Assembly: GCF_031598375.1 (NCBI RefSeq)
Contig: NZ_CP123872.1
Coordinates: forward strand, 1,903,001-1,967,000
Source: Temperatibacter marinus
GTDB taxonomy: Bacteria > Pseudomonadota > Alphaproteobacteria > Sphingomonadales > Kordiimonadaceae
DNA: 64,000 bases
Direction: 5' to 3'
This document shows positions 1 to 64,000 of this stretch, piece after piece. A program made the translations under genes and the position numbers. The notes below the pieces were generated by a model. It was not told the origin of the DNA and searched no databases. It saw only the letters and a program-made list of their open reading frames with translations. The stretch's first letter is position 1, and every line of letters begins with the position of its first letter.

Positions 1-469
1 TGTAATTGCGGCTTCGGCTTTTGGTCTGATTGCCTACATTGTTGGTAATACTGTTTTAAGCGGCTATCTTGGGGTGCCATATGTGGCAGGCTCTGGGGAA
101 CTCGCTGTTTTTTGTGGGGCACTTATTGGTGCTTGTTTAGGGTTTCTTTGGTTCAATGCCCCGCCCGCCATGGTATTCATGGGAGATACAGGCTCGCTTG
201 CTCTTGGCGGTGCACTTGGTTCTATCGCCGCGGTGACAAAGCATGAGATTATTTTAGCTGTAATCGGTGGAATTTTTGTCCTTGAAACAGTCTCTGTGAT
301 TGTACAAGTGCTCTCCTTTAAACTTACGGGCAAGAGGGTCTTTAGAATGGCGCCAATACACCATCATTTTGAGCAAAAAGGGTGGGCCGAGCCGACAATT
401 GTTATACGATTTTGGATTATTTCTTTGATTTTGGCCTTGGTGGGCCTTGCTAGCCTTAAGCTAAGATAA
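1..469 (+). CDS. mraY: Phospho-N-acetylmuramoyl-pentapeptide-transferase, C-terminal part (cut by window edge)
   Basis: Transfers phospho-MurNAc-pentapeptide from UDP to undecaprenyl phosphate at the inner membrane, making lipid I. Only the last 155 or so residues are present; the reading frame is open from base 2. Seen: the NAPPA and [12 protein letters not shown] stretch that carries conserved acidic residues of the MraY/WecA family, several hydrophobic membrane segments, the HHHFE motif and a C-terminus ending in LKLR, all typical of MraY. It stops 12 bases before murD and is the first visible gene of the dcw cluster. An internal ATG at 74 is not a real start, because the upstream frame is also MraY-like. 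Confidence 0.96.
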
Positions 470-481
470 GGCAGGGTTTCT

Positions 482-1858
482 ATGATCGTTCCAGTAACAT
501 ATGAGGGAAAAAACGTTGCAGTATTTGGTCTGGCTCGGACTGGAATTACAGCCGTAAATGCCTTACGTGCAGCTGGGGCAAAAGTCTTCGCCTGGGATGA
601 TGATTCTGCTCGGTGTGCAGAAGTTGGCTCTGTTGCTCACAACCTTTATGCACTTGATTTTAAAGTTCTGGATTATTTGATGTTGGCACCGGGTGTGCCT
701 CTCACACACCCAAAGCCCCACGCTCTTGTTGAAAAAGCTAAACGAGCAGGTGTGCCCATTATGGGTGATTTTGATTTGTTTGCCGCAGGACAAGCGACCT
801 TGTCTGCTCATAAAACAGTTGCCATTACAGGCACTAATGGCAAATCAACCACAACAGCCCTTGTTACCCACATGATCAGGGAGGCAGGCATGCCTGTGGC
901 GATGGGCGGCAATATAGGGACGGGGGTACTTTCCCTTCCGGCCTTGGAAAAAGGTGGTGTTTATGTTTTGGAAATGTCTTCTTATCAGATTGATCTAACT
1001 CACCATTTCAAGCCGGATATAGCAGTTTTATTGAATATCACCCCTGATCATCTTGATCGCCACGGTGATATGAGTGGGTATGTTCTCGCAAAGGCAAGGT
1101 TGTTTGAGTTATTGCATTCTGACGGGCTTGCTGTGATGTCACTGGATGATTCCTACTCTCAGAGTTTGGCTGTTACAGTGGGCGATAAAGACGGCCGGTT
1201 GAAGACGATTACAGTTGAAGAAAAAGAAATGAAAGACGGGATCAGAATTCTTGATGAGATATTATTTGAGGTGAAAAATAACCGCCCATGTGTGGTGGGG
1301 TCAGTCTCAAAATGTCAGATGTTAAAGGGTCACCACAACTGGCAAAACATGGCGACTGCCTATGCTATTGGACTTGAACTTGGTATTCGACCAGAGCAAA
1401 TATTAGTCAGCTTCAGAACTTTTGCGGGCCTTTCACATCGCCAAGAATTCGTTGGCAAAATAAACGGCATCAGTTTTATTAATGATAGCAAAGCCACAAA
1501 TCTTGTTTCTGCGCTGAAGGCTCTAGAAAGTTTTAAAAATATTCACTGGATTGCAGGAGGGCGCACAAAGGATGAAGAGTTAACTCTCTCTTCTGTTCCT
1601 TTTTCCCACCTTAAAGCGGGCTATTTCATTGGTGAAGCTGCGTCGTTCTTTGTTGGGGAATTCGATGACCTTTTTCCGGTTTCAAATCAAGAGTCACTTG
1701 ATCAAGCCCTAAGGGCTGCGTTTGAACAGGCGGATAACGGGGATGTTATTTTGTTATCACCAGCCTGTAGTGCTTTTGATCAATTTAAAGATTTTGAAGA
1801 ACGCGGTGCTTCTTTTAAATCAACGTTTCATGCCTTGAAAGAGGAGTATGCATCATGA
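482..1858 (+). CDS. murD: UDP-N-acetylmuramoylalanine--D-glutamate ligase
   Basis: Cytoplasmic ATP-dependent ligase that adds D-Glu to UDP-MurNAc-L-Ala. The 458 residues match the family length. An N-terminal Rossmann-like domain (FGLARTG near residue 15) is followed by the central Mur ligase ATP loop TGTNGKSTTT at about 116-125, the substrate region EMSSYQ, and NITPDHLDRHG. The C-terminal domain contains NDSKATN and a late SPACSAFDQF motif, both usual in MurD. ATG 482 follows a GGCAGGG Shine-Dalgarno-like stretch. Its stop overlaps the ftsW start (ATGA), so translation of the two is probably coupled. Confidence 0.97.
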   Translation: MIVPVTYEGKNVAVFGLARTGITAVNALRAAGAKVFAWDDDSARCAEVGSVAHNLYALDFKVLDYLMLAPGVPLTHPKPHALVEKAKRAGVPIMGDFDLFAAGQATLSAHKTVAITGTNGKSTTTALVTHMIREAGMPVAMGGNIGTGVLSLPALEKGGVYVLEMSSYQIDLTHHFKPDIAVLLNITPDHLDRHGDMSGYVLAKARLFELLHSDGLAVMSLDDSYSQSLAVTVGDKDGRLKTITVEEKEMKDGIRILDEILFEVKNNRPCVVGSVSKCQMLKGHHNWQNMATAYAIGLELGIRPEQILVSFRTFAGLSHRQEFVGKINGISFINDSKATNLVSALKALESFKNIHWIAGGRTKDEELTLSSVPFSHLKAGYFIGEAASFFVGEFDDLFPVSNQESLDQALRAAFEQADNGDVILLSPACSAFDQFKDFEERGASFKSTFHALKEEYAS

Positions 1859-3027
1859 TTTCTTTTTCTCGCGCCGATAATAGCGTTGTTTCTCGTTGGT
1901 GGTTTGAGGTAGATCGGTGGATCCTTGTACTCATTCTAATGTTGTCAGGCATTGGCGTCTGGCTTACTTTTAGTGCCTCGACGTCGGTTGCTGAAAATAT
2001 TGGGTTTACCAGTTTTCATTTTGCGACCCGCCAGATTGTCTTTTTGTCGCTAGGGCTTCTCGTCACAATTATCGTCTCTATGATGAGTGTTAAGATGATT
2101 CGAAGGTTGGCGATTATTGCCCTTCCACTTTGTATTGGTTTAATTGTTATTACACTGTTGATAGGGCCTGAAATTAAAGGGTCAACACGCTGGCTTCGGG
2201 TCGCTGGGTTTAGTTTGCAGCCATCAGAGTTTTTAAAACCAGTTTTCTTTATTTGTACTGCTTGGTTGCTTTCTTCAAAGTTTACGGACCAAGCGATGCC
2301 TGCAAAACGTTTGGCTACTTTCTTGTATCTCACCGTTGCAGCTCTCTTGATTATGCAACCAGATTTTGGTCAGACCTTTCTGATCGGCCTCGTTTTTCTT
2401 GGTCAGTTAATCATTGCAGGCCTGTCGCTGGCGTGGGTTGCTACTGCAGCGCTGGCTGGTATATCGGCACTGGTGATTGGTTATATCTTTGTGCCGCATG
2501 TGACAAAAAGAATTGATAAATTTGTGGATCCTACGTCTGGAGACAATTATCAAACACACAGAGCTTTAGAAGCTTTTAAAGAGGGTGGGCTCATTGGTAA
2601 AGGGCCTGGCGAAGGCACTGTGAAGATGAATTTGCCCGATGCTCATACAGACTATATTTTTGCCGTCATGGGCGAAGAATTTGGCGCCTTGGCTTGTATA
2701 GTTCTTCTTCTTCTAATCTCTGGGATAGTGCTTCGTGTTTTTGCACATTTAAGGCAGGAAGAGGATCCTTTCAAAATGCTTGCTCTCTCTGGTCTTGTGA
2801 TGCAATTTGCTTTGCAGTCTTCAATTAATATTGCCGTAAATCTCAATCTTATTCCCTCTAAGGGAATGACTCTGCCTTTCGTGTCTTACGGTGGCTCTAG
2901 TATGCTCGCCCTAGCGGCTGGCATGGGTGTCATTCTAGCCTTTTCAAGAAGAAATCGGCATCTGACAGTGCAAGAAGAGAAGCGGGGCTGGGGCCGGCAA
3001 ACATATCAGTTGGATCGAGGATATTAA
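1855..3027 (+). CDS. ftsW: Septal peptidoglycan polymerase FtsW (SEDS family)
   Basis: Integral membrane SEDS glycosyltransferase that polymerises septal peptidoglycan from lipid II with its partner FtsI. The 390 residues contain many hydrophobic segments. Diagnostic motifs are the SLQPSEFLK loop around residue 120, the large periplasmic-loop region after the FVDP segment, and LPFVSYGGSS near residue 340. The start overlaps murD by 4 bases; murG starts 1 base after its stop. RodA is the main alternative, but position in the dcw cluster between murD and murG supports FtsW. Confidence 0.96.
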   Translation: MISFSRADNSVVSRWWFEVDRWILVLILMLSGIGVWLTFSASTSVAENIGFTSFHFATRQIVFLSLGLLVTIIVSMMSVKMIRRLAIIALPLCIGLIVITLLIGPEIKGSTRWLRVAGFSLQPSEFLKPVFFICTAWLLSSKFTDQAMPAKRLATFLYLTVAALLIMQPDFGQTFLIGLVFLGQLIIAGLSLAWVATAALAGISALVIGYIFVPHVTKRIDKFVDPTSGDNYQTHRALEAFKEGGLIGKGPGEGTVKMNLPDAHTDYIFAVMGEEFGALACIVLLLLISGIVLRVFAHLRQEEDPFKMLALSGLVMQFALQSSINIAVNLNLIPSKGMTLPFVSYGGSSMLALAAGMGVILAFSRRNRHLTVQEEKRGWGRQTYQLDRGY

Positions 3028-3028
3028 G

Positions 3029-4138
3029 ATGGGCGCTCATTCTAAGAACCGGTTGACAATTGTTCTCGCTGCTGGCGGTACAGGCGGTCATATGATACCT
3101 GCAGAAGCTGTCGCTGATGCCTTAAGCGCACGAGGGCACAATCTGATATTAGTGACGGATCCTAGGGGGGATGCCTATCCTGCGATTATGGATAATTATG
3201 AGCGGACTGTTTTGAAAACAAACGGTATGAGTGCAGGACTTCTTGGGAAGGTTAAAGGCGCTTTTTCTCTCGCTCGGGATACAATCGCCTGTCGGCAATT
3301 TTTGAAAAAAGTGAAAGCTGATGTTGTGATTGGGTTTGGAGGCTATCCCTCAATGCCAACAGTTGTGGCAGCAAAAAGTTGTGGTATTCCTTATATTTTG
3401 CATGAGCAAAACACAGTTCTTGGTCGGGTAAATAGATTGATGGCAAAATCTTCTGAGGCCATAGCGCTGGCCTATGAAAATACCTGGCGCATACCTGAAA
3501 ATGTGGAGTATTTTGTCACAGGGAATCCTGTCAGAAAACAGGTGCTGGATAGTCTTTCCCATGGCTATTCGCTGCCAAGAAGTGGTGAGACATTTAATGT
3601 TCTAATCATGGGGGGATCACAAGGCGCTCACATTTTGTCTAAAGTCGTGCCAAACGCGATTGCCGCTCTAGTTGAAGCTGACCGTAAACGTCTGAAGGTA
3701 GTTCATCAAGCCCGCGTCGAAGATATAGAATTGGTTTCTAACATCTATGAACAAGCAGGGGTTTCTGCGACAGTTGAATCATATTTTGTTGATATTCCTC
3801 AACGTATGGCAACTAGTCAGTTGGTGATATCGCGGGCCGGCGCCTCCTCGTTGGCTGAAATATCTGTTCTAGGCCTACCAAGTTTTTTAGTCCCATTAAA
3901 AATTGCTATGGATGATCATCAGACAACCAATGCTGCAGTCTTATCAGAGGCAGGCGCTGCGGTCGTCTTCAGAGAGGAAGAGTTTACCGTGGAGAGCGTT
4001 AAAGAAAATATCACGCAGCTTCTGTCTGATGGATCGAAGAGATTGCAGGCGATGTCCAAAGCAGCCCAATCATGCGGTTCTGAACACAGTGCTCTAGTAC
4101 TAGCGGATTTGATTGAGAAAGTATGTAAAAGATCATGA
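3029..4138 (+). CDS. murG: UDP-GlcNAc--lipid I N-acetylglucosaminyltransferase
   Basis: Peripheral membrane GT28 glycosyltransferase that converts lipid I to lipid II on the cytoplasmic face. The 369 residues are family-length. Visible motifs are the first G-loop GGTGGH at residues 16-21, [17 protein letters not shown], the MGGSQGAH loop beginning the C-terminal domain, and [11 protein letters not shown] near the UDP-GlcNAc-binding site. The stop overlaps the murC start in an ATGA arrangement. The whole murD-murB run is packed without room for separate promoters. Confidence 0.97.
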
Positions 4139-5547
4139 AAGAAGTTCCTTTTAAAATTGGTGTGGTGCACTTCATTGGAATCGGCGGTATCGGCATGTCT
4201 GGTATTGCCGAAGTGATGTTTAATCTTGGCTATACAATCCAAGGATCTGATGTCGCTGCAGGGCCGAATGTTGTTAGGCTTCAAGAGCTGGGTATTAAAG
4301 TCTTTGTAGGGCAAACCCCAGCCAATATTGAGATGGCTGATGTTGTAGTGGTTTCCACAGCTATTAAGGACAATAACCCTGAACTAAAGGCGGCCAGAGA
4401 GAGGGGGCTGCCAGTGGTGCGTCGAGCAGAAATGCTTGCGGAATTGATGCGGCTTAAATGGACTGTCTCTGTGGCAGGGACCCACGGAAAAACGACGACA
4501 ACCAGTATGGTTGCAACTGTTTTAGAAGCGGCAGGCGTTGACCCTACAGTGATCAATGGTGGCATTATTAATGCTTATGGAACCAATGCACGAATGGGGG
4601 AAGGGGACTGGATGGTTGTTGAGGCTGATGAAAGTGATGGAACTTTTGTCAAATTGCCGGCAACAGTTGCAGTCGTGACCAATATGGATCCTGAACATTT
4701 GGATTTTTATGGCACCTTTGAAGCAGAGAAAGAAGCATTCAAAGCCTTCCTTGATCGTGTCCCTTTTTATGGAGCTGCGGTCCTCTGTATTGATCATCCC
4801 GAAGTGCAACGCCTTATGCCGGAAATTCAAAATCGACGCGTTATATCCTATGGGACAAGCCCTCAAGCTGCGGTGCGTGCGATTAATATAACACCAGAGC
4901 GCGGCGGGGTCACTTTTGATGTTGCCCTTGAAGAAACAAAAGATCGCAGATCGAGAGAGATCTCTCGGATACACTTACCCATGCCTGGGCTCCATAATGT
5001 ACAAAATGCTCTGGCAGCAATTGCTGTTGGCCTGGAAATGGATAGCGATGATGAAACGCTGAGAGAAGCCTTTGCTAATTTTGCAGGGGTGAAAAGGCGC
5101 TTCACCCATGCAGGCATAGGGGGCGGCATAACGGTTATTGATGACTATGGCCATCACCCTGTAGAGATAGCAGCGGTCTTGAATGCAGCCCGGGAAAGCT
5201 TTGATCATAAGGTGATCGCAGTTATGCAACCTCACCGCTATTCTCGGTTATCAAGCCTTTTTGAAGAGTTTTGCACATGTTTCAATGACGCAGATACTGT
5301 GATTGTATCTCCTGTATTTGAAGCTGGAGAATCTCCTATCGAAGGGTTTAGCCGCGATGACTTAGCTGCAGGATTAAAACTACGAGGCCATAAATCAGTG
5401 GATGTCACTGAAGGAGATGAAGATCTAGCAGACGTAGTTTCTCGCTATGCGACAGAAGGGGACGCTGTCATTTGTTTAGGCGCAGGAACAATTACGAAAT
5501 GGGCACATAATCTTCCTGATAAATTAGAGAGCATGAAATCGTCTTAG
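4135..5547 (+). CDS. murC: UDP-N-acetylmuramate--L-alanine ligase
   Basis: First amino-acid-adding Mur ligase, attaching L-Ala to UDP-MurNAc with ATP in the cytoplasm. The 470 residues show the N-terminal UDP-binding GIGGIGMSG motif (about 15-23), the ATP loop GTHGKTTTT from residue 115, [15 protein letters not shown], and the C-terminal DDYGHHPVE motif typical of MurC. ATG 4135 overlaps the murG stop. The TAG stop lies within the Shine-Dalgarno sequence TAGGAG of murB, 10 bases before the murB start. Confidence 0.97.
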
Positions 5548-5557
5548 GAGCAAGACA

Positions 5558-6526
5558 ATGAGTTTTTGTGAAATGAGCACAAACGCAGGACAGAAGATTA
5601 GGGAATCCCTGACAAATATAAAAGGACGCTTAACAGTAGGCGCTCCTCTGTTCAGGTTGAGCTGGTTTCGCACAGGAGGCCCTGCAGATCTGTTATTTGA
5701 ACCTACAGATGAGAAGGACCTGGCTGGGTTTCTACGGCAATTGCCAAGTCACATTCCTGTGACTGTTATAGGTGTTGGATCCAACTTATTGGTTCGAGAT
5801 TCTGGAGTTCGCGGTGTTGTCATAAGACTAGGAAGAGCTTTTTCTGATATTGAAGCACGCGGAGATTTGGTCAAGGCAGGCGGCGGAGCGATGGATGCTC
5901 ACGTTGCCAAAGCAGCACAGAAGGCCGGCATTGGTGGGCTTGAATTTCTGATAGGTATTCCAGGTACCCTTGGCGGGGCCGTCTTTATGAATGCAGGGGC
6001 ATATAATCAGGAATTGAGAGACTGCTTAATCCACGCGAGAGCTGTTGATCGATTGGGCGCACTTCATGAAATTGATCCGACACAGTATGAATTTTCTTAT
6101 CGTTCGAGCGGCTTGCCTGAGGATTGGATTATCACCAGTGTAAACTTAAAAGGGACAATTGACGAGTGTGCAGACATTGAAAAAAAGATGACTCAGATTA
6201 TGGCGACCCGCTCTGATAGCCAACCCATAGGGACACGGACTGGAGGATCAACATTTAAAAACCCTGATCCTCTCGTGTCGAATGATCGGAGCGCTTGGCA
6301 ACTGATTGATGAGGCTGGCATGCGCGGGGCTCGGGTTGGGGATGCGCAGGTATCGGAAAAACATTGTAATTTCTTAATAAATCATGGGCATGCTTCAGCG
6401 AAGGACATTGAAGATCTCGGGAACTTAGTAAGAGAGTCAGTGCTTGAAAAGCTTGGTGTTGAGCTTCACTGGGAAATAAAAATCATTGGCGAAAAGGGCG
6501 GATACCATGACAACGCTTTATTATAA
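5558..6526 (+). CDS. murB: UDP-N-acetylenolpyruvoylglucosamine reductase
   Basis: FAD-dependent, NADPH-using reductase that makes UDP-MurNAc. The 322 residues contain the FAD-binding GVGSNLLVRD motif, the IPGTLGGAVFMNAGAY segment, YRSSG, and GGSTFKNP, where the Ser corresponds to the usual proton donor; the DEAGMRGARVGDAQVSEKH region is also typical. ATG 5558 has an AGGAG site 7 bases upstream that overlaps the murC stop. The 3' end overlaps ftsQ by 20 bases. In many alphaproteobacteria a ddl gene sits here between murB and ftsQ; there is none in this window. Confidence 0.97.
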   Translation: MSFCEMSTNAGQKIRESLTNIKGRLTVGAPLFRLSWFRTGGPADLLFEPTDEKDLAGFLRQLPSHIPVTVIGVGSNLLVRDSGVRGVVIRLGRAFSDIEARGDLVKAGGGAMDAHVAKAAQKAGIGGLEFLIGIPGTLGGAVFMNAGAYNQELRDCLIHARAVDRLGALHEIDPTQYEFSYRSSGLPEDWIITSVNLKGTIDECADIEKKMTQIMATRSDSQPIGTRTGGSTFKNPDPLVSNDRSAWQLIDEAGMRGARVGDAQVSEKHCNFLINHGHASAKDIEDLGNLVRESVLEKLGVELHWEIKIIGEKGGYHDNALL

Positions 6527-7289
6527 ATATGGGCGCAGGTTTGTCTCTCTGTTACTGATACTCTCAGTGAGCAGTCTTGGGTTATTCTTTCATATGAATA
6601 AAGCCATGCTGAAAACTGAATGGATTAATTACACACGTGATATGGGACTGGTTTTAGAAAATGTTGCCATCACGGGGCATCACAAAACCACGAGAAGTCA
6701 AATCCAATCTGTTCTTGATATCGACCAAGGCATGCCACTTGTTTCTATGGATTTAGGTGCGATCAGAAAACGTATTGAAGAGCTGCCTTGGGTTGAACAA
6801 GTGGCCTTAAAGCGTCGCTATCCAAACACGCTTGATATCCAAATTCAAGAACGCATTCCTATGGCTTTATGGCAAAGTGAAGGGGTTGTTTCTTTGGTCG
6901 ATGAAGCCGGGTTTATTTTAACCAGAAAAAATCTTGAGTCTTATACTGATTTACTGTTGATCGTCGGCGAAAATGCCCATAGAAATATTGCTGAAATCTC
7001 AAAGATTATTGAGAGCCAAGCGCATCTAAGTTCTTTTGTACGATCAGCAGTGCATGTTGGCAATCGCCGGTGGGACATTCACTTTATGAATGGCATGCGG
7101 CTTCGGTTGCCTGAGACGACAGATCAGCAAGAAGCTTTGAGTGCGATGGCACATTTTGCTGAGCTACAGAAAAGCTATGATGTGCTGTCACGAGAAATTT
7201 CTGTGATTGATTTAAGAAGTGATAAAGTCATTCTGAAATTAACCCCAAAGGGGAAGAGAATGATGCGTCGAGAGAATATTTATTCATAA
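6507..7289 (+). CDS. ftsQ: Cell division protein FtsQ
   Basis: Bitopic inner-membrane divisome protein that scaffolds FtsB/FtsL. Starting at ATG 6507 gives 260 residues: a short basic cytoplasmic tail, a single membrane helix around residues 13-31, and a POTRA-like domain beginning with VLENVAITGHHKTTRSQI, followed by the FtsQ domain (LPWVEQVALKRRYPNTL). A TTG at 6486 in the same frame would add seven residues, but ATG 6507 has an AAGGGCGG stretch just upstream. It overlaps murB by 20 bases and is followed 27 bases later by ftsA. Confidence 0.93.
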   Translation: MTTLYYKYGRRFVSLLLILSVSSLGLFFHMNKAMLKTEWINYTRDMGLVLENVAITGHHKTTRSQIQSVLDIDQGMPLVSMDLGAIRKRIEELPWVEQVALKRRYPNTLDIQIQERIPMALWQSEGVVSLVDEAGFILTRKNLESYTDLLLIVGENAHRNIAEISKIIESQAHLSSFVRSAVHVGNRRWDIHFMNGMRLRLPETTDQQEALSAMAHFAELQKSYDVLSREISVIDLRSDKVILKLTPKGKRMMRRENIYS

Positions 7290-7316
7290 GATAAACTGGG
7301 AATTAGGTTAAACATT

Positions 7317-8585
7317 ATGGCAAGAAAAGCAGCACAGGACGGTTTAATGGGTGTATTGGATGTAGGCTCATCCAAGGTTGCCTGTCTTGTAGCGCGACGG
7401 CAAATGGACGGCAGTTATAAAGTTATAGGCGTTGGTAATACAGCCTCTAAGGGGGTCATCGCAGGCCAGATAACAGATATGGATTCTGTAGAGCAATCTA
7501 TCAGGCAAGCTGTTGAAAAAGCAGAAAAAATGGCCGGAGAGCGATTGGATCTTTACACGCTTGCGCTGCATTGCGGTGATCCAGCAAGCGAAGTCTTAAC
7601 GGTTGAAGTTGATGTGGATGGTCAGGTTGTCACTGAGGATGATATTGAAAGTGTCATGACTTTGGCACGTCAAAAGGCAACCATCGATGAAGATCGTGAA
7701 ATTATTCATGCTTTTCCTGCTTTTTATATGATCGATGGCAATTTTGCCCCTAAGGCGCCCATTGGTATGTATGGTAAAAAATTGAGTGTTAACATGCACT
7801 TAATCACCGTGCTCGCAGCGCCATTAAGGAATATGGAATTATGCGTACGGAAAGCCAATATCGGCATTGATGGGATGATCGCGGGGCCGTATGTTTCAGG
7901 GCTCTCAACATTGTATGAGGACGAAATTGAAATGGGCGCTGCCTGTATTGATATTGGGGGAGGGACAACCACCGTTTCAATATTCATGCAGGGGACAATT
8001 GTCGATGTGAAGGTTTTGCCCATTGGCTGCAATAGTCTTACAGAGACGATAGCTCGAGAATTATTGACGCCAAGAGATAAAGCTGAGCGTCTCAAAAACT
8101 CTGAGGGCGGTGTCATTAGAGCCGCAATTGATGATCGTGTTGAGATAGATGTCCCTATTATTGGGGGTAAGTCGGATGACAGTGATGCGCGACGCATGTC
8201 GCGGAGCCATTTAACGTATCTCATGCAGAATCATTATGAGTTTCTTCTCAGAGAAGTCAAAAAGCACCTTGATGGAACAGGCTTTACGGAATCCCACGCT
8301 AAGCGGGTCATAATAACAGGCGGCGCGTCGAAAGCAGAAAGACTTGAGGATTTGGCAGGGTCAATTTTAGGGAAGAATGTACGAATAGCATCTCCAGCCT
8401 TAATGGCAGGGCTACCAATATCTGCTCAAAGTCCGATTTTTGCATGCTGTGCAGGACTTTTAGTATATAATGAACTGAAACCTGTTGATGTTACAGCAGA
8501 TAGTGGGCGCAAAAAACGCTTACGTAAACCTGCTAGAGATGGGATGTTTGGTAAAATAGGATCCTGGATGAAAGGTAATTGGTAA
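7317..8585 (+). CDS. ftsA: Cell division protein FtsA
   Basis: Actin-like ATPase that anchors FtsZ filaments to the membrane. The 422 residues show the phosphate-1 motif LDVGSSKV near residue 17, the 1C-domain region, the phosphate-2 motif CIDIGGGTTTVS, ITGGAS, and a C-terminal amphipathic end (FGKIGSWMKGNW) matching the membrane-targeting sequence. The short C-terminal linker is rich in Lys and Arg. It lies 27 bases after ftsQ and 104 bases before ftsZ. Confidence 0.97.
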   Translation: MARKAAQDGLMGVLDVGSSKVACLVARRQMDGSYKVIGVGNTASKGVIAGQITDMDSVEQSIRQAVEKAEKMAGERLDLYTLALHCGDPASEVLTVEVDVDGQVVTEDDIESVMTLARQKATIDEDREIIHAFPAFYMIDGNFAPKAPIGMYGKKLSVNMHLITVLAAPLRNMELCVRKANIGIDGMIAGPYVSGLSTLYEDEIEMGAACIDIGGGTTTVSIFMQGTIVDVKVLPIGCNSLTETIARELLTPRDKAERLKNSEGGVIRAAIDDRVEIDVPIIGGKSDDSDARRMSRSHLTYLMQNHYEFLLREVKKHLDGTGFTESHAKRVIITGGASKAERLEDLAGSILGKNVRIASPALMAGLPISAQSPIFACCAGLLVYNELKPVDVTADSGRKKRLRKPARDGMFGKIGSWMKGNW

Positions 8586-8689
8586 TACTTTCAGCCCTAT
8601 ACTTTGGGTAAAGGGCATCAGGTAAATGAAATCTCAGGGTGTTTTGGGCATAAGAAGTATCACCTTGAAAATGACAGAGGAGCTGGGCA

Positions 8690-10318
8690 ATGGCGTTTGA
8701 TTTTGAAAATACAGAGTTAACTGAGTTAACCCCTAAAATTGCAGTAATAGGTGTTGGGGGTGCAGGGTGCAATGCGGTCAATAATATGATTGCTGCTGAT
8801 TTGCAGGGTGTGGATTTTATAGTGGCAAATACAGATGCACAGTCCTTAGCTGCCAGCAAATCTGAAAATAGAATTCAGTTAGGCGTAGAAATTACTCAAG
8901 GCCTTGGTGCCGGTGCGATGCCCAAGGTGGGGGCTGCTGCAGCAGAAGAAACAATCGAGACAATAGATAGTATGCTTGAGGGATGTCACATGGCTTTTGT
9001 GACTGCAGGTATGGGCGGGGGCACAGGAACTGGTGCTGCACCTGTTATCGCACGTCGGGCCCGTGAGAAAGGGATCCTAACAGTCGGTGTTTGTACGAAG
9101 CCATTCCAGTTCGAGGGCGGCCGACGGATGAAAGTTGCTGAAGCTGGCATGAAAGAGCTGGCAGAAAATGTTGATACATTAATTGTGATACCCAACCAAA
9201 ATCTTTTTCATGTCGCTGATGCGAAAACGACTTTTGCAGACGCATTTAGAATGGCGGATGATGTTCTTCATTCAGGGGTTCGGAGCATCACTGATTTGAT
9301 GGTAATGGATGGCCTGATCAACCTTGATTTTGCAGATGTGCGCACTGTAATGAATGAAATGGGTAAAGCCATGATGGGCACAGGAGAAGCAGAAGGGGAA
9401 GACCGTGCTATGGTTGCTGCCTCTAATGCGATCTCTAATCAGCTTCTCGAAGAAGCAAATCTACGCGGAGCACGCGGTGTAATTATCAATGTGACTGGCG
9501 GCATGGACATGACTTTATATGAGGTCGATGAGGCAGTTAATATGGTCAGAGAGCAAGTTGACCCAGATGCGTTAATTGTCTTCGGTTCGGCCTTTAACAT
9601 GGATATGGAAGGTCGCCTTAGGGTATCGGTCGTTGCGACAGGCATAGATGGCAGCGGCGTCAGGCCTGCGCCTGTTCCTGTGCGCGAAGAAGATGAGGTA
9701 GCGGTTATTCAAGGGGCAGCAGATCTTAAAGAAGCGGTTCAGGATATGCCTGCTGCTGAAGATATTGAGGGATCAGAAGCTGAAGCGCCTTCCGCGCCTT
9801 CCCCAGAGACCGCAGTTGAAAAACGGTTAGAGGAAGAGCAAAAATCTGCCCAAGATGAACTTGAGGCCAAGGCTGTCGAAGCCGCAGTTGACGGGGCGTT
9901 TATTGCAGAGCAGCCCAAACATCCTAAAGCAGTATTGCAACCTGACCATGGCCAAAGAGCCAATGTTTTTCAGGAAGCAGCCTATGAAAACACAACCACT
10001 GAAATGCCAGAGGAAGAACAGGGAGTAGAGCAAGCGCCTCCTCAAGACACACCAATAGAAGGCACAGTGGAGGCTGAGCCAGAGCCTGCAAAACAGAGTT
10101 TGTTTAAAATGATGACTGCAGGCCTTAGGTCTTCACAACCGGCGAACGAATTTCGGGAAGAAGCGCAAGAACCAACTGTTCAAACACCTTCGCGAGTGCC
10201 AGGCGGTGACGCTCAATCTCTGGGCGGGGTTGATGCGGAAGATCGAACAGTGAAGAAAAAAGATCCAAGAGATCAGCTGGAAATCCCAAGCTTTCTCAAG
10301 AGGCAAGAAAATCAATAG
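8690..10318 (+). CDS. ftsZ: Cell division protein FtsZ, with long acidic C-terminal linker
   Basis: Tubulin-like GTPase forming the Z ring. The globular part (about residues 15-330) contains [11 protein letters not shown], the tubulin signature GGGTGTG at 109-115, and the NLDFADV synergy region. The remaining roughly 200 residues are a Glu/Ala/Pro-rich, low-complexity linker ending in the conserved C-terminal peptide EIPSFLKRQ that binds FtsA and other partners. At 542 residues it is longer than the approximately 380 of E. coli but in the range of alphaproteobacterial FtsZ. ATG 8690 is preceded by GAGGAGC. A 104-base leader separates it from ftsA and may hold an additional promoter, which I cannot define. 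A strong terminator follows 3 bases after the stop. Confidence 0.97.
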
Positions 10319-10321
10319 AGT

Positions 10322-10352
10322 AAAAAAGGAGCCCTAGAGGCTCCTTTTTTTA
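10322..10352. terminator. Bidirectional intrinsic terminator after ftsZ
   Basis: A 7-bp stem AGGAGCC/GGCTCCT (10327-10333 with 10339-10345) and a 5-base loop are followed by a T-run. On the opposite strand A-runs become T-runs, so it can also end the convergent hydrolase gene that finishes at 10376. Confidence 0.9.
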
Positions 10353-10375
10353 TTCACCCTTGCTATGGCGCCACT

Positions 10376-11152
10376 CTATATCAGGGAAGCTATCATGGCA
10401 TTCACTTGCCCTGCTTCTGTCAGATGACAAATATGGCTGCCGCGCATTACCTGTGCCCAGTTCATTGTTGGCTGATAGCGTTCTAACTGTTTTCGATTAT
10501 TTTGTTGCCGGGTACCAGAAATATAACTGATGGGCGCCTTTGCAGATTTAAAAGCGCGCTTTCCATCATAATCAATCATATGAGCCCAAATGGCTTCGGC
10601 TGCATGTTTGTCGGCATGCTTGGATTGAGCCAGTAATTCTGCCTTATAATGGGGGTCAGTATCTGGCATCAGAAAAAAATGATCACAAAGCTGCTTCATT
10701 TGAAATTCAATGCCTCGTTCTCGAATGTTGTCTAAGGTTAATCGCATATTTTGGCGAATTTGCTTCATCATTATGATAGGCGCTGAATCAATCAAAATGA
10801 GTTGCTGAGAAATTGACTGATCTTGCCAATTCATTTCTAAAGCAACTAAGGCCCCTAGACTGTGGCCAATAAGGATGGGTTTTTTAAGCTTAAGTTTTTC
10901 GCAAAATCCGTTTAAAACTTCGCCGTATATGGTCATGGTGAAGTCAATTTTAGGCTTTGAGCTTTTGCCAAAACCTGGCAAGTCAACGACAAGACATCGG
11001 TGCGATTTTTTAAACGCTTTCACTTGTTCTTCGAAGGACTTATGTGTGGCACACCAGCCATGAATGAAGAGCAGCGTCGGCCTGTCTGAGTGATCTTTCG
11101 GTCCCTCGTCTTGGTAGAAAATTTTTAGTCCATAGATTGATGCAAAAGCCAT
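10376..11152 (-). CDS. Alpha/beta-fold hydrolase
   Basis: A 258-residue alpha/beta hydrolase of unknown substrate. Seen: the HGW oxyanion region after strand 3 (FIHGWCATHKSFEEQ), the nucleophile elbow GHSLGA with Ser at about residue 96, and a late GSHICHL segment that probably carries the catalytic His. The usual Gly-x-x-Asp after strand 7 reads GTRQQNN, so the catalytic acid is not obvious. No signal peptide is visible, so it is probably cytoplasmic. It converges on ftsZ and shares its terminator. It could be an esterase, lactonase or C-C hydrolase; sequence alone does not decide. Confidence 0.85.
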   Translation of the reverse strand: MAFASIYGLKIFYQDEGPKDHSDRPTLLFIHGWCATHKSFEEQVKAFKKSHRCLVVDLPGFGKSSKPKIDFTMTIYGEVLNGFCEKLKLKKPILIGHSLGALVALEMNWQDQSISQQLILIDSAPIIMMKQIRQNMRLTLDNIRERGIEFQMKQLCDHFFLMPDTDPHYKAELLAQSKHADKHAAEAIWAHMIDYDGKRAFKSAKAPISYISGTRQQNNRKQLERYQPTMNWAQVMRGSHICHLTEAGQVNAMIASLI

Positions 11153-11242
11153 AGCAAGTCCGTAAATTTTGGAAACTTTAACGCTTAAAAGTATATAAAC
11201 CCTTAATTAGAGTTCAAAATTAACCTGCGTCAACTGTCTCCC

Positions 11243-12523
11243 TTAATTCTTGCTTTCTCGCTCAATGGCTCTCCAGCCAATGTCATTTCTTGTAAATCCA
11301 TTAGGCCAATCAATTTTAGAGACAGTTTCATAGGCTTGCTTTTGAGCATCAGTCACCGTTTTAGCCTGAGAGACAATATTAAGAACACGGCCGCCAGTTG
11401 CGATTATCTGTCCTTCTTGTCGTCGGGTACCAGCATGAAATACTTTTGCACCAGTTGCGGCCTCTGCTGTCTCAATGCCTTTAATTTCTGTGCCTTTTTC
11501 ATAAGGGCCTGGATAGCCTTTTGCACACATGACTACATTCATAACCGCATGATCAGACCATGTGAACGAGTGATCTGATAAGGTACCATTAGCAGTCGCC
11601 AAAAGGGCAGGGACGATATCACTTGTCATGCGGGTCATTAAAACCTGACACTCTGGATCGCCGAACCGGCAATTATATTCAATGAGTTGTGGGCCTTTGG
11701 CTGTGATCATCAACCCAGCGAAGAAAACGCCTTTATAAGGATGGCCTTTGTCGCGCATCGCAGTAACGGTCGGGGTTATAATCTCATCAAGAACGCGCTT
11801 TTCCATAGCAGCATCCATGATGGCAGCGGGGGAGTATGCACCCATTCCGCCTGTGTTTGGTCCCGTATCACCTTCTCCAACAGCTTTGTGGTCTTGGGCA
11901 GAGATCATCGGCAATACTGACTGTCCGTCGCAGAGAACAAAGAAGCTTGCTTCTTCCCCTATGAGCATTTCTTCAACAACGACCTCAGCACCAGCTTCTC
12001 CGAAAGCCCCGCCAAAAATATCATCGAGAGCCGTCAGAGCTTCGTCTAATGAATCAGCGAGGATCACCCCTTTGCCAGCCGCTAGGCCGTCAGCTTTTAT
12101 AACGATGGGTGCCCCTTGTGCAACGACATATGCCCGTGCATCTTCGATGTTATCAAACCGTCCATAGGCGGCCGTTGGGATCTTATACTCTGCGCAAATA
12201 TCTTTAGTGAACCCTTTAGATCCTTCGAGCTGAGCTGCAGCGGCTGTCGGCCCAAATGCTGGAATGGAGGCAGAAGTTAGACTGTCGACTAAGCCTTCAA
12301 CAAGAGGCTGTTCAGGACCGACAACGACAAGATCAATTCCCTTGTCTACACAAAATTTAATCACAGCTTCATGATCACTAGTGTTTAGGGTAACAAGTGT
12401 TGCGCACTCTCCCATGCCGCCATTTCCTGGAGCAGCATAGACAGTCTCAACAAGGGGACTCTGTGCAATTTTCCAACATAGAGAGTGTTCGCGACCGCCA
12501 GAACCTATCACTAGAATATTCAT
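11243..12523 (-). CDS. purD: Phosphoribosylamine--glycine ligase (GAR synthetase)
   Basis: ATP-grasp ligase of purine biosynthesis that joins glycine to phosphoribosylamine. The 426 residues are family-length. Visible are the N-terminal VIGSGGREHSL motif, GPEQPLVEGL, the ATP-grasp segment KADGLAAGKGV, the NTGGMGAYSPA motif and EYNCRFGDPECQ near the metal site. ATG at 12523 is preceded by a GGAAAG-type site. It is divergent from xseA across a 95-base gap, an arrangement common in alphaproteobacteria. Confidence 0.97.
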   Translation of the reverse strand: MNILVIGSGGREHSLCWKIAQSPLVETVYAAPGNGGMGECATLVTLNTSDHEAVIKFCVDKGIDLVVVGPEQPLVEGLVDSLTSASIPAFGPTAAAAQLEGSKGFTKDICAEYKIPTAAYGRFDNIEDARAYVVAQGAPIVIKADGLAAGKGVILADSLDEALTALDDIFGGAFGEAGAEVVVEEMLIGEEASFFVLCDGQSVLPMISAQDHKAVGEGDTGPNTGGMGAYSPAAIMDAAMEKRVLDEIITPTVTAMRDKGHPYKGVFFAGLMITAKGPQLIEYNCRFGDPECQVLMTRMTSDIVPALLATANGTLSDHSFTWSDHAVMNVVMCAKGYPGPYEKGTEIKGIETAEAATGAKVFHAGTRRQEGQIIATGGRVLNIVSQAKTVTDAQKQAYETVSKIDWPNGFTRNDIGWRAIERESKN

Positions 12524-12618
12524 AAAAGTCTTTCCTTATGCCCATAAGCTTATCTTGAAATTTGCCCCTTTGTAGAGCATAAAGATCATAAAGAAAATAA
12601 AAAATAGGGTAATATCGA

Positions 12619-14094
12619 GTGGATCCGTCAGAAAATCATTCAAAGAGATCAAATGTCCCAGAGCTGACTGTCTCAGAATTGGCACGTGCGCTAAAATCTA
12701 CCGTAGAGGATCGGTTTGGCTATGTGCGTCTTAGGGCCGAGTTGTCAGGTGTGAAAAGGGCTGCATCTGGTCATGTCTATATGGCATTAAAAGATGATCA
12801 AGCTGTCATTGACGGCGTGTGCTGGCGCGGTGTCGCAAGTAAACTCTCTTTTCGTCCAGAAGATGGCTTAGAGGTCATAGCATCAGGGAAGTTGACTACG
12901 TATCCGGCGCGATCAAAATATCAGATGGTTATTGAGAAAATGGAGCCAGCTGGTGAAGGTGCTCTTATGGCACTTTTAGAAGAGCGAAAGAAAAAACTTG
13001 CCGCGGAAGGGTTGTTTGCGAGTGAGCGGAAAAAGCCTATACCCTATTTACCTCAAACCATTGGCGTTGTGACCAGTCCAACAGGAGCTGTCATCAGGGA
13101 TATCATTCACCGCTTGAATGATCGATTTCCTCGGCATGTCATTATATGGCCTGTTCTTGTTCAAGGAGAAGGGGCAGCTGATCAGGTTGCAACAGCGATC
13201 CAGGGCTTTAATGCATTGCCCTTAGATCAGAGTGGTCTTGTAAAGCGCCCGGATTTATTGATCATTGCCCGAGGCGGGGGATCAATCGAAGATCTATGGT
13301 CTTTTAATGAAGAGCAAGTTGTTCGGGCCATTTCTGCGAGTGACATACCGATCATTTCTGCTGTAGGGCACGAAACGGATACAACTTTATCGGACTATGC
13401 GGCTGATCTACGCGCTCCAACGCCGACAGGAGCTGCAGAGAAAGCTGTGCCCGTCAAAGCCGAACTTGAAGCAACAATCGCAGATTTAGGTCGCCGTCTT
13501 GATGCGCAAAAAGGGCGATTAATCTCTGATCGTATGGACCGATTATTAGGCATAGCCCGTGGCATGCCTGCCCCTCGGGATTTTCTAGGACTGCCCGGTC
13601 AACGTTTGGATGACTTGGGGGATCGTTTGCCTCGAGGATTAAGGGCTGTGACCCAAGAAAAATCTAGCATATTGAACCGCATTCTGGGCGGTCTCAGTCA
13701 TGGCAGGTTAAAGCAATCTGGTGAGTATGCAAAGGGACAGTTTACACAAATTGATCAGCGACTATCACCAGCCTATGCAAGATCAATTGAGAAGCGAAAT
13801 GATCGATTAACAGCGATATCTCGCATGCTCGAAAGTTTATCTCATAAAAGTGTTCTGCAGCGAGGGTTCGCAATGGTCTCTAGTGCTGAGGGGCATCTTA
13901 TTACCAGTGTACAAGATCTGAAAGCTGACGAGCTTTTATCTTTAACATTTAAGGATGGATCAACAGATGTCGTTGTTTCTGATGCGGAAAGTCATGCAGT
14001 AATGCCAACCCAGAAAAAGCCCCCCCCTGTCAAACCAAAAGCAAAAAAGACGCAAAAGCAAGCCAAAGACGAGCGTCAAGGCAGTTTGCTTTAG
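12619..14094 (+). CDS. xseA: Exodeoxyribonuclease VII large subunit
   Basis: Catalytic large subunit of the single-strand-specific exonuclease VII. The 491 residues start with GTG 12619. The N-terminal OB-fold (SGVKRAASGHVYMALKD) is followed by the catalytic region with GVVTSPTGAVIRDI, RGGGSIEDLWSFNEE and GHETDTTLSDYAADLRAPTPT, then coiled-coil arms. The Lys/Pro-rich tail ends in QGSLL, a C-terminus common in alphaproteobacterial XseA. The small subunit gene xseB is not in the window. Confidence 0.96.
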   Translation: MDPSENHSKRSNVPELTVSELARALKSTVEDRFGYVRLRAELSGVKRAASGHVYMALKDDQAVIDGVCWRGVASKLSFRPEDGLEVIASGKLTTYPARSKYQMVIEKMEPAGEGALMALLEERKKKLAAEGLFASERKKPIPYLPQTIGVVTSPTGAVIRDIIHRLNDRFPRHVIIWPVLVQGEGAADQVATAIQGFNALPLDQSGLVKRPDLLIIARGGGSIEDLWSFNEEQVVRAISASDIPIISAVGHETDTTLSDYAADLRAPTPTGAAEKAVPVKAELEATIADLGRRLDAQKGRLISDRMDRLLGIARGMPAPRDFLGLPGQRLDDLGDRLPRGLRAVTQEKSSILNRILGGLSHGRLKQSGEYAKGQFTQIDQRLSPAYARSIEKRNDRLTAISRMLESLSHKSVLQRGFAMVSSAEGHLITSVQDLKADELLSLTFKDGSTDVVVSDAESHAVMPTQKKPPPVKPKAKKTQKQAKDERQGSLL

Positions 14095-14136
14095 CCTTGT
14101 CCTACTTTAGCCTAATTTTATTGATTGAGTGAACCT

Positions 14137-14958
14137 ATGAGACTGATTTGTACATTTTTGATTCTTCTGACGTCAATGCCCCTACTGAGCGTTGAAGGGC
14201 ATCAATTTCGTTTTGATGGAGACCTCAAGCAAGGAGGCCTCATAAAAGGGCAGGTAACGCCTGGCAGCAAAATTCTTTTTGATGGAAACCCCATTAAAGT
14301 CGGAGATAAGGGCCATTTTGTTCTCGGATTTGGGCGCGATTATAAAGCTGTAGCTTTTATAAAAGTATCCTATCCGGATGGAATGAGCTCTAAACATGAG
14401 TTGATGATTAGTCCAAGAGAGTTTGATATAGAAAGGGTCGATGGCCTACCGCCTAAAACAGTATCCCCACCAAAATCATGGCTTGCTCGCCGCAAGATTG
14501 AAAACGGACGTGTTAGAAAAGGGCGCAGTTTTAAGACTGATGAACTGTTCTGGTTTTGGGGGTTTAAAAAGCCCGCAGAAGGTCGGTTTTCTGGTTTTTA
14601 TGGATCACAGCGCATTCTTAATGGTAAGCCAAGAAGCCCTCACTATGGTTTGGATATTGCAAATAAAACGGGTACACCTGTGACAGCACCTGCAAGCGGT
14701 GTGGTTCGGTTAGCAGCTTCTGATTTTCTCCTAGAAGGGGGCATTATTATCATTGATCATGGTTTTGGTGTTACTAGCACTCTCTTTCATTTGCATTCTG
14801 TGGATGTTAAGGAAGGGCAGTTTATAGAAAAAGGAAAAGCTATAGGGTCCATTGGTTCTACTGGTCGATCAAGTGGACCGCACGTGGATTGGCGACTGAA
14901 TTGGGGGAATGTAAGACTAGATCCTGGCCTTGTTATCGGGCTAGATAAAACAAAATAA
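14137..14958 (+). CDS. M23 family metallopeptidase (LysM-less, secreted), with altered HxH motif
   Basis: A likely periplasmic peptidoglycan endopeptidase or regulator. From ATG 14137 it has 273 residues with an N-terminal signal peptide (hydrophobic FLILLTSMPLLSV); a TTG 12 bases upstream is an alternative start. The C-terminal third is an M23/LytM domain: HYGLD supplies the HxxxD zinc-binding motif and FHLHS the first HxH. The last motif, usually GPHLH, reads GPHVDW, so the His that normally ligates zinc is Asp. Asp can ligate zinc, and I believe some M23 subfamilies carry it, so activity is uncertain rather than excluded. It starts 42 bases after xseA. Confidence 0.85.
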   Translation: MRLICTFLILLTSMPLLSVEGHQFRFDGDLKQGGLIKGQVTPGSKILFDGNPIKVGDKGHFVLGFGRDYKAVAFIKVSYPDGMSSKHELMISPREFDIERVDGLPPKTVSPPKSWLARRKIENGRVRKGRSFKTDELFWFWGFKKPAEGRFSGFYGSQRILNGKPRSPHYGLDIANKTGTPVTAPASGVVRLAASDFLLEGGIIIIDHGFGVTSTLFHLHSVDVKEGQFIEKGKAIGSIGSTGRSSGPHVDWRLNWGNVRLDPGLVIGLDKTK

Positions 14959-14975
14959 AAAAAGGACACGAGGAA

Positions 14976-15662
14976 ATGAAAATAAAAAATGTAACACTGG
15001 GAGTGAGCTTGTTGATTGGCACTGTAGCCATGCCTGCAACAGCTCAAGACATCACTGTAGATGGATTACTTGGACTGGTTACTGATTACCGTGAAAATGG
15101 TGTGAGTTTAACGAGCAAAGATCCGGCGGCAATCGGTAATTTAAGATTAACCCATAAAAGCGGTCTTTACGGAGATATCTTTTTAGCCAGCATGGGGGAT
15201 AGAAGCGGCGATGATGTGATTGTTGACAGTACTCTTGGCTACAGCTGGGACGGTGATGTCTATTCCTATAGTCTCGCCACGTCTCTTAAGTCTTATCACG
15301 GGGGGCCTGATGAAAGTCGCTTTTATCCAGAGATAAAAGCATCCATCAGTCGTGACTTTGGTATTTTCTATGTAAAAGGGGGACTGGAATATGCTTTTGA
15401 CGGTCGTTGGTTTGCTCAGGATAACAATGCAATATATGGCTCAATCGATTTAGAACTGCCTGTCCCTAAAATGCCGGAATTAACTGTGGTGACGCATTTG
15501 GGATATGATATGATTGATGGGTATCAGAATGGATGGGATTGGCGTGTCGGTCTTTCAGCCTTCCATAAAGATTTTGAATTAACCTTAATGTATGATGACA
15601 GTTCGCTGAATATTCCAGACGCGAGCGGGACAGTCTCATTTGGTTTGAAATGGTATTTTTAA
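14976..15662 (+). CDS. TorF-like putative outer-membrane porin
   Basis: A 228-residue protein with a clear signal peptide (MKIKNVTLGVSLLIGTVAMP, cleavage after ATAQ) followed by alternating aromatic/polar beta-strand-like segments and a C-terminal aromatic ending (FGLKWYF) typical of outer-membrane beta barrels. The opening TVDGLLGLVTDYRENGVS resembles the TorF/gcw_chp family of putative porins. Function in that family is not well defined. It lies 17 bases after the M23 peptidase with an AGGA site, so the two may be co-transcribed, and is followed by a terminator. Confidence 0.75.
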   Translation: MKIKNVTLGVSLLIGTVAMPATAQDITVDGLLGLVTDYRENGVSLTSKDPAAIGNLRLTHKSGLYGDIFLASMGDRSGDDVIVDSTLGYSWDGDVYSYSLATSLKSYHGGPDESRFYPEIKASISRDFGIFYVKGGLEYAFDGRWFAQDNNAIYGSIDLELPVPKMPELTVVTHLGYDMIDGYQNGWDWRVGLSAFHKDFELTLMYDDSSLNIPDASGTVSFGLKWYF

Positions 15663-15664
15663 GA

Positions 15665-15698
15665 AAGAAAAAGCCTCCCTGTACTGGGGAGGCTTTCT
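15665..15698. terminator. Bidirectional intrinsic terminator between convergent genes
   Basis: A 10-bp stem AAAGCCTCCC (15670-15679) pairs with GGGAGGCTTT (15687-15696) around a 7-base loop. The T-tract is better on the minus strand (TTTTTCTTTCTT), suiting the gene that ends at 15722; on the plus strand it is interrupted. Confidence 0.85.
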
Positions 15699-15721
15699 AG
15701 TTTTAAACCACACTCTGGATT

Positions 15722-16678
15722 TTAAGCATTATATTCGGCGGCCATCTGCTCAATAAGATCTTTGACTGTAGGGCTATCTTCAATAAGAGCAATGCCTTGC
15801 CCCGCGCTGTAAATCGATTTCCATGCTTTTTTAGTGCCCCCGCCGCGAGAATTTTCCTGACTTGGAGCAAAATTCGGACTGTCTTTTAGAGGATCACCAG
15901 TTTCAGGGTCTAAGCCGGCCATCTCTAAGCTTTCTTTAATGAAATTTCCCCAAATTCCTGAGACTTTGTTGGTGTAGATAATATCGCTGCTGCCATTTTC
16001 ATGGATTTGACGATGATAGTCTTCGTCCGCATTGGCTTCTTTTGTAGCGATGAAGCGGGTGCCCATATAAGCAAAGTCGGCCCCCAGTATTTCTGCAGCC
16101 TTTATGTGGGCACCGTTTGAAAGGGTGCCTGATAGGATGATGGATAATTCTGGGTAGGTTGCTCGGAGCTCTGGGATAAAGGCAAAAGGGTTGAGCTTGC
16201 CGGCATGACCGCCAGCGCCAGAACAGACAGCAATGATCCCGTCAACACCGGCTGATGCTGCTTTGCCGGCATGATACATATGGATTACATCGTGATAAAC
16301 TTGCCCCCCGTAAGCATGTACCTTCTCTACAATATCTCCCGGATGTCCGACAGACGTTATAACCAGAGGAGGTTGGTGCTTGAGCACTAGTTCAATGTCT
16401 TCTTGTAACCGTGTATTGGATTTATGAACGATAAGATTAACGCCCCAGACAGCAGAGGGAGATTCTGGATTAGCCGCATCATAATCGGCTAGGTCTGCTT
16501 TGATTGTGGCCATCCATGTATCGAGGTCTTCGATGCTGCGTGCGTTTAACGTCGGAAAAGTACCAATGACACCGGCTTTGCATGTCGCCGTGACAAGCTC
16601 AAGCCCGGAAACAATAAACATCGGGGCTGCGATGACGGGTACTTTAAGGCCCTTTTGTAATGATGAGGCGATTGGCAT
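15722..16678 (-). CDS. Nitronate monooxygenase-like flavoprotein (NMO / 2-nitropropane dioxygenase family)
   Basis: FMN-dependent TIM-barrel enzyme; relatives oxidise alkyl nitronates, but many members have unknown substrates. From ATG 16678 it has 318 residues with PVIAAPMFIVSG at the start of the barrel, the SVGHPGD segment, and the CSGAGGHAG flavin-phosphate region. A TTG start at 16702 is possible, but ATG 16678 has GGGAGAG 5 bases upstream and begins at the usual family N-terminus. It sits alone between a terminator and the SYLF gene. Confidence 0.88.
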   Translation of the reverse strand: MPIASSLQKGLKVPVIAAPMFIVSGLELVTATCKAGVIGTFPTLNARSIEDLDTWMATIKADLADYDAANPESPSAVWGVNLIVHKSNTRLQEDIELVLKHQPPLVITSVGHPGDIVEKVHAYGGQVYHDVIHMYHAGKAASAGVDGIIAVCSGAGGHAGKLNPFAFIPELRATYPELSIILSGTLSNGAHIKAAEILGADFAYMGTRFIATKEANADEDYHRQIHENGSSDIIYTNKVSGIWGNFIKESLEMAGLDPETGDPLKDSPNFAPSQENSRGGGTKKAWKSIYSAGQGIALIEDSPTVKDLIEQMAAEYNA

Positions 16679-16776
16679 AAATTCTCTCCCTGAACGATAC
16701 AATTGTGTTGATAAGAGAGATTAATCTATTTTCAGGAGGGGGCAATAGCTATTTTACCGTGATGATAGTAAGTGAT

Positions 16777-17361
16777 CTATTGATTAAGTTTTTTGTCTTT
16801 CCAATATTTGGTCCCTTGGAGCGTGGCTTGTAGAGAAAGGCCCGCTTCAGTCATGTGATAGACAGTCACGCTGTTGCCAATATCTATTGCTCCTGAAATT
16901 TCACCACCTTTATCTCCAGAGCGAGCAGAAGCATCTGCTTGGCCAGAAAAATCCCATCCTTTGTTCACAAAAGCATCAAAAGCTTCTCGGGTATGGAAGG
17001 CGAATACAGCTCTGAAGTCTTTCACGCCGACGCCTAATCCAACACCAGCAGTTCCCATTTTCATGAAGGTTTTTTGACCAGTTTCATTGTCGATGGCCAC
17101 TCCTTTTCCGCCGCCCGCGCTGATCAGAAGCAAGTTGACCCCAAGATTAGAGAAAACTGCATATCCATAGGCATCTTCAACATAGGTTTTAGCATCACGT
17201 TTTTCTCTATAAAGACGGACAAGCACATCATCATGCATATGCATGATTTTTGTGCGCTTCTTCTCAGACTTTGTCCTGCCACTCTCTTGGGCGCTTGCAG
17301 AGAAAGTGTGAGGCATCAACAATGTGAATACTAATGTGACATAAAGACTTAATTTTATCAT
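16777..17361 (-). CDS. SYLF (YSC84-related) domain lipid-binding protein, secreted
   Basis: A 194-residue protein with a signal peptide (hydrophobic LYVTLVFTLLMPHTF, then SASAQ). The mature part matches the SYLF/YSC84 domain pattern: AYGYAVFSNLGVNLLLISAG, GGGKGVAIDN, GTAGVGLGVGVKDFRAVFAF, and a C-terminal GISLQATLQGTK-like strand (here GLSLQATLQGTKYWK). The eukaryotic relatives bind phosphoinositides; the role in bacteria is unclear. ATG 17361 has a GGGAG site. No partner gene is apparent. Confidence 0.85.
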   Translation of the reverse strand: MIKLSLYVTLVFTLLMPHTFSASAQESGRTKSEKKRTKIMHMHDDVLVRLYREKRDAKTYVEDAYGYAVFSNLGVNLLLISAGGGKGVAIDNETGQKTFMKMGTAGVGLGVGVKDFRAVFAFHTREAFDAFVNKGWDFSGQADASARSGDKGGEISGAIDIGNSVTVYHMTEAGLSLQATLQGTKYWKDKKLNQ

Positions 17362-17424
17362 AGGTCATCTCCCAAAAATTGTGACGCTAGCTGAAGAATA
17401 TGATCAAAAAGTGGTTTCGCTAAT

Positions 17425-18294
17425 TTATGGCCATTTCGCCTCAGGTGGCAGTGACATCAAAATCGCCTCAACATTGCCATTTGTCTTCAGGCCAAAAGTC
17501 GTTCCTCTATCGTACACTAAATTAAATTCAGCATAATAGCCTCTATATTTTAACAGCTCTTCCCTTTCCTCAGTTGTCCATTCTTCATTCATATGCCGGC
17601 GGACAAGCTCAGGATATATGCTGTTAAAGGTTTTCCCAATGTCTTGAGTGAAGGCAAAATCATCTTCCCAAGTCCCTGTATTATGTTGATCATAAAAGAT
17701 TCCGCCTTCTCCGCGGGCTCTTTTGCGATGCTTTATATAAAAATAGTCGTCACACCATTTCTTAAACTTAGGATAATAGTCTGGGTTGTGGGCATCGCAT
17801 GCGGCCTTAAAGGCCTTATGGAAATCCGATGTGTCTTTTTTCACAGGTAACGCTGCGTTTAGATCAGCGCCGCCCCCAAACCAATGTTTTGTAGTCGCTA
17901 TAAAGCGCGTGTTCATATGTACCGCAGGGACTTTAGGGTTGTTCATGTGGGCGACCAAAGAGATGCCAGTGGCAAAAAAACGAGGATCTTGGTCAGCACC
18001 TGGAATGTTTTTAGCAAATTCTGGTGTGAAAGTGCCGTGCACTGTAGAAACATTGACACCAACTTTCTCAAAAACACGTCCACCCCGCATGATGGACATT
18101 ACACCGCCCCCACCGTGGCTGCCATCCGCTTGATCTTCTCTGTCCCATGGTGTTCGGTCAAACCGACCGGCAGGGCGATCAGAAAGAGGACCAGCGGCCT
18201 CTTTTTCGATCGCTTCAAAACTGGCGCAAATTTGATTTCTTAGCTCTTCAAACCACTCTTTGGTTCGGACTTTATAGCTTTCAAGATCAGACAT
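17425..18294 (-). CDS. hemF: Oxygen-dependent coproporphyrinogen III oxidase
   Basis: Aerobic heme-biosynthesis enzyme that oxidatively decarboxylates coproporphyrinogen III to protoporphyrinogen IX. About 289 residues from the MSDLESYK start; an in-frame ATG six codons upstream (18312) has no better ribosome site. Family signatures seen: [20 protein letters not shown], the [20 protein letters not shown] stretch, [16 protein letters not shown], and [12 protein letters not shown]-like RGTTFGLKT near the end. Its presence indicates oxygen-dependent heme synthesis, consistent with the bc1 complex nearby. Confidence 0.96.
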
Positions 18295-18385
18295 AGTTTT
18301 CTTCTGCTTCATTGTTGTTGAATGGCTCAGGGCCTAGCCTATAACAGAATCCAATGCAAGGCCTATCAAGAATTAGTAGAAGGAT

Positions 18386-19018
18386 TTATGAATCGCTTCC
18401 GGTGCAAGAAAACTCCCTGCGTTTGGCCTTCTCTTCTTCTGCATCAAGCCGGAGCATGAAAAATACAAGGTCTTGTGTTGAAGGTAATCCTAAGAGAGGC
18501 GGACGTCCTGTTTGATCAATGCTTGGCAGCCGTGCTTCAATTCTATCGGAAAGCCATTCTTCCTTCCATTCAGTCATTAAGGTTAGAGTTTCTGAAGATA
18601 TTTCAGGCAGTTCACAGTCGGCACGCTTCATCATTTCTTTAATGATACTGATGTCTGATATATCTGCACCGCCTTGCCATAAGGCTTTATAGGCAATGTC
18701 GCGTAATCGTTTTGCTGCTGAAACATCAGTTCTGCCGATTTCAGCTAAAATGCACTGGATTACAGAGGTGTTAGGTCTAAAGCCTGGATTGTTGATGCGA
18801 ATATCTGGAGCGCGCGGTTCTAACCTTATGAGTTCTTCTTTTAAGCGCACCATATCAAGAGGATCTACGCGAATAGAATCTGTCTCCGGAATATGTTCAA
18901 TATAACGCCATTCTATCTCATCAATTGTGGATGCAAGGTTGTCTAAGCGCTCATTTAGTGCAAAGCAAAAAGGACAGTTAATGTCGATATAAATTTTATA
19001 ACTTGTGCCTGCGCTCAT
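18386..19018 (-). CDS. DsbA-family thioredoxin-fold protein
   Basis: A 210-residue protein without a signal peptide, so probably cytoplasmic. It begins YKIYIDINCPFCFALNERL, with a CPFC redox motif at about residues 15-18 in the position of the DsbA/FrnE thioredoxin fold. The following helical region and a late PPLLGLPSTQ loop could supply the cis-Pro segment. Relatives include FrnE-type disulfide isomerases and 2-hydroxychromene-2-carboxylate isomerase; the CxxC favours a redox role. Substrate is unknown. Confidence 0.72.
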   Translation of the reverse strand: MSAGTSYKIYIDINCPFCFALNERLDNLASTIDEIEWRYIEHIPETDSIRVDPLDMVRLKEELIRLEPRAPDIRINNPGFRPNTSVIQCILAEIGRTDVSAAKRLRDIAYKALWQGGADISDISIIKEMMKRADCELPEISSETLTLMTEWKEEWLSDRIEARLPSIDQTGRPPLLGLPSTQDLVFFMLRLDAEEEKAKRREFSCTGSDS

Positions 19019-19106
19019 TTATCTATTCTCGGTGCGTACGACCCTGATTCACTAAAACAGTTTTATAGGGTAAATGCAATGGAAAACATTGAATCTACTA
19101 TAAAAT

Positions 19107-19568
19107 TTATACTGAATACCCCTTAGTTTGGCGTAAGGCTTCACCGATTACCATCGCACCAGCTAGGGCAACATTGAGAGACCTCATGCCTGGGGCCATT
19201 GGGACATATAAGCGCTCGCTCGCTCTAGAATGAACAGTGTCCGGAACACCGGCCGACTCGCGGCCTAGTAAAAGAATATCATCTTGAGTAAAAGAGAAGT
19301 CAGGCAGAGGGCTGGCCCCTTTCGTCGTCAGTAGAACAAGCCTTTTATGGTTTTCATCCACCCAGTTACAAAAATCTGCAAAGTCATCATGGTGATACAG
19401 GTCAACATGATCAGCGTAATCCATGGCTGATCTGCGCAATGCCTTGATAGAAAAAGGAAAACCACAAGGTTCTATTACGTGTATACCAACATTCATGCAG
19501 GCGCCGAGACGCATCAGTGTACCTGTGTTCTGTGGGATGTCGGGTTCATAGAGTGCAATATGCAACAT
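19107..19568 (-). CDS. trmL: tRNA (cytidine/uridine-34-2'-O)-methyltransferase
   Basis: SPOUT methyltransferase that 2'-O-methylates the wobble base of certain tRNA-Leu. The 153 residues are full length for TrmL. Visible: MLHIALYEPDIPQNTG at the N-terminus, the LLGRESAGVP loop, and the knot region PMAPGMRSLNVALAGAM. It is divergent from petABC across a 358-base gap; trmL upstream of the Rieske gene is frequent in alphaproteobacteria. Confidence 0.94.
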   Translation of the reverse strand: MLHIALYEPDIPQNTGTLMRLGACMNVGIHVIEPCGFPFSIKALRRSAMDYADHVDLYHHDDFADFCNWVDENHKRLVLLTTKGASPLPDFSFTQDDILLLGRESAGVPDTVHSRASERLYVPMAPGMRSLNVALAGAMVIGEALRQTKGYSV

Positions 19569-19926
19569 TCGACCATGGCTCCAAAAATCAGTCTAATAAG
19601 GTTTCTTCAATCGTTTCTTTCGCTTTCTATAGGCTATTTAAGGTCAAAAAACAGAAAAAACCCAAAAAAATATGCATTTTTCCAGATAAACTCTTGAACC
19701 TTTTTCTCTGACAGACTAAACCAATTTCCAATCACTGGGCGAAGTGCGCCTTGTGAATGTCGTCTAGCGTGATAAGATACAGATGTTATGCCTGTTGAAA
19801 AATCCATGTCTAGAAGGATTGTTTAAAGAGGTGTAATGACTTTTTAAGAGTTAACACCTATACAGTAAGCGTTGGTTGAGTGGAGAAAGCTTGGGGCTGG
19901 ATCCTCAAACCTACAGGGAAGAATAG
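19569..19926. promoter_or_regulatory. 358-base divergent intergenic region between trmL and petA
   Basis: No coding potential recognised. The part next to trmL is A/T-rich with A-runs. Near petA there is an imperfect inverted repeat, AGGTGTAA at 19829-19836 and TTAACACCT at 19851-19859, which could be an operator or mRNA hairpin. petA has an AGGGAAG ribosome site. Presumably both promoters lie here; I could not assign -35/-10 boxes with confidence. Confidence 0.5.
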
Positions 19927-20484
19927 ATGAGCACTAACGAGAATTCAAATGCACATGGAGACGGCGCAACTCGCCGTGATTTCCTTCATGTTGCTACGGC
20001 TGGTGTAGGCGCAGTTGGCGCAGCGGCAGCAGTATGGCCATTTATTGATCAAATGAACCCTGCTAAAGATACTTTAGCAGCTGGTTCTGTTGAGCTTGAT
20101 TTGTCTGCAATTGGCGAAGGCGAGTCAGTCGTGATCAAATGGCGTGGTAAACCAGTCTTCGTTCGTCATCGTACCGCTGCAGAAATTGCACAAGCGAAAG
20201 CAGATGATAAGGCAGTTTTGGTTGATCCTGAAACAGATGAAGCCCGTATTACGGCTGGCCGCGAAAAATGGCTGGTGGTGATGGGTGTATGTACTCACCT
20301 TGGGTGTGTGCCTCTTGGTAGCCGTTCTGGTGATGATAAAGGCGAGTTTGGTGGCTGGTACTGCCCTTGTCACGGATCTCACTATGACACATCTGGTCGT
20401 ATCCGTAAGGGTCCTGCACCGACAAACCTTGAAGTTCCGGGAGCTATTACCTTCCTGAGCGACACAAAAATCAAAATCGGTTAA
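19927..20484 (+). CDS. petA: Ubiquinol-cytochrome c reductase iron-sulfur (Rieske) subunit
   Basis: Rieske [2Fe-2S] subunit of the cytochrome bc1 complex; accepts an electron from ubiquinol and passes it to cytochrome c1. The 185 residues begin with a TAT-type signal/anchor ([20 protein letters not shown]), kept as a membrane anchor in this family. The cluster-binding motifs are CTHLGC and CPCHGSHYD, providing two Cys and two His plus the disulfide Cys pair. It is first of petABC, 13 bases from petB. Confidence 0.97.
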
Positions 20485-20497
20485 GGGGAGTTTTACG

Positions 20498-21781
20498 ATG
20501 GGATCTTTTCCTGGTCCGGCTTTCAAGCCACAAAATTCGGTAGTCGCATGGATTGACCAGCGCTTACCTATTTTCTCACTTGTTCATGGCGCCCTTGGCC
20601 CTGGCTATGGTGCTCCTCGAAACTTGAACTACATGTGGAACTTTGGGTCTCTTGCGGGTTTATGCCTGGTGATTCAATTGCTCACGGGTATTGTTCTTGC
20701 GATGCACTATACGCCGCATGTAGATATGGCCTTCGATAGCGTTGAGCGCATTATGCGTGATGTTAATAACGGTGCAATGATCCGTTACATGCATGCGAAC
20801 GGTGCATCTTTTTTCTTCATTGCTGTTTATATCCATATCTTCCGTGGTCTTTACTATGGTTCATATAAGGCACCGCGCGAAATCTTGTGGATGCTTGGTG
20901 TGGTGATCATGCTTCTGATGATGGCAACTGCCTTCATGGGCTATGTGCTTCCATGGGGACAAATGTCATTCTGGGGTGCACAGGTTATTACAAATTTATT
21001 CTCTGCAATTCCAATTGTAGGTGAAGATATTGTAACGCTTCTTTGGGGTGGTTTCTCTGTTGATAATCCAACGTTGAACCGTTTCTTTAGCCTGCACTAT
21101 CTCCTGCCATTTGTGATTGTTGGTGTTGTTATTCTTCACATTTGGGCATTGCATATTCCTGGGTCAAATAACCCTACAGGTGTTGATGTTAAGACAAAAG
21201 CTGACGTTATTCCATTCCATCCTTATTATACAATCAAGGATGTATTTGGAATTTTTGTCTTCCTCACAGTCTTCTGCCTCTTCCTCTTCTATGCACCAAA
21301 TGCGATGGGACACCCAGATAATTACATCCCTGCGAATTCGATGGTTACGCCGTCTTCAATTGTTCCTGAATGGTATTTCTTGCCGTTCTACGCAATTTTG
21401 AGGTCTGTTACATTTGATATATTAATCATTGATGCAAAGCTTGGCGGCGTCCTTGCGATGTTTGCTTCCATTGGTGTGTTGTTCGTTCTTCCTTGGTTGG
21501 ACGGCAGCAAAGTCCGCAGCATGAAATATCGTCCGACAACACGTATGTTCTTCGTGATCTTTTTGATCGACGTGGTTATCTTAACCTGGGTTGGTGCACA
21601 GAAACCTGATCTTGTGATCCTTGGATCTGAAGATGGATTTGCTCTTAGAGCGGTGCACTTGGGTCAGATTTCAACTGCCTATTATTTCGCTTACTTCTTG
21701 GTAATTACTCCGTTATTATCTCGTCGTGAAAAAACATTGCCTGTGCCTGAGAGCATTATGGCATCTGTAACTAAGTCTTAA
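20498..21781 (+). CDS. petB: Cytochrome b subunit of the bc1 complex
   Basis: Membrane diheme cytochrome b that holds the Qo and Qi quinone sites. The 427 residues have about eight membrane helices, conserved Gly/His pairs for the bL and bH hemes (HYTPH region and the later HYLLPF/HIWALH helix), and the Qo-site PEWY motif in [15 protein letters not shown]. Length is typical of the separate alphaproteobacterial cytochrome b. GGGGAG precedes ATG 20498. Confidence 0.97.
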
Positions 21782-21797
21782 GAGAAGGGATTTGAGA

Positions 21798-22586
21798 ATG
21801 AAAAACTTGAAAAAACTCTCTATCGCTGCTTTCGCTGTTGCAGCTGCTGTCACTGGCGCAGTTTATGCAGCTGGCGATGCGAAGAAACCTCGTCAAGTTG
21901 ATTGGTCTTTCAATGGGCCTCTTGGCAAATATGAGAGAGCATCTGCACAACGTGGCTTCCAAGTCTTCCGCGAAGTGTGTGCGGCTTGTCATGCATTGAA
22001 ATATTTCAAATTCCGTAATCTAGAAGATATTGGCTATCCTGAAGCACAGATCAAAGCGATCGCTGCAGAATATACAATGTCTATTCCAGGTGAAGTGGAT
22101 TCCTCAGGAGATCAGATTGAACGGTCTGGTTTACCTAAAGACGGTATTCCTTGGACATTTGATAATGAAGAGCAAGCGACAGCTGCAAACGGCGCTCTGC
22201 CACCTGACTTATCCTTGATCACAAAGGCTCGCCATGATGGTGCTAACTATCTTTACAGCCTTTTAACTGGCTATGATGGACAAACACCAGACGGTAAGTA
22301 TAAGAACCCTTATTTCCCAGGCGGTGTTATTACAATGGCCCCTCCGATTATGGATGATTTGGTGGAATATGCTGATGGGACACCGGCTACAGCAGATCAG
22401 ATTGCAAAAGATGTAACCATGTTCCTTGCCTATGTGGGAGAGCCTGGCCTTGAAGATCATAAAAAACGGGGTGTTCTTGTGATCCTCTTCTTGCTGGTTA
22501 TGACTATTTTGTCTTACTTCTCAATGAAGAAGATTTGGGCGCCGGTTAAGCGTGGTGAAGATGTGATGCCTTCTTCTGAAGAATAA
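21798..22586 (+). CDS. petC: Cytochrome c1 subunit of the bc1 complex
   Basis: Periplasmic c-type cytochrome anchored by a C-terminal helix, passing electrons from the Rieske centre to soluble cytochrome c. From ATG 21798 it has 262 residues with a cleavable signal peptide ending near AVYA, the heme motif CAACH, a distal region with ITMAPPIMDD carrying the probable axial Met, and a final membrane helix (GVLVILFLLVMTILSYF) followed by positive charges. A TTG six bases upstream is an alternative start, but AGAAGGGA is better spaced to ATG 21798. Confidence 0.96.
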   Translation: MKNLKKLSIAAFAVAAAVTGAVYAAGDAKKPRQVDWSFNGPLGKYERASAQRGFQVFREVCAACHALKYFKFRNLEDIGYPEAQIKAIAAEYTMSIPGEVDSSGDQIERSGLPKDGIPWTFDNEEQATAANGALPPDLSLITKARHDGANYLYSLLTGYDGQTPDGKYKNPYFPGGVITMAPPIMDDLVEYADGTPATADQIAKDVTMFLAYVGEPGLEDHKKRGVLVILFLLVMTILSYFSMKKIWAPVKRGEDVMPSSEE

Positions 22587-22606
22587 GTCCTTCTTTATAA
22601 AATTTG

Positions 22607-22637
22607 AAAGCCCTGCATTTTTGCGGGGCTTTTTTTA
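22607..22637 (+). terminator. Intrinsic terminator after petC
   Basis: An 11-bp stem AAAGCCCTGCA/TGCGGGGCTTT (22607-22617 with 22622-22632, one G-U pair) is followed by a run of T. It closes petABC. Confidence 0.88.
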
Positions 22638-22703
22638 TGCAGTTTCTCTTTGATTTTTATCGTTTCTATTGTCACACTCTGAAAAGGGAGTGAGGAGAGT
22701 CAT

Positions 22704-23624
22704 TTGTTTGATTTTGATATGGAAGCCATTGACCGCGTTGTGATTTCAATGGACTCTACGATGCAGGGCATTTTAGCAGCGATTCTTATTTTTATGATGT
22801 TTAGTGTCGCCTTAGGATTGCGAGGATCTCATTTTACGCGCATCGTACAAGCACCAGGAGATGTGGTATCTGGATTACTGGTGCAAGTGATTGGATTGCC
22901 AGCGGTTACAATGGCGTTTATTCACCTTCTTCAACTGCCGGCTTCTATTGCTTTGGGTTTGATCATAGTTGCCAGTTGCCCTGGCGGTAATGTGTCTAAT
23001 TTTTTCGCACGTATTAGTCATGCGAACGTTGCTTACTCTATTACCCTCACGGCACTGTCTGGTATATTTGCAGTGCTTATGATCCCGATCTCTGTGTTAT
23101 TTTGGGGAGGCTTATACGAACCAATAGATCTTCTGTTAAAGGAGATAGATTTAGATCGCGGTCTGTTTTTCATCCGAATTTTTGCAATGCTTGGTTTCCC
23201 TTTATTTGTCGGAATGATGATTGCTCATAAGCACCCTGATTTCGCTGATAGGTTACAAAAGAAAGCGGTCCCTCTATCTGTTGTCCTGTTAGGTGTCTTA
23301 ATCGTGATCACGGTCAGTCAAAACTCAGACTTACTTTTTAGTTTTGGCCCATCCATTTTGTCTGTTGTTGTTTTGCATAATATTGTAGCTTTTGCCCTTG
23401 GGGGCATAGCAGCCGCTTTGCTTATGAAAGAAAGAGGGAAGTTTAGAACGCTTATCTTCGAAGTAGGGCTGCAGAACACAGGCCTTGCTCTTGTAATACT
23501 TTTATCGGAATTTCAGGGACTCGGAGGAGCAGCGCTCATTACTGCTACATGGGGCATATGGCATATGGTCACTGGATTTGGGTTAGCTGGATTATTTAGA
23601 TTACAGGATAAGAAGCATGACTGA
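22704..23624 (+). CDS. Bile acid:sodium symporter (BASS) family transporter
   Basis: A 306-residue integral membrane protein with nine or so hydrophobic helices. The pattern MMFSVALGLRG near the N-terminus, IIVASCPGGNVSNFFARISHANVAYSITLTALS, and FEVGLQNTGLALVI matches the BASS family, whose crossover helices carry such conserved Gly/Asn/Gln motifs. The start is TTG 22704 after GAGGAGAG. Substrate is unknown; members carry bile acids, pyruvate, pantoate and other organic anions. It overlaps the next amidohydrolase gene by 8 bases, so the two are very likely co-expressed. Confidence 0.88.
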   Translation: MFDFDMEAIDRVVISMDSTMQGILAAILIFMMFSVALGLRGSHFTRIVQAPGDVVSGLLVQVIGLPAVTMAFIHLLQLPASIALGLIIVASCPGGNVSNFFARISHANVAYSITLTALSGIFAVLMIPISVLFWGGLYEPIDLLLKEIDLDRGLFFIRIFAMLGFPLFVGMMIAHKHPDFADRLQKKAVPLSVVLLGVLIVITVSQNSDLLFSFGPSILSVVVLHNIVAFALGGIAAALLMKERGKFRTLIFEVGLQNTGLALVILLSEFQGLGGAALITATWGIWHMVTGFGLAGLFRLQDKKHD

Positions 23625-25398
23625 CATACTTATTAAAAATGGGATGATTATTGACGGGACAGGTCGTGAGGCTTTTGTTGCTGACATAGCTATTCAAAAT
23701 GGCCTTATTTCTGCTATTGGGTCAGCTCTTGGTAAAGCGGATGAAATTATTGATGCTAAAGGGCAGATCGTTACACCTGGATTTGTGGATCTACACACCC
23801 ATTATGATGGCCAGGTCAGCTGGGATGAAAAGCTTGAGCCGAGTGTTTATCACGGTGTCACTACAGTTGTTATGGGGAATTGCGGTGTTGGATTTGCCCC
23901 TGTGCACCCAGAAGATCATGAAAAACTGATCAGCTTGATGGAGGGAGTGGAAGAAATTCCTGGAGCAGCTCTTGCAGAAGGCCTTACATGGGAATGGAGC
24001 AGCTTTCCTGAATATCTTGATGCCATTGACACACCCCATACCATCGATTTTGCCGCCCATCTCTGTCATGACCCCCTGAGGGTTTATGTGATGCGCGACC
24101 GTGCGCTCTTTGATCAAGAAGCAACTGAGGAAGATATCTCGGCAATGCGCCTGTTAACAGAAGAAGCCTTGGCTGCAGGGGCTATAGGATTTTCAACAGG
24201 CCGCTCTGATGTACACAGATCCAGCGAGGGTGAGTGGACACCTTCAAGTGAAGCGACTGAGGAAGAATTGGCTGGCATTGGGGCAGCGCTCTCAAGTTCA
24301 ACGCACGGCGTTCTACAAGCGGTGAATGATTTTGATTTGGAACGGGATGATCAAACAGCATTTGAACGTGAATGGGCCCTCCTTGAAAAATTTGCCCAGT
24401 CTTCAGAAGGTCGGCCTTTTAGCCTTTCACTGATGCAGCGGGATTTTGCACCTCAACAGTGGCAGCATATTCTGGAAAAAGCAGAAAAAGCCAAAGCCAA
24501 AGATATCGACATCCGATTGCAAGTGGCTCCGCGCGGCATTGGCGTAACCTTAGGGCTTAACTGTACGTTTCATCCATTTATGGGACATCCAAGTTATAAG
24601 AAAATTCATGATAAACCTTTAAGGGACCGTGTCACCTTGATGAAAGACCCGGCCTTTAAAGTCCAATTACTGAGTGAAACAATGGAGCCCCTTGCTGGGG
24701 ATGGTACACCGATCCCGCCGCTCGCTGATAAACTCCTTCAGATGATTGATTTTATAAGTTGCAAAATGTTTTTACTGGATGAATACCCTGACTACGAACA
24801 AGGGCCTGAGAATTCTGTTTATAAGATGGCTGAAAGGGCAGGCGTGCCTCCTCTTGAAATGATCTATGATCTCATGCTTCAGGACGAAGGGCAGGCCTTC
24901 ATTTATTTCCCAATTTATAACTATACGAATATGAATTACGATGCCTTAGAAGAGATGATGGCGCATCCTCAATCTCTTATGGGGTTAAGTGATGGCGGTG
25001 CTCATGTGGGCACGGTCTGCGATGCCAGTTTTCCAACTTATCTCTTGTCCCATTGGACACGAGATAGAACTCGTGGCAAAAAGATTTCTCTAGAAGAGGC
25101 AGTTAAGAGACTAACCAGTGAAAGTGCAGATTACATTGGGTTTCAGGATCGCGGTCGTCTAGAGGTGGGTAAGAAAGCAGATATTAATATCATTGACTAT
25201 GATAAACTGCGTATTAAGCGCCCCACTATGGTGACAGATTTACCTGCAGGCGGTAAAAGGTTGATGCAAAAAGCCGAGGGTATGACCGCAACGCTTGTCG
25301 CCGGAAAAGTGATCTTGAAAGATGGATGCCTAACGGGTGAGTTGCCCGGACGTCTCGTACGCGGCGGCCAACTAAAAGGCAAGCTAGCAGCAGAATGA
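23617..25398 (+). CDS. N-acyl-D-amino-acid deacylase (D-aminoacylase)-like amidohydrolase
   Basis: A 593-residue metal-dependent amidohydrolase. It starts with the small beta domain (ILIKNGMIIDGTGREAFVADI), then the HxH metal motif in FVDLHTHYDGQ, the GVTTVVMGNCGVGFAP stretch typical of D-aminoacylases, and a late GGAHVGTVCD segment with the metal-binding Asp region. Relatives release D-amino acids from N-acyl derivatives, but the family is broad. Translational overlap with the BASS transporter suggests uptake and hydrolysis of the same acyl-amino acid or related anion; this is inference. Confidence 0.85.
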   Translation: MTDILIKNGMIIDGTGREAFVADIAIQNGLISAIGSALGKADEIIDAKGQIVTPGFVDLHTHYDGQVSWDEKLEPSVYHGVTTVVMGNCGVGFAPVHPEDHEKLISLMEGVEEIPGAALAEGLTWEWSSFPEYLDAIDTPHTIDFAAHLCHDPLRVYVMRDRALFDQEATEEDISAMRLLTEEALAAGAIGFSTGRSDVHRSSEGEWTPSSEATEEELAGIGAALSSSTHGVLQAVNDFDLERDDQTAFEREWALLEKFAQSSEGRPFSLSLMQRDFAPQQWQHILEKAEKAKAKDIDIRLQVAPRGIGVTLGLNCTFHPFMGHPSYKKIHDKPLRDRVTLMKDPAFKVQLLSETMEPLAGDGTPIPPLADKLLQMIDFISCKMFLLDEYPDYEQGPENSVYKMAERAGVPPLEMIYDLMLQDEGQAFIYFPIYNYTNMNYDALEEMMAHPQSLMGLSDGGAHVGTVCDASFPTYLLSHWTRDRTRGKKISLEEAVKRLTSESADYIGFQDRGRLEVGKKADINIIDYDKLRIKRPTMVTDLPAGGKRLMQKAEGMTATLVAGKVILKDGCLTGELPGRLVRGGQLKGKLAAE

Positions 25399-25404
25399 TA
25401 AATT

Positions 25405-26112
25405 CTATAACTTAAAGTCTCTCTTTGAGAGCCTGAACCAGAGCATGAAAAATCCGGTCAAAAGAAAAAGAACGGCTGAAAAAGAAAATGCAAGTAAAAG
25501 TGGGTTATTGAAATTGTCGCGGGCTTCATAATCCATAATATGCAACATCCAGACAAAGTCAAAGAGGCGCCAAGTATCCGTACGCCAAGAGAGAACTTGT
25601 CCCGTTTGTGGTGAGATGTAGACATTTAGGTTGTCTGGCGTATTAAAACTGACCTGCCAAATAGGAAATGATCCTCGATACTCAAAATCAGGGGCTGCAG
25701 AGGAGAGCAGTTCAATGGTTTTTATGGGGGCAGATCCATTGAAATTCTCTGTCGCTATACGCTTAATCCACTCTTTTGAAAGCGGTGATAACGGGGCACC
25801 TGTATGAGCATGATAAAGCCTTGTCTGACCCTCGTGTCGTGTAATTCTATAAACCGGTACTTTATAAAACTCTTCATAGTTAACGCCCACGATCGTGCCC
25901 CAATCCGGAAGGTTTTGAATTGGAAACCTTGCGGGCTGTTTGAGGATTGCCTGTGGGAGATCAACTCTTAGGTGCTCGCCCCTAACATTTTCTATCTCTA
26001 GAAAACTCATTATAAAACCACCTGCGACCCATAGCAGAAGCTGGAGGCCGATAAGAAGGCCAAGAAGTTTGTGTATTCTAGAAATAGCGATATGAAGTCT
26101 TTGGCGTGTCAT
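25405..26112 (-). CDS. PepSY-domain membrane protein
   Basis: A 235-residue protein with an N-terminal membrane helix (HKLLGLLIGLQLLLWVAGGFIMS), a periplasmic part, and a C-terminal helix preceded by the FVWMLHIMDYEARDNFNN stretch and followed by FMLWFRL. This fits PepSY-associated membrane proteins (PiuB-like), often linked to iron/siderophore or heme systems or to reductases. No TonB receptor is nearby, so the role is unclear. It converges on the D-aminoacylase gene with a 6-base gap and lies downstream of the tricorn gene, separated by a terminator. Confidence 0.75.
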   Translation of the reverse strand: MTRQRLHIAISRIHKLLGLLIGLQLLLWVAGGFIMSFLEIENVRGEHLRVDLPQAILKQPARFPIQNLPDWGTIVGVNYEEFYKVPVYRITRHEGQTRLYHAHTGAPLSPLSKEWIKRIATENFNGSAPIKTIELLSSAAPDFEYRGSFPIWQVSFNTPDNLNVYISPQTGQVLSWRTDTWRLFDFVWMLHIMDYEARDNFNNPLLLAFSFSAVLFLLTGFFMLWFRLSKRDFKL

Positions 26113-26129
26113 CGTAGTTAATTCTCAAA

Positions 26130-26165
26130 AATATGCCCTGCCAGCGATCACTAGCAGGGCATAAA
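26130..26165 (-). terminator. Intrinsic terminator after the tricorn-type protease
   Basis: A perfect 10-bp inverted repeat TATGCCCTGC (26132-26141) and GCAGGGCATA (26154-26163), followed on the minus strand by TTTTT. It ends the gene finishing at 26188 and separates it from the PepSY gene. Confidence 0.82.
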
Positions 26166-26187
26166 GAGTTGCGCAAGAGGTGCTTTG

Positions 26188-29100
26188 TTATTTAGCGTCT
26201 AGCTTCTGCAATAACACCTCAACAGCTTTAGCAATTTGTTTGTCTTCCCCCTTTGCGGAAGAGACAGCATCATTGGCTACCTTATGGGTTGGTTCTAGTT
26301 GTTTGTTTTCCAAATAGTCTCCGGCCATGTTTTTAACGCCGACTTGTGGAATACCGAAGAATACGTCTCCTGATACAAGCAACTCCCACCAAACAGCTGT
26401 CATTGTTCCAGGGACTGGCATGCCAACTGTTTCCCCAATATTGAGTGCTGTATAGGCAAATGGGAAACCATAAGCATCGGAATAATTTCCTTCGCCCATT
26501 ACGACGATAGATGGTTTTGTATATTGGTCTCCAGGGTCTCCGTTATACTGACGGCCTCTGACATGCATGGTCGAATAGTCTTTGCCAGCTAAGAGTTTTG
26601 CCAAGTCGTTATGTAGCCATCCTCCACCGTTCCAGCGCGTATCAACGATTGCGGCTTCTTTATCAAACCCATTCCCCATAAGATCTGAGTATACCTCGCG
26701 GAAGCTCGCATCATTCATAGAACGTACATGGACATAGGTGAGACGCCCGCCTGAAAGTTTCTTGACAAGATTGCGGCGATTTTTAACCCAACGATGATAC
26801 ATTAATTCATCTTCAGCTCTCTTGGCGATTGGACGGATCACTTCATCAAGTGTGTTGCCCTCTGAATCTACGAAGGTGAGGCGCGTTCTTTGTCCCGCTT
26901 TGTTATTCATTAAGGCATTAAAGTTCGTAGTACTGCTTAACAGTTTTCCGTCTACAGCTGTGAGCTTCATTCCAGTCTTCACTTTGGATTTAGCCTTGTC
27001 TAGTGGACTGCCTGATAAGATTTCGTCGACGGTTAACGCTCCTGCGGTATCTGTCATATCAAAGAGAATGCCAAGACTCGCCGTGGCATCTGAACCAGGC
27101 ATACGTGCGCGGTAATACATGCCGGTATGAGAAGCGTTGAGTTCACCTAACATTTCTTCCATCATGCGTGCAAAATCTCTGTTGTTTGCAAGAGCAGGGA
27201 GTTTAACTTTATAATCCGCCTTCATCTGCGCCCAGTCTATACCGTGCATATTAGGGTTATAGAATTTATCTTGAACCTGTCGCCACACATGCTCAAACAT
27301 ATAAGCCCGTTCTTGGTCAGCTTTTAATTCCATGACCGGTGCAAGCGCAATTGGTTTAGGACGACCGCCAGAGATCGGAGCTTTCATTAATCGTCCATCA
27401 GCAAGCAAAAAGATTGATTTGTCATCTTTTGACAATTCCATTGAAACTGTACGAGCATTTAACGGTAGAATAAGCTTTGTGCCTCGCTCGCGTAATTTCT
27501 GCTCCCATAGATTAAAACCACCCTCAAACCGTGTTAGATAAAGAAGCTTGTCAGCTTTCTTAGTCATGGCATAATCTGTCATATTGCTAGAGTGGACAGT
27601 CAAGCGGACAGTACGGTCCGGAAGGTTGGTCAGATCAACAGTAAGAGGCTTCTCTTTTGCCTTGTCCTTCTTTTTGTCTTCTTTTTTATCAACTGATTTC
27701 GGAACAGTTTCTTTTTTTACGTCCTCTGAAACATCTTTTCCAGAATCTGTTTGGTCAGAATCAGCTTTGTCAGCTTTAGCTTTTTCAGCGGCTTTTTTCT
27801 TTTCTTCTTTGGCCTTTTTCTTGGCTTTTTCCTCTTTTTTCTTCCGCTCTTTCTCAAGCTCTTTCATGAGCTCATAGTCTTCTTTGCTCATGGTGAATTC
27901 GTCATAAGCATCTTGGGTTAAAAAGGTAGCGAATACATCAGAATCAGCACCCCAGCTCCCGTGATTGCGGCGCCCATATTTTAAGGATCCATATATAATT
28001 GATTGACCGTCTTTATTCCATTTTGGATAAAAAGAAGAATAGCCACTTTGTGACAGATCCACTGGCTCTGCACTTCCATCTGCTGGAAAAACACCAATCT
28101 TAGAATAGAAAAGGCGTCCTTTAGTAGCAAAGCTTGCAGTGAGCCACTTGCTATCAGATGCCCAGCTATAAGATATATCCCCATCCGCATAGCTATAGTT
28201 CCACTTGCCGTCGAGGGCTGTGACGATTTTCCCGCTCTCACGATCAACAACATTAATGGCATCTCTATTCGCTAGGAAGGCAACTTTCTTGCCGTCTGGA
28301 GAATAAGTAGGTTGGAAACTTTCGTTGTCTTTGTCTGCAAGGACTTTCTCTGTGAAACCTGTAGAAGCATAGAAATATTTTTCGCTTTCATCTTTGAGGC
28401 TGGCTTCAATAATTTTCCATTTGCCACCGCGCTCTGATGCATAAACGAGCGTTTTTCCGTCAGGGGCAAAACTTACACTGCGTTCTTGTTCAGGTGTGTT
28501 GGTGACACGCACAGTTGTTGCAAAATCAGTGCTTGTCACATAAACTTCACCGCGGGCAACAAAAGCAACTTCTTTTCCGTTCCCAGAAACGGAAAATTCA
28601 CTCACATTTCTTGACACTGGTAAAGTGACATAATCATTGTTTTGGCCGTCGACTGCGATGGTGATCTTGACCTTTTTAGGGGATTTGCCGCGCAGGGTGT
28701 AGATATCACCGTGCTGTGTGAAGGCCATAGTTCCTTTAGAGGATATAGACAAGCCGCGAACAGGATGGGTTTCGAAATCTGTGATTTTTGATTTATTGCC
28801 ATTGGATAAGTTCATAGACCAGACATTGAAATTGTTATGACCGTCTTCTGACAGATAATATGCTTTATTTGATCCAGACCAGACGGGTGAATGATCGGCT
28901 CCTTCGAATGTAGTAAGCTGAGTATGGCTGCCGTCTTCGCTATTATATAGCCAGATATCTCTTGCAAAAGCTGAGATGTCATGTTTACGAAGATCACTTT
29001 CTAAAGCTTTCTCATCTCGGTATAATATTTTTGTTCCGTCGCTATTCCATTGAGCTTCAGATGTGGCAGTTGTCAGTAGCTGAGATGGGGTGCCGCCCTT

Positions 29101-29559
29101 CGTAGAAACCTTGTATAATTCATTCAAACTGCCTCGCGGAAAAAGACTGCTCTCAACAGCATCTGTTCTAGTACTATTAAAGAGGATCATCCCGTTATTA
29201 AAATCAGTCGGTCTATCATTACTTGAATGATGTGTAAGGCGTTTGGCTTTGCCGCCTGACGCTGGCATTACAAAGATGTCTAAATTGCCGTGACGATCAC
29301 TGGCAAAGGCAATTGATTTTCCGTCATCAGACCAGACGGGATGTCCTTCCCAGGCTGAATGCATGGTCAAGGGTGTGGCTGCGCCGCCTTTAGCTGCAAC
29401 CTTAAATAAATTGCCTTTATAACTAAAGACAATCTCTTTGCCGTCTGGTGAAATGGCAGCATGTTGATACCAATCTCCTGAGACGTTTGATTGTGCAGCA
29501 AGGGGTAAAGTCATGCCCATCGTCATGACTGTAGATAGAATCCATCTCGATTTATTCAT
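26188..29559 (-). CDS. Tricorn-type protease (S41 family) with beta-propeller domains and Lys/Glu-rich insert
   Basis: A 1123-residue secreted protease. A signal peptide (ends near PLAAQS) precedes six- and seven-bladed WD40-like propellers with repeated SPDGKxxxF and WSDDGKSIAF elements up to about residue 560. A highly charged insert rich in Lys, Glu and Ala (about 560-650) comes next, then a second propeller part, a PDZ-like domain and the S41 catalytic core. The catalytic region shows ASHTG (tricorn His) and NYSDAYGF (nucleophile Ser), plus DTRWNGGGW. Archaeal tricorn acts downstream of the proteasome on peptides; bacterial homologues with signal peptides probably work in the periplasm. 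GGGAGG precedes ATG 29559. Confidence 0.93.
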   Translation of the reverse strand: MNKSRWILSTVMTMGMTLPLAAQSNVSGDWYQHAAISPDGKEIVFSYKGNLFKVAAKGGAATPLTMHSAWEGHPVWSDDGKSIAFASDRHGNLDIFVMPASGGKAKRLTHHSSNDRPTDFNNGMILFNSTRTDAVESSLFPRGSLNELYKVSTKGGTPSQLLTTATSEAQWNSDGTKILYRDEKALESDLRKHDISAFARDIWLYNSEDGSHTQLTTFEGADHSPVWSGSNKAYYLSEDGHNNFNVWSMNLSNGNKSKITDFETHPVRGLSISSKGTMAFTQHGDIYTLRGKSPKKVKITIAVDGQNNDYVTLPVSRNVSEFSVSGNGKEVAFVARGEVYVTSTDFATTVRVTNTPEQERSVSFAPDGKTLVYASERGGKWKIIEASLKDESEKYFYASTGFTEKVLADKDNESFQPTYSPDGKKVAFLANRDAINVVDRESGKIVTALDGKWNYSYADGDISYSWASDSKWLTASFATKGRLFYSKIGVFPADGSAEPVDLSQSGYSSFYPKWNKDGQSIIYGSLKYGRRNHGSWGADSDVFATFLTQDAYDEFTMSKEDYELMKELEKERKKKEEKAKKKAKEEKKKAAEKAKADKADSDQTDSGKDVSEDVKKETVPKSVDKKEDKKKDKAKEKPLTVDLTNLPDRTVRLTVHSSNMTDYAMTKKADKLLYLTRFEGGFNLWEQKLRERGTKLILPLNARTVSMELSKDDKSIFLLADGRLMKAPISGGRPKPIALAPVMELKADQERAYMFEHVWRQVQDKFYNPNMHGIDWAQMKADYKVKLPALANNRDFARMMEEMLGELNASHTGMYYRARMPGSDATASLGILFDMTDTAGALTVDEILSGSPLDKAKSKVKTGMKLTAVDGKLLSSTTNFNALMNNKAGQRTRLTFVDSEGNTLDEVIRPIAKRAEDELMYHRWVKNRRNLVKKLSGGRLTYVHVRSMNDASFREVYSDLMGNGFDKEAAIVDTRWNGGGWLHNDLAKLLAGKDYSTMHVRGRQYNGDPGDQYTKPSIVVMGEGNYSDAYGFPFAYTALNIGETVGMPVPGTMTAVWWELLVSGDVFFGIPQVGVKNMAGDYLENKQLEPTHKVANDAVSSAKGEDKQIAKAVEVLLQKLDAK

Positions 29560-29711
29560 TATTTCCTCCCAAAAATATTTGCAATGAAACTATAGAAGGA
29601 AACGGTCTATTGCAAGAGTGTATATGGAGGCTATGCCTTTCGTTTACTAATCATTATTCCTTTTTTTTTACAGTAAGTTATGGCATTCTATGATGAAACA
29701 AGGATTAAACG

Positions 29712-32033
29712 ATGCGGGAACTGGAATTGAGGCTAGCGCTTGTCTGTTACGGCGGTGCGTCCTTAGCTGTTTATATGAATGGTATTACAGCAGAACTCTT
29801 GAATGTAGTTCGTGGCTCGCGCAATCTATATCAAAATGATCATGAAAATATTGAGCGCGACTCCAATCATCCAACTGTTGAGCTCTACCGACAATTGCTT
29901 GAGGACTTGTCGCCAAATGTACAAATTCGTGTGATCGTCGATGTCATCTCAGGGGCTTCAGCTGGCGGTATTAACGGTGTCATGCTTGCTCGGGCTTTAG
30001 CCCATGACCTAGACTTTGCTCCTCTTAAGAAAATGTGGCTTGATCTTGGTGATGTTGAAGAATTGATGGATAGTAAGACGATTGCTGATAAGTGGTCTAA
30101 GCTTTTCATGGTGCCTATCATGCGTCTGTTTGGACGTAAAATGACCGGAAATGCTTTTGATGATCCGGAAATAAAACGGAAATTATTACGGTTTGTGCGG
30201 TCCAAATGGTTTAAGCCTCCCTTTTCGGGGGAAATCATGTTGGGTTGGATGCTTGAGGCTGCAAGAGATTTAGGAAAGAGCCAACAGTCGAAAGGTAGCC
30301 TTCTCCCGCGTGGGCACAGGCTTGATCTTTTCGTACCTGTAACTAATTTTTACGGCCAGAAGAAAACCATGCCCCTACATGATCCTTCGACGATTAGTGA
30401 GCCCCGTCATGCACTGACACTGAAATTTTCTCATATTCGTGGATACGGTGAGGATCACGGTCAGCATGCTCTGAGTGATGATAATATCGCGGCGTTAGGG
30501 TTTGCAGCACGCGCAACAAGCAGTTTCCCAGGAGCCTTCCCCTCTGTTAGTTTTAATGAACTAGAGGAAAAAATACATAAAATGGGACTGCGCTGGCGCT
30601 ACCGTCAGAAGTTTCTTGCTCGGAACTTTCCAACGGATCATAAAAAATATGCTTTGCTCAAGAAGATGTCCTTTGTGGATGGTGGTGTAACAAACAATAA
30701 GCCTTTTGATAGTGCAATTAAAGCCATTGAGGGTCGCCCAGCGCATCGTCAGGTGGACCGCCGGATGATCTTTGTTGATCCTAGCCCTGAAACAGAGACA
30801 AGCTATCGAGATCAAATTCAGCCTGCACCTGGTTTTTTTAAAACGATTCTTGGATCGATGACAACCATCCCGCGGGCAGAGCCCATCTATAACGACTTAC
30901 AAGATATAGAGGCGCATAACGAAAGAGTTTTAGAGAATAAAAAGCATTTATCAGCCATTTCATTCGACGCTCAAACATATACAGATCAATTTGTCACAAA
31001 AAGAAAATGTAAACATATTGACGTGGCATTATTGGCATCATGGCGTGAACAAAGCCATGAGAGTGCACATAAAATGGCAGGGATTAGCTATGGGCCTTAT
31101 ATAGAGATAAAGAAAAGGCAGATTCTTGATCTATTTACTCAGCTTTTAGCCGCCTTGTATAAGAAGCCCCTTTCAGAGATGAAGCCTGTTGTAACGGAGT
31201 GGGCAATTGAAAGTTTTTTAACACGATCTATTGGCGCGAAAGATGAGAATTTTGACGAAAAGAGTTATATGGAAGGTCTCATTTCTCTTTTCCGTTCTTT
31301 AGATTTACCTTATCGAATTCGGCGATTACGGTATGTGATCAAGCAGACCACTGAAATGATGTCCAATTCTCTGTCTGATGTTGACTATAAAACTTTGCAA
31401 AAAATTAAGGCTCTTTGTTATACTCATTTGGATGATTTGACACGGTATATGCATATCAGTGCATTCGAAGGTCTTGTGTTTGACCGCATAGACCCTATTA
31501 GCCATGCGGCAACAGTCATTAGTGATCATCTTGATCTTGAAAATAAAGATTTAGCCCTTGATGAAGCACTTGCGCCGATCCTTATGGAGTTCCAAGGTGA
31601 GGAAGGGCGGCTTGGGATTGTTCAAGCTTATATAGGTTTCACATTCTACGATGTGCTCTCCTTACCCTATCACAGAAATATTCATCACTCTGATCAAGCG
31701 GATATACGCGTTAATCGCATTAGCCCCCAGGATTGTCGGACAATTTTAGGTCATGAGTTTATTGGTCCACTCATGGGGACAGAGCTGTATAACTTTGGCG
31801 CCTTTTTCTCAAGACGAGCAAGAGAGAATGATTTTCTATGGGGGCGCATTCATGCGGCTTGCCGTATGCTAGATTTTGTGGTGAATGCGGCAAAACCTTT
31901 TGGATTGCCAGAAGGCTTTGATCCAGAATCTTATCGTAGAAATCTGTTGTTGGCAATTTTAGAGGAAGAGGAAAAAGAACTGACAACTATCTTGGATGTT
32001 ATTAGTGCCTTGAAGGTGAAGTGGACAGGATGA
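29712..32033 (+). CDS. Patatin-like phospholipase with DUF3376-like C-terminal region
   Basis: A 773-residue protein with no signal peptide. The N-terminal half is a patatin domain: YGGASLAVYMNGI forms the oxyanion region, SGASAGG near residue 80 gives the GxSxG nucleophile, and VDGGVTNNKP supplies the Asp of the Ser-Asp dyad. The long C-terminal half fits the DUF3376 type of large bacterial patatin proteins, from length and layout. Members hydrolyse acyl lipids; substrate is unknown. It is divergent from the tricorn gene (152 bases apart) and convergent with the hybrid kinase. Confidence 0.88.
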   Translation: MRELELRLALVCYGGASLAVYMNGITAELLNVVRGSRNLYQNDHENIERDSNHPTVELYRQLLEDLSPNVQIRVIVDVISGASAGGINGVMLARALAHDLDFAPLKKMWLDLGDVEELMDSKTIADKWSKLFMVPIMRLFGRKMTGNAFDDPEIKRKLLRFVRSKWFKPPFSGEIMLGWMLEAARDLGKSQQSKGSLLPRGHRLDLFVPVTNFYGQKKTMPLHDPSTISEPRHALTLKFSHIRGYGEDHGQHALSDDNIAALGFAARATSSFPGAFPSVSFNELEEKIHKMGLRWRYRQKFLARNFPTDHKKYALLKKMSFVDGGVTNNKPFDSAIKAIEGRPAHRQVDRRMIFVDPSPETETSYRDQIQPAPGFFKTILGSMTTIPRAEPIYNDLQDIEAHNERVLENKKHLSAISFDAQTYTDQFVTKRKCKHIDVALLASWREQSHESAHKMAGISYGPYIEIKKRQILDLFTQLLAALYKKPLSEMKPVVTEWAIESFLTRSIGAKDENFDEKSYMEGLISLFRSLDLPYRIRRLRYVIKQTTEMMSNSLSDVDYKTLQKIKALCYTHLDDLTRYMHISAFEGLVFDRIDPISHAATVISDHLDLENKDLALDEALAPILMEFQGEEGRLGIVQAYIGFTFYDVLSLPYHRNIHHSDQADIRVNRISPQDCRTILGHEFIGPLMGTELYNFGAFFSRRARENDFLWGRIHAACRMLDFVVNAAKPFGLPEGFDPESYRRNLLLAILEEEEKELTTILDVISALKVKWTG

Positions 32034-32074
32034 TCCTGTCTATCCTTTCAGAATGGATTTTTAGGGTTCGACCT

Positions 32075-34339
32075 CTAGGGCTTTGTATATTTTGCCTCTA
32101 GCTCTGATAGCGTCATCTTAATTTCTTGCCAGTTGAATGGCTTGCTAAAGCATCCATTCATCCCCACTTTAAAATAAGATTTTATATGATCATTTTCAGT
32201 GTTGGCAGTGAGTGCATAAATAGGTGTGTCAATATGATGAACCATAGAGCGTCTGATAATATCGACAGCTTGTACACCGTCTATCACAGGCATTTGAATG
32301 TCCATTAAAATGACGTCAAACATCTCTGTTTGGCAGATATCAATCGCTTCCTGTCCGTCATGGGCAAATGTGAGGTTAAGCCCCCATTTATTCTGCATGA
32401 CTTTTTCAATGATAGTTCTATTCAGTGAAACGTCCTCAGCAACAAGAACTTTTAAGGCCTCAAGTTCAATCGGAGCTTCAACAGGTTTCTCACTCTGAAT
32501 GGCTTCCTCTAAATTTAACTCAAGAGAGAAAGTCGATCCAACCCCTTCTTCAGACTCTACTGTGATTTTGGCTGCCATAAGGTTTGCTAAACGATCAGAA
32601 ATGGCAAGGCCAAGACCTGTGCCGCCTTGTTTTCTGCGGAAAGTATCTTCTAATTGTTCAAAAGCAATAAAAAGATCTTCTCTTTTGTCTTGCGGAATGC
32701 CAATGCCAGAGTCTTTAACTTTAAATGTTACTTTTCGGTTATTCTCATCACTTTTAGATGCGATATGACTAGAGAGTTCTACGGCCCCTATATCTGTGAA
32801 TTTTATGGCATTGGTGACAAAGTTATGCAGGATCTGTTTGATGCGAATGTCATCACCGATCATTAGAACATCAGGCCCCTTTGTCTGATTTCGAAAATCT
32901 AACTTTTTCTGATCTGCATTCGGCTTGTGCGTTTCAAAGACGTCTTTGACGATTTTACTAGGGGAAAATTCGGTGGGGATTAGTTTTACTCTATCAGATT
33001 CAAGGCGCGTCATCTCAAGAATGTCATTCACGATCGTCATGAGCAAACGATTGTTTTCATTACCAGCTTGAATGAGTTTCTGCGCTTCTTCTGGAAGGTC
33101 CATATCGACAAGTAATTCAAGAATGCCCATTATGCCCGTTACCGGGGTCTTGATTTCATGGGATACGACAGCGAGAAAATCACTCCTAGACTTAGCCTTT
33201 TCATTCGCCGTTTCAGCAGCCTCGCGGAGCGTATCAGAAATCGCACGATCATTTGAGATGTCTCTGAACATGCCAAACAAAAAGGGGACACCTTCAAATT
33301 CTTGATATTGTGCTTGCGACATAACGCGGGCTTTGGAGCCGTCCTCACAGACTAAGTCATATTCGAAGGAGAACCCTGCTTTGTTTTGGGCAGACCACTT
33401 AATGTGGTTATCTACTGCAATGCGATCAGCTTCGCTGTAGTAATTAATAGCGTCTTCCAAACTTGGAAGGCCTCTTTCCTTAGGTCTTTTGTGGATCGCA
33501 TAAATTCCTTCTGACCAATAAACCTCTTCTGTTACTAAATTCAGATACCAACTGCCGTAATTCCCCATAACTTCATTGTGAATCTGTTGCATTTTTAAAA
33601 AGTCATTTTTATGGAGTGCCAATGTCAGCTTATCATTTTTTAAACTCAACTTGCGCTGACTAGATTTTAAGGATGATATCAGTGAAATAATTGAAGCATT
33701 AAGAGGGACAAAAATAAAGATAATTTCTATAAGAATAACGCCAATGGTTAGAATATAAGCAATTAACTCAAACCGAGAAAGGAAGGCTGCATCAGAATCA
33801 GCCGCCAGCTGAAATGCATCAACGACCGCGTTCAACTCAGTCAGAATTGGATCCAAAGCTGTGCGTCTCATCTCGATCAAGGGGAGATGACTTCCCGAAG
33901 GATTAGTCAAGACCATCTGAGCTTGATTTAGATAATGCGTAAGAGTGGTCTCAAAACTTCCTTGATCGCGAGACAGGTAAAACTCTTGAATTTCTTGTGG
34001 TAAACGCCCTTGCTCGCTAAGTGCCTTTGCTGAGACACTCAGAGCCTCATGATTAGCCTTAAAAGTAGAAAGAGCTTTTTCTAATGCAGTAGCCGCAGTT
34101 TTTTGTGTACTTAGATCAGCTTGTGAATGCGCGATCATCACTTGTTCACTATGAAGGAGGATTTGCTGACTGAGCATTCGTTGTTTGCCTGATGTATTAA
34201 TCAAAGCGGCCCAGCCTGAAGATATGCCAATCGAATATTGAGCCGTTGCAAAAATTGCCGTAGCCAAGAAGAACAGAACGCTCAGGGCGATTGCATAGCG
34301 TACCCATATTCGGCCTGGTTTTAACTCATTTCTGCTCAT
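32075..34339 (-). CDS. Hybrid sensor histidine kinase/response regulator with PilJ-like sensor
   Basis: A 754-residue membrane sensor. Order: membrane helix (about 14-36), a periplasmic helical domain beginning with INTSGKQRMLSQQ, the signature of type-IV-pili MCP N-terminal (PilJ/NIT-like) sensors, a second helix (about 190-215), a PAS domain (about 260-365), a HisKA with phospho-acceptor His394 in VVSHEIKTP, an ATPase with GSGI-type and GGTGLGLAI boxes, and a receiver with Asp680 in LMDIQMP. No separate response regulator or HPt gene adjoins, so output must be encoded elsewhere. Convergent with the patatin gene. Stimulus unknown. Confidence 0.9.
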   Translation of the reverse strand: MSRNELKPGRIWVRYAIALSVLFFLATAIFATAQYSIGISSGWAALINTSGKQRMLSQQILLHSEQVMIAHSQADLSTQKTAATALEKALSTFKANHEALSVSAKALSEQGRLPQEIQEFYLSRDQGSFETTLTHYLNQAQMVLTNPSGSHLPLIEMRRTALDPILTELNAVVDAFQLAADSDAAFLSRFELIAYILTIGVILIEIIFIFVPLNASIISLISSLKSSQRKLSLKNDKLTLALHKNDFLKMQQIHNEVMGNYGSWYLNLVTEEVYWSEGIYAIHKRPKERGLPSLEDAINYYSEADRIAVDNHIKWSAQNKAGFSFEYDLVCEDGSKARVMSQAQYQEFEGVPFLFGMFRDISNDRAISDTLREAAETANEKAKSRSDFLAVVSHEIKTPVTGIMGILELLVDMDLPEEAQKLIQAGNENNRLLMTIVNDILEMTRLESDRVKLIPTEFSPSKIVKDVFETHKPNADQKKLDFRNQTKGPDVLMIGDDIRIKQILHNFVTNAIKFTDIGAVELSSHIASKSDENNRKVTFKVKDSGIGIPQDKREDLFIAFEQLEDTFRRKQGGTGLGLAISDRLANLMAAKITVESEEGVGSTFSLELNLEEAIQSEKPVEAPIELEALKVLVAEDVSLNRTIIEKVMQNKWGLNLTFAHDGQEAIDICQTEMFDVILMDIQMPVIDGVQAVDIIRRSMVHHIDTPIYALTANTENDHIKSYFKVGMNGCFSKPFNWQEIKMTLSELEAKYTKP

Positions 34340-34651
34340 TTAAATCCCATTCCCACGATGAAATAATCAGTTGTACAGCAATAACCTAGAAGGAAGGGAT
34401 TGCTCCTGTCAATTTCAATTAAATTGCAACGACAAGTTCTTGCTATAAAGGCAGGCTTCTGCTAGAGACGAGGCATGACAATATATTCGTTCACAATAGG
34501 CATACGAATTATAGGCCCGGCGCTAGCATAGCGTTCCGGGATTTTGCTGTTTAGGTCTGAAAAGCCCCTAAAATGGCCATTTTACTTTTCCAAGAAATTT
34601 ATAAGTACATACAGAAGTGCAGAATTACTGCCTTCCAAAAGGTTAGTTCAA
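34340..34651. promoter_or_regulatory. 312-base divergent region upstream of ileS
   Basis: Holds the promoters of the hybrid kinase and ileS. A hairpin at 34516-34540 (CCCGG, GCT / AGC, CCGGG with a bulge) followed by ATTTTG might act as a leader element. I saw no T-box features and no convincing ORF; the in-frame ileS extension from TTG 34544 lacks the usual synthetase N-terminus. Confidence 0.4.
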
Positions 34652-37492
34652 ATGAGCGAAGAAAATAAACGGGATTACCGCGATACAGTATTTCTCCCAA
34701 AAACAGATTTCCCCATGCGGGCAGGGTTGCCGAACAAAGAGCCTGGATGGCTCAAGCGCTGGGAAGAAGAAGGTCTCTATGAAAAGTTAAGAGAAGAGTC
34801 TAAAGGACGTGAGAAATTTATCCTTCATGATGGACCTCCTTATGCTAATGGCGATATTCATATTGGCCATGCAATGAATAAAACATTGAAGGATGTGATC
34901 GTCCGTAGTCAACAGATGCAAGGTAAGGATGCACCTTATGTGCCAGGTTGGGACTGTCATGGATTGCCGATTGAGTGGAAAATTGAAGAGAAATATCGCA
35001 AGAAAAAGAAGAATAAAGACGATGTAGATCCAATTGAATTCCGTAAAGAATGTCGCCAATTTGCTAGTCAATGGATCGGTGTTCAGCGTGAGCAATTTAA
35101 ACGCCTTGGGATTTTCGGGGATTGGGAACGCCCCTATTTAACAATGGATTTTGATGCGGAAGCTACCATTGTTGAAGAACTTCTGAAATTTGCCAAGAAT
35201 GGGTCCCTCTATAGAGGATCCAAGCCTGTTATGTGGTCACCTGTTGAAAAAACAGCCCTTGCTGAAGCTGAAGTTGAGTATCAGGATCATGTCTCAGTAC
35301 AGATCGATGTAGCCTTTCCGCTTGCCTCAACTAACTGCGCTGCGATTGAAGGAGCCAAAGTTGTTATCTGGACAACCACACCCTGGACAATTCCAGCTAA
35401 TCGTGCGGTCTGTTACGGCAATGATGTTGATTATGTCGTTATCGTTGCTGAGGACGTTTCAGAAGAATCGGTTTGTCAAGTAAAGGCAGCCTATGTTGTT
35501 GCGGAAGCTCTTCTCAATGAGTTCACAGCCCGCGCTGGGATTGTAAGTCACACTGTCTCAGACCGCATTAAAGGCAGCGAACTTGAAGGAACAATGCTTT
35601 ACCATCCTTGGCAAGCCCATTCAGAGAGTGAAGGCAAATATGATTTTGATGTCCCAATGCTTGCTGGAGATCATGTCACAACAGAAGCTGGTACAGGTTT
35701 TGTTCATACAGCGCCTGGCCACGGCGATGATGATTATAAGGTCGCTCATGTTCAATATGGAATTGAAGTCCCGTTTACTGTCGATGAGAGCGGTTGCTAT
35801 TACGACCATGTAGGCCTTGTTCCAGGCCGCCATGTCTACAAAGTTGCTGATGAAGTTTGTGAGTTATTACAGACAGTAGAAGGTCTTTGTTCCAAAGGGA
35901 AATTGAAACATAGCTATCCTCATTCTTGGCGCTCAAAAGCCCCTCTTATATTCAGAAACACTGCTCAGTGGTTTATTTCCATGGAGAAAACGGGTCTGCG
36001 GCAAACAGCGCTGAATGCGATTCAAAAGGATGTGTCCTGGTACCCAGCTATCTCACAAAATCGTATTGAAAGCATGGTCAAAGATCGTCCTGATTGGGTC
36101 ATTTCAAGACAGCGGGCATGGGGTGTTCCTATCACAGTTTTTGTGCATAAAGAAACGGGCGAAGTGCTTGTGGATGAGTCTGTGAATGCTCGGATTGTGA
36201 AAGCAGTGAATGAGGGCGGCGCTGATGCATGGGTTGCTATTCCTGCGCAAGAATTCCTTGGATCGCAGTATAATGCCGATGATTATGAGCAAGTTCATGA
36301 TATTTTGGATGTATGGTTTGATAGTGGTTCGACCCACGCTTTTGTTTGTGAAGGTCGCGAAGACCTTCAATCGCCTGCTGATTTATATCTTGAAGGGTCT
36401 GATCAACATAGAGGATGGTTCCAATCCTCTTTGCTGGAAAGTTGTGGAACACGCGGGTATGCTCCTTATAAAAACGTATTAACTCATGGTTTTACACAGG
36501 ATAAAGATGGCCGGAAAATGTCCAAATCTTTGGGCAATGTGGTTAACCCTCAGAAGATAATTAATCAATATGGAGCAGATATTTTGCGCCTTTGGGTAGT
36601 CTCTGTGGATTATACAACAGATCAACGCATCGGAGATGAGATTATTAAAGGTAATGCAGACGCTTACCGTAAAATCAGGAATACCATGCGTTACCTTCTT
36701 GGAAACTTAGAGGGTTTTTCCAAGGAGGAACGCCTCCCTGTTTCTGAAATGCCTGAGCTAGAGCGTTATATTTTGCATCGCCTAAGTGAACTGGACCAAT
36801 TTGTGAAGGACCGGACGCAGAAATTTGATTTCAATCCTGCTTTTCAAGCGCTCTTTCAATTCTGTACTGTGGATCTATCGACATTGTTCTTCGATATTCG
36901 CAAAGACACTCTTTATTGTGACGCACCTACAAGTCTTCGTCGTCGAGCAACCCGCACGGTTCTGGATGAATTGTTTAGTCGTCTCACAGCTTGGTTTGCC
37001 CCGATCCTTGTCTTTACAGCTGAAGAAGTGTGGCAGTCACGGTACAATAATGAAGCGGAAAGTGTTCACCTTCGTCAATGGCCAGAAACAAATGATGCAT
37101 GGCTTGATGCAGATCTTGCTGCTAAATGGGATAAGATTCGTGATGTTAGACGGGTCGTGACAGGTGCACTTGAAATTGACCGTCGCGAAAAGCGTATTGG
37201 CTCAAGCTTACAAGCTGGTGTGACAGTCTATGTGAACGATCAGTCCCTAATAGATGCCTATAGAGATGTTGATCCTATGGAGGCCTTTATTACATCTGGC
37301 GCAGAATTTAGTCTAGAGGCCGCCCCTCAAGCGGCGTTCACCCTTTCTGATGTTGAAGGTGTTGCTGTTGTAACCAGTCTTGCCGACGGTGAGAAATGTG
37401 AACGATGTTGGATGGTTTTGCCTGAAGTTGCAGAGAATGGTGATACTTGCCACCGCTGTAAAGAGGCTGTCGAGGCTTTTGATGCAGCCTAG
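34652..37492 (+). CDS. ileS: Isoleucyl-tRNA synthetase
   Basis: Class I aminoacyl-tRNA synthetase charging tRNA-Ile, with CP1 editing. From ATG 34652 (MSEENKRDY), 946 residues, matching family size. Motifs: HIGH-type signature [12 protein letters not shown] at about 62-73, CP1 editing [18 protein letters not shown] at about 621-625, and a C-terminal zinc site with two CxxC pairs (CERC and CHRC). An AAAGG site precedes the ATG. Overlaps lspA by 11 bases, so coupled expression is likely. Confidence 0.97.
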
Positions 37493-38009
37493 CTTCTTTA
37501 ATAAAGGCCTTATTATTGCCATGCTTATTTTGATACTAGATCAAATCAGTAAGTGGTGGATCTTAAAAGTCTTTGAACTCCCCCTGAAAGGAAGTGTGGA
37601 ATTGCTTCCTTTCTTAAATTTCACAATGGTGTGGAATAAAGGGATTTCCATGGGATTGATTACTCCTGATGGGGATTTAGGAAAGGGGCTACTAATTGTA
37701 GGCACAATTCTTATCATGGGGATCTTGTTGGTCTGGATGAGAAAGTCTGAAAGCAAACTAGAGGCGTATGCTCTGGCTGTGGTTTTTGGGGGGGCATTTG
37801 GGAATTTACTTGACCGCTTCTTTCATGGGGCCGTTGTGGATTTTGTCCATTTGCATGCTGGAGGATATAGCTTTTATGTTTTCAATGCAGCAGATGCTGC
37901 TATCAGTTTAGGGGTCATGGCCTTGTTGCTGGAAAGTTTTTTACCAGAAAAATTTGTTCAGCGCTTGCAGGGATCAAACAAAAGCACTAAAACAAAAAAC
38001 GAAGAATAA
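37482..38009 (+). CDS. lspA: Lipoprotein signal peptidase (signal peptidase II)
   Basis: Inner-membrane aspartyl protease that cleaves prolipoprotein signal peptides before the lipidated Cys. From ATG 37482 it has 175 residues with four hydrophobic segments. The two catalytic Asp regions are visible: [16 protein letters not shown] (about residue 110) and [11 protein letters not shown] (about residue 137). A longer frame from 37380 only reads through ileS and is rejected. It overlaps ileS by 11 bases; a predicted lipoprotein follows directly. Confidence 0.95.
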
Positions 38010-38060
38010 ATGAGCGAGTCTCAATCAGTGAAAGCTGAGAAAAAGAAAGTATCGGTATGA
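38010..38060 (+). other. 16-codon leader-like ORF between lspA and the lipoprotein gene
   Basis: ATG 38010 follows the lspA stop without a gap (TAAATG) and the frame ends in TGA overlapping the next start (ATGA at 38057). The product would be 16 residues, Ser/Lys-rich. It could couple translation of lspA to the lipoprotein gene, or be chance. Confidence 0.25.
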
Positions 38061-38476
38061 AAAAACTAGTGATGATCACAATTGTTGCCTTATCTCTGAC
38101 GGCATGTAGCTCTGGCTCTAGAAATGCCCCAGATGAATTTCAAGTCGTGAGCAATAGTGCGTTGGTTGTCCCTCCTGGAATGACTTTAGCTCCGCCTAAA
38201 CCTGGTAAGACTGAAAGCCGTGCGATTGCTCCTGCAGTTATTGCTAAGGAAGTTCTCTTCCCTAAGAAAAAGGATACTGTGAAAGACCCGGATCAGCCTA
38301 AAGGGGCTGAGCTTGATCTTCTCAGAAAACTCAATAGACTTGGGTTTGCAGATGTGCGGTCTAATGTTGGTCGCCCTGACGTTTTTGTAACGAAGAAAAA
38401 ACTTCTCATCGCTGAAATTCTTGAGATGCCTGATGGGTCATATGCTCCGGATAATATTGTGGTGAAACGTAACTAG
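38057..38476 (+). CDS. DUF3035-type lipoprotein (possible BamF-like subunit)
   Basis: A 139-residue lipoprotein: the signal peptide MKKLVMITIVALSLTAC ends in an LTAC lipobox, so Cys17 would be lipidated. The mature part has APDEFQVVSNSALVVPPGMTLAPP, a segment recognisable in alphaproteobacterial DUF3035 proteins, some of which are annotated as beta-barrel assembly (BamF) subunits. The position right after lspA is common for this family in alphaproteobacteria. Function is therefore tentative; localisation to the outer membrane is likely because the residue after Cys is Ser, not Asp. Confidence 0.78.
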   Translation: MKKLVMITIVALSLTACSSGSRNAPDEFQVVSNSALVVPPGMTLAPPKPGKTESRAIAPAVIAKEVLFPKKKDTVKDPDQPKGAELDLLRKLNRLGFADVRSNVGRPDVFVTKKKLLIAEILEMPDGSYAPDNIVVKRN

Positions 38477-38500
38477 TTCATCTAAGAAATATTTTTTGAG

Positions 38501-38526
38501 AAGTCGCCTTTTGGCGGCTTTTTTAT
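38501..38526 (+). terminator. Intrinsic terminator after the DUF3035 lipoprotein
   Basis: An 8-bp stem AAGTCGCC/GGCGGCTT with a TTTT loop (38501-38508 with 38513-38520) and a trailing T-run ends the ileS-lspA transcript, 27 bases before mutL. Confidence 0.85.
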
Positions 38527-38552
38527 TTTATAGAATCTGCTAAGGTCGCTTC

Positions 38553-40484
38553 ATGAACTCTATTCCAAAACAAGCGGGTATAATCCGAAAACTCAGTGAG
38601 CGCACGATCAATAGGATTGCTGCAGGTGAAGTTGTTGAAAGGCCTGCTAGCGCTATTAAAGAACTTGTGGAAAATGCTATTGATGCTGAGGCTACACAAA
38701 TTGATATTGTGATGCGGGATGGTGGCAAAGAGCTGATCCAGATCACAGATAATGGACGCGGTATGTCTCCTGAGGAGCTTATCCTTGCGGTGGAGAGGCA
38801 TGCAACCAGTAAATTATCAGATGAAAATTTAGTTGAAATTCATAGCCTTGGTTTTCGCGGTGAAGCTTTGGCTTCTATAGGTGCTGTTGCTCGGCTTTCA
38901 ATTAAGTCAAAGGCTCGAGACAGCAAGTCCTCGGCTTGGCAGATTGTTGTTGAAGGCGGTCAAAGAGTAGAGCCTGAACCTGCGGCCTTGACCGAAGGGA
39001 CAGTGATAGAAGTCAGGGACTTATTTTATGCTGTGCCTGCGCGATTGAAATTTTTAAAAACAGCAAGGACAGAATATGGTCAGGCAGCAGATATTATTAA
39101 GCGCCTTGCCATGGCCCATCCTACGATCGCTTTTACTTTGGGAGACGGGAATCGGACGACTTTTAGGGCAACGCCTGTTGGTGCTCTGGGCGGCGATGTG
39201 AGGCTTGAAAGACTGGGGACCATTCTTGGCCGTCAGTTTCAAGAAAATGCATTTGAAGTGGATGCTGAACGTGAAGGATTGAAACTCAAGGGATTTGCTG
39301 GGCTTCCTACTTATTCTCGGGGCAATGGAATGCAGCAATATCTTTTTGTGAACGGGCGGCCCGTAAAGGATAAGCTTTTAACAGGCGCTGTTAGAGGTGC
39401 GTACCGTGATTATCTTGCCAGAGATCGTCATCCGGTTCTCGCGCTTTTTCTAGACGTCCCAACGGACTTTGTTGATGTGAATGTTCATCCTGCAAAATCT
39501 GAAGTTAGATTTAGAGAGCCGGGATTGGTTCGGGGGTTGATTGTTTCATCTCTTCGGCATGGATTACAGGCTATGGGCCATCGGGCAAGCACGACAGTAG
39601 CGGGTGCAGCCCTCGGTGCTTTTAAGCCGGAAGACACCACTTCATTGCCTTGGCAAAAGCGTCAAGAGCGCCCCAGTCTGCCGTCTGGCTATCATGAGAC
39701 AAACCGTGACATGCAAGCTCCTCTTGACCAACAAGGTTTTTACGAGTCCTCAGGGTATCAAAATTCTCAAGAGCAAGGTGCTTACGCCGCTCAGATGGGG
39801 TTTCAATCAGGCTTTGATCAGCAGCCTACAGCCAGAACCATAGACGACGAGGCCATTATGCAAGCCGTTACGTCGGTTGATCCCGAAAAAAGTGTACCCC
39901 ATGATTTTCCTTTGGGCGTCGCTCGGGGGCAGGTTCATGCTACTTATATCGTTTCACAAACACCCGATGGTATAGTGATCGTAGATCAGCATGCTGCCCA
40001 TGAGCGGCTTGTCTATGAGAAAATGAAAGTGACCATGAGTGAAGAAGGTGTCAAAAGACAAGCCCTCTTGCTTCCAGAAGTTGTTGAGCTTGAAGAAGGG
40101 CCTCAAACAAGACTGGTCGCTCGTCAAGGTGAGTTGGCAGAGTTAGGATTGATCCTAGAGCCTTTTGGTGACGGAGCTGTTGTTGTCCGAGAAGTGCCAG
40201 CACTTCTGGGAAAAATCGATATTAAGGGACTGGTGCAGGATTTGGCCGATGAATTGACAGAGCTTGATGAGGCCTTGAGCTTGAAAGAAAAACTAGAGGA
40301 TGTTTGTGGAACCATGGCTTGTCATGGCAGTGTGCGTGCTGGGCGCCGCTTGACAGTTGATGAGATGAATGCCCTATTAAGGGAAATGGAGGCAACTCCT
40401 CATTCAGGTCAATGTAATCATGGACGTCCCACGTATGTTGAGTTGAAGTTGGCTGATATTGAAAAGCTATTTGGGCGACGATAA
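38553..40484 (+). CDS. mutL: DNA mismatch repair protein MutL (with endonuclease motif)
   Basis: MutL matchmaker ATPase of mismatch repair. 643 residues: N-terminal GHKL ATPase with IAAGEVVERPASAIKELVENAIDA split across motifs I, DNGRGM and HATSKL, then RGEAL; a variable linker (about 345-445); and a C-terminal dimerisation domain. The metal-dependent nicking motif DQHA(x)2E(x)4E is present as DQHAAHERLVYE from about residue 478, together with ACHGSVRAG and CNHGRP metal-site motifs. This is the endonuclease type of MutL found in bacteria without MutH. Confidence 0.96.
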   Translation: MNSIPKQAGIIRKLSERTINRIAAGEVVERPASAIKELVENAIDAEATQIDIVMRDGGKELIQITDNGRGMSPEELILAVERHATSKLSDENLVEIHSLGFRGEALASIGAVARLSIKSKARDSKSSAWQIVVEGGQRVEPEPAALTEGTVIEVRDLFYAVPARLKFLKTARTEYGQAADIIKRLAMAHPTIAFTLGDGNRTTFRATPVGALGGDVRLERLGTILGRQFQENAFEVDAEREGLKLKGFAGLPTYSRGNGMQQYLFVNGRPVKDKLLTGAVRGAYRDYLARDRHPVLALFLDVPTDFVDVNVHPAKSEVRFREPGLVRGLIVSSLRHGLQAMGHRASTTVAGAALGAFKPEDTTSLPWQKRQERPSLPSGYHETNRDMQAPLDQQGFYESSGYQNSQEQGAYAAQMGFQSGFDQQPTARTIDDEAIMQAVTSVDPEKSVPHDFPLGVARGQVHATYIVSQTPDGIVIVDQHAAHERLVYEKMKVTMSEEGVKRQALLLPEVVELEEGPQTRLVARQGELAELGLILEPFGDGAVVVREVPALLGKIDIKGLVQDLADELTELDEALSLKEKLEDVCGTMACHGSVRAGRRLTVDEMNALLREMEATPHSGQCNHGRPTYVELKLADIEKLFGRR

Positions 40485-40504
40485 TCAATGAGAAGGAGCT
40501 ATTT

Positions 40505-41227
40505 GTGTCAACACTTGATCTTTTCTTGATTTCATTAAGCTTTATTTCTTCATTTATTACAGTTGTTTTTGGTATTGGCGGTGGGACGATCATGCTTTTA
40601 GCCATGGTGGCCATCTTACCGCCAGCTCAAATTATCATGATTCATGGTCTGGTTCAGCTTTCTTCGAATTTCTTTAGAGCTGTAATGTTCCGAAAGACTG
40701 TTGTCTGGTCGAAAGTGAATGTTTTTATGCTGGCCAGCTTCCTTGGTGTTGGCATCGGCACGCTTCTGACAGTTGAACTTCCAGTGGTCGCGATTAAACT
40801 CTCAATCGCAGTCTTTATATTATTTACCCTGTTTGTAAAAATACCAGCAATGACAACGAAAGGTTGGCTTGTCGGCGGCGTTGTCTCAAGCATTCTCACC
40901 ATGTTTGTGGGAGCAACGGGGACATTAGTCGCTGCATTGGTGAATGTTTTTGAACAGAGGAAAGATTATCTTATAGGTACATTGGCCGCAATGATGGTCG
41001 TTCAGCATGGCTTGAAAGTGATAGGCCTACTCTTAGTCGCGCATGTGGTTGAGATTGACTGGCTAGTTGTTCTATGCATTTGTACAGCAGGTATTCTAGG
41101 AACCCTTACTGGAAAGAAAGTCGGGCAAAGAATGGCAGATGATACCTATAAGAAAGGGCTTAAGATTGCACTGGGGTTATCTGCCTTATGGATTATTGTT
41201 GATATATTGATGGGTTTTACGACCTAA
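40505..41227 (+). CDS. TauE/SafE family sulfite exporter-like membrane protein
   Basis: A 240-residue membrane protein with about eight helices; GIGGGTIMLLAM near residue 25 and a second GATGTLVAALVN half-repeat fit the TauE/SafE family, proposed to export sulfite, sulfoacetate or other organosulfur anions. Start is GTG 40505 with GAAGGAG upstream. It follows mutL by 20 bases and overlaps the convergent PAS-like gene tail-to-tail by 11 bases. Substrate unknown. Confidence 0.82.
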   Translation: MSTLDLFLISLSFISSFITVVFGIGGGTIMLLAMVAILPPAQIIMIHGLVQLSSNFFRAVMFRKTVVWSKVNVFMLASFLGVGIGTLLTVELPVVAIKLSIAVFILFTLFVKIPAMTTKGWLVGGVVSSILTMFVGATGTLVAALVNVFEQRKDYLIGTLAAMMVVQHGLKVIGLLLVAHVVEIDWLVVLCICTAGILGTLTGKKVGQRMADDTYKKGLKIALGLSALWIIVDILMGFTT

Positions 41228-41804
41228 CTCCAAATTCTTTTAAGTCTTTATGAATGCCATTGCCGAGATCAAAGTAGCGCATTAACGTAATTTTACTATG
41301 ATCATAAACCTTTAACTCATATTCATCCATTGTTTCCTTAATCGCAGATTCTTCAAACAAACAAGCGACTCTATACACGGGTTGCCCTGCTTTGTTTGCG
41401 AGAGGAAGGTTTAGCATATGAATGTGTTTTCTTAGTCCCATTGCGTTCTTACGATTTTCTATTGCATAGCTTCCGCAAGGAGGATTGCAGATCCCCTCAT
41501 AGTGTGTTTTGGTATACTCTTGAACGGAAGGATGTGCATAATCAATGGTATTGGAGCCACTGGTGTTTTCCCCCCAAATTTGATCGAGAATGGTGCCTGT
41601 AAGTCTTAAGAGAACCGTGTCTCTATCCATTACTTCTTGAATGACTATGTGGGGTAATATTTCCACAATTTCTTGCGGAAGAAAATCCTTTTTTAGGGGG
41701 ACCTTGTACGCCCCATTCTTTGGTAGTTGTTGCCAGTAGTTCCATAATGCCAGTAATTTTTCTGGCATCTTATACTCAAAAATATTCATCGAAACAAAAT
41801 CCAT
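41217..41804 (-). CDS. PAS_5-like sensory protein
   Basis: A 195-residue soluble protein. Features: MPEKLLALWNYWQQLPKNG near the N-terminus, LPHIVIQEVMDRDTVLLRLTGTILDQIWGENTSG in the middle, and a hydrophobic LNLPLANKAGQPVYRVACLFEES. This arrangement (short helices, then a core with 'DPLRLTGTxLxxxxG'-type motif) is that of the alphaproteobacterial PAS_5 family, whose function is unknown; small-molecule sensing is presumed. It lies 48 bases downstream of the alpha/beta-hydrolase gene on the same strand and may be co-transcribed. Confidence 0.68.
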   Translation of the reverse strand: MDFVSMNIFEYKMPEKLLALWNYWQQLPKNGAYKVPLKKDFLPQEIVEILPHIVIQEVMDRDTVLLRLTGTILDQIWGENTSGSNTIDYAHPSVQEYTKTHYEGICNPPCGSYAIENRKNAMGLRKHIHMLNLPLANKAGQPVYRVACLFEESAIKETMDEYELKVYDHSKITLMRYFDLGNGIHKDLKEFGVRS

Positions 41805-41852
41805 ATACTCATTTTTTATGACAATAACGATATAGAGAGAAAAAGTGAAGAT

Positions 41853-42707
41853 TTAGCTAAAATTATACCTATTTTTTAGAAAACTCTCTAAATCTAATAT
41901 TGATTGTTCACTTTTTTCGAGGGGCAAGAGGTGCCCATATCCATCATAAGAGATTGATTTGCATTTGGAATTACTCAAAAGTTTTTTAAAGGTTTCAACG
42001 TCAGAGACTTTATAGTGAGGGTTGTTTGTACCGTGTAGGAGCAAGCTGTTGCAGGTGACTTTTGCCAAAGTCGTTTCAGCAGGTCCTATAATAAAGCTTT
42101 CCATACGCTTGAGAATCTCTTTTATTGTATTTGGGCGCGCACTTAATTTAATCAATTCTATCGCCAATCTTTTGTCGATTTTAGCTTGGGGACCTCGGTA
42201 TCCTGCAATCACTTGTTCAAGAAAGCTTTCTGGTGTTGATAAAATTGTTTGTTTGACGTCTTCTGGCAATGGTGATGGCTGGGCGGTGCTTACAGCATGG
42301 TGGGGCAGGCCTGCACTGTTAATTAAGGTCAGGCTTTGAACATGCTGGGGATAGTTTGCAGCCATCTGATAAGCTATTTTCCCTCCGAGAACGGAGCCTA
42401 TGAAATGGGCTTGAGAAATTTCAAAGGTTGAGAGAATTGTACGGATAACGTCTATATCCCCATGATCCGTGTACTGGCCAGACCGCGGCGGATGGGATAA
42501 GCCAAAACCTGGTAAGTCAAATCGAATGATATCAAAGTCATCCCTTAACCTTTCGACCCAGCTATCCCAGATGGCTAGCCCGAAATAATTTCCATGAATT
42601 AAAACAAGTGTATCAGCCTTCTTATTGCCTTCTCGAACAACGTGGATCATGCCCGTTGGAGTGTCGATTAATTGACTGCCTTCTCTATTGCCCATGTTCG
42701 TGTGCAT
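41853..42707 (-). CDS. Alpha/beta-hydrolase-fold protein with degenerate catalytic triad
   Basis: A 284-residue alpha/beta hydrolase-fold protein. The fold is recognisable: LVLIHGNYFG (oxyanion loop), FDLPGFGLSHPP, and a final GYGHLLPLEKSE with the His. The nucleophile elbow, normally G-x-S-x-G-G, reads G-S-V-L-G-G, placing Val at the nucleophile position, and the post-strand-7 acid motif, normally G-x-x-D, reads G-T-N-N. Two of the three catalytic residues are thus replaced. ATG 42707 has AAGGA upstream; a TTG one codon earlier is possible. It may be a non-hydrolytic binding or signalling protein. Upstream of the PAS_5-like gene, possibly in one transcript. Confidence 0.8.
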   Translation of the reverse strand: MHTNMGNREGSQLIDTPTGMIHVVREGNKKADTLVLIHGNYFGLAIWDSWVERLRDDFDIIRFDLPGFGLSHPPRSGQYTDHGDIDVIRTILSTFEISQAHFIGSVLGGKIAYQMAANYPQHVQSLTLINSAGLPHHAVSTAQPSPLPEDVKQTILSTPESFLEQVIAGYRGPQAKIDKRLAIELIKLSARPNTIKEILKRMESFIIGPAETTLAKVTCNSLLLHGTNNPHYKVSDVETFKKLLSNSKCKSISYDGYGHLLPLEKSEQSILDLESFLKNRYNFS

Positions 42708-42821
42708 CAATGTTCCTTTTTTGTCACCTAATAGGAATGCGCAGTAACTGTCAATGTTCGTTGGTCTTTTTCATACTTCATGATAGACTGGTTTCGGGCA
42801 AAAATAACAGGCTGGACGACT

Positions 42822-44024
42822 ATGGCTGATGAAAATTTACTAGGGCCTCTCGAGACATATCACGAGATGGCACGCATTGGTGAAATAACCATCGATCAAG
42901 ATCAATTACGCGTTGTTGAGCATCTTGAAAGGTTATTTTCAGAGCTGAAAGATTATCCCGAAGTTGCAGGCAGGTCAAAAGGGTTGGCCATGCGCAGTTG
43001 GCGGATGATGAAGATGTTTTCATGGGGAAATAGAAAGCTTATTGCGCCAAAAGGGCTCTATCTGCACGGCGGGGTGGGACGGGGCAAGTCCATGTTAATG
43101 GACCTTTTTTACGACTGTGCGCCTGTCCGTTTTAAACGTCGTGTCCATTTTCATGATTTTATGCTTGATGTTCATGCACGCCTTAAGGTGTGGAATGATA
43201 TGTCAACCAAAGAACGGGCTGCTATGGGAAGCCGTGCGACGGGGGATGATCCCATTCCTCCGGTTGCACGTCAGCTGGCACAAGAAGCCACCTTACTCTG
43301 TTTTGATGAAATGCAAGTGACGGATATTGCAGATGCTATGGTTCTGGCACGGTTGTTTGGAGAGCTCTTGGATCGAGGGGTGGTGGTAATCTCCACAAGT
43401 AATAGAGTACCGGATGACCTTTATAAGGACGGGATCAATCGCCAGCTATTCCTGCCTTTTATTGAACGTATTAAGAAAGATTTTGATGTGGTGCCTCTTG
43501 ATGGGCCGACGGATTATCGTTTAGGTCGAATGAAGGGCTTGCAAACCTATTATTCTCCTCTTAATGAAGAGTCTACGGATGCTTTACGTGCCGCCTTCTT
43601 TAAACTGACAGATAGAAATGTTGAGGATGCTGATCAGGTGCCTACTGATATGGTAGAGGTCCAGGGGCGAAAAGTATTTGTGCCGAAGGCAGCGAGGGGT
43701 GTTGCAGTCTTCAGCTTTAAGCGATTATGTGCTGCTGCTCTTGGGGCAGCAGACTATCTTGCCATAGCACGCAGGTATCATACGATTATCATGGTGGCCA
43801 TACCAAAACTAGGGCCTCACAATCGAAATGAAGCCAAACGATTTGTTACCTTTATCGATGCCCTTTATGAAAATGGGGTGAAATTCTTATGCTCCTCAGA
43901 AGCCGAGGCCGTCGATCTCTATAAAGAAGGGGACGGCGCTTTTGAATTTGAACGGACGGTATCTCGCCTCATGGAGATGCAATCAGAGGATTATCTCAAA
44001 CGCGGTCATGGGGCCCTTGAGTAG
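42822..44024 (+). CDS. zapE: Cell division protein ZapE (AFG1-like ATPase)
   Basis: AFG1/LACE1-type AAA+-related P-loop ATPase; the E. coli protein binds FtsZ, and mitochondrial homologues help clear misassembled respiratory subunits. From ATG 42822, 400 residues; ATG 42780 would add 14. Visible: LYLHGGVGRGKSMLMDLF (Walker A), LLCFDEMQVTDIADAM (Walker B), STSNRVPDDLYKDGINR, and the C-terminal FVTFIDALYE. Alphaproteobacterial zapE often sits immediately upstream of mdh-sucCDAB; here mdh is 13.3 kb away. Confidence 0.93.
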   Translation: MADENLLGPLETYHEMARIGEITIDQDQLRVVEHLERLFSELKDYPEVAGRSKGLAMRSWRMMKMFSWGNRKLIAPKGLYLHGGVGRGKSMLMDLFYDCAPVRFKRRVHFHDFMLDVHARLKVWNDMSTKERAAMGSRATGDDPIPPVARQLAQEATLLCFDEMQVTDIADAMVLARLFGELLDRGVVVISTSNRVPDDLYKDGINRQLFLPFIERIKKDFDVVPLDGPTDYRLGRMKGLQTYYSPLNEESTDALRAAFFKLTDRNVEDADQVPTDMVEVQGRKVFVPKAARGVAVFSFKRLCAAALGAADYLAIARRYHTIIMVAIPKLGPHNRNEAKRFVTFIDALYENGVKFLCSSEAEAVDLYKEGDGAFEFERTVSRLMEMQSEDYLKRGHGALE

Positions 44025-44100
44025 CCAGAAACTGGAACAACCGTGAATGCAAAGTCAATTTGTGTGGTGGCTTGTATGAATAACTTTCCATGAAAATTTA

Positions 44101-44128
44101 TTGAGCTTTTTTAAACTTTCTTTATAAC
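44101..44128 (+). promoter_or_regulatory. Candidate sigma-70-type promoter for the aldolase gene
   Basis: TTGAGC (44101-44106) and TATAAC (44123-44128) are 16 bases apart, about 55 bases upstream of ATG 44183. Match to consensus only; not tested. Confidence 0.4.
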
Positions 44129-44182
44129 AATAAGAACAACATAATTTTTTACCAAACACACTTGATTGAAAAGGTCCCAAAT

Positions 44183-45244
44183 ATGAAACCAGGTGTTATT
44201 TATGGTGATGACTATGCCCGTCTCGTCCAAACATGTAAGGATGAGGGTTATGCATTACCCGCTGTCAATATAGTTGGCACAAACTCTTTAAACGCGGTGC
44301 TTGAATCAGCAGCTAAAAATAAATCCGACGTGATTATACAATTGTCCAATGGCGGCGCTCAATTCTTTGCTGGAAAAGGTATGGAAGATAGCTTTAAAGC
44401 CAAAGTTTTAGGCGCAGTCTCAGCGGCACAGCATGTCCATCTTTTAGCGGAACATTATGGTGTATGTGTTGTTCTGCACACAGATCATGCTGATCGCAAG
44501 CTCGTGCCTTGGGTTGATGCTCTCATCGAAGAAGGGAAGAAGTACAAGGATCTTATGGGCAAGCCACTCTTTACATCCCATATGCTTGATCTCTCTGCAG
44601 AGCCAATAGAAGAAAACCTCGCTACGTCCGCCGAATTTCTTAAAAAGATGACCCCTTTGGGGATGTCAATTGAGATTGAACTTGGTGTGACAGGCGGTGA
44701 AGAAGACGGTGTTGGCGGCGATGTTGATAGTTTCGATAATCCAAGCCTTTATACACAGCCAGAAGATGTTATGCAGGCTTATGATCTTTTAAACCCTCTT
44801 GGCCACTTTACCGTTGCAGCATCTTTTGGAAATGTGCACGGGGTGTACAAGCCGGGTAATGTGAAATTACGGCCGGAAATCTTGAATGCGTCACAGGTCT
44901 TGCTTGCTGAAAAAAGAGATGTTTCTGATAAAGAACTCAATTTTGTATTCCATGGTGGTTCTGGTTCAGAAAAAGCTAAAATTGAAGAGGCTGTTTCTTA
45001 TGGTGCCTTTAAGATGAATATTGATACCGATACTCAATTTGCTTTTGCGAAACCAATTGGAGACTTTGTGAAAGAAAATCCAATGGCTTTTGAAGTACAA
45101 GTCCATCCCGAGACTGGGGAACCATTTAAAAAGAAATATGACCCCCGCTCTTGGCTCAGAAAGGGTGAAGAAGAAATGGTCCGTAGATTGGATGAAGCGT
45201 TCCAAGATCTAGGGTCAGTTGGGAAGTCGTTAGCGCATCGCTAA
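44183..45244 (+). CDS. fba: Class II fructose-bisphosphate aldolase
   Basis: Zinc-dependent aldolase of glycolysis/gluconeogenesis. From ATG 44183, 353 residues, matching the E. coli FbaA-type (class IIA) length. Motifs: VVLHTDHADRK (zinc His), IEIELGVTGGEEDGVGG, FGNVHGVYKPGNVKL (zinc His), and FVFHGGSGS near the phosphate site. AAAAGG lies 10 or so bases upstream of the ATG; a TTG seven codons earlier is less likely. Monocistronic with its own candidate promoter and terminator. Confidence 0.95.
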   Translation: MKPGVIYGDDYARLVQTCKDEGYALPAVNIVGTNSLNAVLESAAKNKSDVIIQLSNGGAQFFAGKGMEDSFKAKVLGAVSAAQHVHLLAEHYGVCVVLHTDHADRKLVPWVDALIEEGKKYKDLMGKPLFTSHMLDLSAEPIEENLATSAEFLKKMTPLGMSIEIELGVTGGEEDGVGGDVDSFDNPSLYTQPEDVMQAYDLLNPLGHFTVAASFGNVHGVYKPGNVKLRPEILNASQVLLAEKRDVSDKELNFVFHGGSGSEKAKIEEAVSYGAFKMNIDTDTQFAFAKPIGDFVKENPMAFEVQVHPETGEPFKKKYDPRSWLRKGEEEMVRRLDEAFQDLGSVGKSLAHR

Positions 45245-45271
45245 GTGTTGGTTCTTAAATTGATAAACAGT

Positions 45272-45303
45272 AAAAAGGCCTCTTCAGTTTGAAGAGGCCT
45301 TTA
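45272..45303 (+). terminator. Intrinsic terminator after fba
   Basis: A 12-bp perfect stem AAAGGCCTCTTC/GAAGAGGCCTTT (45274-45285 with 45291-45302) with a 5-base loop. The T-tract is short (TTTAT). Confidence 0.85.
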
Positions 45304-45377
45304 TCGTTGAGGATACTCAGGACAGGGGAGAAGGGGGTACTCAGAACTAAATGACAATCTACTCTCTTGAATAAGGT

Positions 45378-45569
45378 TTATTTACCTTTGTGGATGATGG
45401 GGACAAGCATATCTCCCCAGTCGCCTTCTTCATTATGATAGCGAGACGCTCGCATAAGCTCTACTGAGATGCCTGAATTTACGGCTTCAATAACAGACTC
45501 GTTTAATCGATGAAGATTGTTGGCAATTTTTCGAATTATAGCTTCTTGATCTGTTTCGTTGTCAGACAT
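45378..45569 (-). CDS. Small hypothetical protein, 63 residues
   Basis: Not recognised. Acidic, soluble; pattern of two helices (EAIIRKIANNLHRLNESVIE) then YHNEEGDWGDMLVPII. An AAAGGTCC ribosome-site-like stretch lies just upstream of ATG 45569, and a 136-base A/T-rich region with repeated TATTGCA elements precedes it, which supports it being a real regulated gene. No homologous family could be named from sequence alone. Confidence 0.6.
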   Translation of the reverse strand: MSDNETDQEAIIRKIANNLHRLNESVIEAVNSGISVELMRASRYHNEEGDWGDMLVPIIHKGK

Positions 45570-45705
45570 CGTTTTGGGACCTTTATCTTAAAATGATTCT
45601 CTCAATTTCATGCGATATTGCATTGCAACATGATATTGCACATATTGTAATATAAATTCAAGAATAAAATTAAATTATTTTCATTTATTTCAAAATTACT
45701 ATAAT
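45570..45705. promoter_or_regulatory. A/T-rich intergenic region with repeated TATTGCA elements
   Basis: Between 45614 and 45655 the motifs GATATTGCA occurs twice and TTGCAA and ATTGTAATA once, giving nested inverted and direct repeats (TGCAA...TTGCA). This looks like operator sequence for the 63-residue gene. Confidence 0.45.
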
Positions 45706-46401
45706 TTAAGACTTATGTGACATGTTTGGTAGGTGGCCAGTCTTGACAAAGATGAGAGTCTCTTCTTCTTTTGTATAGGGGGCATGATGAGAAAGGTGAG
45801 GGGATCTAATCCATGTCCCTGCAGGATAAGTACCGTGCTCATCATAAAAGGTCCCTTTCAGTACAAATATCTCTTCGCCGCCCCAATGTTTATGAGGGGT
45901 GAAAACAGTATTGGGTGCCCATTTTACCAAGGCAACATTTTCGCCTTCAAAACTGTGAAGGGGCATAACCTCTAGACCAGGAATAAGTCCAGGAGACCAA
46001 TCGGTGTTGACAGTATCGATGACTTTTTGTTCTTGGTCTGCAGGAGAGAATTGATGAAGTTTGACAAGAATTGTCGCGCCTTCATTGCCGATATGGGGTC
46101 GGTGGCCTGTTCCAACAGGGTTCCTCACATAGCTGCCCTTAGGATAATCCCTATGTTCGTCAGAGAATACACCCTCAAGAACAAGAAATTCTTCTCCGCC
46201 GTCATGATGATGCGCATCAAACTGGCTGTTAGGATCAAACTTCACAAGAGTGGTTGCACGCGCTACTTCACCGCCTATGCGGTCTAACATCATGCGATTG
46301 ACGCCTGCTGAGGGCGAGGAAACCCACTCATAGTCAGCTGGACGAACAACGATTTTTTTATCAAAGTCAGCGTTTAATTTTATAGAATTTTGCATATTCA
46401 T
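45706..46401 (-). CDS. Double-cupin (ChrR cupin-like) protein
   Basis: A 231-residue protein containing two cupin domains. Each shows the metal motif: DAHHHDGGEEFLVLEG with EHRDYPKGSYVRNP and RPHI in the first half, and TPHKHWGGEEIFVLKG with EHGTYPAGTWIRSP and HHAP in the second. The paired H-x-H/E/H pattern implies a metal in both halves. This matches the ChrR-cupin family, where some members are anti-sigma C-terminal domains and others dioxygenase-like. No zinc anti-sigma N-terminal part is present, so an enzyme or sensor is likely. Confidence 0.82.
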   Translation of the reverse strand: MNMQNSIKLNADFDKKIVVRPADYEWVSSPSAGVNRMMLDRIGGEVARATTLVKFDPNSQFDAHHHDGGEEFLVLEGVFSDEHRDYPKGSYVRNPVGTGHRPHIGNEGATILVKLHQFSPADQEQKVIDTVNTDWSPGLIPGLEVMPLHSFEGENVALVKWAPNTVFTPHKHWGGEEIFVLKGTFYDEHGTYPAGTWIRSPHLSHHAPYTKEEETLIFVKTGHLPNMSHKS

Positions 46402-46497
46402 TCCAAGGCTCGTTAGAGGTCTAAAGGAGATATAAGAATTCTATGAGCCGATTCAATTCAACAAAAAGTGATGATCAACAATAGAATGACTGTTTAC

Positions 46498-47067
46498 TCA
46501 GTCTTTCATATGTTTGAGGCCTTCTTTCAGATAATCTATACCTGTATATAGTGTCAGTGCAGCTGCAAACCAAATACCAGCATAGGCCACCCAGAAACAT
46601 AAAATGCCAAGGGGCTCCCAAAGGTCCATTGTTCCATCAATCCATAACAGAGCTGCAAGAGAAATCATTTGTACAGTAGTTTTCCATTTTGCAGCAACAG
46701 TAACAGGGACACTGACCTGTGCACCAGCAAGAAATTCCCTTAAGCCAGAGACCAAAAGTTCACGGCACATAATAACAACAGCAGGAATGATGTGAAGCCC
46801 AGTGAGGGTATCAGAACCCACCAACATGATGATGACAGCACCGACCATTAATTTATCTGCAATTGGATCTAAGAATTGACCGATTTTAGAGACCAGACCC
46901 TGTGCTCGAGCCAACCACCCATCAAAGAAGTCTGTTATACCGGCAAGAGCAAAAAGCGCCCAGCTAATATGACTGGCTAAGATTTTATCTTCCATAAAAA
47001 AGGCTGCCACAAGAAATGGGATCACTAGGATACGCATCAGTGTCAGTATGTTAGGAAGGGTCCACAT
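46498..47067 (-). CDS. pgsA: CDP-diacylglycerol--glycerol-3-phosphate 3-phosphatidyltransferase
   Basis: Membrane enzyme committing CDP-diacylglycerol to phosphatidylglycerol. The 189 residues hold the CDP-alcohol phosphotransferase motif, read as DGWLARAQG followed by GQFLDPIADKLM (D-G-x2-A-R-x8-G-x3-D-x3-D), and several hydrophobic helices (LPNILTLMRILVIPFLVAAFF at the start). AAAGGC precedes ATG 47067. It follows uvrC on the same strand by 249 bases; uvrC-pgsA proximity is common in proteobacteria. Confidence 0.95.
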   Translation of the reverse strand: MWTLPNILTLMRILVIPFLVAAFFMEDKILASHISWALFALAGITDFFDGWLARAQGLVSKIGQFLDPIADKLMVGAVIIMLVGSDTLTGLHIIPAVVIMCRELLVSGLREFLAGAQVSVPVTVAAKWKTTVQMISLAALLWIDGTMDLWEPLGILCFWVAYAGIWFAAALTLYTGIDYLKEGLKHMKD

Positions 47068-47267
47068 AGTATGCCTTTAGATGTACATTAAGAATCAAGA
47101 TGTCGCTATAAATAAACACCAGTGAAAATAGCGAATTATCTTGCTGGGTCAAGAGATGGTTCACTATAGATGTCTTTAAATGAGTGTAGAGAGGGATTTT
47201 CACCCTATTCACTGTTGTGCAGTCCTCTGTCTTCTATGAATGTTTGGCCTTTATTAAGGGGCGTCTA

Positions 47268-47327
47268 TGCTGGGAATTCAGGGTCCAGGCTGTGAATTAA
47301 GGTTTCTGGCTGGGAACTAAGTTTGCT
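47268..47327. repeat. Three tandem imperfect 20-bp repeats spanning the uvrC stop
   Basis: Units 47268-47287, 47288-47307 and 47308-47327 share a core GCTGkGAAyTmAG. The third unit covers the uvrC stop codon (47317-47319) and its last two to three codons, so the array may have arisen by duplication of the uvrC 3' end. Confidence 0.75.
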
Positions 47328-49194
47328 GGAAGTAATCATAGATTTGTTGCGCCATAGCTTTCGACACGCCCTCGACAGCCTCTAAATCACGTTTATGGGC
47401 ACCAATGATGGCTTTTGCAGACCCAAAATGATTAAGCAAAGCTTTCTTTCTTTTGGGGCCAACGCCGGGAATGCTATCGAGGGGAGATTTCTTAATATCT
47501 TTGCTGCGACGTGCCCGGTGACTGCCGATGGCAAATCTGTGCGCTTCATCTCTTAGACGTTGCAAATAATAAAGGACTGGATCATTTAGAGGCAGCATGA
47601 AAGGATCGCGGCCACGGATATGAAATTGCTCACGTCCAGCATTTCTATCCGGGCCTTTGGAAATAGCCACCACAAGTACATCGGTTTCTTCGATACCCAT
47701 ATCGTCTAAAACGTCATGAACACTTGAAAGTTGGCCCTTGCCCCCATCAATCAATAGAATATCAGGCCAGTGGCCGCGGCTTTTGTCTTCATCTTCACTG
47801 ATCAAGCGTTTAAACCGACGCAGCATAACTTCTCGCATCATGCCAAAGTCATCACCAGGTGACATCTCTTCATCTTTGATGTTGAATTTACGATAGCTAT
47901 TTTTCATAAAGCCATCAGGACCTGCCACAACCATTCCACCAACAGCGTTGTTGCCCTGTATGTGGCTGTTGTCATAAATTTCAATCCGTGTTGGACTTTC
48001 TTCCAGGTCTAGAATTTTAGCGAGACCCGCCAATAAATTTCTTTGGCTTGCGCTTTCAGCAAGTTTTCTCTCTAACGCTTCCGTAGCATTGCGCATCGCT
48101 TCTTTGATCGTTTCAGCTTTCTTGCCTCTTTGGGGCTTTTCAATTTTGACTTTCCGGCCAGCCTTTTCACTGAGGGCTTCTGCAAGAAGAGGCATGTCTT
48201 CAGAATCATGAGAGACAATCAATTGTTTGGGAACTGGCTTATTCTCATAAAATTGAGCGATGAAAGCTGAAAGGACGACATCTAATTTCTCTTCTTTGTC
48301 ATGCTTCGGGAAATAAGCCCTGTGCCCCCAATTTTGCCCGGCTCGGAAAAAGAACATTTGTATGCAAGTCTTCCCCCCAATTTGGGCCGCAGCAATAATG
48401 TCAGCTTCATCAACCATGGCATTGACCATGCTTTGATGGCTCTGAACTTGAGTGAGAGCATGCAACCTGTCACGGAATATAGCTGCAATTTCATACTCCA
48501 TACTTTCTGAAGCCCTTTGCATGCTTTCAGCAAACTTCTTTTGTATGGAGCTATCCTTGCCTTCTAAGAAGAGCTGTGTCTCATGGACCATATCCCCGTA
48601 ATCTGCTTTAGATATTTTATCAACGCAGGGCGCAGAACATCGTTTTATTTGATGTAAGAGGCATGCACGTGAGCGTGTTTCTAAGGTGCTATCCGTGCAA
48701 GAGCGCAGTTGAAATACTTTTTGTAAAATATTTAAGGTTTTATTCACGGCATTTACACTGGCAAAGGGGCCAAAATAGATTCCTTTGTTTTTACGGGCGC
48801 CTCTATGTTTGGTGATTTGTGCCCATGTATGATCAGTGCGAAGCAGAATATAAGGGAAGCTTTTATCGTCCTTAAGGAGGACATTATAAGGGGGGAAATA
48901 TCTTTTAATGAGGCTTGCTTCTAGCAGCAAAGCTTCTGCTTCGGTTGTAGTTGTCACAAAAACCATAGATAGAGTATGACTTACCATTCGAACGAGACGA
49001 TTGTTTAAATTATTCGCTCGAGTATAGCTGGTGACACGCTTTTTAATATCTTTGGCTTTTCCCACGTATAAAATGTCGTCATTTTTATCCAACATTCGAT
49101 AAACGCCAGGCTTCGACGGCGCCGTTTTTAAAGCGGTCTTTATGGCTTTAATTCCAGCCTCTAAAGTCGGTTTTGACGTTTGATTTTTGGACAT
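47317..49194 (-). CDS. uvrC: Excinuclease ABC subunit C
   Basis: Nuclease subunit that makes both incisions in UvrABC nucleotide-excision repair. About 625 residues from ATG 49194; ATG 49215 and GTG 49218 are in-frame alternatives, none with an ideal ribosome site. N-terminal GIY-YIG domain (GVYRMLDKNDDILYVGKAKD), UVR-like region, C-terminal RNase-H-type endonuclease (IEIYDNSHIQG, LIDGGKGQL) and paired helix-hairpin-helix elements (IPGVGPKRKKALL, VEGVSKAMAQQI). Confidence 0.96.
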   Translation of the reverse strand: MSKNQTSKPTLEAGIKAIKTALKTAPSKPGVYRMLDKNDDILYVGKAKDIKKRVTSYTRANNLNNRLVRMVSHTLSMVFVTTTTEAEALLLEASLIKRYFPPYNVLLKDDKSFPYILLRTDHTWAQITKHRGARKNKGIYFGPFASVNAVNKTLNILQKVFQLRSCTDSTLETRSRACLLHQIKRCSAPCVDKISKADYGDMVHETQLFLEGKDSSIQKKFAESMQRASESMEYEIAAIFRDRLHALTQVQSHQSMVNAMVDEADIIAAAQIGGKTCIQMFFFRAGQNWGHRAYFPKHDKEEKLDVVLSAFIAQFYENKPVPKQLIVSHDSEDMPLLAEALSEKAGRKVKIEKPQRGKKAETIKEAMRNATEALERKLAESASQRNLLAGLAKILDLEESPTRIEIYDNSHIQGNNAVGGMVVAGPDGFMKNSYRKFNIKDEEMSPGDDFGMMREVMLRRFKRLISEDEDKSRGHWPDILLIDGGKGQLSSVHDVLDDMGIEETDVLVVAISKGPDRNAGREQFHIRGRDPFMLPLNDPVLYYLQRLRDEAHRFAIGSHRARRSKDIKKSPLDSIPGVGPKRKKALLNHFGSAKAIIGAHKRDLEAVEGVSKAMAQQIYDYFQQT

Positions 49195-49218
49195 GTGAGC
49201 AAAAAACCCTTTCATCAC

Positions 49219-49569
49219 ACTGCATTAGCTAAAATACATTATTATGGTTTCATCACAAGAGAATAAAGGCGACGAATCGGGTGCAAAATTGTTATCCACC
49301 GAACCTGTGGATAACCTTGTGTATAAACTAGGGGAATAAGGCCGAGATGCGCGAAATCATTAAGGTTTTCTCTGTTTGCCTAAAAAATAGGCAAAATTCG
49401 TAACTGTATGATTTTAAACAATTTTACTGTTACGGGACCCTGCCAAACACTTTCATTTTTTTTCTTCACTTGATAAGATGACAGAATTGTGTCAGCAGTG
49501 ATTCGTTGTGCACAACTCTTGTAACACGGGTAGGGTGTAGCTAATTATTTTATGTGTGGTAACAATGTG
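49219..49569. promoter_or_regulatory. 351-base region with DnaA-box-like cluster between uvrC and folB
   Basis: No gene seen. TTATCCACC (49292-49300, 8 of 9 to the consensus TTWTNCACA), TGTGGATAA (49306-49314, perfect on the minus strand) and TGTGTATAA (49318-49326, also perfect) lie within 35 bases. Farther right are a 12-bp palindrome GTTGTGCACAAC (49505-49516) and A/T-rich sequence. GANTC sites, the CcrM target, occur at about 49274 and 49501. The uvrC promoter is presumably also here. Confidence 0.55.
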
Positions 49570-49989
49570 TTAACTATTTTGATGGCGTTCAACTTCGACA
49601 CCAACACTAACCGCTTTTTCAATGGCTTCTAGCTTTTCAACACGCACACGAGCTGTCCTAACACGGAGATCCTTGAGACAGAATTCGGCAATGTTTTCGG
49701 CAAGAGTTTCAACAAGGTTTATATGTCCAGAGGCAATGATGGCCTCGATGCCTTTTACGATTTCAAAATAGCATAAGACATTGTCAAGTTGATCTTCGTG
49801 ATATGTCTCATTTTCGGATACAGATAGATCTACATTAATTCTGACCTTTTGCGTGCGCTCTTTCTCATGATCCCAAACACCAATACGCGCAATGGTTTCA
49901 TAATCACGAACAAATACATGACGGATAGAGTATGTAGCATCTGCCATAGATTTTGACGATAAGGAAGGTTTATGGATGTCATTCGCCAT
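49570..49989 (-). CDS. folB: Dihydroneopterin aldolase
   Basis: Folate-biosynthesis aldolase converting 7,8-dihydroneopterin to 6-hydroxymethyl-dihydropterin. Starting at ATG 49989 (GGAG about six bases upstream) gives 139 residues; ATG 50001 is in frame but lacks a site. Seen: VRDYETIARIGVWDHEKERTQ, then VCYFEIVKGIEA-like region, NLVETLAENIAEFCL, and RVRVEKLEAI, the FolB pattern with catalytic Glu/Lys positions. Downstream of the FolM-like reductase by 42 bases, forming a pteridine operon. Confidence 0.93.
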   Translation of the reverse strand: MANDIHKPSLSSKSMADATYSIRHVFVRDYETIARIGVWDHEKERTQKVRINVDLSVSENETYHEDQLDNVLCYFEIVKGIEAIIASGHINLVETLAENIAEFCLKDLRVRTARVRVEKLEAIEKAVSVGVEVERHQNS

Positions 49990-50031
49990 AATCGGCTCCA
50001 TTCAGCTGGTACTCATAAAAAGGTTGCCGCT

Positions 50032-50784
50032 TCATACAGGAATATCAGGCGTCTGCCAAGCTAAATGCTGTCCACCGTCAAGGGCAAGCATTTGTCCAGT
50101 CAGCGATGGAGTGTTTAAGATAAAGTCAATCGTTCTCGCAATCTCTTCTGGTGTGGGACCTGTTCCCAAAGGAACATTTGCGGCCTCATCTGCGAAGGAC
50201 TCTTTGGATTGATGAATGCTTGCTAACACGGGGCCTGGGCCGATGGCATTCACTCGTATGCGAGGGGCCATCGCTTGTGCCATTGTCCTAGTCAACGTCC
50301 AAAGAGCAGATTTGCTCGTTGTGTAACTCATGAACTGGGGATTTAGACGCCACACTCTTTGATCAATGATGTTGATAATGTTGCCAGTCTGGTCATCTGG
50401 TAATTGTTTAAAAAAAGCTTGCGACAAAAGTGCTGGCGCTTTCAGGTTTACGTCCATATGAGCATCCCAGCTCTCTTGTGAAAGCGAATGGATATCATCC
50501 TCCTCAAAAAGGGAGGCGTTATTCACAAGAGCTGTAACTGGTTTACCAAATTTTTCTGTCGCAGTAGGCACAAGGTCTTTTACCTGTGCACTCTTTTGGA
50601 AATCAGCTGATAAAGGAACTAAGGAACCTGTGCACCCTTCAGCCTTTAGCGTGTGAATAAGTTCTTCGGCTTCTTCATTAGAGTGCCTGCAGTGAATGCC
50701 AACATCCCAACCCGCTTTGGCAAAATGACGAACAATCGCTTTGCCAATCCTCCGTGCGCCACCTGTGACAATAATCGCGTTCAT
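50032..50784 (-). CDS. SDR reductase, FolM/pteridine-reductase-like
   Basis: A 250-residue short-chain dehydrogenase. The coenzyme loop TGGARRIGKAI is of the Arg-containing NADP type used by FolM and trypanosomatid PTR1. The catalytic Tyr-x3-Lys is YTTSK, and the usual Ser position reads IIDQRVW with an Asp, as in PTR1/FolM. Together with adjacent folB this points to reduction of dihydromonapterin or dihydrofolate rather than a general SDR. Whether it substitutes for folA here cannot be told from the window. AAAGGT precedes ATG 50784. Confidence 0.85.
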   Translation of the reverse strand: MNAIIVTGGARRIGKAIVRHFAKAGWDVGIHCRHSNEEAEELIHTLKAEGCTGSLVPLSADFQKSAQVKDLVPTATEKFGKPVTALVNNASLFEEDDIHSLSQESWDAHMDVNLKAPALLSQAFFKQLPDDQTGNIINIIDQRVWRLNPQFMSYTTSKSALWTLTRTMAQAMAPRIRVNAIGPGPVLASIHQSKESFADEAANVPLGTGPTPEEIARTIDFILNTPSLTGQMLALDGGQHLAWQTPDIPV

Positions 50785-50795
50785 TTTAAAGACCT

Positions 50796-51746
50796 TTATA
50801 GTGACGACTGAGCGAGGTGAAAAATATAGGCCGTATAGCCAAAAAGCATCATAATGCCAGCAGTCTTTTTTACTTTAGTTTTTAAAGCAATGAAAGGAGC
50901 CAAAGCGATGACGGATGCCAACATGACCCATAGATCGACTTGCTTTGCATTGTTTGAAACAGGAATTTCACCGAAGAGACTTGAAACGCCTATAATGGCA
51001 AGAAGGTTAAAGATATTTGAGCCAATCACGTTTCCAACGGCCACATCACTGTGACCTCTGAGAGCAGCTGTAACACTTGTAACAAGTTCTGGCAGACTGG
51101 TCCCAATGGCAACCATCGTCAGTCCTATAACTTCTTCGCTGACATCTAGTTCACGCGCGATGGATACAGAGCCTGTAACAAGTAGATCAGCGCCGAATGC
51201 AAGACCAATCAGGCCAATTATGGTGAAAAACGAAGCTTTAGTAACACTGTCTGGCTCGTCCTCGAGGCCATCAATCTCTGTAAGAGGGTCTATGCTTTCT
51301 GAACATTGCTTACTGCGTGTTGCGGAATAGTATAAAAAAGTTGCTAGTAAAGCGAGAAGGATCATGCCTTGTGGCCATTTAAAATTGCCAGTTTGTGCCA
51401 TCATAATGAATATAAGAGTGACAGCAGCCATGATGAAATAATTTCGCCCAAGACGGGGGGCATTGCAGGCAATGGGCGCGATCAGAGCTGGAACGCCTAT
51501 GACGAGTAGGACATTGGCTATATTTGATCCGACCACATTGCCCAGAGCCAATCCTGCAGCATCATTGAGAACGGCGTCAATACCAACCATTAATTCAGGA
51601 GCGCTGGTACCGAAGGCAATGATTGTTAAGCCAATCACCATAGGAGAAATGTCATACCGTCGAGCCAGGGAAACACCGCCCCGCACTAAAATATCACCAG
51701 CAATAATCAAAACAACAAGGCCAGCAATAGCCTGAACATAATCCAT
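50796..51746 (-). CDS. Calcium/sodium antiporter (YrbG-type CaCA exchanger)
   Basis: A 316-residue inner-membrane protein with about ten helices and two homologous halves. Each half carries the alpha-repeat: GTSAPELMVGIDA with GNVVGSNIANVL, and GTSLPELVTSVTA with GNVIGSNIFNLL, characteristic of K-independent Na/Ca exchangers such as E. coli YrbG (ChaA-unrelated). Start MDYVQAI at 51746 with GGGATA upstream; the longer frame to 51791 is unlikely. It lies 11 bases upstream of the FolM-like gene on the same strand, so may be co-transcribed with the folB pair. Confidence 0.88.
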   Translation of the reverse strand: MDYVQAIAGLVVLIIAGDILVRGGVSLARRYDISPMVIGLTIIAFGTSAPELMVGIDAVLNDAAGLALGNVVGSNIANVLLVIGVPALIAPIACNAPRLGRNYFIMAAVTLIFIMMAQTGNFKWPQGMILLALLATFLYYSATRSKQCSESIDPLTEIDGLEDEPDSVTKASFFTIIGLIGLAFGADLLVTGSVSIARELDVSEEVIGLTMVAIGTSLPELVTSVTAALRGHSDVAVGNVIGSNIFNLLAIIGVSSLFGEIPVSNNAKQVDLWVMLASVIALAPFIALKTKVKKTAGIMMLFGYTAYIFHLAQSSL

Positions 51747-51855
51747 AAGATATCCCATATTATATATACTGGTCTTTGCCCAGTGATGCACATTTGATAC
51801 TATATAGGTATCTTTGCCTGAGATTAAAAGGGCTTGAGCAATGAATAAGCTAAAT

Positions 51856-53193
51856 TTATAAAATGCCCCGCTTATCCGAAGAGAGTAGGTCTGACATGAA
51901 GGCCTTATTGTTGTAGCGCATCAGGGAAAGATCTTCGGCATAAGCAGGTTTAGATTCGTCATGAACCCATCGGGCACAGAGATCGCCAGCAGCACATGCT
52001 GCCATTGTTCCAAAACCGGACATGGCACCAATAACATAAGCATTCTGCGTTTTCATTGGCCCGATCAAAGGCCAGTTTTCTGGGGTCATAGTATAATAGC
52101 CGCCGTAATGAGACCGTTCGCTTGGTAGCTTATCGTAATATTGTTTGAGACTGGGGTGTAATCTAGCGGCGCCCCTTAAGACAATTTCTGGAAAACTATC
52201 CTCAAAGGAAGGAGTGAGAGTGGCGTCTGATACCTCTGTGTTGTAAGCCCAGCCAAGTTTTAGCCAATCCCCATTCAGGCCTCCTTCAGGCCGACAGTGA
52301 ACAGCACCAGGCATCTCCTCTGTTAACCATTTTAGACTTTCTTCTTCTGCTAGTAACGAGCGATCTTCATCTGACCAGTCTATGAATTGAGTATCCAGGT
52401 CGATGGTAAAAGGCATGCTGCGATCGATTGCTTTTAATTTGTCTTTGAAGGCTATTTTTTGCTGTAGGATATTAGATACAGGAAGTTTTTCCCCAAGCAT
52501 TTCGGCAATAGCTTGTACGTATGGGCCTGCTGCATTGACAAGTTTTAGTGCCTTTAGGGGAGACGCCCCCTCAAAGGATAGGCGGAAATTCTTGTCTGTC
52601 TCTATGCCAGTCACTTTAGATTGGAGAATTTTACCGCCCAAAGCTTTGAATTCTCGAAGGAAAAATTGACCCAATTGTTGACTATCAAGCATGCCGCCTT
52701 TTCGAATGTGAAAAAGGGTTGTAATGTCTTTTGGGTAATAGGGATAGACTGATTGAATTAAAGTCGAGCTGGTAATGATATCCACACCGTCATAGTGGTC
52801 TTGAGTATCAGCGAGATAGATGTCACTCCTGTCGTGGCAATGAATGCGTGTTTCTTCTTCCCCGAAGCACTCTCTCAAAGAGGCGATGACCTCAGAGACA
52901 TCCAGTGAACGCGTGGCGAGCATATATCCCTGGTCTGTTAAGTTTATGGCATTATCCGTTTTCTCTTTGATATCAACAAGGTGTGTTATGCTGTCCTCTA
53001 TGAATTGCTTCATTATAGGATGGGGCCACCAATTTCTATAATTCTCTCCCGATTGTGCTGATGTATAACTATGCGGCGGGAGCTGGTCTATGAGAAGAAT
53101 TGATTTAGAAGGGTTGGCTCTTGCGAGATGATATCCACAGGACAGGCCAATGATGCCTGCTCCAATTATGACGATATCTACTTGTTCAGTCAT
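51856..53193 (-). CDS. FAD-dependent oxidoreductase (DAO family)
   Basis: A 445-residue D-amino-acid-oxidase/glycine-oxidase family flavoprotein. N-terminal Rossmann motif IIGAGIIGLSCGYHLA with Glu/Asp after the second strand (LLID), the NYRNWWPH segment, and a C-terminal GAMSGFGTMAACAAGDLCA. Substrate (D-amino acid, sarcosine, 2-hydroxyglutarate or similar) cannot be assigned. AAAGGAT precedes ATG 53193. It is 39 bases downstream of the GhrA-like gene, so the two may act on one substrate. Confidence 0.85.
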   Translation of the reverse strand: MTEQVDIVIIGAGIIGLSCGYHLARANPSKSILLIDQLPPHSYTSAQSGENYRNWWPHPIMKQFIEDSITHLVDIKEKTDNAINLTDQGYMLATRSLDVSEVIASLRECFGEEETRIHCHDRSDIYLADTQDHYDGVDIITSSTLIQSVYPYYPKDITTLFHIRKGGMLDSQQLGQFFLREFKALGGKILQSKVTGIETDKNFRLSFEGASPLKALKLVNAAGPYVQAIAEMLGEKLPVSNILQQKIAFKDKLKAIDRSMPFTIDLDTQFIDWSDEDRSLLAEEESLKWLTEEMPGAVHCRPEGGLNGDWLKLGWAYNTEVSDATLTPSFEDSFPEIVLRGAARLHPSLKQYYDKLPSERSHYGGYYTMTPENWPLIGPMKTQNAYVIGAMSGFGTMAACAAGDLCARWVHDESKPAYAEDLSLMRYNNKAFMSDLLSSDKRGIL

Positions 53194-53232
53194 CGATTAT
53201 ATCCTTTTAGACGGTTCTATAAAGAATCCTTA

Positions 53233-54189
53233 TTAGTAGCCTCGACGAATATCTAGCATTGTTTCAATCTTTTCACCTTTGGTTAGCTTTATTATCGTTT
53301 CTGCAACGAATTTGGTTGAGGTGTCCGGTCGAGTGATTGCTGCAACATGCGGCGTTATAATGATGCCCTCGGTCAGCCAAGCTGGATCACCTTTTGGCAG
53401 TGGTTCTTCCTTGAATACATCAAGCATTGCTCCTGCGATGTGGCCGTTTTTCACTGCGTCTACAAGAGTAGGGAGGTCAATTAAGTTGCCGCGACCTGCA
53501 TTAACGATATAGCTGCCTTTTTTCATCCAACGGAGACTGGTCTTATTAATAAGGTCGGTGGTCTCTGTGGTTTGGGGTAAGAGCGCGTAAATCATATCGA
53601 CGTTCGCCATGAAGTCTTTAAGGCAGGTGCTGCCCCTATAATGTGTAATGCCTTCTTCGGGATCTTTCTCTGAAGTTGACCAAGTGGCAAGCTTGAAGCC
53701 GAAAGGCTTTAATCGTTTAGCAACTGCCTTACCAAGTAGCCCATACCCCATTAAACCAATAGTGAATTGACTAGGTGCTTTAGGGAAATGGTGCTGCCAT
53801 TCCCCTCTTTTTTGCCATGCAGAGACATTTTTCATATCTCTTAAAAACCATAAAGCTGCCATGGTGGCATATTCCCCCATGCCATCCTTTAAACTCTCAT
53901 CACCCATACGAATGATGGGCACGTTCTTTGGAAGGAGGGGGTCTGCTGTTAGGTGGTCAATGCCCGCTCCTATTGAAAAGATAGCGTTGATCATGGAATA
54001 TTTTGCCAGCAACCCTTGTGGCGGTGCCCAGACATAAGCATAGACATCAGTCGCTTCATCAAAAGATGCAGGATCGCCCCAGTTCGGCCAAGCGCGAAAA
54101 TCTACACCTGGGATGTATTTTTCAAAAAAACCTTTATAGAGCTCATCAATTTGGGCGTCATAGCCTTCTACATAGCAGAGGATGATCAT
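53233..54189 (-). CDS. GhrA-like glyoxylate/hydroxypyruvate reductase (D-2-hydroxyacid dehydrogenase)
   Basis: A 318-residue D-isomer-specific 2-hydroxyacid dehydrogenase. NAD(P)-binding GLMGYGLLGKAVAKRL, the substrate Arg in NAGRGNLIDL, Glu in FKEEPLP and His in TPHVAAIT are present in order. The N-terminal part (GIDHLTADPLLP) is of the GhrA subfamily, which reduces glyoxylate and hydroxypyruvate. An AAGGA site sits before ATG 54189. First gene of a probable two-gene operon with the FAD oxidoreductase. Confidence 0.88.
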   Translation of the reverse strand: MIILCYVEGYDAQIDELYKGFFEKYIPGVDFRAWPNWGDPASFDEATDVYAYVWAPPQGLLAKYSMINAIFSIGAGIDHLTADPLLPKNVPIIRMGDESLKDGMGEYATMAALWFLRDMKNVSAWQKRGEWQHHFPKAPSQFTIGLMGYGLLGKAVAKRLKPFGFKLATWSTSEKDPEEGITHYRGSTCLKDFMANVDMIYALLPQTTETTDLINKTSLRWMKKGSYIVNAGRGNLIDLPTLVDAVKNGHIAGAMLDVFKEEPLPKGDPAWLTEGIIITPHVAAITRPDTSTKFVAETIIKLTKGEKIETMLDIRRGY

Positions 54190-54546
54190 TGCTTTTCCTT
54201 TTTGGCTGATAAGGACGATTCTAATTAGAATGTAGATTCTATAGATCTTTCCTGCAAAATGTCTATATGAGGCTTGGCATCTGAGCAGGTCGTATATAGT
54301 TAACTTACTGAAAATAAATGATTAATTTTATTTTAAATATCTTGCAATTCTAGCTTGCGCTTTCCAGCATTCTACTATAAATAGCGTCCAGAAGATTAGT
54401 CGATTGAAGCTCTGTTTCTTTTGGCTTGATTTATTTTGGCTTTGGGCTTATTGTCCGCGCCTCGAATCAAGAGTTTGGCGATTTCGCAAGACTCGACATA
54501 TTATTAGGCTGCTTTGGTAGCCTTGTTAACTAAGAAGGTTAGTAAA
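54190..54546. promoter_or_regulatory. 357-base intergenic region with candidate rpmF promoter
   Basis: Contains TTGATT (54426-54431) and TATTGT (54449-54454) separated by 17 bases, a plausible promoter for rpmF about 100 bases upstream of its ATG. A small hairpin GGCT/AGCC lies near 54508-54523, just before the ribosome site. The left part presumably holds the GhrA-like gene's promoter. No ORF recognised. Confidence 0.4.
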
Positions 54547-54732
54547 ATGGCAGTTCCTAAGAGTAAGATCTCTCCGTCACGTCGCGGTATGCGCCGTTCA
54601 CATGACGCGCTTAAGACTGTAAACTACCAGGAAGATTCACATACAGGTGAATTTAAATTGCGTCACCACATCGACCTGAAAACAGGTATGTACCGTGGCA
54701 AGCAAATTCTGGAGCCAAAAGGCGATTACTAA
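54547..54732 (+). CDS. rpmF: 50S ribosomal protein L32
   Basis: A 61-residue ribosomal protein: [20 protein letters not shown] at the N-terminus is the L32 signature. There is no Cys at all, so this is the zinc-free (C-minus) form. ATG 54547 has GAAGG upstream; a reading frame beginning 33 bases earlier is not used. Monocistronic, with a strong terminator. Confidence 0.97.
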
Positions 54733-54774
54733 GATCCTTTGATCTTTTTGCCTTATGGGACAAAGTCTTGTAAT

Positions 54775-54811
54775 TAAAAAACCCGACCAGCGCTAGCGGT
54801 CGGGTTTTTTG
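54775..54811. terminator. Bidirectional intrinsic terminator between rpmF and the MFS gene
   Basis: An 8-bp stem ACCCGACC/GGTCGGGT (54781-54788 with 54798-54805) is followed by T-run on the plus strand and, because of the A-run before it, also on the minus strand. Confidence 0.92.
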
Positions 54812-54833
54812 TGTCTAATTGAAGGCTAATCGC

Positions 54834-56129
54834 TTATGATTGAGCTTCTTTAATGTCGTTGGCGAGATGTTTGGCGCCTTTTAAGAACATCCAAATCTTT
54901 ACAAGAATAAAGGAGAGGCCAATCAACAGCGCATACCGAAGGGCTTCCTCCTCATAGCGTTCGGTCAGTAGATCGCTCACAATACCAATGAAGAGCGGCC
55001 CAAGCCCAAGGCCAATCAAATTCAAAATAAAGAAAAGTAATGCGGACGCCATCGCGCGTTGTGAAGGGCTGACGATCATATGACTGCAGGCGATAGAAGG
55101 CCCTAAGTATGTGGTGGAGACGAGAATTGCAAAAGGCAACGTCCAAATTACTAAGGAGGCATCGTTCGCCATATAAGCCATGATGTAAAGAGGCAGGCAA
55201 ATGAGCCCCCCCAATGCTGGGATCCAAAGATACCACCGCTTGTCCTTAACGCCGAATTTGTCTGTGAGGTAGCCACCAAGGAATGTGCCTGACATTCCGC
55301 CTATTCCTGTGATTAAAGCAAGGGAAAGGCCAATTTCGCTGGGGCTCATGCCGTGACTGCGTGCTAGATATGAGGGAGTGAAATTCCCTGTGCCATAGGC
55401 GACAAAGCCTGCCATAGCGCAGCCGAGTGAGAGGTAGCGGAATGACTTTTTTGCCCAGATCAATTTCATAGTTGCAATCATGGAAGGCTTTTCGCTCTCA
55501 ACCTCTTCACCGGCATGGCGTCTTCTGAGAGGCTCGCGAACAGTCAGATACATGACCAGGGCAAGAAGAACGCCTGGGATGCCAACTATGAGAAAAGTCA
55601 TTCTCCAGCCGTAATATTCTTGAACATAGCCGCCGATGAGAAAACCGACAAAAATACCGAGATAAATACCTGTCGAATAGATAGATAGCGCAGTTGCACG
55701 TTCTTTTCTTTCATACATATCTGAAATCATTGAGTGCGCAGGAGGGCTGCAGCCTGCTTCTCCAATGCCAACGCCGATACGGGCGAGGACAAGCTGGGTG
55801 TAATTGGTCACCAGCCCCGAAGCTGCGGTCATGAGGGACCAAATAGCGACAGCGCCAGAAATGATTTTTGTACGGTTTGCTTTATCGGCCCAGCTGGCGA
55901 TGGGAATGCCTGCGGTCACGTAAAAGATTGCGAAAGAAAAGCCCGTTAAAATACCAAGCTGCGTGTCGCTAAGGCCAAGATCTGCTTTAATGCCTTCTTG
56001 AAGAATGACAAGGATTTGGCGGTCGATGAAATTGAAAGTATAGGCCAAAAATAAAATGAACAAAACATAGTTCCGCCCCTTTTTATTGGCTTGAGCTGCG
56101 GCCACATTTAAATCTGTGTGTTCTGACAT
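54834..56129 (-). CDS. MFS transporter (spinster-like)
   Basis: A 431-residue 12-helix major facilitator. FNFIDRQILVILQEGIKADLGLSDTQLGILTG at the N-terminus with the A-motif-type GIPIASWADKANRTKI and the ARIGVGIGEAGCSPPAHSMI segment fit the spinster-homologue (Spns) family common in alphaproteobacteria. Substrate is unknown. GGGGAG precedes ATG 56129. Convergent with rpmF via a shared terminator. Confidence 0.87.
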   Translation of the reverse strand: MSEHTDLNVAAAQANKKGRNYVLFILFLAYTFNFIDRQILVILQEGIKADLGLSDTQLGILTGFSFAIFYVTAGIPIASWADKANRTKIISGAVAIWSLMTAASGLVTNYTQLVLARIGVGIGEAGCSPPAHSMISDMYERKERATALSIYSTGIYLGIFVGFLIGGYVQEYYGWRMTFLIVGIPGVLLALVMYLTVREPLRRRHAGEEVESEKPSMIATMKLIWAKKSFRYLSLGCAMAGFVAYGTGNFTPSYLARSHGMSPSEIGLSLALITGIGGMSGTFLGGYLTDKFGVKDKRWYLWIPALGGLICLPLYIMAYMANDASLVIWTLPFAILVSTTYLGPSIACSHMIVSPSQRAMASALLFFILNLIGLGLGPLFIGIVSDLLTERYEEEALRYALLIGLSFILVKIWMFLKGAKHLANDIKEAQS

Positions 56130-56274
56130 AATCCACTCCCCAGTAGTTCTTCATACAATGGAACAAAAAAAGCAGGGGGTCAAATAACTATTGTGCGTTG
56201 GATTTGAAAAGATGAACACTAAAAAATTGTATTTCTCGCCAAATCAGAGGCTTATGCTCTAAAAGAAAAATACA

Positions 56275-56997
56275 TTAACGGTTCGCCCAGCCTAAAAAGC
56301 TGTCACGTGGTTTGCCGGCATTGGGGGCCACAAGCTGGACCGCATGATCTTGGGGGTTGTGAAAAAGGTTTAAAGTATTGAATTCTGGAATGAAGCCCTC
56401 TTTGATGCCTCCCTTTTTGTCCAAGAAGACCAGATGTCCACCCCAGTTTGGGTTCCACTCTTTTGTCATGCCGATGGTGTAGGCCACTGAACGGTCGTGT
56501 TTAGGGTGTGTGTCATCATGTTTTGAAAGGAAATGGCCTGGCTCATAGCGGCTAATAAAAACATCGCACCATCTTATGGCGCTATCACCGACAAGGCTTT
56601 TAAGTAGGGAGAGGAAATCGTCCTCATTTGCCCAATGATGAAGCTCATGAAGAGGGTGCCCCATTTCCTCTCTATTCTTAACAGCTTGGGTAATATAATA
56701 TTGCATAAAGACATATTGAAAAGTCGAAGAGGCTCTTTCATATATCGCCTTCATGAAATTGGTTTTAAATTCTGCAGGGGTGTCTTCAAAGTCTTGTTTC
56801 GTACTCTCGAAGAATTGATCATATTCATTATACGCCAAATTCCATGTTTGATTTGTCTTGATCAAATTATGAAGGGTTTCAGCTGTTTCGTCCGTAAAGA
56901 AGTTTGGAATTTGGACGCGCCCATTTTCTTTCAAGAGGGCGGCATAGTCTGATAAATTTAGTTCAGGATTGATTTGAATATCAGCACGTGAAAACAT
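56275..56997 (-). CDS. 2-oxoglutarate/Fe(II)-dependent prolyl hydroxylase-like oxygenase
   Basis: A 241-residue Fe(II)/2OG oxygenase. From ATG 56997 (AAGGGGG six bases upstream). The HxD of the iron site is in LSKHDDTHPKHD, NWGGHLVFLD is the conserved GG-H region, and the distal His and the 2OG-binding Arg lie in DHAVQLV and RDSFLGW. The layout resembles the prolyl hydroxylase-like (TPA1/OFD1 and 20G-FeII_Oxy_4) family. Substrate unknown. A longer frame to 57105 has an unlike N-terminus and is rejected. Divergent from mdh. Confidence 0.85.
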   Translation of the reverse strand: MFSRADIQINPELNLSDYAALLKENGRVQIPNFFTDETAETLHNLIKTNQTWNLAYNEYDQFFESTKQDFEDTPAEFKTNFMKAIYERASSTFQYVFMQYYITQAVKNREEMGHPLHELHHWANEDDFLSLLKSLVGDSAIRWCDVFISRYEPGHFLSKHDDTHPKHDRSVAYTIGMTKEWNPNWGGHLVFLDKKGGIKEGFIPEFNTLNLFHNPQDHAVQLVAPNAGKPRDSFLGWANR

Positions 56998-58300
<1,303 letters not shown>

Positions 58301-58328
58301 TGTCTAAATCCACTTAGGAGGGAATAGC

Positions 58329-59498
58329 ATGAACATTCATGAGTATCAGGCGAAGGGCCTGTTGAAAGAATATGGAGCGCCAGTGCTGAAAAGCGGCGTT
58401 GCTTACACACCATCTGAAGCTGTTGATGTGGCTAAAGAATTGGGCGGACCTGTTTGGGTTGTGAAAGCTCAGATCCATGCCGGCGGCCGCGGTAAAGCGG
58501 GCGGTGTAAAAGTCGTAAAGTCTCTTGAAGACGTTGAAGCTGCTGCAAAAGAGTTGATCGGCAAAACACTTGTGACTCACCAGACCGGACCTGAGGGAAA
58601 AGAAGTAAAACGGATCTTCGTAGAAGATGGCTGTGCCATTAAATCTGAGTTTTATATTTCTTTCCTTGTTGATCGGGCTACTAGCAATGTTGCGATCGTA
58701 GCCTCTACAGAAGGCGGAATGGATATCGAGGAAGTTGCTGAAGCAACACCCGAAAAGATCGATACTTATACAATTGATCCAGCAGCAGGCTTGCAGCCCT
58801 ACCACTGCCGTAAAGTTGCTTTTGGTCTAGGGCTCTCGGGTCAAGCAGCAAAGGAATGTCAGAAGCTGGTTGCCTCTCTCTATGCTACTTTCATGGAGAA
58901 AGATGCAGCGATGCTTGAGATTAATCCTCTGGTTCTAACACAAGACGATCACATGGTTGTTCTTGATGCGAAAATGTCATTTGACGGCAATGCTCTGTTC
59001 AGACATCCAGATGTTCGCGAACTGCGCGATGAGAGTGAAGAAGATCCAAAAGAGATTGAAGCGTCTAAATATGATCTAAACTACATCAGCCTAGACGGTG
59101 CGATTGGATGTATGGTGAATGGTGCTGGTCTTGCGATGGCTACGATGGATATCATCAAGCTTAAAGGCGGCTCACCTGCAAACTTCCTTGATGTGGGAGG
59201 CGGCGCAACTAAAGAACGTGTGACAGAAGCTTTTAAAATTATTCTGTCTGATGATAATGTCGAAGGTATCTTGGTTAATATCTTCGGGGGGATTATGCGC
59301 TGTGATGTGATCGCTGAAGGTGTGGTTGCAGCAGCTCGCGAAGTAGCGATTTCAGTCCCACTCGTTGTTCGTCTTGAGGGAACAAATGTAGAGCTTGGGA
59401 AAAAGATTATGGCTGAAAGTGGTCTTCCAATCATTTCTGCTGATGATCTCAATGATGCGGCTGAAAAGGTCGTTAAGGCTGTGAAGGAGGCCGCGTAA
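58329..59498 (+). CDS. sucC: Succinyl-CoA synthetase beta subunit (ADP-forming)
   Basis: ATP-grasp beta subunit of succinyl-CoA synthetase; 389 residues. [19 protein letters not shown] at the N-terminus, [16 protein letters not shown] (ATP-grasp), EINPLVLT with the metal site, and [13 protein letters not shown] and [10 protein letters not shown] near the C-terminal Cys are all typical. AGGAGG precedes ATG 58329. Its stop overlaps the sucD start (TAATG). Confidence 0.97.
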
Positions 59499-60373
59499 TG
59501 TCTGTACTTGTAGGTAAAGATACAAAAGTAATCTGTCAGGGCTTTACAGGCGCACAGGGGACTTTCCACTCAGAGCAAGCAATTGCTTATGGTACGAAAA
59601 TGGTTGGGGGTGTAACTCCAGGCAAAGGTGGTTCAAAACATTTGGATCTACCAGTTTTTGATACAGTCGCTGATGCTCGTGAAGCAACAGACGCCAATGC
59701 ATCTGTGATTTATGTGCCTCCGCCCTTCGCTGCTGATGCTATTCTAGAAGCCATTGATGCAGAGCTAGAATTGGTTGTTTGTATCACAGAAGGTATTCCT
59801 GTTTTGGATATGGTTCGAGTTAAGCGCGCTCTTAAAAATTCAGGGACGCGTCTTGTTGGGCCGAACTGTCCAGGCGTTATTACACCGGGTGAGTGTAAAA
59901 TCGGCATTATGCCCGGCCATATTCACAAGCCTGGTAAAGTGGGTATCGTGTCTCGCTCAGGTACATTGACCTATGAAGCTGTTGCACAAACAACGGCTAT
60001 TGGCCTTGGTCAGTCAACTTGTATTGGTATCGGCGGCGATCCAGTGAATGGAACAAACTTTATTGATTGTTTGGATATGTTCCTCGGTGACGATGAGACA
60101 GACAGTATTATCATGATTGGTGAAATTGGTGGATCTGCAGAAGAAGAAGCGGCAGAATTCTTGAAGTCATCAAAAGTGAAGAAGCCAGTAGCTGGTTTTA
60201 TTGCAGGCCGTACAGCGCCTCCAGGCCGCACTATGGGGCATGCCGGAGCGATTGTTTCTGGGGGTCAAGGTGGTGCTGAAGACAAGATCGAAGCAATGAA
60301 ATCTGCGGGCATCATTGTTTCAGATAGCCCCGCATCGCTGGGTGAAACACTTCTAAAAGCCATCAACGGCTAA
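59498..60373 (+). CDS. sucD: Succinyl-CoA synthetase alpha subunit
   Basis: CoA-binding subunit carrying the phosphorylated His; 291 residues. Visible: [46 protein letters not shown], and the active-site His in [12 protein letters not shown] at about residue 248. Start overlaps the sucC stop. It is separated from sucA by 85 bases containing a terminator-like hairpin. Confidence 0.97.
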
Positions 60374-60382
60374 AATGAATAA

Positions 60383-60416
60383 CTGGTCTCGGCACTGTCG
60401 AGGCCAGAATTTTTTC
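60383..60416 (+). terminator. Terminator-like hairpin between sucD and sucA
   Basis: A 9-bp stem CTGGTCTCG/CGAGGCCAG (60383-60391 with 60399-60407, one G-U) is followed by AATTTTTTC. It lies inside what would otherwise be one operon and could lower sucA expression relative to sucCD. Confidence 0.7.
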
Positions 60417-60432
60417 AACTATAAATAGGGAT

Positions 60433-60454
60433 CTCGTGCAACACACGAGGGGAC
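60433..60454 (+). promoter_or_regulatory. Hairpin overlapping the sucA ribosome-binding site
   Basis: CTCGTG (60433-60438) pairs with CACGAG (60444-60449), 6 bp with a 5-base loop. The 3' arm runs into the sucA Shine-Dalgarno stretch GAGGGGAC (60447-60454), 5 bases before ATG 60459, so folding would partly hide it. Confidence 0.5.
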
Positions 60455-60458
60455 TTGA

Positions 60459-63371
60459 ATGGGTGCAGACCTGGATAATATTGCAAGGTTAGAGGGCGTT
60501 AGCCCGGCTTTTGTAGAAGGTTTATATGACCGATATATCGTCAATCCTGATTCAGTAGATGCTGGATGGCGATCTTATTTTGAAGCATTAGAGAGCGGCA
60601 TTGAACGTGCCGATGATATGCAGCCGAGTTGGGCGCGGAAAGACTGGCCACTTAGACCTGATGATGATCTGACAACAGGCCTTGATGCGACAGATATGTT
60701 CATCGAAGGCGGCAAGAAGCCTGCCACGGGCGGCGGTGTTTCAGCTGAAGAAGTCAGAGCTGCGACCCTTGATAGTATTCGGGCTCTTATGATGGTTAGA
60801 ACATATCGAGTTCGAGGCCATCTCATGGCCAACTTGGACCCGCTGGGATTAGAAGAGCGTGCCGCTCATCCAGAACTTGATCCCCAAACTTACGGATTCA
60901 GTGATGCAGATATGGATCGTCCAATTTTTATGGATAACGTTCTCGGATTAGAGACATCAACTGTCCGTGAAATTGTTGCAATCCTAAAGCGTACCTATTG
61001 CGGTAATCTTGGTGTGGAATTTATGCATATCAATGATCCGGAGGAAAAGTCCTGGATTCAGCGCAATATTGAAGGGCGTGACAAAGAAATTCAATTCACA
61101 GACCGCGGGAAAGTCGCAATCTTGTCTAAGATTATTGAGGCTGAGCAGTTTGAGAAGTTCCTGGGTAAAAAATACACAGGGACGAAACGTTTTGGTCTCG
61201 ACGGCGGTGAAAGTTTAGTTCCTGCCTTAGAAGCTATTATGAAGACAGGTGGACAGCATGAGATGAGTGAGATTGTCCTCGGCATGCCCCACCGTGGACG
61301 ATTAAATGTACTGGCCAATGTTATGGCAAAACCCTACCGAGCAATGTTTAATGAATTTGCGGGCGGGGCAAGTAAACCTGATGATGTGCAAGGTTCAGGT
61401 GATGTGAAATACCATCTTGGGACCTCTGCGGACCGTGATTTTGACGGCAATAATATTCACCTATCTTTGACAGCTAATCCATCGCATCTTGAGGCGGTAA
61501 ATCCAGTGGTTCTAGGTAAGGTGCGCGCCAAGCAAGATCAAAAGAATGATGCAACACGGCGTAAAGTTTGCCCCGTCTTGCTACACGGCGACGCTGCTTT
61601 TGCGGGACAGGGTATTGTGCCTGAGTCTCTCGCCATGTCAGGACTGGATGGCTATAACGCTGGGGGGTGTATCCACTTCATCGTGAACAATCAAATTGGG
61701 TTTACAACCAGCCCTCAATTTAGTCGGTCGAGCCCTTATCCTTCGGATGTTGCCAAGATGGTTCAAGCTCCTATCTTTCATGTGAACGGTGACGATCCTG
61801 AAGCTGTAACATTCGCAACAAAGCTTGCCACAGAGTTTAGGCAGACTTTTAAACGCGATGTTGTCATTGATATGTTCTGTTACAGACGCTTTGGCCATAA
61901 TGAAAGTGATGAACCCTCATTCACTCAACCTCTTATGTATGCCTCTATCAAAAAACACCCATCTGTTGGTACGATCTTCTCAGATCGATTGATCAAGCAG
62001 GGTGTAATTACAGCGGAACAATATCAGCAGATGGTGAATGAATTCACTAGCCATTTGGAAGCAGAATTTGAGGCTGGAAAAAGCTATAAGGTGAATGAGG
62101 CCGATTGGTTCCAAGGTCAGTGGGAGGGTCTTGCAACAGCAAAAACAGATCCTGAGATGCGACGAGCAGATTCTGGCGTTGATGATGAAACTCTTCGTGA
62201 AGTCGGGGAGGTTCTTACGACCTTGCCAGAGAATTTCCATCCCCATAGAACCTTGACTAGAATTTTGAAAAACAAAGAGCATATGTTTGAATTTGGCGAT
62301 CGGTTTGATTGGTCAACTGCTGAAGCCTTGGCTTTTGGTACATTGCTTAAAGAAGGCTACGGCGTGCGCCTTTCGGGCCAGGATTGTGGCCGCGGTACAT
62401 TCTCGCAGCGCCATGCTGTTTTTGTAGATCAGAAGACTGAGCATAAATATCGTCCCCTCAAGCATGTGAATGAAGATGCACATTTTGAGGTATTGGATAG
62501 CCCGCTTTCTGAATTTGGTGTTCTTGGCTTCGAATATGGCTATACACTTGCAGAACCGAAAACTCTAACCCTTTGGGAAGCACAATTTGGCGACTTTGCC
62601 AATGGTGCCCAGATTATGATTGACCAATTCATCTCTTCTGGTGAAGCAAAGTGGTTGCGTATGTCAGGCCTTGTAATGCTTCTTCCTCATGGTTATGAAG
62701 GTCAAGGCCCAGAGCATAGTTCAGCACGCTTTGAGCGGTTCTTACAAATGTCAGCTGAAGACAATTGGCAAGTTGCAAACTGTACAACGCCGGCAAACTA
62801 TTTCCACATTTTGCGTCGCCAGATGCATAGGGAATTCCGTAAACCGTTGATCATGATGACACCAAAGTCATTGTTGAGGCATAAGCTTTGTACGTCGACA
62901 TTAGCGGATTTTGGTCCAGGATCGCAATTCCACCGTGTTCTTTGGGATGATGCAGAACATGGATCGGCTTCTGAGCTTAAACTTGCTGCAGATGATAAGA
63001 TCAAGCGTGTGGTGTTATGTACAGGTAAAGTTTACTTTGATTTACTTGAAGAGCGAGATAAACGCGAACAGTCGGACACTTATCTGATGCGTGTTGAACA
63101 GCTTTATCCTTTCCCAGCCGACGTGCTAACGAAGGAACTGGCGCGCTTTAAGAATGTTGAATCAATCATGTGGTGCCAAGAAGAACCTAAAAATATGGGA
63201 GCTTGGTCCTTTGTTGATCCATTTATCGAAGACGTACTGACATCATTAGAAATTAAGCCAAATCGAGCGTCCTATGCGGGCCGTGCAGCAAGCGCTGCAA
63301 CTGCCACAGGGCAAGCGTCTGTTCATGCAAGACAGCAAGCAGCGTTGATTGATGAAGCATTAAAAGGTTAA
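60459..63371 (+). CDS. sucA: 2-oxoglutarate dehydrogenase E1 component
   Basis: Thiamine-diphosphate E1 of the 2-oxoglutarate dehydrogenase complex. 970 residues: N-terminal E2-binding region (LYDRYIVNPDSVDAGWRSYF), dehydrogenase core with GMPHRGRLNVLANV, the TPP motif GDAAFAGQGI, RRFGHNESDEPSFTQP, and the C-terminal transketolase-like part with EYGYTLAEP and LPHGYEGQGPEHSSAR. The start is 86 bases after sucD and 24 bases before sucB begins. The upstream hairpins suggest separate tuning from sucCD. Confidence 0.97.
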   Translation: MGADLDNIARLEGVSPAFVEGLYDRYIVNPDSVDAGWRSYFEALESGIERADDMQPSWARKDWPLRPDDDLTTGLDATDMFIEGGKKPATGGGVSAEEVRAATLDSIRALMMVRTYRVRGHLMANLDPLGLEERAAHPELDPQTYGFSDADMDRPIFMDNVLGLETSTVREIVAILKRTYCGNLGVEFMHINDPEEKSWIQRNIEGRDKEIQFTDRGKVAILSKIIEAEQFEKFLGKKYTGTKRFGLDGGESLVPALEAIMKTGGQHEMSEIVLGMPHRGRLNVLANVMAKPYRAMFNEFAGGASKPDDVQGSGDVKYHLGTSADRDFDGNNIHLSLTANPSHLEAVNPVVLGKVRAKQDQKNDATRRKVCPVLLHGDAAFAGQGIVPESLAMSGLDGYNAGGCIHFIVNNQIGFTTSPQFSRSSPYPSDVAKMVQAPIFHVNGDDPEAVTFATKLATEFRQTFKRDVVIDMFCYRRFGHNESDEPSFTQPLMYASIKKHPSVGTIFSDRLIKQGVITAEQYQQMVNEFTSHLEAEFEAGKSYKVNEADWFQGQWEGLATAKTDPEMRRADSGVDDETLREVGEVLTTLPENFHPHRTLTRILKNKEHMFEFGDRFDWSTAEALAFGTLLKEGYGVRLSGQDCGRGTFSQRHAVFVDQKTEHKYRPLKHVNEDAHFEVLDSPLSEFGVLGFEYGYTLAEPKTLTLWEAQFGDFANGAQIMIDQFISSGEAKWLRMSGLVMLLPHGYEGQGPEHSSARFERFLQMSAEDNWQVANCTTPANYFHILRRQMHREFRKPLIMMTPKSLLRHKLCTSTLADFGPGSQFHRVLWDDAEHGSASELKLAADDKIKRVVLCTGKVYFDLLEERDKREQSDTYLMRVEQLYPFPADVLTKELARFKNVESIMWCQEEPKNMGAWSFVDPFIEDVLTSLEIKPNRASYAGRAASAATATGQASVHARQQAALIDEALKG

Positions 63372-63394
63372 TTAGAGGGTAGGAGACTAGACCC

Positions 63395-64000
63395 ATGGCA
63401 ATCGAAGATATTCGTATTCCGCAACTCGGTGAATCAATTACAGAAGGCAGCATTGGCTCATGGCTTAAAGCTGTCGGCGATGCCGTTGCAGCAGATGAAC
63501 CCATCGTAGAAATTGAAACTGACAAAGTGGCGATGGAAGTTCCAAGCCCTGTTGCAGGTGTCATTCTAGAACTGTTGGCAGAAGAAGGCGACACTGTTGA
63601 AATCGGTGCACTGATCGCTAAAGTTGATACTGAAGGTAAAGGCGCAGCGCCCGCACCAAAAGCAGAAGCAGCCCCAGCAGCTGCAGCCCCCGCTGCATCC
63701 GCACCGCCTGCATCTGTCCAAGCGCCGACTGGTGCTGCAGGGGACTTGATGCCTATGTCGCCGGCTGTTCGCCGCATTGTTGAAGATTATAATATTGACC
63801 CTTCTTCTGTTCAAGGAACAGGTAAAGATAACCGGCTGACAAAAGGCGATGTTCTTAAGGCAATTGAAAATGGATCGGCACGATCTTTCTCTAACGCGCC
63901 AGCGGCACAATCTGCAGCCGCCGCTGTTGAAAGTGGGCCGCGCGAAGAGCGTGTGAAAATGACACGCCTTCGTAAAGTGATCGCCTCACGCCTGAAGGAT
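63395..64000 (+). CDS. sucB: Dihydrolipoyl succinyltransferase (E2 of 2-oxoglutarate dehydrogenase), partial
   Basis: E2 core subunit; 202 codons are present and the frame is open at the window end. An N-terminal lipoyl domain carries the lipoylated Lys44 in ETDKVAMEVP. An Ala/Pro-rich linker (about 80-112) and a peripheral-subunit-binding domain (SPAVRRIVEDYNID, about 121-157) follow, then the start of the catalytic domain (KMTRLRKVIASRLKD). AGGAG precedes ATG 63395, 24 bases after sucA. Confidence 0.96.
   Translation, partial: MAIEDIRIPQLGESITEGSIGSWLKAVGDAVAADEPIVEIETDKVAMEVPSPVAGVILELLAEEGDTVEIGALIAKVDTEGKGAAPAPKAEAAPAAAAPAASAPPASVQAPTGAAGDLMPMSPAVRRIVEDYNIDPSSVQGTGKDNRLTKGDVLKAIENGSARSFSNAPAAQSAAAAVESGPREERVKMTRLRKVIASRLKD

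Follow-up and report, generated by a model that had tools for sequence, protein, structure and literature searches.

The window analysed here is a stretch of 64,000 nucleotides of the Temperatibacter marinus contig NZ_CP123872.1 (positions 1,903,001 to 1,967,000). At positions 41853..42707 of the window, on the minus strand, lies a degenerate alpha/beta-hydrolase-fold gene of 284 codons, recognized by its open reading frame (ORF), its Pfam match to Abhydrolase_1 and an AlphaFold2 model. The ORF begins with an ATG at 42707, its stop codon ends at 41853, and it holds no internal stops. The ORF caller placed the start at a TTG at 42710; residues are numbered here from the ATG, about 6 nt upstream of which we read a ribosome-binding-site-like AAGGA (42714..42718, minus strand). 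The GC3 of the gene was 0.407 (mean, 0.397; standard deviation, 0.030), giving no sign of recent acquisition by composition. Its codon adaptation was 0.686 (mean, 0.725; standard deviation, 0.021), the second-lowest among the 47 ORFs of the window.

After a gap of 48 bp, the next gene downstream, also on the minus strand (41217..41804), encodes a stand-alone PAS_5 protein of 195 amino acids, a possible partner (Pfam PAS_5, E = 5.7e-9; 36.4 bits, the cut-off being 22). PAS_5 was the only Pfam match of this protein at E 0.001, so no output domain was recognized. An identity as MopJ was rejected, as the NCBIfam equivalog scored 32.5 bits where 200 are required. Upstream of the hydrolase-like gene, positions 42780-45244 of the window contain what we take to be a zapE-like gene and then an aldolase-like gene, and beyond the PAS_5 gene lies a presumed TSUP-like transporter; all three names were read from the sequence, none from a family call. 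In none of the 29 other genomes examined did the aldolase-like gene turn up next to the zapE-like one.

We assigned the hydrolase-like protein to a fold and family by several routes. Pfam identified it as Abhydrolase_1 (E = 1.9e-23, 83.9 bits). Structure prediction, a check proposed in the earlier note, returned a model with a mean pLDDT of 91.1 and a pTM of 0.91 from an alignment of 67 sequences, so the protein is confidently predicted to have an alpha/beta-hydrolase fold, the core of which its relatives share. PlaF (6i8w) was the best PDB match by both phmmer (1.1e-18) and Foldseek (1.5e-20). When the model was compared by VIA-align, 1j1i came first (Z = 33.2) and PlaF tenth (Z = 31.4), with many hydrolases in between. 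We also obtained a weak match to the Ndr family (PF03096), whose cut-off of 23.3 bits it just passes with 24.0. An intact paralogue in the same genome with a Ser-Asp-His triad (L003) scored higher on Ndr (32.8 bits), and we therefore attribute the match to the general fold. Membership of Ndr is doubtful, since the match is unspecific: L003 passes it as well, and Abhydrolase_1 gives 83.9 bits.

To locate the active-site residues, we aligned the protein with relatives from 163 loci, which left 156 distinct relatives once 7 duplicates had been dropped. The nucleophile position is occupied by V106 (codon GTT, 42390..42392, minus strand; elbow H-F-I-G-S-V-L-G-G-K), the strand-7 acid position by N229 (codon AAC, 42021..42023, minus strand; motif H-G-T-N-N-P), and the base position by the retained catalytic-site histidine H259 (codon CAC, 41931..41933, minus strand). 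Among the relatives, the nucleophile was Ser in 155/156 and His in one (L004, a distant hydrolase from this genome); none had Val. The strand-7 acid was Asp in 150/156 and Asn in 6/156, and the base was His in 154/156, with one Tyr and one gap near a contig end. A first alignment of 69 relatives had given Ser, Asp and His in 68 each at the three triad positions. The alignment and the codons thus bear out the description from which this analysis started, namely Val at the nucleophile, Asn at the acid, a retained His and an intact frame.

The Val cannot be put down to a sequencing error, as GTT is two bases from any Ser codon. The Asn codon AAC is one base from the Asp codon GAC, and a one-base error would be possible from the sequence alone; this is disfavored because the same Asn also stands in L002, a PlaF-like paralogue from this genome, and in five further relatives. 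Some members of the group carry the acid after strand 6. In our protein this place is taken by N130, which rules out relocation of the acid to strand 6. With the nucleophile absent and the strand-7 acid amidated, ordinary Ser-type hydrolysis is very unlikely, and judging from these residues we hold with considerable confidence that the protein would not hydrolyze by a Ser mechanism. This much of the non-hydrolytic role suggested in the earlier note is upheld.

Other unusual elbows occur in this genome. His stands at the elbow of two further hydrolase-fold proteins, L004 (L115:8697-9500; G-H-H-T-G), which also aligned with Tyr in place of the base His, and L292 (G000:C1:828471-828770; G-F-H-S-G). 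A pattern search of the 29 Abhydrolase_1 proteins of the genome, several of which have no clear elbow so that the result is not a count, showed no second Val elbow. None of the papers listed in searches of the open-licence literature dealt with a bacterial protein of the PlaF-like group with Val as the nucleophile.

The two substitutions differ in their distribution. Val is private to our protein; the Asn is not, since six relatives that contain Ser share it. These Ser-Asn-His (S-N-H) relatives are L002 (L115:10529-11485), which has Ser-Asn-His instead of Ser-Asp-His; L175, L198, L209 and L213, on gamma-proteobacterial or Chromatiales contigs; and L218, on a Rhodospirillaceae contig. The motifs of L209 and L213 are identical. 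The Asn is invariant across the six-row alignment of this subgroup and N229 matches it; by eye, no Asp or Glu near the strand-6 place was common to all six rows.

We then turned to phylogeny. A quick tree built from 66 rows grouped the protein with five S-N-H rows (L213 left out) with a support of 96. When 18 active-site positions of the protein were removed, the free quick tree lacked this grouping. A tree constrained to hold the protein and the five S-N-H rows together had a log-likelihood 24.84 above that of the free quick tree and was not rejected by the AU test (p-AU 0.892). Without L002, the protein moved away from the S-N-H rows in the quick tree. A careful tree of 36 rows, from which the same active-site positions had been removed, joined it to L002 at 90/90, and placed L003 with relatives from the same family; of its 200 bootstrap trees, 0% united the S-N-H rows without our protein in a single clade. 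In each tree the protein sat on the longest end branch, with lengths of 3.1, 3.3, 3.6 and 2.4 changes per column, and each run flagged long branches meeting. In profile searches with the S-N-H subgroup, only the protein and L002 matched at E 1e-66 or better in 398 genomes of the phylum, and in 98 relatives the next match dropped from 355 to 217 bits. From these placements, the change from Asp to Asn likely came first and that from Ser to Val later. We say only likely, because placements shift and long branches meet. The losses had been described earlier as two independent events, a wording not supported in view of the Asn in six relatives that keep Ser, one of which, L002, is the closest partner of the protein in the careful tree.

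The changes extend beyond the active site. In the relatives, 37 columns are conserved to 90% or more; the protein keeps 25 of these, against a median of 36/37 over 157 rows, and only L004, L218 and L005 retained a smaller share. The 12 changed near-invariant columns comprise the two catalytic ones and G18, R24, R59, G193, R195, A197, P220, W225, P233 and E263. Those retained include Gly and Trp fold residues and H259. Moreover, 145/156 relatives have an N-terminal hydrophobic segment, defined by a mean hydropathy of at least 1.6 over 19 residues. The best 19-residue mean in the N-terminal region of our protein was 0.14 against this threshold, so the segment is missing, and an in-frame stop codon lies upstream of the start codon. 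According to the cited part of a study on PlaF, the N-terminal segment anchors that enzyme in the cytoplasmic membrane, with its catalytic domain in the periplasm (PMC9132575). Lacking such a segment, our protein would therefore be cytosolic. It can no longer be called otherwise intact, as it had been, given 10 further changed near-invariant residues and a lost membrane anchor.

Searches of 98 relatives and of 385 class, 396 order and 398 phylum genomes (overlapping sets) returned no orthologue. Full-length matches in these sets were at most 31% identical, and part matches reached 40%. A profile search of genome contigs yielded 201 relatives, of which the best 80 were at most 31% identical over the full length. 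A contig search with the protein by exact 8-residue patterns, which has low sensitivity, gave 60 pattern matches, none of them a relative, and among the 20 matches listed from a search of 60 plasmid records identity was 29% or less. The earlier note had pointed to sister species with Ser and Asp at the two positions as evidence that would tell against it; this case did not arise, as the 28 other family members yielded relatives about 31% identical or less over the full length and no orthologues. At the zapE-like locus, the hydrolase-like and PAS_5 genes were missing from the flank at E 1e-3 in 29 other genomes, and one further genome was without the locus. Among the genomes compared there, the hydrolase/PAS_5 locus is lineage-specific.

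We simulated the ORF without selection, with 2,000 runs per identity level. No stop had arisen in 3.8% of runs by 80% identity and in 0.35% by 70%, and no run was stop-free by 60%. The frame is intact at 31% identity or less to the relatives; therefore much of the divergence of the protein arose under constraint, which says nothing on constraint now.

We next considered the PAS_5 neighbor. Between the two genes, we counted 4 promoter-like sites (4.1 in shuffles) and 3 terminator-like sites (1.8 in shuffles), numbers no different from chance; none of the latter lies on the minus strand. A promoter-like site at 41890-41862 on the minus strand could serve the PAS_5 gene alone. PAS_5 matched 15 times in this genome, 14 times over the cut-off, and a PAS_5 match was present in 43/59 relatives. 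Since PAS_5 forms a large paralogous family here, a single hydrolase/PAS_5 adjacency is weak. The family is strongly expanded in this genome and in same-family relatives, with up to 17 matches in one relative (G021) and several tandem runs.

A second such adjacency occurs at the intact PlaF-like paralogue L003, which has a PAS_5 gene on each side, on the same strand (L116:5217-5777, 5778-6722 and 6736-7344; C1 about 2317.2-2319.3 kb). In this operon-like layout, the upstream PAS_5 gene ends 13 bp before the ATG of L003 and the downstream one begins right after its stop codon (0 bp). The two flanking genes scored 23.5 and 26.7 bits against the Pfam cut-off of 22 and were also recovered by a PAS_5 model built without them. 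For the 12 remaining PAS_5 matches of the genome, the coordinates show no Abhydrolase_1 match at a distance of 3 kb or less.

To see how widespread this arrangement is, we sampled 258 loci, with flanks of mostly 1.5 to 3 kb; 200 had a hydrolase match, and these came from 87 genomes (18 of the same family, our own included) and named contigs. PAS_5 adjoined a hydrolase in 7 of these 200 records, which correspond to two places only, both in our own genome; the pairing was not seen in the relatives' loci examined. For a chance expectation, we scattered 29 hydrolases (of 30 frames seen) and 15 PAS_5 genes randomly over a genome assumed to hold 3,000 genes. At least two hydrolases had a PAS_5 neighbor in 3.3% of trials; for two of the three PlaF-like hydrolases to have one, the share was 0.04%, a figure chosen post hoc. 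The PAS_5 sets at the two loci are not close copies by sequence: the neighbor of our protein matched one neighbor of L003 over 37 residues only (E = 0.004) and was closer to another, unlinked PAS_5 protein of the genome (E = 1.5e-14). The partnership proposed in the earlier note thus draws some support from the 48-bp adjacency and from the two PAS_5 genes flanking L003, and is weakened by its absence from the relatives.

We favor, at roughly even odds, the reading that the gene encodes a lineage-specific soluble pseudoenzyme, derived from a PlaF-like membrane-anchored hydrolase and kept for binding or regulation, possibly with PAS_5. Its ancestor would have been a PlaF-like, membrane-anchored copy with a Ser-Asp-His triad. 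The acid would have been lost first, giving the S-N-H state that L002 and five relatives outside this genome still show. The line leading to our protein would then have lost the nucleophile, giving Val-Asn-His (V-N-H), and the N-terminal anchor. What the old substrate pocket binds may be a ligand, lipid-like or otherwise, or else a protein, and a signal would most plausibly be passed to a partner, for which the product of the PAS_5 gene 48 bp downstream is a candidate. As to the parts of this reading, we think it probable that the protein retains a function; that it works with the PAS_5 protein is possible, if doubtful.

The 10 further changed near-invariant residues also fit relaxed constraint or early decay, in which function was lost recently, the frame is not yet broken and the protein has no present role. 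The restriction of the gene to a single species with no orthologue found, the lack of it and of PAS_5 beside the zapE-like gene in 29 other genomes, the 12/37 altered columns and the codon adaptation are all in line with such decay. It is nonetheless an unlikely account: the 284 codons are stop-free, which the simulation makes improbable beyond about 20-30% change, 25/37 near-invariant columns persist, including the Gly/Trp fold residues and H259, the start codon has a ribosome-binding-site-like motif, and the fold model is confident, though an alignment helps any relative fold.

A Ser-independent catalyst, with the H259 pocket serving as a lyase, cyclase, cofactor-free oxygenase or acyl-transfer site, has the retention of that His in its favor, and the fold is described in the cited portion of a survey as hosting carboxy-lyases with a D/E-H dyad as well as CGI-58 without Ser (PMC11878206). 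Such a dyad, however, keeps its acid, and here the supporting acid is gone (N229), with N130 no substitute. Nor are there biosynthetic genes nearby, the neighbors being zapE-like, aldolase, PAS_5 and TSUP-like genes (PAS_5 by Pfam, the rest named from their sequence). We regard this catalyst as improbable.

A broader proposal, by analogy, is that PlaF-like proteins, intact (L003) or dead (our protein), would act as ligand receptors for stand-alone PAS_5 proteins, and that at our locus binding alone would signal, as a counterpart of RsbQ/RsbP. We consider this decidedly improbable. Very unlikely, too, is a soluble regulator of the organism's own active PlaF-like hydrolases with no role for PAS_5, comparable to CGI-58/ABHD5 acting on patatin-type lipases. 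The genome does have candidates for such regulation, the intact L003 and the S-N-H paralogue L002, and CGI-58, which is without Ser, is a lipase cofactor in the excerpted account (PMC11878206). However, a membrane anchor is predicted for the relatives, and the catalytic domain of PlaF is placed in the periplasm (PMC9132575, in the part cited); our protein has no anchor or export segment and may not meet them. Finally, a weak hydrolase using another nucleophile, such as S105, which adjoins V106, is scarcely credible, since S105 lies off the elbow tip, eight of the 156 relatives carry this Ser beside their own nucleophile, so that it is no replacement, and the acid has been lost as well.

This one genome shows an apparent graded series of S-D-H, S-N-H and V-N-H within one group, with two of the three beside PAS_5. 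The best-known dead members of the alpha/beta-hydrolase fold that turned into receptors or cofactors are eukaryotic. Of greater interest as a lead is the recurrent pairing, within a single genome, of PlaF-like hydrolases with PAS_5 genes. If functional, it would offer a direct test of whether a hydrolase-fold protein feeds a PAS domain through catalysis or through binding, a question that the cited part of the RsbQ/RsbP work leaves open (PMC3183031).

Pseudoenzymes of this fold are a known kind and include bacterial families without the triad, as the cited portion of the survey records (PMC11878206). The closest comparison is with PlaF (PA2949, 6i8w), the membrane phospholipase A of Pseudomonas aeruginosa, which has the same core fold with a lid region. 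In contrast to the V-N-H protein without an anchor described here, PlaF has S137, D258 and H286, carries a TM-JM helix at its N terminus and exposes its catalytic domain to the periplasm, according to the section cited (PMC9132575). CGI-58/ABHD5 is likewise presented in the survey extract as a lipase-like alpha/beta-hydrolase fold without a catalytic Ser that acts as a lipase cofactor (PMC11878206). It is the nearest precedent for a lipase regulator of this kind that lacks Ser, yet it is eukaryotic. DUF3530 (PF12048) and DUF687 (PF05095), listed in the same extract, are bacterial hydrolase-fold proteins without the triad (PMC11878206). They are conserved families, whereas ours is a single protein inside an active family, and it gave no Pfam match to either at E 0.001.

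The gene order resembles that of RsbQ and the PAS domain of RsbP in Bacillus, in which an alpha/beta-hydrolase-fold gene lies directly upstream of a PAS gene on the same strand; for such a gene pair, this module is the nearest precedent. The cited part of a study of that system reports 45 adjacent hydrolase-fold/PAS pairs of this kind and describes a small-molecule product as proposed, without experimental support (PMC3183031). It also states that RsbQ needs its catalytic triad and that the RsbP-type PAS domain is generally linked to an output domain, be it a phosphatase, a kinase or a cyclase (PMC3183031), whereas our protein has lost its triad and its PAS_5 neighbor is stand-alone. Because of these two differences, our protein is not a member of the RsbQ/RsbP group; by analogy, it may nevertheless work like an RsbQ/RsbP module.
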